Shown here piece by piece: positions 1-36,361 of a stretch of DNA of 36,361 bases. This DNA comes from Myxococcales bacterium. GTDB lineage: Bacteria > Lernaellota > Lernaellaia > Lernaellales > Lernaellaceae. The notes below the pieces were generated by a model, which had not been told where the DNA came from, ran no database searches, and worked only from the letters and a program-made list of their open reading frames with translations. Every line of letters begins with the position of its first letter. Within the stretch, counting starts at the first letter, position 1. The translations under genes were made by a program, and so were the position numbers. The stretch is from NCBI GenBank assembly GCA_012517325.1, contig JAAYVF010000052.1:1-36361 (forward strand), in the 5' to 3' direction.

Positions 1-2
1 GG

Positions 3-41
3 CTCCGCGACGCGGACCGCGAACGGGAAAGCGTAGCCTGA
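3..41 (+). other. possible 3' end of a gene cut by the window edge
   Basis: The third frame reads LRDADRERESVA and stops at TGA 39-41, just before a strong hairpin. A frame-1 reading that stops at TAG 34-36 is equally open, so the frame is uncertain. Nothing can be said about function. Confidence 0.2.
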
Positions 42-48
42 CCGGGCT

Positions 49-74
49 TCGCCTTCCCCCTCGGGGGAAGGCGA
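49..74. terminator. GC-rich 12-bp hairpin, possible transcription end
   Basis: Bases 49-60 and 63-74 are perfect reverse complements around a TC centre (effective 4-base loop). There is no T-run on either side, so it is not a canonical intrinsic terminator. It lies directly after the putative gene end at 41 and may stop transcription or protect a 3' end. Confidence 0.4.
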
Positions 75-90
75 CCGGCTGGGAACCCTC

Positions 91-423
91 AACCGAAAGA
101 GGATCCTAACCCAAAGTGCGAAAGATTGTTGACACTACCCCGGCGGCGCTTGCGGCGTGATGGACGCTTGCATTTCGGCGGATTGCGAAAACGCCGCTTG
201 CGAAGGCTGCGAATCGTTGCACGGTCCGGGCGGTAACGGCGGGTATTGGCCGGAGGATCTGACGGATGAACCGGGCCTGTTCTGGTCGGCGACGGAATAC
301 CAGGAGGATGTCGACCTGGTCTGGGTGATCGATTATGACGGCGGTTCGATCACCGAACTGGACAAGGAAAACAGCCTGGACATTTCCGCCGCCACCCGTT
401 GCGTCAGGAATTATACCGATTAG
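91..423 (+). pseudogene. C-terminal fragment of a DUF1566-like (Lcl C-terminal) protein
   Basis: The readable part runs from GTG 157 (or ATG 160) to TAG 421-423. It has the look of the DUF1566/Lcl_C module: Cys-rich stretch, then GYWPEDL, FWSATEY, a DGG strand turn, and terminal RCVR. Homology-like sequence continues upstream of the first start (HYPGGACGV, resembling the usual GGxCGV entry to the Cys-rich stretch). The frame is then interrupted by TGA 130-132, with a Cys codon just before it. No Shine-Dalgarno sequence precedes GTG 157 or ATG 160. I read this as the surviving tail of a longer exported protein that lost its front half. A genuine 88-residue protein is possible but less likely. 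The upstream limit (91) is approximate. Confidence 0.5.
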
Positions 424-450
424 CTTTAGGACTTTTCTGGCCGACCTATT

Positions 451-1779
451 TCAATAAAACGGATAGAACCCATCCCACTTCGCGCCGGTCAGCACCAGGA
501 CGGTCAGGGTCAATGAGGCGGCCAGGAGGCCCAGCCAGACGGCGGTGTCGGCTTTTTCGCGCGCGCGCAGGTATTGCAGCAGGCGCGCCGCGCCCACCGC
601 GAGGAACGGCACCGCCGGCAGGAAGTAACGCGGATTGGGCAGGATGACCAGCACCAAGAGCAGGTAGCAGCCGCCCAGCGTCAGCAGCAGCGGATTTTTT
701 CCCTCGCCCTTCCAGAGCATGCCCAGCGAGAGCGTCGCCGCCGGAATCAGGTGCGCGCCGACTTGCAGGGGCCAGAGCGGCAGCAGAATCCCGAGCATGT
801 AGGCGACGCCGCCGGGCCGCAGCAGCAGAAAGACCCAACTGAGCTGGGCTTTTTGCGTGGCCAGCAGGCCGGAACCGGCCGCCGTCCAGGCCAGCGGCGC
901 CAGCAGGATCAGCGGCACGACGGCAATCCAAGCGGTCGCCGGATTCCGCCACAAGGCGCGCCGGTCGCGGCCGAGTAAAAGCAGCAATAGGCCGGGCAAC
1001 AGCAGCACGATGTTGTAGCGGCAGAGCATCCCCAGCGCGAGCCAGCCGCCGGCCGCCAGGCCCCGGCGATGCGTCGGCTTTTCCAGAAACGCGACGAAGG
1101 CGTCGGCGGTCAGCAGCAGCACCAGCAGAAACGGCCCCTCGAGAATGGCCGCCGCGCCGTTGAACAGCCACACCGGAAACAGCGGCCAGGCCAGCGAGGC
1201 CAGCGCGGCCGTCGGTTCCTCGGTCGTCCGCCGCACCAAACGGTGTGCCGCGACCAGCGCCGCGGCGGAGAACAGGATATTGAACAACCGGCCGGCGAGC
1301 AGGTGCGCGCCGCACACGCGGTAGAAAAGGGCGTAGAGCAGCGCCAGCAGCGGCGGATGATGCAGCCCGAGCCAGAAGTTGATCGAGCCGTAATCGGCGA
1401 GCCATTTCGTCAAACCGTGCTGGGCGAAATAAGCGGCCTGCTCGAGGTTGAATTCCTCGTCGTTCCAGACGCGCATGGTCAGCGCCACGGCGATCAGCGC
1501 GGCGGTTTGCGCGGCCAGCGAGATCGCGAACACCCGTCGCGGATACCGCCGCGCCCACTCGACCGGCGAGGGCAGGGCGGGGTAATGCGACAACAGGGCG
1601 GCGATCAGAAAAAACGCCTGCGTGAACAGCAGGCCCAGCAGCAGGCGGCCGGGCGCGAAGCCCTCTTCGGTGTAGGTGGCGCCGAAAAAAAGCGACAGGT
1701 AGCTGACGCTCGCCAACAGCCAGGAGACGAGCAGAATCGTCCGCCCCTGATGCCAGAATCGCGGAGGGGTAAGCGCCAT
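451..1779 (-). CDS. GT39-like (PMT/ArnT family) integral membrane glycosyltransferase
   Basis: A 442-residue polytopic membrane protein with a hydrophobic helix near residues 13-33 and many more downstream. It looks like the PMT_2 branch of GT-C transferases, which move a sugar from a lipid-linked donor onto an acceptor on the outer face of the inner membrane. After the first helices it has the acidic loop WNDEEF (about 105-110), where GT39 enzymes carry the catalytic Asp-Glu, followed by HHPP at 140-143 as in many family members. The start is ATG 1779, with a weak purine-rich (GGGGGAC) ribosome site. It is the last of three minus-strand genes, 19 bases after the GT2 gene, and probably finishes a surface glycan made by the operon. 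Acceptor and donor cannot be told from sequence. Confidence 0.8.
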   Translation of the reverse strand: MALTPPRFWHQGRTILLVSWLLASVSYLSLFFGATYTEEGFAPGRLLLGLLFTQAFFLIAALLSHYPALPSPVEWARRYPRRVFAISLAAQTAALIAVALTMRVWNDEEFNLEQAAYFAQHGLTKWLADYGSINFWLGLHHPPLLALLYALFYRVCGAHLLAGRLFNILFSAAALVAAHRLVRRTTEEPTAALASLAWPLFPVWLFNGAAAILEGPFLLVLLLTADAFVAFLEKPTHRRGLAAGGWLALGMLCRYNIVLLLPGLLLLLLGRDRRALWRNPATAWIAVVPLILLAPLAWTAAGSGLLATQKAQLSWVFLLLRPGGVAYMLGILLPLWPLQVGAHLIPAATLSLGMLWKGEGKNPLLLTLGGCYLLLVLVILPNPRYFLPAVPFLAVGAARLLQYLRAREKADTAVWLGLLAASLTLTVLVLTGAKWDGFYPFY

Positions 1780-1798
1780 GTCGGTTCCGTCCCCCGTT

Positions 1799-2686
1799 TT
1801 AAAGAAGGTTGCGGATCGCGGGCCGGATTTCGCCGCCGCGCAGGCCGTCCCACCAGCCGGCGAGCGCGGCGCGCGCCCGCTCGTCGCCGGTCAGCGCGAG
1901 CGGCCCATAATACAGGATTCCGGCCGCCAGCGCCCACGACAGCACCAGCCCGGCGGCGAGCCGGCCGCCGTTGCGCCGCGCCGCCAGCACGCTGTTGCGC
2001 GCCACCAGGTAGGCCTTGGCCCGTTCGCGCCGCGGATCGCCGGCCGGCCCCCGGTGCCGCACGACCGCCCGCGGCTCCAGCACAACGAGGTAATGCCGCC
2101 GGCGCAGCCGCCAGCATAACTCGATTTCCTCGTGGTAGGCGAACAGGCGCTCGTCGAAACCGCCGGCCGCCAGCGCCGCGTCGACCCGCAGGAGCAGCGC
2201 GGCCCCGTAACCGTGTTGCACGACGAGCGGATAAGCCGGCGCCGCCGAATCGATCCGTCCCTCGCCGAGCGCAGTCGTCAGCTTGTGGCGGTGGTTGAGC
2301 CGCCCGGCGAGGCCTTGCAGCACATAGGGGTGGTCGCGGTCGACGACCTTCGCGAAAACGGCGGCGATGTTCGCGTCGCTCGCGAAGACGACGGCCAGGC
2401 GCGCGAGGCTCGCCGCGTCCAGCCGGGCGTCCTGATTGAGCAGCAGCAGCCCGTCGGCGCCGCGCTCGCGCGCCCAGGCCAGCGCCCGGTTGGCGCCGGC
2501 GGCGTAACCGCGGTTGACCGGTTCGCGTCGCACCGCCACCGCCAGCGCCCGCGTCGAGCCGTCGCGCGAATCGTTGTCGATCACCACGACGTTGTCCTCG
2601 CCCAGCGCGGCCGTCAGGTCGGCGAGGGCTTCGCCGAGCAGCGCCCCGCCGTTGCGGGCGACGATCGCGCCGCACAGCCGGTTCAC
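1799..2686 (-). CDS. GT2 glycosyltransferase, rhamnosyltransferase-like
   Basis: A 295-residue cytosolic or membrane-associated inverting glycosyltransferase with a GT-A fold. Motifs in order: DNDS at 37-40 (nucleotide binding), NRGYAAGAN at 58-66 (typical of the WbbL/rhamnosyltransferase group), NQDA at 84-87 (metal-binding DxD equivalent), and GFDERLF followed by HEEIEL at about 176-190 (catalytic acidic residues). A hydrophobic C-terminal stretch may attach it to the membrane. The frame is open far upstream, but GTG 2686 is chosen because it overlaps the TGA stop of the preceding GT2 gene as GTGA, indicating translational coupling. The family adds a deoxysugar or hexose to a lipid-linked glycan; the exact sugar is unknown. 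Confidence 0.85.
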   Translation of the reverse strand: MNRLCGAIVARNGGALLGEALADLTAALGEDNVVVIDNDSRDGSTRALAVAVRREPVNRGYAAGANRALAWARERGADGLLLLNQDARLDAASLARLAVVFASDANIAAVFAKVVDRDHPYVLQGLAGRLNHRHKLTTALGEGRIDSAAPAYPLVVQHGYGAALLLRVDAALAAGGFDERLFAYHEEIELCWRLRRRHYLVVLEPRAVVRHRGPAGDPRRERAKAYLVARNSVLAARRNGGRLAAGLVLSWALAAGILYYGPLALTGDERARAALAGWWDGLRGGEIRPAIRNLL

Positions 2687-3975
2687 GATTCGCCTCGCGG
2701 CTCGGGGGCGCGGTCGGCGCGCCGCCAGGGCAGGGGTTTGCCGGCGAGGTCGGCCGCCAGGGCGCGCCATTCGGCGGCGAAATCCCAGAAGACCAACGCG
2801 AGCGCGGGCGCGACGCGGCGCCGGCGCGTGGCGGGCCAGCCGTCGGCGCGCACGGCCAGCGGAATCTGAAGCAGCGGCAACGCGGCCGCGCTGGCGACGA
2901 ACCACCACGGCATCCAGAGGATCGGCAGCACCCAGCGGGCGAGCGCGGCCAGCGCGATGGCGGCCAGCAGCGAAAAGCGGTCGAGGTAGCTGGCGCAGAA
3001 GAGCAGGCGGTCGAAGGCCAGCAGCGGGGAGGGCGCGGCGAGCACCAACGGCGCGTAATACCGGCGGGCGAGGCGATGATAGCCGCGCGCCCAGCTTTCG
3101 CGCTGTCGCCGGAAGGCGGCGGTGTCGGCGGGCGCCAGGTGCCGGCAGACGGCCCGTGGCTCCCAGGCGAGCTGGTAGCCTTCCGCCAGCAGGCGCAGCG
3201 ACAATTCGATGTCTTCGAGCCGCTCGCCGGGGGCGAAACCGTCGGGATCCAGCAGCGACCGCCGCACCGCGTAGGCCGAGCCCAAAAAAGCGACCGTCGC
3301 GCCCAGCCGCGCCGCGCCGGTGAGGGTCAGCCGCTGATGCACCGCCGCTTCCACCGCCGCGTACACGGCCGCCGGGTGATCGTGCTCGAGCGGCGACATC
3401 CGGCCCGCCACGCCGGCCACGGTCGGATCGGCCAACCGTTCCGCCAGGAGGCGCGGGCAATCCGGCGCGGGCCGCGCGTCGGCGTCGAACACGGCGACGA
3501 GCTCGGCGGGCGCGGCGTTGGCCAGGCCGTCATTGAGGGCGGCGCCCTTGCCGGCGGCGGGCGCGGCGCGACGCACGACCTTCACCCACGGCTTGTCGCG
3601 CGCAAAAGCTTCCAGCAGGCCCGGTGTTTCGTCGGCGCTGGAATCGTCGATGAAAACCAGTTCCAGGCGGTCGCGCGGATAGTCGACGGCCGCCCAGGCC
3701 GCCAGGGTGGCGGGCAACGCGGCCGCTTCGTCGCGGCAGTGCACCAGCGCGGTCAGGCGCGGCAAAACGAAATCGGCGGGCGGCGCCGGCGTTTCGCACG
3801 GAGTTTGCCGGGCGGCCAAAGTGAAAAGGACGCGGCGCAGCGAGGCGAGGCCCAGGTGCAGCAGCACGAACGCGTTCAGGAAAAGCAGCGGCAGCAGCGC
3901 GACCCGCCAGCCGATCAGCACCGTCAGCAGGAACAAGGCGGCGATCAACACCAGCGCGAGCCGCCGCGCATTCAT
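2683..3975 (-). CDS. processive-type GT2 membrane glycosyltransferase (PgaC/BcsA-like)
   Basis: 430 residues. Two N-terminal membrane helices (about 5-22 and 25-45) precede a GT-A domain with DDS at 110-112, AGKG around 141-144, DAD at 164-166, ED at 254-255 and QRESW at 291-295 (the Q-x-x-x-W motif of processive synthases). Three to four more hydrophobic segments follow. This layout is typical of membrane enzymes that polymerise or transfer sugars such as GlcNAc while exporting the product. It is first in the three-gene operon and its stop overlaps the next start. The start is ATG 3975 with a GAAGG-like site upstream. Substrate is not predictable; hyaluronan-, PNAG- or cellulose-like synthases and simple lipid glycosyltransferases all share these motifs. 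Confidence 0.82.
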   Translation of the reverse strand: MNARRLALVLIAALFLLTVLIGWRVALLPLLFLNAFVLLHLGLASLRRVLFTLAARQTPCETPAPPADFVLPRLTALVHCRDEAAALPATLAAWAAVDYPRDRLELVFIDDSSADETPGLLEAFARDKPWVKVVRRAAPAAGKGAALNDGLANAAPAELVAVFDADARPAPDCPRLLAERLADPTVAGVAGRMSPLEHDHPAAVYAAVEAAVHQRLTLTGAARLGATVAFLGSAYAVRRSLLDPDGFAPGERLEDIELSLRLLAEGYQLAWEPRAVCRHLAPADTAAFRRQRESWARGYHRLARRYYAPLVLAAPSPLLAFDRLLFCASYLDRFSLLAAIALAALARWVLPILWMPWWFVASAAALPLLQIPLAVRADGWPATRRRRVAPALALVFWDFAAEWRALAADLAGKPLPWRRADRAPEPRGES

Positions 3976-4146
3976 CGGCGGCCGCCTTCGGCTGGGGCTC
4001 CGGCGGCGGGACGAACAAAGTCCATCGGGCGATTCGACTCCTCGTGACGTTGGCGTTCGGTGGTTGCCATTGTCCCGTTTGCGTTCGCGCGACGCAAGGC
4101 AGACCGCCTTGCCGGGGGGGCGCCGGTGGTGATATCAGAATAGGCC
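3976..4146. promoter_or_regulatory. divergent intergenic region between the GT operon and the GNAT gene
   Basis: 171 bases separate two divergent starts, so promoters for both directions should lie here. I see no good -35/-10 pair. A 7-bp stem (GCAAGGC 4094-4100 with GCCTTGC 4106-4112, 5-base loop) lies about 35 bases before the GNAT start and could sit in its leader. Confidence 0.35.
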
Positions 4147-4623
4147 ATGGCAAACGAATGGCTCATCCGGCCCGCGCGCCGGCAGGAACTGGACGAGGTC
4201 GTCGGTCTGTGGAAAGACCTAATGGACCTGACGGCCGAGGTCAACGTTCATTATCGGTTGCGGGCGGGCGCCGTCGACTACCAGCGCAACATCTTCGAGG
4301 AGTACCTGCGGCGCGAGGATTCGTACATTCTGGTCGGCCTGCGGAACGATCAGGTGATCGCGTTTTCCAACGGCTACCTGACGATGCCGGCCAAGACGTT
4401 CGTGCAATCGCCGCTCGGAGTGCTGGAAAACCTGTTCGTCGTCGCGGCGCACCGCCGCCAGGGTTATGGCCAGGCGCTGGCCGAGGCCGCGATCCGCTGG
4501 CTGGCGAACCTGGGGGCGGCGGAGATTTTCGTCAACGTGATTCCGAAGAACATCGGTTCGCTGAAATTCTGGCGGGCGATGGGTTTCGACGTGCAACGGC
4601 TGGCGATGATCCGGCAGCCGTAG
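4147..4623 (+). CDS. GNAT-family N-acetyltransferase
   Basis: A 158-residue single-domain protein of normal GNAT length. The acetyl-CoA pyrophosphate loop (motif A) is seen as VVAAHRRQGYGQAL near residues 98-111, matching the V-x(3)-RRxGxG/A pattern. It is followed by the motif B helix-strand (NVIPKNIGSLKFWRAMGF, about 135-152), where the N...A...FY-like contact residues lie. The family transfers an acetyl group from acetyl-CoA to an amine on a small molecule or protein; the acceptor is unknown. It is followed after 22 bases by a cyclotransferase-like gene on the same strand, so the two may be co-transcribed. Ordinary codon use. Confidence 0.85.
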   Translation: MANEWLIRPARRQELDEVVGLWKDLMDLTAEVNVHYRLRAGAVDYQRNIFEEYLRREDSYILVGLRNDQVIAFSNGYLTMPAKTFVQSPLGVLENLFVVAAHRRQGYGQALAEAAIRWLANLGAAEIFVNVIPKNIGSLKFWRAMGFDVQRLAMIRQP

Positions 4624-4645
4624 CGCGGCCGCCGGCGGGGGCATC

Positions 4646-5068
4646 ATGTTTCTGGCAAAGTTTTTTCCGGCCCACGGCATCACCGTCTTTCACCCGCCCG
4701 CGCTCGTGGTGCAGTTCGACGACCTGTTGGCCAGCCAGTTGCTGTTCGTCTGGGACGAACTGATGGACCCGGTGCTGGTGCGCGAGCAGTTGGGGCGCGA
4801 CGTGCCGTTTTCGCCCGCCGCGCTGGCCGGCTACACGCGACGGATCGAGCGCCTCGAAGGCGAATGGGTCTATTCGCTCGTCGAACAGGAAGGCGCGGTG
4901 CTGGCCGGGTTCGTGCTGCTGGGGTTGAGCGACGCCGAGTTCGAACGCCTCGACGAGCACGAACAGGCGCCGATCCACTGTCTGCGCCATCCCTGCCGCG
5001 TCCAGGTCGGCAACCTCGAACGCGTGGCGAGCGTGCACCTGGCGACCGGCTCCTACCTCGGCGAATAG
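4646..5068 (+). CDS. gamma-glutamylcyclotransferase/AIG2-like protein with altered substrate loop
   Basis: 140 residues with a GGCT/AIG2-like pattern: an N-terminal strand LLFVWDELMDP (where the family usually has YGSLM or YGTLM), a small barrel, then LDEHEQ at about 117-122 equivalent to the family LDxxE(G) that holds the catalytic glutamate. Family members open or cyclise gamma-glutamyl compounds. Here the Y-G-S-L glycine/serine loop reads W-D-E-L, so substrate binding may differ. The start is ATG 4646 with only a G-rich stretch upstream. The last 16 bases overlap the end of the convergent metallophosphoesterase gene. Homology is inferred from pattern; an uncharacterised relative is possible. 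Confidence 0.6.
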   Translation: MFLAKFFPAHGITVFHPPALVVQFDDLLASQLLFVWDELMDPVLVREQLGRDVPFSPAALAGYTRRIERLEGEWVYSLVEQEGAVLAGFVLLGLSDAEFERLDEHEQAPIHCLRHPCRVQVGNLERVASVHLATGSYLGE

Positions 5069-6027
5069 CCGGTTCCCGTCACCTCGATCAAGGCGATTTC
5101 CGGCGGACACAAAAAGCGCACCTGCGGCAGGCCGGTGCATTCCATCCCCAGGCCGGCGTTGACGTACCCGACGCTGCCCCCGAGCCGGTACGCGCCCCAC
5201 TCGAATTCCTTGCCCCGGCGATCCAGGGTGATCAACGCGCCGTAGCCCGGCAGCCGCACCTGGCCGCCGTGGGTGTGCCCGGCCAGAAACAGATCCCAGC
5301 CCGCCGCGGCGGCCTGGGGAAACAGCGCCGGGAAGTGTTCGAGGAATATGCCGAACCATTCGGGATGGACGCGCGGCCGCACTGTCGGCGCGCTTCGGGT
5401 CGGGCTGGCGCCGTGCAGCTCGAGCGGCAGGCCGCGGATCGTCAACAGGCGCGTCTCGGTGTGCAGGGTCTCGATGCCCAGGGTTTCCAAAAACGGATCG
5501 GGGACGTAACGGCCGCCGTAATTGCCGGTCACCGCGTAGGCCGGCACGTCGGGCAGATGAAACAGGAAGGTCAAAAAAGCGGTCGGCGCGCCGTGGGTGT
5601 AATCGCAGAGGTAGTCGCCGGTCAGCAACAGCAGATCGGGCCGCAGCGCCGCCGCCGCGTCCGCCGCCCGCGCCAGTTGCGCTTCCCGCCCTTGGCGGGC
5701 GTGGATGTCGGTGAGGTGCAGCAGCCGCAGGGTCTCGCCGCGCGGCAGCTTGGGCGAGGCGAAGCAAAGCCGCCGCACGTACAGTTCGTCGGGTTCGACG
5801 AAACGGGCGTAGAGAAACAGCGCGCCGTAGGCCGCGGCGGCGAGCCAGACCGCCGCCGGCAGGCAGCGGCGGAATCCGGTAAGCGGCCGGCGCGAACGGC
5901 GGAACCGGGCGAGCAGAAACCACAAGGCCAGACCCCAGATCGCCAGCGAACCGGCGATCGTCAGGCTGAGCACCAGCCACTCCGCCGGCCCCATCAGGGC
6001 GAAAAATTCGCGCAGATTGTCCGCCAC
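5053..6027 (-). CDS. membrane-anchored calcineurin-like metallophosphoesterase (YkuE/YaeI type)
   Basis: 324 residues: two membrane helices (about 17-40 and 57-75) and then a binuclear metallophosphoesterase domain facing one side of the membrane. Metal-site motifs are TDIH (D107, H109), GDYLCD (D138), the N169 motif, EHFP (H231) and GHTHGG (H251, H253). The usual GNH(D/E) motif reads GNYGG, so the conserved second-shell or catalytic His is Tyr170. The YkuE/LpxH-like subgroup cleaves phosphodiesters or pyrophosphates such as UDP-diacylglucosamine. The start is GTG 6027 with GGAGG five bases upstream. It is convergent and overlapping with the preceding gene. Confidence 0.82.
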   Translation of the reverse strand: MADNLREFFALMGPAEWLVLSLTIAGSLAIWGLALWFLLARFRRSRRPLTGFRRCLPAAVWLAAAAYGALFLYARFVEPDELYVRRLCFASPKLPRGETLRLLHLTDIHARQGREAQLARAADAAAALRPDLLLLTGDYLCDYTHGAPTAFLTFLFHLPDVPAYAVTGNYGGRYVPDPFLETLGIETLHTETRLLTIRGLPLELHGASPTRSAPTVRPRVHPEWFGIFLEHFPALFPQAAAAGWDLFLAGHTHGGQVRLPGYGALITLDRRGKEFEWGAYRLGGSVGYVNAGLGMECTGLPQVRFLCPPEIALIEVTGTGYSPR

Positions 6028-6093
6028 CCGCCCTCCGCCCCGTTTTTACGCGGAATCGAGACAACCGGGACAAAACGCGATCATCCCGCTTTT

Positions 6094-6130
6094 TTGACTG
6101 TTTATTATGGCGAAAATTTTGGTATATAAG
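6094..6130 (+). promoter_or_regulatory. AT-rich probable promoter region of the HDOD gene
   Basis: An abrupt AT-rich patch contains TTGACT at 6094-6099 and TATATAAG at 6123-6130, but the spacing (23 bases) is too long for a standard sigma-70 pair. A promoter is likely here; the exact elements are not clear. Confidence 0.3.
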
Positions 6131-6136
6131 TAGACC

Positions 6137-7024
6137 ATGACGAACATCGAAATCGAGCGCCAGCAGCGGATTCACCAACTCATCAAGGAAAAGGTCGCCG
6201 CGCGCGTCCGCTCCGGCGAGCTGGACGTGCCGGTGCTGCCCCACGTGGCGGCGCAGGTCATGGCCCTGACCAACGATCCCAACGTCTCCGCCAAGGATTT
6301 CGTCGCGCTGCTCGAAAAAGACCAGCAGCTATCGGCGCGGTTGATCAAGATTGCCAGCAGCCCTTTCTACGCCGGCATGATGAAGGTCTCGAGCATCCAG
6401 CGGGCGATCGTCGTGGTGGGCATGAAAACCCTGCACGACCTGGTTTTTTCGGTGGCGATGGGCGAGCGCGTGTTTCGGTCCAAGCGGTTCGTGGCGTCGA
6501 TGGCGCGCGTCTGGGAGCATTCGCTTGCGGTGGCGACGATCGCGCAGGAGATCGCCAAGGTCCGCCACGTCAGCGGCGAAAACGCGTTTCTGGCCGGGTT
6601 GCTGCACGACATCGGCAAGCCGTTGCTGATCGAAACGCTGGAGCGCATCAGCAAGGAACTCGGCGACCGCGTGCCGTTCGAGGAGGTTTTTCTCGACGAG
6701 GTCATGCGCGATTACCACACGGTGGTCGGCGGCCTGGTCGCCAAGGCCTGGCGGTTTTCCGATTCGCTTTACGCGACGATCCGGTTCCATCACGAATACG
6801 AACAGGCCGGCGACCAGCGCGAGCTGGCGCTGCTCGTGCACGTCGCCAATCTGTTCGCCCGCTACCTCGGCCTGTCCAGCTATTCGCAGGAAGCGGAATT
6901 CGACATCCTGGCCGCGCCCGGCCTGCAGGCGATGCAATTCAGCGACGCGGAGATCCAGGCCCTGCTCGTCCGCGTCCCCAAGCTCTCGCGCGAATTGATC
7001 AGCAGCTTCCAGTTGGTTTCCTAG
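6137..7024 (+). CDS. HDOD-domain signalling protein
   Basis: 295 residues made almost entirely of one HDOD domain (about 28-225), beginning with the typical VPVLPHVAAQVMAL entry. HDOD proteins belong to the HD superfamily and act in bacterial signalling, chemotaxis and stress regulation, usually without proven catalysis. This copy still has HD-like histidines: H128, the pair H157-D158 in LLHDIGKP, a YHTVVG histidine and a RFHH segment, so metal binding is conceivable. There is no attached receiver or output domain. It stands alone, converging on the kinase gene 36 bases away. No Shine-Dalgarno is obvious before ATG 6137. Confidence 0.85.
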   Translation: MTNIEIERQQRIHQLIKEKVAARVRSGELDVPVLPHVAAQVMALTNDPNVSAKDFVALLEKDQQLSARLIKIASSPFYAGMMKVSSIQRAIVVVGMKTLHDLVFSVAMGERVFRSKRFVASMARVWEHSLAVATIAQEIAKVRHVSGENAFLAGLLHDIGKPLLIETLERISKELGDRVPFEEVFLDEVMRDYHTVVGGLVAKAWRFSDSLYATIRFHHEYEQAGDQRELALLVHVANLFARYLGLSSYSQEAEFDILAAPGLQAMQFSDAEIQALLVRVPKLSRELISSFQLVS

Positions 7025-7060
7025 CCCCATCCCCGAGAAACGAGCGGCGGTAATCGCGGT

Positions 7061-8716
7061 CTAATAGCTGAAGACACTGCCGCCGATGAACTCGCGCAGG
7101 ACGCTTGTCCCCGGCACTTCCTCCGGCAGAATCGGTATGAACAGGTCGAGGAATCGCAACAACCGGTCGGCTTCGACGAAGGCCGCGGATTCGCGCGGCA
7201 CTTCCATCAGGAAGCGCTTGGCGTAGGTGGTCAGCACGGCGTGTTCGTACATCAGGGCCGAGTTGAACAGCACGTCGGCGTCTTCCTGGAAGGGGAAGAT
7301 CCACGATTGCTCGCCCAGCCGGACGCTGTCCCACATGAAGATCGTCTGCTCGGCCGTGTAATTGCGGAACAGGCGGTCGCGGACGATGCGGCGGATGAGC
7401 CGGGTGTCGGACGTGAAGATGCGGTTGTGTTCGTCGATGGTCAGTTGCGTCAGGGCCGAAACGAACAGTTTGAACTTCGTGCCCGGGTCGATGTTTTCGG
7501 TCAGGCGCGGATTGAGCGCGTGGATGCCCTCGACGACCAGGATCTGGTGCGGCCCCACCTCGAGCGGCAGGGTCTTGGTGGCGTGCCGCTGGTGTTCGGT
7601 GAAGTTGAACAGCGGTGTGTTGACGCGCTGGCCGGCGATCAGCTTGACCAGGTGATCCTGCAACAGCTCCAGGTCCAGCGCCTCGATGTGCTCGAAATCG
7701 GGCCGCCCGTCGGGGTGCTTGGGCGTCTCGTCCGGCGAGCGGTAATAATTGTCGAGGCTCAGGGTCACCGGCTCGATGCCGTTGACGCGCAGTTGAATGT
7801 CCAACCGCTTGGAGGTCGTCGTCTTGCCCGAGGAACTCGGTCCCGAGATGAGGATCAGGCGGGTTTTCGGCCGGCGGGCGGCGATCAGGTCGGCGACCTC
7901 GACGATCTTCTTTTCGTGCAGGCCTTCCGACAGGCGGATCAGGTGGCCGCCCTTGCCGTCGATCAGCGCCCGGTCGAGCTGTGCCAGGTTGCTGACGCCG
8001 ATCAATTCGTTCCAGCGCTGCGATTCGCGGAAGGCGCCGAACAGGCGCGGCTGCGGCGACAACCGCCGCACCGGGCGGCCGTGGCGGTCCGGGAAGCGCA
8101 GCACCATGCCGTCTTCGTAAGGAATCAGCGAAAAATGTTGCAGGACGCCGGTGCGCATCGCCAGCGGGCCGTAGGGAAAGCTCAGGCGCTCGTCCAGGTT
8201 GGCGACCAGCACCTCGCTGTCGCGGCCCATGCGCAGGATGTCGGCCTTGCTGGTCAGGCCGAGCGATTCGTAGTGCCGGATGACTTCCTCGACCGGCACG
8301 ATGGCGAATTTGAGCGGCAGGTCGGCGTCGCGCAGGCGGGTCATCTCGTCGCCCAGCTTCTGCACCAGCGCCTTGGTGGTTTTCTGGCCGCTGACCGTGA
8401 AAAAATAGCCGTGGGCGATGGACTGCCCGACCACCAGTTGGCAGCCGGGATAGAGCTTTTCGACGGCCAACGTCAACAGGAGCACCGCCGTGCGGCGGTA
8501 GATTTCCATGCCGGCCTTGCTGGTCTGATCGACGGTCTCGACGGTGGAATTGCCGCGCAGACGGCGGCCCAGGCCGGAGATCTGGTTGTTGACGATGGCG
8601 CCGAGGGGCGGAAATTTGCCGGGGTGCGGCTGTCGTTCGAGCAATTCGGCGAGGCTCGTGTTGACGGGGGCGTCGAGCGATTCGCCGTTGAGGATGACGC
8701 GGATGATACGGTTCAT
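7061..8716 (-). CDS. TGS-domain uridine/cytidine-kinase-like fusion (nucleoside kinase)
   Basis: 551 residues. The N-terminus (about 4-65) resembles a TGS domain. A middle part (about 70-230) looks like the second additional domain of threonyl-tRNA synthetase with H-x(3)-H-like residues (AHGYFF). The C-terminal half is a phosphoribulokinase/uridine kinase P-loop domain with Walker A GPSSSGKTT at 292-300 and the DNYYRSPDETP substrate loop. Such fusions are annotated as nucleoside kinases; their substrate is rarely tested. An open frame reaches back to 8797 inside a repeat hairpin, but ATG 8716 is preferred: AAGGAC lies 6 bases upstream and the protein then starts directly with the TGS strand. 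Confidence 0.82.
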   Translation of the reverse strand: MNRIIRVILNGESLDAPVNTSLAELLERQPHPGKFPPLGAIVNNQISGLGRRLRGNSTVETVDQTSKAGMEIYRRTAVLLLTLAVEKLYPGCQLVVGQSIAHGYFFTVSGQKTTKALVQKLGDEMTRLRDADLPLKFAIVPVEEVIRHYESLGLTSKADILRMGRDSEVLVANLDERLSFPYGPLAMRTGVLQHFSLIPYEDGMVLRFPDRHGRPVRRLSPQPRLFGAFRESQRWNELIGVSNLAQLDRALIDGKGGHLIRLSEGLHEKKIVEVADLIAARRPKTRLILISGPSSSGKTTTSKRLDIQLRVNGIEPVTLSLDNYYRSPDETPKHPDGRPDFEHIEALDLELLQDHLVKLIAGQRVNTPLFNFTEHQRHATKTLPLEVGPHQILVVEGIHALNPRLTENIDPGTKFKLFVSALTQLTIDEHNRIFTSDTRLIRRIVRDRLFRNYTAEQTIFMWDSVRLGEQSWIFPFQEDADVLFNSALMYEHAVLTTYAKRFLMEVPRESAAFVEADRLLRFLDLFIPILPEEVPGTSVLREFIGGSVFSY

Positions 8717-8757
8717 GTTCGTCCTTGCCCCGGCCGGGCGCCGTTCCGGCCGGCGGT

Positions 8758-8915
8758 CTAGCAGTCTGTTGAAAAAGGCCGTCCTGGCCTTTTTCAACCG
8801 CGCTCAACAAAAGGCGTGGTTTTTCTTTCGCTTCATTTTCGGCAACTTCGGAAGTTACCGAAAATGGCGATCCATCCCTGGATCGCACGCCGGGTGTTTT
8901 TCAACACCCGGCTAG
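8758..8915. mobile_element. MITE-like non-coding element with four hairpins
   Basis: A 158-bp intergenic block is bounded by imperfect inverted repeats: 8758-8776 against the complement of 8897-8915, identical at 16 of 19 positions and both beginning CTAGC and ending GTTGAAAAA. Inside are four back-to-back palindromes: 8768-8780/8786-8798 (13-bp stem), 8834-8849/8851-8866 (one mismatch), 8867-8874/8879-8886 (loop TCCC) and 8890-8898/8903-8911 (loop TTTC). There is no transposase. The size, the terminal repeats and the internal dyads fit a MITE or a REP-like composite. The outer CTAG on both sides could be a target duplication or part of the repeat. It separates two divergent genes. Confidence 0.6.
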
Positions 8916-8926
8916 TTTCTTTGCGT

Positions 8927-8956
8927 TTGGCAACCGGTGCCCAATGCTGCTATTAT
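8927..8956 (+). promoter_or_regulatory. sigma-70-type promoter of the YncE-like lipoprotein gene
   Basis: TTGGCA (8927-8932, 5/6) and TATTAT (8951-8956, 5/6) are separated by 18 bases. Transcription would begin near 8963, about 24 bases before the ATG at 8987. The promoter starts 11 bases outside the MITE-like element. Confidence 0.6.
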
Positions 8957-8986
8957 AACGAAAAACCGGGACGTGGGGACAAGCTC

Positions 8987-11440
8987 ATGAAAAACGGATG
9001 GGTGATCGCCGGGCTGCTGTGTTGCCTCGGCCTGTTCGCGCTGGCCTGCGAACCGTCGGCCAGCGATTCGTCGCACCAGCGGCGCGATGCCGCCGCGGAT
9101 GAAAAAGCGCTGCCGGAACCGACCGCCGAAGCCTACTTCCGCCCGGGGCCGATCGACGACGAGCGGTACGTGCTGCCCAACGGCCGGATGATCTGGCCCG
9201 CCGGCCTGGGAACGATCATCGACCGCTTCCCCGTCGACCTCGCGGTGAGCCCCGACGGCCAGACGCTGGTCGCCGCATCGGCCGGCATCGAACGCGTCCG
9301 GTTGATCGACACGGCGACGATGACGCCGTTCCAGAGTCTCGACGTTCTGCAACTCTTCAGCGGCGCGGTCTGGAACGCGGCCGGCGACCGGTTCTGGATC
9401 GGCGGCGGCGGCAGCCACGTGGTGTTCGAATATTCCTACACGGGCGGCGTGGCGGCCGAGGTTCGCCAAATACCCGTTCTGAACTACCCGTCCGGCCTGG
9501 CGCTCTCGCCCGACGAATCCGAACTGTACGTGGCGTGCCTGCACGGCAAGCGGTTGGCCGTGGTCGACCTGCTCGCCGGCGAGGAAGTCGATTCCATCCC
9601 CACCCATTTGTACAGCCTCGACGTAAAAATCTCCGCCGACGGCAAACTGGCTTACGTCTCGAGCGTCGGCCGCGGCATGGTGACGGTCGTCAACCTGCAG
9701 ACCCGCCAACCGGTCGCCGACATCGAGGTGGGCGACAACCCCGAAGGCATTGCGATCTCGACCGACGACGCCATGCTGTACGTGGCCAACTCCGACAGCG
9801 ACACGGTCAGCGTCGTCGATCTCGACGCGCAGGAAGTGACCGCGACCTGGAAAATCTACGACGAGTCGACCACCAGCCTGGGCGCCAGCCCGGTCGCCGT
9901 CGCCGTCGACCGCGCGGGCGAGCGCGTCTACGTGGCTTGCACGGGCACCAACGAAATCACCGTGTTCAACGCCGCGAACGGCCAGGTGCTCGGGCGCATC
10001 CCGGGCGGTTGGTACGTCACGCAATTGCGGCTCGACGAGGACCGCGGGTTCCTCTATTACACCAGCGGCAAGGGCTACGGTTCCTACGGGCTGGGGCTGT
10101 ACAGCAACTGGCGGTCGACCGTGCACCAAGTGGCCATTCCCACCACCGAGGAGTTGGCCGAGTACACCGACCACCAGGACCAGGCGCTGAACTGGGCCAA
10201 TTCATTCTACGATACGGTCGATCTCGAATCGCCGATCCCCACCGCATGGGGCACGCCCAGCGAGCAGATCAAGCACGTCATTTTCATCCTGAAGGAAAAC
10301 AAGACCTACGATCAGATTTTCGGCGACCTCGAAGGCACCGAACGCGATCCGAGCAACCTCAACTTCGGCTGGGACGTGACGCCCAACCACCACACCCTGG
10401 CTCAGACCTTCGCGGTTTGCGACAACCTGTTCGTCGAGGGCGACACCAGCGTGCTCGGGCACTTGTGGGGCACCTTCGGGCTGCTCAACGATCACGCCGA
10501 AAAACGTTTCGCCGTCGGCGACGACTACCCGCTGCCCGACATCGATCCGTCGACCCGGCCGCCGAACGGCACGATCTTCAAGCGGCTGCTCGAAGCGGGC
10601 ATCGAGTTCCGCTCCTACGGGCAGGTCATCGGGTTCATGGAGGACTTCGACCGCTACGCGCCCTACATCGACATGAAGTACGGCTTCTGGAACCAGGGCG
10701 TCTCGGACGAGGTCAAGGCCGACGAGATCATCCGCGAGTGGGAACTGGGCATCTTCCCGCCCTTCATCTACATCAGCCTGCCCAACGATCACTCCTACGG
10801 TTCGCGAAGCGGCGCACCGACCGCCCGCTTCCAGTTGGGCGACAACGACGCCGGTCTCGGCAAGCTGATCGATTGGCTGTCGCACAGCGAACACTGGGCC
10901 GACACGGCGGTCTTCGTCACCGAGGACGACCCGCAGTCGGGCGCCGACCACATCGATCCGCACCGCACCGTCGCGCTGGTGATCAGCTCCTGGGTCAAGC
11001 GCGGCCACGTATCGAGCGTGCTGTATTCGATGTCCAGCCTGTGGCACACCATGGAACTGATCCTCGGCCTGCCGCAGCCCGGCAGCAAATACACCAAGTA
11101 CTCCGCGCCGCTGTACGACTGTTTCGACACCACGGCGGATCTGACGACCTACACGGCGCTGCCCAACCCGATTCCGTACGAGGAAAACCCCAAGGGCCTG
11201 CCGTTCCAGGATTACTGCGACGCGGCGAATTTCGAGGTTCCCGATCAGGTCGGCCGCATGGGCGAGGTGCTCTGGGCGCTGACCCGCCCGAACGATCCGT
11301 TCCCCTACGACCAGTCGCTGTCGGGCGAGGGCGAGGGGGACGAGGACGACGTGAAGGAATATCTCGAGGGCGTCGAAAAAGCCCGCGCCTGGGCCGCCGC
11401 GCACGGCGTCGAATTCGACACCCTGCCGCGCCGGAAGTAG
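8987..11440 (+). CDS. lipoprotein with YncE-like beta-propeller and phosphoesterase domain
   Basis: 817 residues. An N-terminal lipoprotein signal ends at Cys21 (FALAC). Residues about 70-390 form YVTN/YncE-type beta-propeller blades (repeats such as SPDESELYVAC, STDDAMLYVAN and DRAGERVYVAC). From about 427 a phosphoesterase domain (PF04185-like, alkaline phosphatase fold) begins with KENKTYDQIFGD and contains VTEDDPQSGADHIDPHR near residue 645, which carries the metal ligands. The family includes phospholipase C and acid phosphatases. The short acidic C-terminal tail (GEGEGDEDD) is unusual. Start ATG 8987 is chosen over an open frame reaching back into the repeat because it gives a signal peptide and has GGGGA upstream. 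Likely an outer-membrane or periplasmic phosphate-ester hydrolase; the substrate is unknown. Confidence 0.88.
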   Translation: MKNGWVIAGLLCCLGLFALACEPSASDSSHQRRDAAADEKALPEPTAEAYFRPGPIDDERYVLPNGRMIWPAGLGTIIDRFPVDLAVSPDGQTLVAASAGIERVRLIDTATMTPFQSLDVLQLFSGAVWNAAGDRFWIGGGGSHVVFEYSYTGGVAAEVRQIPVLNYPSGLALSPDESELYVACLHGKRLAVVDLLAGEEVDSIPTHLYSLDVKISADGKLAYVSSVGRGMVTVVNLQTRQPVADIEVGDNPEGIAISTDDAMLYVANSDSDTVSVVDLDAQEVTATWKIYDESTTSLGASPVAVAVDRAGERVYVACTGTNEITVFNAANGQVLGRIPGGWYVTQLRLDEDRGFLYYTSGKGYGSYGLGLYSNWRSTVHQVAIPTTEELAEYTDHQDQALNWANSFYDTVDLESPIPTAWGTPSEQIKHVIFILKENKTYDQIFGDLEGTERDPSNLNFGWDVTPNHHTLAQTFAVCDNLFVEGDTSVLGHLWGTFGLLNDHAEKRFAVGDDYPLPDIDPSTRPPNGTIFKRLLEAGIEFRSYGQVIGFMEDFDRYAPYIDMKYGFWNQGVSDEVKADEIIREWELGIFPPFIYISLPNDHSYGSRSGAPTARFQLGDNDAGLGKLIDWLSHSEHWADTAVFVTEDDPQSGADHIDPHRTVALVISSWVKRGHVSSVLYSMSSLWHTMELILGLPQPGSKYTKYSAPLYDCFDTTADLTTYTALPNPIPYEENPKGLPFQDYCDAANFEVPDQVGRMGEVLWALTRPNDPFPYDQSLSGEGEGDEDDVKEYLEGVEKARAWAAAHGVEFDTLPRRK

Positions 11441-11493
11441 CTCCCGCTTTCGCCTTCCGCCCCGCCAGGGCGATAAAAAACGACCATGGGTTT

Positions 11494-11552
11494 CGCCCTG
11501 TAAGGGCGGAGTAATTCAGCCAGGGGCAAGCCCGTTCCGGGCGCGGCCCCTG
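11494..11552. terminator. tandem hairpins between convergent genes
   Basis: Two stems lie between the convergent phosphoesterase and deacetylase genes: CGCCCT 11494-11499 with AGGGCG 11503-11508, and a longer two-part stem 11521-11527/11546-11552 enclosing GCCCG 11530-11534 with CGGGC 11538-11542. They lack a long T-run, so they may act as a bidirectional, weak transcription stop. Confidence 0.45.
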
Positions 11553-11563
11553 GATTTGGGCAA

Positions 11564-12358
11564 TCACCCCATGATCTCGCGGATCAGATCCATCGCCCCT
11601 TCGACGCGGAATTCCTCGCCGTATTCGTAGCCTTTCGTCGCGCCGACCTTTTGTGCCCAGCCGCGGGTGAACATTTCCAGCACCGGCCGGTAGTTGTCGC
11701 GGTCGAGCATGGTGAACAGGCCCGGATCGGCGCCGGTGGCTTGCAGCGAAAGGCGGATGTCGTCGAGGGTCATCTTCATCTGGCTGTCGTGGGCGCAAAG
11801 GGCGTCGATTTTCTTCTCGATGTAGGGCGTGATGTCGACGACCCGGTTCGCGTTGGCCGGACGCTTGGCGAAATAATAGAGCTCGGGCACCAAATGCGGC
11901 GCCAGGCCTTCCTGCCGGTGCTCGGGATGATACAGCGGCAGATGGCAGAAGCCCGCCGCCTCCATCGCGGCGAACGCCACGGCGCGGTGGTCCGGGTGCG
12001 GTTCGAACGGCGCCCACGGGTCGAAGGTCATCACGGTGGTCGGCTTCAGGCGGCGGATGAACCGCATGAATTTTTCGCGGATTTCGTTGAGCGGCGTATC
12101 ACCCAGGAAGCCGTCGGGATAGCCGAGGAAGAAAATTTCCTTCTTGCCGAGAATCCGGGCGGCCTCGCGGGCCTCGCGGTCGCGGCTGTCGGCGATCAAA
12201 GTCTCGCGGTCCAGTTCGAAACTGCCGCGTTCATTGTTGGTGGCGATGACCTCGTAAACCTCGCGGCCTTCGGCGACGAACCGGGCGACGGTGCCGCCGG
12301 CGAAAAATTCGGTGTCGTCGGCATGGGCGACCAAAATCAGGACGGGACCCTGCGACAT
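11564..12358 (-). CDS. PIG-L/LmbE-family deacetylase
   Basis: 264 residues of the PIG-L fold. The zinc-site motifs are present: AHADDTE at 11-17 (usual AHPDDE with Pro replaced by Ala) and HPDH at 121-124. Enzymes of this family remove an N-acetyl group from GlcNAc-containing conjugates such as GlcNAc-inositol, GlcNAc-malate or lipid-linked GlcNAc, and act in the cytosol. The start is ATG 12358 with AGGAG six bases upstream. It follows the split transketolase pair after 70 bases on the same strand, which hints at co-transcription; a common pathway is not evident. It could serve bacillithiol-type thiol synthesis, but no partner genes of that route lie here. Confidence 0.85.
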   Translation of the reverse strand: MSQGPVLILVAHADDTEFFAGGTVARFVAEGREVYEVIATNNERGSFELDRETLIADSRDREAREAARILGKKEIFFLGYPDGFLGDTPLNEIREKFMRFIRRLKPTTVMTFDPWAPFEPHPDHRAVAFAAMEAAGFCHLPLYHPEHRQEGLAPHLVPELYYFAKRPANANRVVDITPYIEKKIDALCAHDSQMKMTLDDIRLSLQATGADPGLFTMLDRDNYRPVLEMFTRGWAQKVGATKGYEYGEEFRVEGAMDLIREIMG

Positions 12359-12428
12359 CGGCTGACTCCTTCCGGTGTGACGATCCTCGGACGAACGGAT
12401 CCGGGGGGTTTTTCTTTGCTGATCCGGT

Positions 12429-13379
12429 TTATTTTCCCGCGGCCCGCATCGCCTCGCGGGCAGCGGCCGCGATATGACCGGCGGTCAATCCGAAGGCCGC
12501 AAACAGTTCCTCGGGCCGCCCCGACTGGCCGAAACGGTCGGCGATGCCGATAAACCGCATCGGCGTCGGCGCCTCGGCCGCCAGCAGTTCGGCCACCGCG
12601 CCGCCCAGGCCGCCGGCGATCTGGTGCTCCTCGCAGGTCACCACGCAGCCGCAGGAACGCGCCGCGTCCAGCACGGCCTCGCGGTCGAGCGGCTTGATGG
12701 TGTGCACGTTGAGCACCGTCGCCTCGACGCCCGCCGCGGCCAGTTCCTCTGCGGCTAGCATAGCGTGATACACCAGGTGGCCCGTGGCCAGCAGCGCCAC
12801 GTCCCGGCCCGCGCGCCGCACGATCGCCCGGCCGATCTCGAACGGGTCGGCCGGCTCGGTGATGATCGGCACGTTTTCGCGCCCGAAGCGCAGATAGACC
12901 GGCCCGTCGTGATCCGCCGCGGCCAGCGTGGCGCGAAAGGCCTCGTGGAAATCGCAGGGCGAAAGCACTGTCATGTTCGGCAACACGCGCATCGACGCGA
13001 TGTCCTCGAGCGCCTGGTGCGTCGCCCCGTCGGGCCCCACGGAAACGCCGCCGTGCATGCCGCCGATTTTCACGTTCAGGCGCGAGTAGCAGATCGTGGT
13101 GCGGATCTGGTCCCAGGCGCGCCCGGCGACGAACACGCCGTAGGTGGACACGAAGGGGATTTTGCCCATCAGGCTGATGCCCGCCGCCATGCCGAGCATG
13201 TTCTGTTCGGCGATGCCGGCGTCGAAAAAGCGGTTCGGGAAGCGTTCGGCGAACCAGTTGGTGGTGGTCGATTTGGCCAGATCCGCGTCGAACACGACGA
13301 TGTTCGCGTCGTTGCCACCCAGCGCCAGCAGCGCCTCGCCGTACCCGGCGCGGGTCGGTTTTTCGCCGTGGACGATCAT
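12429..13379 (-). CDS. transketolase C-terminal subunit
   Basis: 316 residues covering the pyrimidine-binding and C-terminal domains of transketolase. The catalytic glutamate that contacts the thiamine diphosphate aminopyrimidine is in AEQNMLG (E58). Further family signatures are GRAWDQIRTT (about 86-95) and GGMHGGVSVGPDGATHQALED (106-126). With the N-terminal subunit it forms a split transketolase, moving two-carbon ketol units between sugar phosphates in the pentose phosphate pathway. Split transketolases also include catabolic ones for unusual sugars (for example apulose-4-phosphate), so the substrate is not fixed. ATG 13379 overlaps the stop of the N-terminal subunit as ATGA, with GGAGG upstream, giving equimolar synthesis. 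Confidence 0.9.
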   Translation of the reverse strand: MIVHGEKPTRAGYGEALLALGGNDANIVVFDADLAKSTTTNWFAERFPNRFFDAGIAEQNMLGMAAGISLMGKIPFVSTYGVFVAGRAWDQIRTTICYSRLNVKIGGMHGGVSVGPDGATHQALEDIASMRVLPNMTVLSPCDFHEAFRATLAAADHDGPVYLRFGRENVPIITEPADPFEIGRAIVRRAGRDVALLATGHLVYHAMLAAEELAAAGVEATVLNVHTIKPLDREAVLDAARSCGCVVTCEEHQIAGGLGGAVAELLAAEAPTPMRFIGIADRFGQSGRPEELFAAFGLTAGHIAAAAREAMRAAGK

Positions 13380-14227
13380 GGGTGTTCCTCCGGGTCGGCC
13401 AATTCGAACAGGGCCCGGGCCGTTTCCTCGTCGTTGGGCGCCTTGCCGTGCCAGCCGGCCTGGTTTTCCATGAACGACACGCCCTTGCCCTTCACGGTGC
13501 GGGCGATCAGGGCCGTGGGTTTGCCGTCGCAGCGCGGAAAATTGTCGAGGGCGAGCATCAGCGCTTCCATGTCATGGCCGTCGATTTCCACGACGTGCCA
13601 GCGAAAGGCCCGCAGCTTGTTGACCAGCGGCTCGATGCCCATCACGTCCTCGACCCAGCCGTCGATCTGCAGGCGGTTGCGGTCGATGATCGACATCACG
13701 TTGTCCAGGCGATAATGGCCCGCCGCCATGTATGCTTCCCAGATTTGCCCTTCCTGCAGCTCGCCGTCGCCGTTGACGACGTAAAAGAGGTTGGACCGGT
13801 TGTCGAGCTTGGCCGCCAGCGCCATGCCCACCGCCACCGAAAGGCCTTGCCCGAGGCTGCCGGTGCCGACTTCCACCCCGGGGGTTTCGATAGAGGGGTG
13901 GCCTTGCAGGTGGGAACCGAGCCGGCGCAGCGTGGCCAGATCCTCGACGGGGAAATAGCCGCACCGCGCCAGGGCGGCGTACAGGACCGGGGCGACGTGG
14001 CCCTTGGAAAAGATGACGCGATCGCGTTCCGGCCAATCGGGCCGGGAAGGATCGTGCTTAAGTTTGTAAAAATAAAGGGCGGTGACGAAGTCCGCCGCCG
14101 ACAGGCTCCCACCGGGATGACCGGACCCCGCGGCATGGATCATTTCGATGATATCCCGGCGGATTTGCCGGGCGATCCTTTCCAGTTGGGGTTGGTCGGG
14201 ACGGTGGAACATGGGGGGATGGGTCAC
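13376..14227 (-). CDS. transketolase N-terminal (TPP-binding) subunit
   Basis: 283 residues of the diphosphate-binding half of transketolase: GSGHPGG at 34-40, SKGH at 74-77, GTGSLGQGL at 121-129, and the thiamine diphosphate motif GDGELQEG at 153-160 ending at the metal ligand N184 in IDRNRL. The substrate histidines typical of the family are kept. The open frame extends to 14329, but GTG 14227 is chosen because GGAGGAG (14232-14238) precedes it by four bases and the upstream residues are unlike the family; ATG 14212 is an alternative without a site. It is the first gene of the minus-strand trio. Confidence 0.9.
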   Translation of the reverse strand: MTHPPMFHRPDQPQLERIARQIRRDIIEMIHAAGSGHPGGSLSAADFVTALYFYKLKHDPSRPDWPERDRVIFSKGHVAPVLYAALARCGYFPVEDLATLRRLGSHLQGHPSIETPGVEVGTGSLGQGLSVAVGMALAAKLDNRSNLFYVVNGDGELQEGQIWEAYMAAGHYRLDNVMSIIDRNRLQIDGWVEDVMGIEPLVNKLRAFRWHVVEIDGHDMEALMLALDNFPRCDGKPTALIARTVKGKGVSFMENQAGWHGKAPNDEETARALFELADPEEHP

Positions 14228-14231
14228 TACG

Positions 14232-14238
14232 CTCCTCC
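14232..14238 (-). promoter_or_regulatory. strong ribosome binding site fixing a GTG start
   Basis: Reads GGAGGAG on the minus strand, 4 bases before GTG 14227. It decides between that start and ATG 14212 for the transketolase N-terminal subunit. Confidence 0.7.
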
Positions 14239-14301
14239 GTGTCGGACCGGGGCTTTGTCTGTCGCGGCCCGAGCGGTTACGATACCCATGGTTGAGGGTA
14301 A

Positions 14302-14329
14302 ATTGTATCAGGAGATGGGCGATTCGCAA
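14302..14329 (-). promoter_or_regulatory. probable promoter of the transketolase operon
   Basis: On the minus strand TTGCGA (14329-14324, 4/6) and TACAAT (14307-14302, 5/6) are 16 bases apart. The implied leader is about 70 bases long. The TPR gene diverges from the same region and its promoter is not clear. Confidence 0.42.
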
Positions 14330-14414
14330 AGGAGTTGCCGAAAAGTTCAGGTTGCCCTTGACGCGAGCCGATGATTGGGGTTAGGACGATTGCCCGAACG
14401 AGGTGGAACGATAG

Positions 14415-15593
14415 ATGGATCCGGAACTTCGCCGATTGTACCTGCAGGACCTGGAAGAGCTGGAAGAGGAAATCCGGCAATTCGGCCCGTCGATCGACTT
14501 GCTGCTCGAAAAAGCCGAAATCCTCGATTTTTTAAGCCGGTATGAAGAGGCCCAGCGCGTGTTGGCCGAAGCCAAGGCCATCGACCCGGAAAGCCCCGAG
14601 GTCTGGAACAGCATCGGCGTGGTGCTCAAGAACCTGGGCAACTACGAGGAAGCGTTCGAGGCGCTGATGACCAGCCAGCGCCTGAGCCCCAACAGCACGA
14701 TTACGCTCAAGAATATCGGCGATGTGCTGTTCTTCATGTACCGCGACGACGAGGCCCGCCTCTGGTACGAACGGGCGCTCAAACGCGACAAAAACGATCC
14801 GTGGGCGCTGACCGGCAAAGGGCAGATTCTGGTCAACAACGAAAACTACCAGACCGCGCTCGAATTGTTCGACCGCGCCCTGGCCGTCGAGCCGGAATAC
14901 GCCTGGGCGCTCAGCGGCCGGGGCATGGCGCTGCTCGGCCTCGGGCGGTTCGAGGAAGCCCTCGACGTGTTCGAGATGGCGATCCAGATCGATCCCGAAT
15001 GGGATCATCCGCATTGCGGCAAGGCCGAGGCGTTGCACCGGCTGGGCCTGCTCAAGGAAGCCGAGCAGGAATACCGGACAGCGCTGCGGCTGGACGAACT
15101 GGATCCGCTCAAATGGCAGGATTTGGGCAACGTACTGCTCGACATGGGGCGTTACCGCGACTGCTTGCGGGCTTTTCGCCGGGCCGCTAATCTGGACGAG
15201 TACCTGGTGCGGGCGCACAGCGGGATGGCGCACGCGCTGGACATGCTGGGCCGCGGCGACGAGGCGCTGATCGAATACGACAAGGCGATCGAACTGGACA
15301 ACGAGGATCCGTCCATCTGGAACAATCGCGCGGTGCTGCTCGCCGAAACCCTGTCGCGCCCGGAAGCGGCGCTGGAAAGTTACGAAAAGGCCCTGCAGGT
15401 CGATCCGGAATATCACCTGGCGCGGTTCAACCGGGCGCAGCTTTACAGCCGCATGAACCGTCGCGCCGAGGCCAAAGCCGACCTGGAACAAGTGGTGGCG
15501 GTGCTGCGCGGTGAAGGCCAGGAGGCGATTCCCGAGCTGCGGCCCGAGGATCTGGAATGGTTGGAAAACTACTTGCAGGAACCGGATGAGTAA
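14415..15593 (+). CDS. tetratricopeptide repeat protein
   Basis: 392 residues composed almost wholly of TPR helices. Successive 34-residue units are recognisable from patterns such as AWALSGRGMALLGLGRFEEALDVF and ALIEYDKAIELDNEDPSIWNNRA, about nine to ten in all. There is no signal peptide, membrane segment or catalytic domain, so it is expected to be a cytosolic protein-binding scaffold. A purine-rich GAGGTGG lies before ATG 14415. Its final codons overlap the start of the CAP-domain gene by 8 bases, implying translational coupling and a shared function that is not otherwise known. Confidence 0.85.
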   Translation: MDPELRRLYLQDLEELEEEIRQFGPSIDLLLEKAEILDFLSRYEEAQRVLAEAKAIDPESPEVWNSIGVVLKNLGNYEEAFEALMTSQRLSPNSTITLKNIGDVLFFMYRDDEARLWYERALKRDKNDPWALTGKGQILVNNENYQTALELFDRALAVEPEYAWALSGRGMALLGLGRFEEALDVFEMAIQIDPEWDHPHCGKAEALHRLGLLKEAEQEYRTALRLDELDPLKWQDLGNVLLDMGRYRDCLRAFRRAANLDEYLVRAHSGMAHALDMLGRGDEALIEYDKAIELDNEDPSIWNNRAVLLAETLSRPEAALESYEKALQVDPEYHLARFNRAQLYSRMNRRAEAKADLEQVVAVLRGEGQEAIPELRPEDLEWLENYLQEPDE

Positions 15594-16881
15594 TCGCCAC
15601 AATACATTTTCCGCGCCGCGCCGTCGCTTTTCCTCCAAAACACTATTGTATTTTTTACCGGGCTTGCTGCTCGTTTTTCTGGTCGCGAACATCTGCCTGG
15701 AAACGGGTTGCCAATCCTCGTCGCTGCCGGCCTTCGTGGAAACCGCCGTTTACAACAACTCGACCCGGATTCTGCCGCTCAGCAAGGAAGAAATCGAACT
15801 GGTCGGTACGGTCCAGGCCTGGTCCGCCCAGGCCGGCCGCGCCGCGCCGGAACTGGACGGCGGCCTGACCTACGTGGCGCGCAGCGTGGTCGAGGAATTG
15901 CGCCACCGGGGTCCCAACCTGCTTTCGGAATTCAACAACACCCTGGTGCAGGAAAAGATGGTCAAGTACGGCGTTTCCGACAGCGCCTTCCGCACCCAGG
16001 TCGCGATGTCCTTTCGCCTGTCGGATTGGGAAACGCAGTCGGCCGACGCCTTGCGCACCGAATTGGCCACGGGCCGTTACACTCATTTCGGTATCAGCGT
16101 CGTCTGGAACTGGTGGCCGCCGGGCTACTACATCATGCTGATTCTGTCGCGGCGGCCGGTGGCGCTGGACCCGTTTCCGAAAAAGGCGGCCGAATTCGAC
16201 CGGGTGGAGCTTTCCGGCACCCTGCTGGAGGGGCTGAAAAAACCGACGGCCTTCGTCAGCCCGCCGCAGGGCACGGTAGTGGAAAACCTGCTGGACATCC
16301 ATCCCGACGGATCCTTTCGGACCCACATTTTTTTCAACAACGGACCGGGCATCTACCGCGTCGAAATCTCGGGCGAGGGCTCCATGGGGCCGGAAATCGT
16401 GGCGTTGATGCCCGTGGAAGTCGGCAACGTCAAGGATGTCGAATCCGCGCCGATCGAGGTGCCGATCGAGGAAAACGAGGAAAAAGCCAAAATTTTGGTT
16501 TTCTCGTTGATCAACCGCGAACGGAAAGCGGCCGGTCTGAATGAATTGAAGATGGAGCCGGCTTTGGGAAAAATCGCCCAGAGCCACGCCGACGAGATGC
16601 AACGCCTCAAATACGCCGCGCATCGCAGCCCCACCACCGGCATGGCGGCCGATCGCGCCAACGCGGCGGGCATCCCCTGGCTGCGCATCGGTGAAAACGT
16701 GGCCGTCAATCAATCGGCCCTGCAGGCCCACCAAAGCCTGATGGAATCGCCGGCCCATCGCGCGAACGTGCTGGATCCGGCCTTCGAGTACATCGGGCTG
16801 GGCATCGTCTTCGACGACGACAACCACGGCAACCGGCAGGTCTATCTGGTCGAGAACTACGCCAAGCTGCAAAACCGCTAG
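15586..16881 (+). CDS. membrane-anchored or exported CAP (SCP/PR-1) domain protein
   Basis: 431 residues. A basic N-terminus and one hydrophobic helix (about 19-38) anchor or export it. Residues about 45-290 have no family I recognise. The last third (about 298-428) is a CAP domain with QSHADEM, the AHRSPTTG segment, IGENVA and SPAHRANVLDPAF, which supply the conserved His/Glu cavity residues. Bacterial CAP proteins are extracytoplasmic and are linked to lipid or peptidoglycan binding or proteolysis, mostly unproven. ATG 15586 overlaps the TPR stop by 8 bases. Its TAG stop lies in a CTAG palindrome that also supplies the stop of the opposing permease gene. Confidence 0.82.
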   Translation: MSNRHNTFSAPRRRFSSKTLLYFLPGLLLVFLVANICLETGCQSSSLPAFVETAVYNNSTRILPLSKEEIELVGTVQAWSAQAGRAAPELDGGLTYVARSVVEELRHRGPNLLSEFNNTLVQEKMVKYGVSDSAFRTQVAMSFRLSDWETQSADALRTELATGRYTHFGISVVWNWWPPGYYIMLILSRRPVALDPFPKKAAEFDRVELSGTLLEGLKKPTAFVSPPQGTVVENLLDIHPDGSFRTHIFFNNGPGIYRVEISGEGSMGPEIVALMPVEVGNVKDVESAPIEVPIEENEEKAKILVFSLINRERKAAGLNELKMEPALGKIAQSHADEMQRLKYAAHRSPTTGMAADRANAAGIPWLRIGENVAVNQSALQAHQSLMESPAHRANVLDPAFEYIGLGIVFDDDNHGNRQVYLVENYAKLQNR

Positions 16882-17804
16882 GCGCAGGGCGGCGCGCCGT
16901 CGAGGCGCCGCTTGCGACGCGACAATTCCTCGCCCACCAACACCGCGATCGTCAGCAGGTAAGGGATCATCGCCAGGAAGTAGCCGAGGTTCGGATTCTT
17001 GAACAGCGGCAGCGAGGGGATGCCCTGCAGGTCGAGCAGCAGGCGCCGCAAAGCGCCGAAGAGAAACGCGCCGAGCGCCGCGCGCCAGGGCTTGAAACGG
17101 GAAAAAACGACCAGGCCGATCGCGATCCAGCCCTGGCCGCCGGTGATGTTGTCCACCCAACCCGGCGTCACCGCCAGACTGAGCGAAGCGCCCGCCAGCC
17201 CCGCGAACCCGCCGCCGATCAACGTGCCGGCCAGCCGCTGGCCCGTGACCGATACCCCCAGCACCCGCGCCGCTTCCGGCGCTTCGCCCGCCGCGCGCGA
17301 CCGCAGGCCGAAGCGCGAACGCTCCAGCAGCAGCCAGCCCGCCAGGCCGAGCAAAACCGTCAGCGGCACCAGAATGTTCCAGCGGAAGAGCGCCGGCCCG
17401 AGCAGCGGTAGCCGCGACAAACCCAGCACGGCGTATTCCGGCAGCACCGGCCCGGAACGGCCGACCAGGTCGATGCCGAGTACCGCGGCCAGTCCGCCGC
17501 CGAAGAAGCCCAGCGCGAGCCCCGACACCACCGGGTCGCCGCCGCAGTAAACCACGCCCGCCGCGTGAATCGCCGCCAGCGCGATCCCGGCGAGTCCGCC
17601 CGCCCCCAAGCCCAGCCAGGGCGAGCCGGTAGCCAGGGCGACGTGAAATCCGGTCATGGCCGCCAGCAGCATCATCCCTTCGATGCCCAGGTTCAGCACG
17701 CCGGACCGTTCGGCGAAGATTTCGCCCAGGGCCGCCAGGAAAAGCGGCACGCCCGCCAGCAAACCGGCGGCGACGAGGCCCGTGAAGAAATCCGCCGCGT
17801 TCAT
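16878..17804 (-). CDS. BMP-family ABC importer permease (second subunit)
   Basis: 308 residues, about eight to ten hydrophobic helices, of the BPD_transp_2 family used by simple-sugar and nucleoside importers (YufQ/NupC-like). Characteristic segments are ERSGVLNLGIEGMML (about 32-46) and GWIAIGLVVFSRFKP (about 225-240), where the coupling loop for the ATPase lies. It pairs with the upstream permease to make the heterodimeric channel. ATG 17804 overlaps the previous stop as ATGA. It is the last gene of the transporter operon. Confidence 0.9.
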   Translation of the reverse strand: MNAADFFTGLVAAGLLAGVPLFLAALGEIFAERSGVLNLGIEGMMLLAAMTGFHVALATGSPWLGLGAGGLAGIALAAIHAAGVVYCGGDPVVSGLALGFFGGGLAAVLGIDLVGRSGPVLPEYAVLGLSRLPLLGPALFRWNILVPLTVLLGLAGWLLLERSRFGLRSRAAGEAPEAARVLGVSVTGQRLAGTLIGGGFAGLAGASLSLAVTPGWVDNITGGQGWIAIGLVVFSRFKPWRAALGAFLFGALRRLLLDLQGIPSLPLFKNPNLGYFLAMIPYLLTIAVLVGEELSRRKRRLDGAPPCA

Positions 17805-18910
17805 GAGCGCTCCGCCTCGCCCGCCGGCCGATCCGGCGCCGGCTCGCGCCGCCGAATTTCATAGCGGCGGAACCATTCGGTCAGGATCACCACCAGCAGC
17901 AGGGCGCCTTGCAGCAGTTGCGAGATGCCCGCGCCGCCGATTTCCTTGCCGCCGACCAGCAGGCCGCCGAACAGCACCGCGACGACGACCGTCGCCCACG
18001 GATTCAGCCGCGCCAGCCAGGCCACGGTGATCGCCGTGAAGCCGAAGCCCGGCGAAAATCGCTCCTGCAGCCGGTGCACCACGCCCGACACTTCCACCGC
18101 GCCGGCCAGACCGGCGGCCGCGCCGGAAATCAGCAGCACCACCAGAACGTGAAACCGCGGGTTCAACCCCGCGGCCCGCGCCGCCGCCGGGTTGTCGCCC
18201 ATCGCCCGCCACACGGCGCCCCAGCGGCTGCGCTTCATCAGGGCGGCCAGCAGGATCACCGCCAGCAGCGCCGGCAACAGCCCCAGGTGCACGGTCAACC
18301 CGGCCAGGGCGGGGAAACGATCGGCGAAGTCCGACAGGCGCGGCAACCAGGCGTTTTCCGGAAACAGCGGCGTGAGTTGAAAGCCGCGATCGGACCACGG
18401 CGAGTAGATCCAGTAGTTGTTCCATTGCGCGGCGACGTAGACGAGCATCAGGCTGCTGAGGATTTCCGAGACGCGGTAGCGGATTTTGAGCACGGCGGGA
18501 ACGGCCGCCCAGAGCGCGCCCGCCGCGAGACCGGCCAGCATCATCAGCGGCAGTTTGAGCCAGGCCGACAGCGCGAGCGGCGTCCAGAACGAGGCGACGC
18601 CCGTCGCGGCCCAGGCCCCGAGCAGCAACTGCCCTTCGGCGCCGACGTTCCACAGGCCGGCGCGGAAGGCGAGGGCGCAGCCGATGCCGCACAGAATCAG
18701 CGGAATGGTTTTGACCGCCAGGTCCGACAGCGCGTAGGCGCCGCCGAGAAACCCGGCCCGGAGCATCGCGGCGTAGGCGGCGAGCGGCGGCAGGCCGGCC
18801 GCCGCCATCACCGCGCCGCCGATGACCAGCGCCAGCCCGACGGCCAGTCCGCTCAAGGTCGCGTCTTGGGCGCGCGTCAACTTTTCGCGGGGGCGGATCT
18901 CAAGACGCAC
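17801..18910 (-). CDS. BMP-family ABC importer permease (first subunit)
   Basis: 369 residues with multiple membrane helices and the BPD_transp_2 signature FRAGLWNVGAEGQLLLGA (about 83-100) and FGFTAITVAWLARLNP near 290. In purine nucleoside and related importers this is the larger of the two permeases (YufP/NupB-like). GTG 18910 is used, with GGAGG six bases upstream; it overlaps the end of the ATPase gene by 11 bases. The hydrophilic C-terminal tail is Arg- and Glu-rich. Confidence 0.9.
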   Translation of the reverse strand: MRLEIRPREKLTRAQDATLSGLAVGLALVIGGAVMAAAGLPPLAAYAAMLRAGFLGGAYALSDLAVKTIPLILCGIGCALAFRAGLWNVGAEGQLLLGAWAATGVASFWTPLALSAWLKLPLMMLAGLAAGALWAAVPAVLKIRYRVSEILSSLMLVYVAAQWNNYWIYSPWSDRGFQLTPLFPENAWLPRLSDFADRFPALAGLTVHLGLLPALLAVILLAALMKRSRWGAVWRAMGDNPAAARAAGLNPRFHVLVVLLISGAAAGLAGAVEVSGVVHRLQERFSPGFGFTAITVAWLARLNPWATVVVAVLFGGLLVGGKEIGGAGISQLLQGALLLVVILTEWFRRYEIRRREPAPDRPAGEAERS

Positions 18911-20420
18911 GTTCGCCTCCGGCCATCGCCAGACCGATGGTCGCGTGCGGCGGCAGCGGGCGGTGGTATTCGGCGGCGAGGCAGCCGCGATTCAGGACCA
19001 GCGCGCGGTCAGCCAGTTCGGCGATTTCGTCCAGGTCGTAGGAGATCAACAGGATCGCCACCCCGCGCCGGCGCAGCGCGAGCAACGCGGCGCGCACCTC
19101 GGCGGCGGCCGCGATATCCAGGCCGCGCGTCGGCTGGCTGACGATCAACAGCCGCCGCGCCGCCGCCATTTCCCGCGCCAGAATGGCCCGCTGAACGTTG
19201 CCGCCCGACAGCGACCGGATCGGCTGCGCCAAATCCTTGTAAATGACGCGCGTGGCGGCGGCCAGTTCGCGCGCCCGCGCCAGCAACACCGTGCGCCGCA
19301 GCAGAAACGGTGCGTCGGCGCCGAACGCCGGCAGGTTGAGGTTGTCGGCCAGCGACAGGCCGCCGCAGATGCCCAGCGTCATGCGGTCCTCGGGCACGAA
19401 ACCGATTCCCGCGCGGCGGATTCGATGCGTCGGCCAGGCCGTGATGTCCTCGCCACCCAGCAACCGCCGCCCGTTCGCCAAACGGCGCAAACCCAGCGCC
19501 GCCTCGGCCAGTTCCCGCTGGCCGTTGCCGGCGACGCCGGCGATCGCGCAGATTTCTCCCGCCCGGACTTGAAACGACAGGCCGCCCAGCGCCAGTCCGC
19601 CGCGCGCCCCTTCGACCGTCGCGTTGTCGAGCGCGAAGACGACCTCGCCCGGCTCGCCGGGCGTGTAGGCGCCGGCGGCCGGCGGCGCTTCGCCGACCAT
19701 CAGGGAAGCGATCTGGGAGCAGTCGCAATCCGGCGCGGCGAGGCCGGCGGCGACCAGGCGGCCCTTGCGCAGCACCGTCAGGCGGTGCGCCGCCGCCCGC
19801 ACTTCGTCGAGCTTGTGGGTGATGAACAGGATCGCCCGGCCGCGCGCCGCCAGGTCTTTTAATATGACGAACAGGCGTTCGCTTTCGCCGGGGGTCAGCA
19901 CCGCCGTCGGTTCATCCAGGATCAGCACCTGCGCGTCGGCGGCCAACAGGCGCAACAGCTCCAATTGCTGCCGCTCGCCCACCGACAGTTCGCCGACCAC
20001 CGCTTGCGGCGCCGGCCGCAAGCCGTAGGCGCGGCAGAGATCCGCGAGCTGCTTTTCGACGGCGGCCCGGCGCAGGAAAAACGGCCCTTGGCGCGCCGCC
20101 AGCGCGAGGTTCTGGGCGACCGTGCAGCCCGGCACCTGGGCGAAATGCTGGTGGACCATGCCGATGCCGGCGCGCATGGCGTCGCGCGGCGACTGAAAGC
20201 GGACGGCCCGGCCGAACAGCTCGATCGTGCCGGCGTCAGGGGCGTAAACGCCGGCCAGGATGTTCATCAACGTGGATTTGCCGGCGCCGTTTTCACCCAG
20301 CAGGGCGTGAATTTCGCCGGGTTGGACGGTCAGATCGATCCCGTCGTTGGCGGTTACCTTGCCGAACCGCTTGACGATGCCCGTCAGCCGGACGGCGGGG
20401 ATGGCCGGGTGCGCGACGAT
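18900..20420 (-). CDS. BMP-family ABC importer ATPase with two nucleotide-binding domains; start codon apparently ATC
   Basis: From position 20420 the protein has 506 residues, the normal length of RbsA/YufO-type double ATPases. Walker A GENGAGKST is at 42-50, the first signature LSVGERQQ and Walker B LILDEPTAVLTP follow, and the second half has LSGGNVQR and IVSQPTRGLD; its own Walker A is degenerate, as usual for this family. No ATG, GTG or TTG precedes the Walker A in this frame within the gap from the upstream gene. The first standard codon, TTG 20270, would delete the P-loop. AGGAG (20433-20429) lies 8 bases before ATC 20420, so this rare codon is the best start; a CTG at 20387 or a sequence error are alternatives. 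Confidence 0.85.
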   Translation of the reverse strand: MVAHPAIPAVRLTGIVKRFGKVTANDGIDLTVQPGEIHALLGENGAGKSTLMNILAGVYAPDAGTIELFGRAVRFQSPRDAMRAGIGMVHQHFAQVPGCTVAQNLALAARQGPFFLRRAAVEKQLADLCRAYGLRPAPQAVVGELSVGERQQLELLRLLAADAQVLILDEPTAVLTPGESERLFVILKDLAARGRAILFITHKLDEVRAAAHRLTVLRKGRLVAAGLAAPDCDCSQIASLMVGEAPPAAGAYTPGEPGEVVFALDNATVEGARGGLALGGLSFQVRAGEICAIAGVAGNGQRELAEAALGLRRLANGRRLLGGEDITAWPTHRIRRAGIGFVPEDRMTLGICGGLSLADNLNLPAFGADAPFLLRRTVLLARARELAAATRVIYKDLAQPIRSLSGGNVQRAILAREMAAARRLLIVSQPTRGLDIAAAAEVRAALLALRRRGVAILLISYDLDEIAELADRALVLNRGCLAAEYHRPLPPHATIGLAMAGGERAS

Positions 20421-20428
20421 GGTGGACG

Positions 20429-20433
20429 CTCCT
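20429..20433 (-). promoter_or_regulatory. ribosome binding site in front of an ATC codon
   Basis: AGGAG on the minus strand, 8 bases before ATC 20420. It is the only well-placed site that restores the full ATPase. Confidence 0.5.
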
Positions 20434-20449
20434 GGGCCGCGGTCGGCCG

Positions 20450-21682
20450 TTATTGGGGAATTTCGCCGCTGATCCCGGCCACGAACCAGTTCATGCAGAC
20501 CTTGCAGTTCGGACGGCCCGGCACGTCCTTCAGGCCCTCGAGGTCCTCCTGCGTCAGCTTTTCACCGGCTTTCAGCAGCACGTTGCCTTTGTTGTCCTTG
20601 AGCGGACCGGCGAAGATGTCGAAACGGGTGAATTTGCCTTCCTGCATTTCCTTCAACTTGGCCTGCACCTTGGCGACCGCCTCGGCCGGTACGCCGGCCG
20701 CGGGCTTCTGGCCTTCCATGAAGCCGAGCAGGCAGAGGCTTTTTTCACCCGGGTCGGGGTAGTCGTCGGCCGGTTTCCAGGTGCCGGCTTTGATCTCCTT
20801 GACGATCCGCACGAGGCTGGTGCCCCAATTCCAGTAAGGGACGGTCAGGCAGTGTTCGAGATCGGCGTTGCAGGCGTTGTCGGAATTGTAGCCGACGGCC
20901 CATTTGCCCGCCTTGCCCGCCGCGACCACGGGGCCCGAGGTGTCGTTGCCGGTCATCACCACTTGCACGCCGGCGGCCAGCAGCGAATCGGCGGCTTCCT
21001 TTTCCTTGACCGGATCGAACCACGAATTGACCCAGCGGATTTCCAGGGTGCAGGCGGGGCAGGTGGTCTTCATGCCCAGCGCCACCGCGTTGACCAGGCG
21101 GATGACTTCCGGAATCGGCATCGGGGCGATGTAGCCGAGCTTCGGATTCTTGTCGGCCTGGGCGCGCGCCCCGGCGATCATGCCCGCCAGGTACTTCATG
21201 TCTTCCATCGCGCCAAACAGGTTGCCGAAGTTCGTCGCGTTTTTCTTGAAGCCCGAAATGTGCAGGAACTTGACCTGCGGAAATTCCTTGGCCACCGCCT
21301 CGGTCGCGTCCATGAAGCCGAAACTGCCCGCGACGATCAGGTCGAACTTCTTGCGGGCCAGCGAACGGATCACCTGCTCGGCCTCGGCGCCTTCCGCCAC
21401 GCTTTCGATGTAGACCGTGGCCACGTCGGGCAGCGCTTTTTCCAGGTACAGCCGGCCCTGGTTTTCAGCGTAGGTCCAGCCGCCGTCGCCGACCGGGCCG
21501 ACGTAGACGAACGCGACGTTGAACTTGCCCGGCACCGGCTCGGGAATCTTGTACCGGCCGGAATCGGCCGGCAGGGTCGGGATCGCTTTTTCGACGGTGG
21601 TGGGTTGTTCCGGCTTCTGGCAGGCCGAAAGCATGGTCAGGGCAAGCAGCACGAGCAGCCAAACACCCATTGCGCGTTTCAT
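20450..21682 (-). CDS. BMP-family substrate-binding lipoprotein
   Basis: 410 residues with a lipoprotein signal ending at Cys21 (LSAC). The mature protein is a Bmp/Med-type periplasmic-binding fold: FVYVGPVGDGGWTYAENQGR (about 57-76) and DLIVAGSFGFMDA are typical of the group that binds purine nucleosides (PnrA-like) or related compounds. Extra cysteines occur around NACNADLEHC and in the C-terminal CKVCMNWF. It starts the transporter operon and delivers ligand to the permeases. ATG 21682 has GGAGGG about 7 bases upstream; an open frame continues back to 21769 but lacks a signal sequence start. Confidence 0.9.
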   Translation of the reverse strand: MKRAMGVWLLVLLALTMLSACQKPEQPTTVEKAIPTLPADSGRYKIPEPVPGKFNVAFVYVGPVGDGGWTYAENQGRLYLEKALPDVATVYIESVAEGAEAEQVIRSLARKKFDLIVAGSFGFMDATEAVAKEFPQVKFLHISGFKKNATNFGNLFGAMEDMKYLAGMIAGARAQADKNPKLGYIAPMPIPEVIRLVNAVALGMKTTCPACTLEIRWVNSWFDPVKEKEAADSLLAAGVQVVMTGNDTSGPVVAAGKAGKWAVGYNSDNACNADLEHCLTVPYWNWGTSLVRIVKEIKAGTWKPADDYPDPGEKSLCLLGFMEGQKPAAGVPAEAVAKVQAKLKEMQEGKFTRFDIFAGPLKDNKGNVLLKAGEKLTQEDLEGLKDVPGRPNCKVCMNWFVAGISGEIPQ

Positions 21683-21796
21683 CTTCAACCCTCCCGGGAC
21701 AAGGAAAAAAGGATTTGGGCGTCCCACCGAACGCGCGGCGGCGTCGGCGGTTGCCGGTCGCCGGGACACATCGATGGGGAATGCGATGGGCTCAGG

Positions 21797-21824
21797 TTAT
21801 ACCCGGTGCCGGGGTCTTTTCAAG
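21797..21824 (-). promoter_or_regulatory. promoter of the BMP transporter operon
   Basis: TTGAAA (21824-21819) and TATAAC (21802-21797, 5/6) on the minus strand are 16 bases apart, 42 bases after the helicase stop. It implies a leader of about 108 bases before the ATG; I see no recognisable riboswitch in it. Confidence 0.6.
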
Positions 21825-21865
21825 AAGTTGGCGAAAATAGGCCGCGCGGGTTTGCGCGGCGGCGA

Positions 21866-24118
<2,253 letters not shown>

Positions 24119-24139
24119 GGCGTCTCCCTGCGGGGGCGA

Positions 24140-24168
24140 ATCCTATACATGCCGTTTCGGGCGGTCAA
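24140..24168 (-). promoter_or_regulatory. helicase promoter
   Basis: TTGACC (24168-24163) and TAGGAT (24145-24140, 4/6) on the minus strand are separated by 17 bases, just upstream of the pcrA start. Confidence 0.55.
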
Positions 24169-24221
24169 GGCAAGCGGCGGCCGCAACCGCCACGCCGGCG
24201 CGGAAAAGACGGCAAAGCCCC

Positions 24222-24250
24222 TTGACCGACATTTTCAACAATGGTCTACT
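24222..24250 (+). promoter_or_regulatory. promoter of the barrel/lipoprotein pair
   Basis: TTGACC (24222-24227, 5/6) and TCTACT (24245-24250, 4/6) with 17-base spacing. The implied leader before ATG 24298 is about 40 bases. Confidence 0.6.
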
Positions 24251-24297
24251 ACCCCGATTGATTGAATACCCATTCAGAACGCCGGTGCGGAGTACTG

Positions 24298-25743
24298 ATG
24301 ATCACCAACCAGATGCGTGTAATCGTTGGCGGAAAAGGCGAAACGACGATTCGGTTTTTTCTTTTCCTCGGACTCCTGACGTGTTGCTGGCTGCTTCCGG
24401 GGGCGGTGTTCGCCCAGGAGGCCGGCGGCCTGCCGGACGTCGGCGCGCCCACGGAGTCGCAAGCCGAGGGTGAAACCGCTCAGCCGGCCGACCAGCCGAC
24501 CGTCACGGACGAAGCGGAATCGCCGGCGTTTCTCGGCGAGTACGGGCGGTGGATCAAGCACGCGGAACACATGGCGATGACCGAGCTGGATTTGTGGGGT
24601 TCGTCCTCGACCATTCCGGAAGGTTTCGGCGTCATGCTGTTCGGTTACGGGACGATGCGCGCCGCGCAGCGCTACGACAACCGGCGCAAGCTGATCGACA
24701 TCATTCCGGTCTTCGACATCCCCGACCCGTTCCACATCGGCGGCAATTTCTTCTCGTTGGATTTCAACGTTCACGGTTCGACCAAGGGTTATTTCGCCGG
24801 GTTCATGTACGGCATCACCGACACATTGATGATCGGCAGCACCACGATGCTCGCCGACATCGAAATCAAGATGGACCCGATCTTCACGCCGGGTTCCTGC
24901 GAACGCCTCGGCGTGGCGACGCGCGCCGAGTTCTACCGCCTGCTCGAACAACTCGGCCGCCCGCGGCCCAAGCACTATTACAAATCCGAGCCGCTCGACT
25001 GGGGCGACACCGACCTCTTCGTCACCTGGAACTGGTACCGCAGCAAGTACTTCTCGACGGCCACGACCCAACGCCTCTACCTGCCGACGGCGCACCGCGC
25101 CGAGCCGGACAAGGCGATCATCTTCGCCCTGGGCCCCGATCTGGACGTCGGCAACGCGGCCTGGGGCTTGAACCTGAGCGAAGCGTGGGACTTCCGTCCG
25201 CCCGCTCCGGCCAATATCGTCACCTTCAGCCTCGGCGCCGAGGGCGCGATTTATTTCCAGACCAAGCGCAAGAGCCCGAAATTCCTGAAACCCAACCGCG
25301 ACGTGTGGGATTACATGAAATCCCAGGGCGTCGAGTTGGACTTCTTCCCCGATCTGTCCGACATCGATCCTTACTACTACTACACGCCGCCGCCCTGGGT
25401 CGCGGTGAGCGGCGGTTTCGGCATCGGGCCGATCTCGCTGACCTACCGTCACGGTTGGGGCTTCAACGGCAAATACGAAACCAACAGCCCCGGCTTTAAA
25501 AAGGTCATCGATGAAATCGGCCTGGTCGGCACCGGCGACGACGGCAAGATCGTCGCCGCCGCCTCGCTGCCGCTGACGCCGCTGTACATCCCGGGCATCG
25601 CCCAGTTCCGGTTCGAGTACCGCACCGACGGTCGCAACTCGCTGGTCTTCCGCGATGTGTATCAGATGGGCGTCGGCTTCCTGATTCCGATCGCACCCCC
25701 CGAAAAATACCGCTTGCCGAAGAAGAAGGAGGTGGTGAAATGA
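24298..25743 (+). CDS. exported protein, predicted outer-membrane beta-barrel, family unknown
   Basis: 481 residues. A signal peptide ends at VFA-QE near residue 40, followed by a Pro/Glu/Thr-rich linker and then amphipathic, aromatic-rich strands (FHIGGNFFSLDFNV, YFAGFMYGITDTLMIG, FRFEYRTDG, YQMGVGFLIPI). These strands alternate in a way seen in outer-membrane barrels, and there are no internal hydrophobic helices. A run of Tyr (PYYYYTPPPW, about 360-370) is unusual. I cannot name a family. ATG 24298 is chosen because GGAG (24289-24292) lies 5 bases upstream; ATG 24262 has no site. Its stop overlaps the lipoprotein start as ATGA, so the two are made together. Confidence 0.65.
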   Translation: MITNQMRVIVGGKGETTIRFFLFLGLLTCCWLLPGAVFAQEAGGLPDVGAPTESQAEGETAQPADQPTVTDEAESPAFLGEYGRWIKHAEHMAMTELDLWGSSSTIPEGFGVMLFGYGTMRAAQRYDNRRKLIDIIPVFDIPDPFHIGGNFFSLDFNVHGSTKGYFAGFMYGITDTLMIGSTTMLADIEIKMDPIFTPGSCERLGVATRAEFYRLLEQLGRPRPKHYYKSEPLDWGDTDLFVTWNWYRSKYFSTATTQRLYLPTAHRAEPDKAIIFALGPDLDVGNAAWGLNLSEAWDFRPPAPANIVTFSLGAEGAIYFQTKRKSPKFLKPNRDVWDYMKSQGVELDFFPDLSDIDPYYYYTPPPWVAVSGGFGIGPISLTYRHGWGFNGKYETNSPGFKKVIDEIGLVGTGDDGKIVAAASLPLTPLYIPGIAQFRFEYRTDGRNSLVFRDVYQMGVGFLIPIAPPEKYRLPKKKEVVK

Positions 25744-27326
25744 GCCGCCCACTCCGCCGTTTGACGCAGCTTTTCGCGCTCCTGATCGCCTTGCAGTTCG
25801 TCGTGGCCTGCATGGGCGAACCGGCGCCCGTGTGGGATTTGAACCGCCTGCTCCGCGTCGGTCACGATCTGCTCGAAGAAGGCAGGGGCTCGGAAGCCTA
25901 CAACTACTTCGTCAAAGCCCTGAAAATCGACCCCGACAACTACCAGGCGCACTACGGCATCGTGCTGGCGCTCGACAAACGCGTCTTCGCCAACATCGAC
26001 GGCATCATCGACCTGCTTTCCGGCGTGTACATGTACGAGCCGACCACCGCGGAATGCGAAATCGCTTGTCAGCGGCTCGAGGAATGCGACCTGTACGACG
26101 AGGCCTGGACCTCGGCCGAATCGTGCGTCCAGGACTGCCCCTTCGGTCTGCAACCGTACATGTTCGACATGCTCAGCGACGGCAGCACCTGCTACAAGAT
26201 CCGCCACCGGGCGCTCGAATGGATCGTCCCGACAACCCCCGAAAACTGCAAGCTGCTGTGCGAAAACCTCGATCTGTGCGGCAACATCCAGCCGCCGGTG
26301 ACCTTCACCGTCGAAGAATGCATTTCGCACTGCCCGCACGCCTACGTCGAGCGGCACAGCAAGTGCTACCTGTCGAACCTGGGTTCCTGCAACGGCTACG
26401 ACCGCACCTGCTTCGAGCACACCACGGTCGGCCTGCAAATTCTTTTCCGCGAAATCGGCATCCATGTGGCGCCGCAAATCGAGGAGTATTCGCAGTTCCT
26501 GCTCGATAACCCGAACGACTTCCAGTACTACCTCAAGGATTTCAACTGGACGCTCGTCGATCCGCCGGTGACGATCGACTGGGCGGGCCGTTACAACACC
26601 GGCTACATGCACCTGTCGCGCATGTTGGGCCACGCGTTCAACGCGCTGCTGTTGGGCGCCACGTCCGTGCAGCTCGAAATGAACTTCCCGAACTTCGACC
26701 TCAACTTCAACTACAGCAACCCGCAGGGCCTCGAGGAAATCCTCAACGCCCTGATCATCTCGCTCGAAATCCTGCTGTACGACCCGATCTACCCGCAGGG
26801 CTTCGCCATCTACGACGAGGATTGGGCCTACGACCAGGTCGAGGATATGGGCAAGGAGCTGGGCAAGATGTTCGGCGAGGTCGCCCGCATGTTCGACTTC
26901 ATGTTCACCGACACCGACCGTCAGCCGGGCAAGGCGTTGCGCTACGAGGACGACAACGGCAACAACATCTGGGATCCCGACGAGGTGATGCAGATTCGCG
27001 GGCTGGAAATCGCCGACAAGCAGATCGAAATCAATCGCCCCCAGGCCGAGGCGATCCGCGACCTGTGCTACGCCCTCGAGGCCAACCTGCTCGAACGCAC
27101 CCCGGTGCCCATCGAACTGTTCACCGGCGTGCTCGAATCCCTCAACCTCGGCGATTTCGATTTCCTGATCGACCTGGCCATCGCCTGGTCCGAGGACGGC
27201 ACTTTCGATATCAGCGGGCCGTTCTGGGAAACCAACAAGTTCGCCTTCCGCGAACTGCTGAAGGTTATCATCGAAAAGCTGAAGATCGTGCTCGAGGTGG
27301 TCGACGAACTGGGCCTGGATATCTAG
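25740..27326 (+). CDS. lipoprotein with duplicated Cys module, TPR-like segment and EF-hand-like loop
   Basis: 528 residues. Lipoprotein signal ending at Cys24 (FVVAC). Residues about 33-92 resemble a TPR (a helical pair with EAYNYFVKALKIDPDNYQAHYG). Residues 100-224 hold two copies of a module C-x3-C-x5-C-x12/13-C-x3-C followed by a CY cysteine: 106, 110, 116, 129, 133, 151 and 170, 174, 180, 194, 198, 209, plus 217 and 224, suggesting disulfide-locked hairpins in the periplasm. Near 403-414 DDNGNNIWDPDE matches an EF-hand/dockerin calcium loop (D1, N3, N5, D9, E12). The C-terminal part is helical. It follows the barrel gene with a 4-base overlap and ends before a strong terminator, so it may be its partner. 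Function unknown. Confidence 0.7.
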   Translation: MSRPLRRLTQLFALLIALQFVVACMGEPAPVWDLNRLLRVGHDLLEEGRGSEAYNYFVKALKIDPDNYQAHYGIVLALDKRVFANIDGIIDLLSGVYMYEPTTAECEIACQRLEECDLYDEAWTSAESCVQDCPFGLQPYMFDMLSDGSTCYKIRHRALEWIVPTTPENCKLLCENLDLCGNIQPPVTFTVEECISHCPHAYVERHSKCYLSNLGSCNGYDRTCFEHTTVGLQILFREIGIHVAPQIEEYSQFLLDNPNDFQYYLKDFNWTLVDPPVTIDWAGRYNTGYMHLSRMLGHAFNALLLGATSVQLEMNFPNFDLNFNYSNPQGLEEILNALIISLEILLYDPIYPQGFAIYDEDWAYDQVEDMGKELGKMFGEVARMFDFMFTDTDRQPGKALRYEDDNGNNIWDPDEVMQIRGLEIADKQIEINRPQAEAIRDLCYALEANLLERTPVPIELFTGVLESLNLGDFDFLIDLAIAWSEDGTFDISGPFWETNKFAFRELLKVIIEKLKIVLEVVDELGLDI

Positions 27327-27356
27327 GCCGATCGGCGAAATGAGTTGATCGCAAGG

Positions 27357-27394
27357 CCGCCGGCGGTTGCCCGAAACCGCCGGCGGTTTTATTT
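27357..27394 (+). terminator. intrinsic terminator after the lipoprotein gene
   Basis: A perfect 12-bp stem (27357-27368 with 27375-27386) and a six-base loop are followed by TTTTATTT (27387-27394). It lies 31 bases after the stop codon. Confidence 0.9.
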
Positions 27395-27460
27395 AATGGA
27401 AATGGCCGGCGGGTCGCGAAGCGCCAAACGGACGGCCCGCCGCCGGCAAGGAGCCGAACC

Positions 27461-28813
27461 ATGAAAAAGATCGTTCCGCTCGTCGTGTTGCTGCTTTTCC
27501 TGGCGGCCCCGGCCGCGCCCCCGGCGGGCGCCGCACCCGAAGCGCCGCCCTTTAAAATCGGCCTGGCCAAGGTAGATCTCACGCCCGATCCGGCGAAAAG
27601 CCCGATCACCCTCAACGGCTATGGCGCGCGGTCACGACGTCCGGCAACCGGCGTGCTCGATCCGATCTACGCCCGGGCGATGGTGATCGAGGATCCGGCC
27701 GGCCGTCTGGTGGCGCTGGTCAGCCTCGATCTGTGTTTCGTCAACGAGGAGGTGTTCGACACCGTGGTCGAACGGCTGCGCGGCCTGGGCGTCACCGAGC
27801 ACAACCTGTTGCTCGCCGGCACCCACACGCACGACGCGCCTTCCGCTTACGACCGGCGGTGGATCGCCACGGCGATCATGGGCGCGTACGATCCGCAAAT
27901 TTTCGCGCAGGTGGTCGACGGCACCGTGCGGGCGGTGGAGCAGGCTTTCGCCGCGCGGCGCGAAGCCGTGCTGCGTTACGACGTGTCGGAATTGCCCGGA
28001 ATGAACCGCAGCCGCCGCGATCCGGCGTTCGACGTCGGCGTCGGAGGTTTCGACCCCGCCTCGGCGATCAAACCGAATCCTGAAAAATATCCGACCGACC
28101 GCCGGCTCACGATTCTGCGGGCCGACGACCCGCAGGGTAACACCTTCGGCGTCTTCGTGCGTTATTCGGCCCACCCAACCATTCTTTCGCCCGAAAACAT
28201 GAAAATTTCGGCCGATTGGCCCGGCGTCATGACCGCCCGGCTGGAGGCGAAGCTTGGCGCGGGCGCGGTGGCGATGTTTGTCAACGGCGCCGAGGGCGAC
28301 GCCGCGCCGCTGCCCGACTGGAGCAATCCGGAGCAGGAAATCCGCGACATGAGGGAATACGGCGACAAAATGGCCGCGGCCGTCGAGGCGCGGTTGCCGG
28401 CCGCCCAGCCGATGACCGCGCGGTTCGTCGCCGGCCACACGACCCGCCGGGCGCTGGGCAAGGTGATCCTGCGCCCGTTCGGCGGCATGCCGATGAACCC
28501 CGGTTTCGCCCGGGTTCTTTACCTGCGCCCCGATCAGCCGTTCCAGGCGTTGCGCATCGGCCCGCTGATGCTGCTGGCCGTCCCGGGCGAGCCGACCACG
28601 GCGACCGGGCAGGAACTCGAAGCGCTCTGCGGCGGCGATGTCCAATGCCTGACCGTCGGCCCGGCCAACGGCTACCAGGGCTATTTCGTCACGCCGGCGG
28701 AATACGACGAGGGCGGCTACCAGGCCGATTCCTGCTTCTACGGCAAGAACGCCGTCGCGAAAATCCGCGACGCGATGAAGCAATCGGTCCGCATCGTCTC
28801 CGTCCGGCCGTGA
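27461..28813 (+). CDS. exported neutral ceramidase-like hydrolase
   Basis: 450 residues with a signal peptide (MKKI then hydrophobic core, AGA-AP about 22-25). The mature protein matches the N-terminal, zinc-dependent amidase domain of neutral/alkaline non-lysosomal ceramidases: VDLTPD near 38-43, THTHDAPS at 121-128 (metal ligands), the SAHPT segment, NGAEGDAAP in place of the NxxGDVSPN motif, and ANGYQGYFVTPAEY near 408-421. Ceramidases split N-acyl sphingosine; related bacterial proteins have other amide substrates. It is shorter than classic ceramidases (about 650 residues) because the C-terminal Ig-like domain is absent. ATG 27461 has AAGGAG upstream and follows a terminator, so it is its own transcription unit. 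Confidence 0.8.
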   Translation: MKKIVPLVVLLLFLAAPAAPPAGAAPEAPPFKIGLAKVDLTPDPAKSPITLNGYGARSRRPATGVLDPIYARAMVIEDPAGRLVALVSLDLCFVNEEVFDTVVERLRGLGVTEHNLLLAGTHTHDAPSAYDRRWIATAIMGAYDPQIFAQVVDGTVRAVEQAFAARREAVLRYDVSELPGMNRSRRDPAFDVGVGGFDPASAIKPNPEKYPTDRRLTILRADDPQGNTFGVFVRYSAHPTILSPENMKISADWPGVMTARLEAKLGAGAVAMFVNGAEGDAAPLPDWSNPEQEIRDMREYGDKMAAAVEARLPAAQPMTARFVAGHTTRRALGKVILRPFGGMPMNPGFARVLYLRPDQPFQALRIGPLMLLAVPGEPTTATGQELEALCGGDVQCLTVGPANGYQGYFVTPAEYDEGGYQADSCFYGKNAVAKIRDAMKQSVRIVSVRP

Positions 28814-29073
28814 CTTCGATCAAGGTTCGACGAGCGGCCTAACCGCCGCGATCCGGTTTTGCACCCGGAAGGGTGTTTCTACGGACGGCTGAAAACTGGG
28901 GGCATGAACCACTGTTCGGTCGTGCCAACTATCTTTCGCTTTTGGCTGGGGAAATGCTGCCTTCGAAGAGGATGAAGGCAACGAGGGCCATGTCGGCGGC
29001 CGCGGCTGCCGATCCGCTTCGCTGATTCCGAATCAAGCCATTCCTTTCGTGTCGGTTACCGACGGCTGACCCT
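28814..29073. other. 260-base convergent intergenic stretch
   Basis: Contains CACCC-GGAA-GGGTG (28862-28875) followed by TTT, a weak terminator for the ceramidase-like gene, and a 7-bp stem (28958-28964 with 28974-28980). No convincing gene, tRNA or repeat was recognised. Confidence 0.4.
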
Positions 29074-30252
29074 TCATTCGATCTGCGGCCAGCCCGTAGC
29101 CAAGGCTTGACGGATTTCCGCTCCGGTGCGGCCGTCGGCCAGCAAGCGGTGGACCAGCGCCACGCGGTCGCCGTAAGCGGACCACGGAAACTGTTCGACG
29201 CGCCGTCGCGCCGCGCGGCCGAGTTGTTCGACCAGGGCGGGATCCGCGGCCAGTTTCGCGAGCGCCGCGGCCAGGGCGTCGACCTCGTGCGGCTTGATTT
29301 CGATCGCCTCCCGGCCGTCGCGCGCCACCGCGCCGGATTCCGGGGTGACGATCAGCGGCAGCCCGCAGGCCATCGCCTCGTAGGTCACCAGGGCGCTGCC
29401 TTCCTCGATGCTCGGAAACACGAACACCGAAGCCTGCCGCAACAGTTCCGGCACGTCCGACCGGAAGCCCAGCCAGCGGATGTCCGGGCGGTCGCGCCAG
29501 GGATCGAGCCGGCGATGAATCGCTTCCTCCTTGCCGCCGACCAGCCACAATTCGCCGCCCGTCGCCGCGCGGTCCCAGGCCTCGAGCAGGGTGACGATGC
29601 CTTTGCGGACGCCGAGTTGGCCGACGAACAGCGCGCGGAATTTTTCCGGCGGCCGGTCGCGCGGGGTAAAGCGTTCCAGGTCGGCGCCGAACGGGCAGCG
29701 TACGAGCTTTTCCTCGGCCACGCCCTGTTCGAGGAAGCTGCGATAACTGCGCGGGCTCGGCGTCAGGATGACGTCGGCGAGCGCGTATTCCTCGACGCAG
29801 CGGGCGATGGTTTCGCGGTAGGTCGGCGCGTAGCGGATGCCGAAGCGTTCGTACGCCGCGACCAGCAGGTCGGTTTGGGTGCGGATGTGCGTGCTGGCCC
29901 GGTCGATCGCCAGCCGCTGGCCACGCCCCTTGGCCAGCCGCGCCGTGCCGGTCGCCTGGCTGTTCCACAGGTGGACGACCGCGAAATCGCCGGCCGCGGC
30001 GCGCCGGCAGACCTGATCGAAGCGCCGGTTCTTCAGCCAATAGAAGGGCTTGTCGCTCAGGAAGCGCAGGGCGCCGCGCGGCGGAAAACGGACGTCGACG
30101 ATCTGCTCCTCGGCCACCTCGGTCGGCCGGTGGCCCAGCGCGACCAGGCGATCCAGCAGCCCGGCCCGCCACAGGCCCGCCGCGGCGCGGTAGGCGGTCG
30201 TGCCGATGCCCGGCCCGGCGAACAAGGATGCGATGGCATAGAGGGATTTCAC
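29074..30252 (-). CDS. GT4-family glycosyltransferase
   Basis: 392 residues of the GT-B fold, family GT4/GT1-like. The N-terminal acceptor domain begins with a glycine-rich loop (AGPGIGTTAYRAA, about 12-24) and the C-terminal donor domain has FVGQLGVRKG (about 209-218, nucleotide-sugar contact) and the E-x7-E motif EEGSALVTYEAMACG (around 289-303). It transfers a sugar from a nucleotide donor to a lipid, protein or glycan acceptor in the cytosol. GTG 30252 begins the protein directly and there is no Shine-Dalgarno sequence; TACAAT at 30264-30259 would place the transcript start at the GTG, so a leaderless message is possible. Monocistronic. Confidence 0.85.
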   Translation of the reverse strand: MKSLYAIASLFAGPGIGTTAYRAAAGLWRAGLLDRLVALGHRPTEVAEEQIVDVRFPPRGALRFLSDKPFYWLKNRRFDQVCRRAAAGDFAVVHLWNSQATGTARLAKGRGQRLAIDRASTHIRTQTDLLVAAYERFGIRYAPTYRETIARCVEEYALADVILTPSPRSYRSFLEQGVAEEKLVRCPFGADLERFTPRDRPPEKFRALFVGQLGVRKGIVTLLEAWDRAATGGELWLVGGKEEAIHRRLDPWRDRPDIRWLGFRSDVPELLRQASVFVFPSIEEGSALVTYEAMACGLPLIVTPESGAVARDGREAIEIKPHEVDALAAALAKLAADPALVEQLGRAARRRVEQFPWSAYGDRVALVHRLLADGRTGAEIRQALATGWPQIE

Positions 30253-30329
30253 GCGCGGATTGTAGCAGGCGGTGCGCCGGCAGCCTAGCCGCCGGAGGAA
30301 TTTTCCGGGCCGAAGAAGGGAATTTCCAG

Positions 30330-30343
30330 TTATTTATAAATAA
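30330..30343. repeat. perfect AT-only palindrome
   Basis: TTATTTATAAATAA is a 14-base perfect palindrome in otherwise GC-rich DNA, 78 bases upstream of the GT4 start. A binding site or chance AT patch is possible. Confidence 0.4.
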
Positions 30344-30544
30344 TTCAGGGGGCCGGCCGATCCGGGGACTTTCTTTCGGGTCGGGGGGTTACGATGGATA
30401 GCGCATCGACGACGGTCGATCGATCCGCCGGGTTCGCCGGGCGCGGCATTTTGGGGAGAATCACTCAAGAAAAGGCGATTCGGTCGTTTTCCGATCCTGC
30501 CGCCGCCCACGGTATTATTGCCGTGATTTTCCGCCTTCCCAGGT

Positions 30545-30573
30545 TTGACAACCCCGGGAGCTAATGTAAATAT
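30545..30573 (+). promoter_or_regulatory. probable promoter of the small Cys-rich lipoprotein gene
   Basis: A perfect -35 (TTGACA 30545-30550) and, 17 bases on, AAATAT (30568-30573), only 3/6. The -10 is weak; the promoter is likely but not certain. Confidence 0.4.
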
Positions 30574-30608
30574 CCCTTACGCTTTGAAAATAGATGGGTG
30601 ATTCTCGC

Positions 30609-30959
30609 ATGGCTTATCGAATAGGTCGATTGCTGCTCGCTTGGTGGCTCTCGACTTTCATTTTTGCCTGTTCCCACGCGCCCGACAGCGCTCCGGTTTC
30701 GACTCCGATCCAGGCGACCGGCCTGGGCTCGTCCGGGCAAGTTTATGCCGCGCCGGCGCCGGATTCCGGTTGCAATCAATTATGCCGGGACGCGTGCGAG
30801 GACGTCACGGCGCAAGGCTGCAATTACGAAACGTCCGCATCCTGCGAGCAGGATTGCGTTCCCGGTTGCACTGAAGGTCACCTCAAACAGGAAGTACAAG
30901 ACTGCCAGAACGGGCAGCCGGACCAACAACGTCCCCACTCGACACCGACCAAGAACTGA
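30609..30959 (+). CDS. small Cys-rich lipoprotein, unknown function
   Basis: 116 residues. Signal with lipobox IFAC (Cys21), a flexible Pro/Ser/Ala linker (22-54), then eight cysteines at 55, 59, 63, 71, 79, 83, 87 and 99. Their spacing is 3, 3, 7, 7, 3, 3, 11, symmetric about Cys71, which suggests an oxidised, disulfide-stapled fold outside the cytoplasm. No family is recognised. The start is ATG 30609; ATG 30594 in the same frame would add five residues and has no clear ribosome site either. The branched-chain aminotransferase follows 16 bases later, and the two may share a transcript. Confidence 0.65.
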   Translation: MAYRIGRLLLAWWLSTFIFACSHAPDSAPVSTPIQATGLGSSGQVYAAPAPDSGCNQLCRDACEDVTAQGCNYETSASCEQDCVPGCTEGHLKQEVQDCQNGQPDQQRPHSTPTKN

Positions 30960-30975
30960 TGGGCGGAGGAAGATT

Positions 30976-31908
30976 ATGACCACGTTCCAAGACGTACCCG
31001 GCGACACCAAAGTCTTCTTCAACGGCAAAATGGTGGATTGGAAAGACGCGACCGTCCACGTCATGACGCATGCGTTGCACTACGGATCCAGCGTCTTCGA
31101 GGGGATCCGCTGCTACAAGACCCCGAAGGGGCCGGCCATCTTCCGACTCAAGGAGCACACCGAGCGGCTTTTCAACTCGGCGAAAATGTACCGCATGACC
31201 CCGAAGATGACGAAAGACGAGATGAACCAAGCCATTCTGGAAACGATCCGCATCAACAAGTTCCAGGAATGCTATATCCGGCCGATCATCTACCGCGGCC
31301 TCGGCCCCTTCGGCGTCAACCCGCTCAACAACAGCATCGAAGTGGCGATCTGCTGTTGGGTGTGGGGCAAGTACCTGGGCGAGGAAGCCTTGGAAAAGGG
31401 CGTCCACGTGCACGTCTCGAGCTGGAACCGCATCGCCCCCAACACCATTCCGGCGCTGGCCAAGTGCGCCGCCAACTACGCCAACGGCCAACTGATTAAA
31501 ATGGAAGCCGTGCTCAACGGCTACGAGGAAGGCATCGCGCTGGACGTGCACGGCTACGTTTCCGAGGGCAGCGGTGAAAACATTTTCATCGTCCGCGGCG
31601 ATACGCTGACGACCACGCCGCTGGGCAACTCGGTGCTGCCGGGCATCACGCGCGACACGATCATTACGCTGGCCCGCGAAATGGGTTATCAGGTGCTGGA
31701 AGGGCCGATTCCGCGCGAGATGCTCTACATCGCCGATGAAGTCTTCTTTACCGGCACCGCCGCCGAGGTGACGCCGATCGCCGGCATCGACAAGATCCAG
31801 ATCGGCGAAGGCCGCATCGGCAAGGTGACGAAACGGCTGCAAGAGAAATACTTCGAGGTGATCAACCTGAAAGCGCCCGATACGCACGGTTGGCTGCTTT
31901 TTGTCTGA
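30976..31908 (+). CDS. ilvE: branched-chain amino acid aminotransferase
   Basis: 310 residues, the normal length of IlvE. The fold-type IV PLP enzyme transfers the amino group of Glu to 2-oxo acids in Leu, Ile and Val synthesis. Lys163 in LAKCAANYAN is the expected PLP lysine, and GYVSEGSGENIF, VLPGITRD and FFTGTAAEVTPI are the usual cofactor-binding stretches. ATG 30976 has GGAGGA (30965-30970) five bases upstream, which sets the start although the frame is open further back. Cytosolic. The neighbours (a lipoprotein before, a hydrolase after) do not belong to a branched-chain operon. Confidence 0.94.
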   Translation: MTTFQDVPGDTKVFFNGKMVDWKDATVHVMTHALHYGSSVFEGIRCYKTPKGPAIFRLKEHTERLFNSAKMYRMTPKMTKDEMNQAILETIRINKFQECYIRPIIYRGLGPFGVNPLNNSIEVAICCWVWGKYLGEEALEKGVHVHVSSWNRIAPNTIPALAKCAANYANGQLIKMEAVLNGYEEGIALDVHGYVSEGSGENIFIVRGDTLTTTPLGNSVLPGITRDTIITLAREMGYQVLEGPIPREMLYIADEVFFTGTAAEVTPIAGIDKIQIGEGRIGKVTKRLQEKYFEVINLKAPDTHGWLLFV

Positions 31909-31945
31909 TCGTCGCTGAAGTAAGCAATTCAAACGAGGCAAATCC

Positions 31946-33085
31946 ATGGTGCCCATGATGTTGGCTTGTATCGCGGCGATCGTCGTACTGTCGCTGTTGG
32001 CGCTATTGCTGGGTGGTCTTTCCGGATTGATGACGCTGTTCGGCCTGATTTTTCTGGCGATTCTGGGGTTGTACCTGATCGGCCGGTACGGCTTCACCGA
32101 CAACCGCCGGCCCGATGAAATTCATTTCGCCAAGACGGCCGACGGCCAGGAGATCGCCGTGTGGCGCTATCGGCCGCGCGGCGCGGCGGCGCAAAAAACG
32201 CCGGTCGTTCTGCAGCACGGTCTGGGCGCCAACCAGCGCGACCTGGACCTAGAGGACAAGAACTCTCTCGCGCTATTCCTGGCGCGCGAAGGCTACGACT
32301 GCTATCTGCCCGCGCTGCGGGGCTGCGGGCCGAGCGCCTACACGCGCTTGGGCCATCCCGACCGCTGGAACATCGTTTTCGATCAATTCGTCGATTACGA
32401 TCTGCCGGCGGTGTTCGCGAAGATCCAGGAGCTGACCGGCGCGACGCAGGTCCACTACATCGGCCATTCGATGGGCGGCATGATCGGGTATGCGCTGGCC
32501 GAGGGCGAAAATGCGGCGCGACTCAAAAGCCTGACGTCCATCGCCGGGCCGTGTTTCTTCGAAAACATGCAGCATTTCAAACCGTTGCTGCGCTACCGCT
32601 TCCTGTTCAAGCCGTTCCCGGTGATTTATCAGAAGGTTTTTTGTTACCTCCTGGCGCCGTTGGTGTACTTCTGGCCCAAGGTGGCGGGCCGCGAAATGCT
32701 CAATCCGGACAACGTCACCGGCCCGACCCTGGCGCTCGGCTCGGCCAACGTCATCGACGAAATGCCCAAGCCCCTGCTCTTGCAGTTCGGCCAATGGGTC
32801 GAGGACGGCGATTTCGGCTCGCACCACCAGCCCAGTTGGGAAAGCCGGCTGGCGGAAATCACCACGCCGATCTATTGCATCGCCGGTTCGCTCGACTATT
32901 TCTGCCCGCCGCCGGCGATCGACCGGGTCGTCGATCGGGTCGGCAGCGCCCGGAAACGCTACCACCTGTTCGCCAAGGCCAACGGCGACACCGTCGATTA
33001 CGGCCACGGCGACCTGTCGATCGGGAACGACGCGCCCCGCGACATCTTCCCCACGATCCTGTCCTGGTTGAAGGAAAACGACTGA
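31946..33085 (+). CDS. membrane-anchored alpha/beta hydrolase
   Basis: 379 residues. A hydrophobic N-terminus of two helices (about 5-47) anchors a catalytic domain with an oxyanion segment QHGLGANQRD (90-99), nucleophile elbow GHSMGG (Ser175), an acid in GSLDYF (about 316-321) and a His in YGHGD (about 352-356). These form a Ser-Asp-His triad. The family covers esterases, lipases and acyltransferases; substrate unknown. The start is ATG 31946, with ACGAGG about 8 bases upstream. It lies 37 bases after ilvE on the same strand and 123 bases before cysteine synthase. Confidence 0.85.
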   Translation: MVPMMLACIAAIVVLSLLALLLGGLSGLMTLFGLIFLAILGLYLIGRYGFTDNRRPDEIHFAKTADGQEIAVWRYRPRGAAAQKTPVVLQHGLGANQRDLDLEDKNSLALFLAREGYDCYLPALRGCGPSAYTRLGHPDRWNIVFDQFVDYDLPAVFAKIQELTGATQVHYIGHSMGGMIGYALAEGENAARLKSLTSIAGPCFFENMQHFKPLLRYRFLFKPFPVIYQKVFCYLLAPLVYFWPKVAGREMLNPDNVTGPTLALGSANVIDEMPKPLLLQFGQWVEDGDFGSHHQPSWESRLAEITTPIYCIAGSLDYFCPPPAIDRVVDRVGSARKRYHLFAKANGDTVDYGHGDLSIGNDAPRDIFPTILSWLKEND

Positions 33086-33198
33086 GGCCTTGCCCGACGG
33101 CAATTAACCGGCGAGGGTTTGAACGTCGGCGCCGTCCGCGCCCGATTTGCATCCGCCGGTAAAGCCTGCTAATCAAACGTACCGATTGCATTGCACGA

Positions 33199-33203
33199 GG
33201 AGG
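33199..33203 (+). promoter_or_regulatory. ribosome binding site selecting a TTG start
   Basis: GGAGG within GAGGAGGG, 5 bases before TTG 33209. It favours this start over the TTG at 33191. Confidence 0.65.
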
Positions 33204-33208
33204 GCATT

Positions 33209-34123
<915 letters not shown>

Positions 34124-34124
34124 G

Positions 34125-35528
34125 GTGAGCCTGAAGTTCCGCAATGTTCTGACCAAACGGAAGGCGACTTTTCACTCGCTGGAACCCGGCGTCGCCAAGA
34201 TGTACACCGACGGCCCGACGGTCGACGCGCGCATGCACCTGGGCCTAGCCCGCCGCATTCTGGTCAACGATCTGGCCAAGCGCGTGCTGCTGGCGAACGG
34301 CTACCGCGTCGTTCACGTGATGAACATCACCGACCTCGACGACCGGACGCTCGCGGCCAGCGCCGAAGCCGGCGAGGACCTGGCCGCCTACACGCGCCGG
34401 TTCGAGGCCGCGTTTTTCGAGGACATGGAAGCCTTGGGCTGCCTGCCCGCCGACCACACCCCGCGCACCAGCGAACACATCGAACCGATGCTCGACCTGA
34501 CGCGCCGGCTGATGGCGGGCGGTTACTGTTACGAAATGCTGCGCAACGTCTACTTCGACGTCAGCAAGGCGAAAAACTACGGCCGCCTGTCGGGCGTGAA
34601 TCCCGAGAAAATCCGTGTCGGCTCCACGGTCGATCTCGACGACTACGAAAAGGACGATCCGCGCGATTTCGTGGTTTTCAAGCGGTGTGACCTGGCCGAA
34701 CTACGGCGCGGCATCGGCGTGAAATCCGAGTGGGGCCAAGTGCGGCCCGGCTGGCACGTGCAATGCGCCGCGATGAGCACCCATTATCTCGGGCCGAGGT
34801 TCGATCTGCATCTGTCGTCGAAGGACCTGGCTTTTCCGCATCACGAAAACGAGATCGCCCTGGTTTCGGCCCTGACCGGCGAACCGCCCGCCCATACCTG
34901 GGTGCACAGCGAGTTGGTCTACTCCGGCGGCAAAAAGATGAGCGCCTTTTCGGCCAACTCGAAAACCGTGCGCGAACTGATCGCGGCGGGTTTCGAACCG
35001 CGCCTGCTGCGTTTCTGGATGCTGGCGACCCATTACCGTTCGCCGCTGCACTATACCGAGGAAAGCTTGGCGCAGGCGCGCGCCGCGCTGGCGCGGCTCG
35101 ACCTGCTGACCCGCCGCATCCGGCACGTGCGCGGCACGAAACGACATCCGGAACTACTGGCGCTGGCCCGGCAGGCGGATCGCGAATTTTTCGAGGCGAT
35201 GGACAACGACCTCAATATCTCGGCGGCGCTGGCGGCGATCTTCGAATTCATCCGCAAGCTCAACGCCGCGGTCGGCGACCAGCCGTTCTCGCGCGAGGAC
35301 GCCCGCGACATTCTGGCCACCCTGTACCGGATGGACGCGATTCTCGGTGTGCTCGACTTCGCCGAAGACCAGCTCGACCGCGAGATCGAGGAACTGCTCG
35401 GCAAACGCGAGGCGGCGCGCGCCGCCGGCAATTATCAGGAAGCCGACGCCATCCGCGACGAGTTGCAAAAACGCGGTTTCACGGTCAGCGACACCCCTTA
35501 CGGAACCCGCATCCGGCCGAACGATTGA
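34125..35528 (+). CDS. cysteinyl-tRNA-synthetase-like protein with altered catalytic motifs
   Basis: 467 residues, about the length of CysRS, and alignable along its whole length to the E. coli protein as I recall it: catalytic Rossmann fold, HVQCAAM, FPHHENEIA, HYRSPLHYTEE and the C-terminal helical anticodon-binding part. Three sites differ. The first zinc Cys (CGPTVY) is Asp29 in YTDGPTV, while the other ligands Cys214, His239 and Glu243 remain. HIGH reads HLGL (38-41). KMSKS reads KMSAF (271-275). The loop before FPHHENE (usually GGGSD) reads LSSKD. The enzyme normally makes Cys-adenylate and charges tRNA; here tRNA charging is doubtful and another Cys or carboxylate ligase role is possible. 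GTG 34125 has GGAGG upstream and lies one base after the cysteine synthase stop. Confidence 0.85.
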   Translation: MSLKFRNVLTKRKATFHSLEPGVAKMYTDGPTVDARMHLGLARRILVNDLAKRVLLANGYRVVHVMNITDLDDRTLAASAEAGEDLAAYTRRFEAAFFEDMEALGCLPADHTPRTSEHIEPMLDLTRRLMAGGYCYEMLRNVYFDVSKAKNYGRLSGVNPEKIRVGSTVDLDDYEKDDPRDFVVFKRCDLAELRRGIGVKSEWGQVRPGWHVQCAAMSTHYLGPRFDLHLSSKDLAFPHHENEIALVSALTGEPPAHTWVHSELVYSGGKKMSAFSANSKTVRELIAAGFEPRLLRFWMLATHYRSPLHYTEESLAQARAALARLDLLTRRIRHVRGTKRHPELLALARQADREFFEAMDNDLNISAALAAIFEFIRKLNAAVGDQPFSREDARDILATLYRMDAILGVLDFAEDQLDREIEELLGKREAARAAGNYQEADAIRDELQKRGFTVSDTPYGTRIRPND

Positions 35529-35672
35529 AATTGCTTCGCCCCGAATAATGATTGAAACGGGCACCGCTGCTTGAGTTCGCGCGAGCGAATGTCTATCATT
35601 CAATATGTGCCGAAATTGAACCGCGAAACAAATCGAAAGCCGGCCCGACGCCCTCCGGCAGACTCGCCCACC

Positions 35673-35694
35673 GCCTGATTTCAGGCTGTTTTTT
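35673..35694 (+). terminator. intrinsic terminator after the CysRS-like gene
   Basis: GCCTG/CAGGC stem with a four-base loop (35673-35686), then TGTTTTTT (35687-35694). About 145 bases after the stop codon. The intervening stretch 35529-35672 shows nothing else recognisable. Confidence 0.65.
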
Positions 35695-36019
35695 CTGTCT
35701 TGCAGATCGAAACGGATCTTTTCCATCGCCAGGGCCGGGCCACGTCGAATTTCAAGCGCACGTTGCCGCCGCCGCAATCGGATTTGGCGAACAATACGTT
35801 GAAGGATCCTTACGTTTTCGATTTTTTCGGCATCGGCGAGGACGCCGCCGAAAGGGAGTTGCATCGGGGATTGGTGGCTCATTTGCAGAAGTTTTTACTG
35901 GAGTTGGGCCTTGGTTTCGCCTTCGTCGGCAGTCAGGCGCATCTTGGAGATGGGCGGCGGAGCGGATATTTCCAGATGTTTCGGTCGCCGTTTGCCACGA
36001 TCCGGCCGATTTGCCTATA
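35694..36019 (+). pseudogene. truncated DUF1016/YhcG-type (PDDEXK) nuclease remnant
   Basis: The frame reads LQIETDLFHRQGRATSNF, then LPPPQSDLANNTLKDPYVFDFF and RGLVAHLQKFLLELGLGFAFVGSQ, a close match in pattern to the middle of DUF1016 (YhcG) proteins. The family normally has about 350 residues. Here the N-terminal half is missing and after VGSQAHL the expected HLEVGG nuclease segment appears only in the next frame (ILEMGGG), so a one-base shift has destroyed the PDDEXK site. The frame closes at TAA 36018-36020. No ribosome site precedes it. DUF1016 genes sit in defence and mobile islands; this is likely a decayed insertion relic. Confidence 0.75.
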
Positions 36020-36021
36020 AT
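35992..36021 (+). promoter_or_regulatory. near-consensus promoter of the final gene
   Basis: TTGCCA (35992-35997, 5/6), 18 bases, and a perfect TATAAT (36016-36021). It lies inside the end of the nuclease remnant. Transcription would start near 36028, about 32 bases before ATG 36060. Confidence 0.75.
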
Positions 36022-36059
36022 CCAGGCGATCATTCACTCGACAGGAAAGGATGCGTAGC

Positions 36060-36361
36060 ATGCGGCAACTCGGCGGATTGTTGTTGACGGTACTATTGCT
36101 CGCCACGCTGTGGGCGGCACCGGCCTTGGCGCAAGCGCCCAACACCCAGATGCGCGAACTGACGGCGGCAGAACTGGCGCGGGTGGAAAAAGGGGAGATC
36201 ATCCTCGAAAGTCAGACGCAGACCGACGCCGCCGGGAAGAGCCGCGGCCGCGGCCTGGCGATCGGTTTCATCAACGCCGATAAAAACAAGATCATCGACA
36301 CGATTCTCAAATACGAGGATTATCCGCAGTTCATGCCGCGCGTGCAGAGCACCGAGGTCTA
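36060..36361 (+). CDS. exported SRPBCC/START-like protein (partial, cut by window end)
   Basis: The visible 100 residues start with a signal peptide (MRQLGG, hydrophobic core, ALA-QA about 22-26). The mature part (GEIILESQ, then DTILKYEDYPQFMPRVQSTEV) resembles the coenzyme-Q-binding/polyketide-cyclase SRPBCC family, whose DYPxFxP motif it has. Such proteins bind lipids or hydrophobic ligands in a helix-grip fold. ATG 36060 is used, with AAGGA 8 bases before it; ATG 36051 in the same frame is also possible (AGGA, 4-base spacing). The 3' end lies outside the window. Confidence 0.65.
   Translation, partial: MRQLGGLLLTVLLLATLWAAPALAQAPNTQMRELTAAELARVEKGEIILESQTQTDAAGKSRGRGLAIGFINADKNKIIDTILKYEDYPQFMPRVQSTEV

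Follow-up and report, generated by a model that had tools for sequence, protein, structure and literature searches.

A predicted outer-membrane barrel, a Cys-rich lipoprotein and a ceramidase-like hydrolase encoded together in Candidatus Lernaellota: a possible module for N-acyl lipids

To our knowledge, little is known about how bacteria carry sphingolipids and similar N-acyl lipids across their outer membrane, and we know of no partner protein described for the predicted porin SphA. In Pseudomonas aeruginosa, sphingosine induces SphA together with the neutral ceramidase CerN under the control of SphR, and SphA has homology to meta-pathway phenol-degradation proteins (PMC3900636). The same words, meta-pathway phenol degradation, name the PF13557 family (Phenol_MetA_deg). 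The SphA and CerN genes are co-regulated by SphR rather than joined in one locus, and the regulon lists contain no partner lipoprotein. As SphA is described, it resembles the locus reported here in that a predicted PF13557-type barrel is tied to a PF04734 hydrolase. In contrast to the SphA-CerN system, the barrel is strictly paired here with a Cys-rich lipoprotein that carries a TPR hairpin and an EF-hand-type loop, and the ceramidase Ser is missing from the hydrolase, whose score with the ceramidase equivalog is far under the cut-off.

The window, i.e., the whole stretch of DNA that was analyzed, comprises 36,361 nucleotides from a genome of the candidate phylum FEN-1099, or Candidatus Lernaellota/Podoxiota (PMC11382960). 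The locus consists of genes A, B and C, with the following features.

24288..24291, + strand, Shine-Dalgarno-like GGAG in the sequence ahead of the likely ATG of gene A
24298..25743, + strand, gene A, predicted outer-membrane beta-barrel, distant relative of PF13557 (Phenol_MetA_deg) barrels
25740..27326, + strand, gene B, 528-residue lipoprotein with a TPR hairpin, a Cys-rich insertion and a helical domain with an EF-hand-type loop
25809..25811, + strand, lipobox Cys24 of B (VVAC, cut before the Cys, then MGE), invariant in 11 homologues
25854..25970, + strand, TPR hairpin of B, residues 39 to 77 (Pfam and phmmer)
26055..26192, + strand, Cys module 1 of B, residues 106 to 151
26247..26390, + strand, Cys module 2 of B, residues 170 to 217, with the spacing of module 1
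26949..26984, + strand, EF-hand-type loop DDNGNNIWDPDE of B, residues 404 to 415
27353..27390, + strand, strong intrinsic terminator stem 3' of B, followed by a U-rich tail
27461..28813, + strand, gene C, exported neutral-ceramidase-like hydrolase (PF04734), third member of the locus

Gene A, with its likely ATG at 24298, encodes 481 residues, including a Sec signal peptide cut at about VFA-Q. Gene B starts with the ATG at 25740, in a 4-bp overlap (ATGA) with the end of A. The two overlapping genes reported by a first-pass annotation of this DNA are both present. That annotation had placed them between one promoter and one strong terminator. The terminator was borne out, with a stem of -31 kcal/mol (z, -4.2). 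The promoter does not rise above chance: no sigma-70-like site lies on the + strand upstream of A, and the whole region contains one such site against 0.8 in shuffled sequences.

The B product combines a signal peptide with a lipobox Cys (VVAC), as expected of a bacterial lipoprotein. Its TPR-like unit is a single hairpin that matches PF14559 with an E value of 3e-4 and 21.3 bits, under the Pfam cut-off of 25; residues 39 to 74 also match the designed TPR protein 1na0 in a phmmer search (E, 4e-5). The Cys-rich part looks like an internal duplication, with two tandem modules of sequence C106-x3-C-x5-C-x12-C-x3-C133 and C170-x3-C-x5-C-x13-C-x3-C198, the spacings of which are kept in the orthologues. 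The modules announced by the first-pass annotation are thus real and conserved, and we infer the disulfide bonding that it ascribed to them. The EF-hand-like loop, D404-x-N-x-N-x3-D-x2-E415, has the canonical 12-residue spacing; it is invariant in seven orthologues and has an equivalent in four paralogues. An Evasin-like Pfam match in B (E, 0.14) was dismissed as a chance hit.

Orthologues of A and B lie side by side, with overlaps of 1 or 4 bp, in all seven available genomes of the class, in keeping with the co-occurrence expected of a genuine pair. Identities over the alignments range from 43 to 67% for A and from 36 to 62% for B. The two sets of values are correlated (r, 0.93), which we set aside as a sign of contact between the proteins because the shared species tree yields the same correlation. 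No A orthologue was found by sequence search in 138 other bacterial genomes, and a profile of A and its paralogue A' gave partial matches only, in 3 of 379 other genomes.

Gene C adjoins the pair in six of the seven genomes, in varying order. The order is A-B-C in the window, in G001 and in G002, where C overlaps the end of B, and C-A-B in G004 and G006. The C gene beside A-B in G003 is diverged and lies on the opposite strand. In the seventh genome, G005, both A and C are at contig ends, on different contigs, and their orientations are those that a C-A-B order would give. The set is also duplicated as a whole: a diverged triad with a different gene order, B'-C'-A', is present in this genome (L003, 4603-8877), in G001 and in G002; in G003, A' and B' stand together with no C' in between. 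Upstream of the triad in this genome, L003:2637-4406 encodes a 589-residue multi-pass membrane protein for which Pfam gave no match. It is 55% conserved in G001 (L046:11207-13036) and resembles ArnT/PMT-type glycosyltransferases.

Searches of Pfam, NCBIfam and the PDB by plain sequence comparison gave no match for A, and the Pfam HMM of PF13557 retrieved none of 16 A-family members at E ≤ 1. Profile-profile comparison was more informative. A profile search identified a further group of barrels, A'', of about 405 residues, which align with A and A' over 336 columns (hhalign probability, 99.2%). The combined 16-member profile of A, A' and A'' (A9) matched a PF13557 profile built from 16 loci with a probability of 97.0% and an E value of 8e-11 over about 101 columns, a match that depends on the A'' members, since the A orthologues alone gave 9.7%. 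With five poorly chosen PF13557 members instead of 16, the probability was 8 to 40%. In controls, the A9 profile gave 0.8% with FadL and 0.1% with B and with C, and the PF13557 profile gave 0.3 to 13.7% with unrelated families. The similarity lies in the 'YGITD..GDxxxGxxW..LPTG' region and covers only some 100 columns, the A proteins being longer than the 242-position model.

A resembles the FadL/Toluene_X (PF03349) channels, which are abundant in the same genomes, in size and strand content, but shows no profile similarity to them; membership of that family was rejected (hhalign, 0.8 to 2.0%). The density of amphipathic strand windows per 100 residues was 11 to 19 for A, A' and A'' and 13 to 23 for FadL proteins from these and further genomes, as opposed to 2 to 12 for controls (B, C, amidase and cytosolic proteins). 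The difference between the A family and the controls has a Mann-Whitney P value of 7e-8, which is only indicative because the sequences are related. Outer-membrane proteins often end in a C-terminal Trp, and A'' ends in ...LMKFW, like a beta-signal. The barrel proposed by the first-pass annotation is thus the most likely fold of A, probably as a distant branch of PF13557.

Gene C, which follows the terminator, matches PF04734 with 149 bits (cut-off, 32.1). It aligns with neutral ceramidases (2zws, 4wgk) over the catalytic domain, and the residues aligned with His97, His204, Glu411 and Tyr448 of P. aeruginosa ceramidase 2zws, the zinc ligands in the PaCD structure, are kept in C and its orthologues. 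Unlike those enzymes, it has 450 rather than about 650 residues, and the active-site Ser of neutral ceramidases, in the GDVSPN/GNLSP motif, is replaced with Ala in C and its orthologues (GDAAP versus GNLSP in 2zws). That Ser is kept in two of three C' copies. The NCBIfam ceramidase equivalog NF041649 scored 88.5 bits with C, short of its cut-off of 1200. Given the missing Ser and the low equivalog score, C is probably a ceramidase-like amidase that may act on a substrate other than ceramide, another amide or an ester. The Lernaellota genomes G000 to G006 have 7 to 14 PF04734 matches and 6 to 15 FadL (PF03349) matches each, with some genes matching twice, so that genes for lipid hydrolases and hydrophobic channels are expanded.

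The A'' barrels are found in a different setting. In this genome, A'' stands at the end of a cluster whose other products are a B-like lipoprotein, a PLP enzyme resembling sphingosine-1-phosphate (S1P) lyase (417.7 bits and E, 5e-124, against 3mad), a membrane protein of the DUF819 type and an Ntn hydrolase of the C45/AAT type. Two genomes of another phylum have the gene order S1P lyase, TauE, DUF819, C45 (not always present), A'' and penicillin amidase, and G194 has a C45-type gene and A'' in the same region. Neither in that phylum nor in G194 is A'' next to a B gene. The A'' loci resemble S1P lyase operons in that the barrel adjoins S1P lyase, a C45 Ntn hydrolase and/or a penicillin amidase, whereas the locus of the window has no S1P lyase beside A, and its link to these operons runs through A''. 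One barrel family thus repeatedly lies beside amide hydrolases of three families, PF04734, C45 and PF01804, and in its A'' form beside a sphingoid-base lyase, an association with three hydrolase families that is hard to explain otherwise. The operons of the other phylum (L147:6034-15220 and L146:6366-13323) include a TauE-type exporter, from which one might guess at the breakdown of a sulfonolipid (capnine) to sulfonate rather than of a sphingolipid. In G002, a B-like lipoprotein and S1P lyase share one open frame of 869 residues (L073:7104-9713, - strand), with 63% identity to the lyase over 478 residues; this is either a fusion or the result of a lost stop codon or an assembly error.

The phylum has a large family of B-like lipoproteins, many of which have no barrel nearby. 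The role of B need therefore not be specific to A, which weakens the idea that B serves solely as a barrel partner. The Cys-rich insertion is distributed differently: all 11 B members that pair with A or A' have it, and the 12 others examined lack it. Its confinement to the paired members suggests that this part may be specific to the barrel or to the lipid.

The first-pass annotation rightly described a pair, which proves to be conserved, the modules of the lipoprotein and a likely barrel, and it recognized neither partner. It overlooked gene C with its similarity to ceramidases, the paralogous triad and the connection with S1P lyase operons; together, these suggest a likely function for the A-B pair. 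We propose, with a probability of about 0.5, that A, B and C form an outer-membrane module by which ceramide-type or related N-acyl lipids are imported and in part cleaved. A would provide a barrel path over the outer membrane for a hydrophobic amine or an N-acyl lipid (ceramide-, sphingosine- or sulfonolipid-like). B, anchored in the outer membrane and stiffened by disulfides and probably by calcium, would bind A and/or the lipid at the mouth of the barrel. C, a member of the neutral-ceramidase superfamily, would be exported and act as a zinc amidase that cleaves off the N-acyl chain, a role that would fall to C' in the triad or to the Ntn amidases in the A'' operons, and the resulting fatty acid and amine would enter cell catabolism. 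A more elaborate picture, which we put forward tentatively, is that of a three-part machine for capturing ceramide- or sulfonolipid-like lipids and splitting them. It would consist of a barrel, a Cys-rich, calcium-dependent lipoprotein as its lid and a surface amidase, and its barrel family would have been combined, in two or more phyla, with amide hydrolases of three families. The recurrence of this barrel family with amide hydrolases and S1P lyase, together with its strictly paired lipoprotein, makes outer-membrane transport of sphingolipids testable through named genes. It also allows a function to be proposed for the first time for a locus that all available Ca. Lernaellota genomes retain.

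The direction of transport might be the reverse. The module could act in the outer membrane on N-acyl lipids that belong to the cell itself (sphingolipids or sulfonolipids) and turn them over or export them; A/B would then be the lipid exporter and C a remodeling amidase. A single locus conserved in seven of seven genomes of the class, with vertical co-inheritance of A and B, is what one would expect of a core envelope function rather than of an optional catabolic one. However, the A'' barrel lies in operons with a degradative S1P lyase and amidases, which argues for catabolism; because of that lyase we prefer uptake and regard export or envelope maintenance as unlikely. It is improbable that A is instead devoted to secreting B or anchoring it at the surface, comparable to the Slam-type barrels for surface lipoproteins, with C as a neighbor having an independent surface-hydrolase role. 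The strict pairing and overlap of the A and B genes and the strong terminator that separates B from C in the window would fit such an arrangement, as would the presence of B-like lipoproteins next to diverse exported enzymes elsewhere. Yet many of these lipoproteins occur without A, A'' occurs without B in the other phylum and in G194, and C accompanies both A and A'.

That A is a soluble periplasmic beta protein, in what would then simply be a cluster of exported hydrolases, appears very doubtful. AlphaFold, run on three-sequence alignments, built no barrel for A, at a confidence (pLDDT, 37; 50 for B) so low that the model speaks neither for nor against one, and the A orthologues extend past the last predicted strand, unlike proteins with a classical C-terminal beta-signal. 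These observations are opposed by the FadL-like content of amphipathic strands, the PF13557 profile match and the terminal Trp of A''.

Outside the A-B-C locus, B-like lipoproteins often adjoin other exported enzymes, GH123-like or phosphoesterase-like, or a CysZ/EI24 membrane protein. At L059:4107-7589 and L082:6004-12216, they lie next to proteins resembling GH123-family glycoside hydrolases and an FGE-sulfatase-type protein. The CysZ/EI24-type gene follows that of the lipoprotein in several Lernaellota genomes (L054:4549-5304, L055:3880-4680, L056:4661-5164, L057:8197-8955 and L086:298-1056), forming an uncharacterized conserved pair. Many Lernaellota lipoproteins (L080, L087 and L059) also have poly-Asp linkers of six to eight residues soon after the lipobox Cys.
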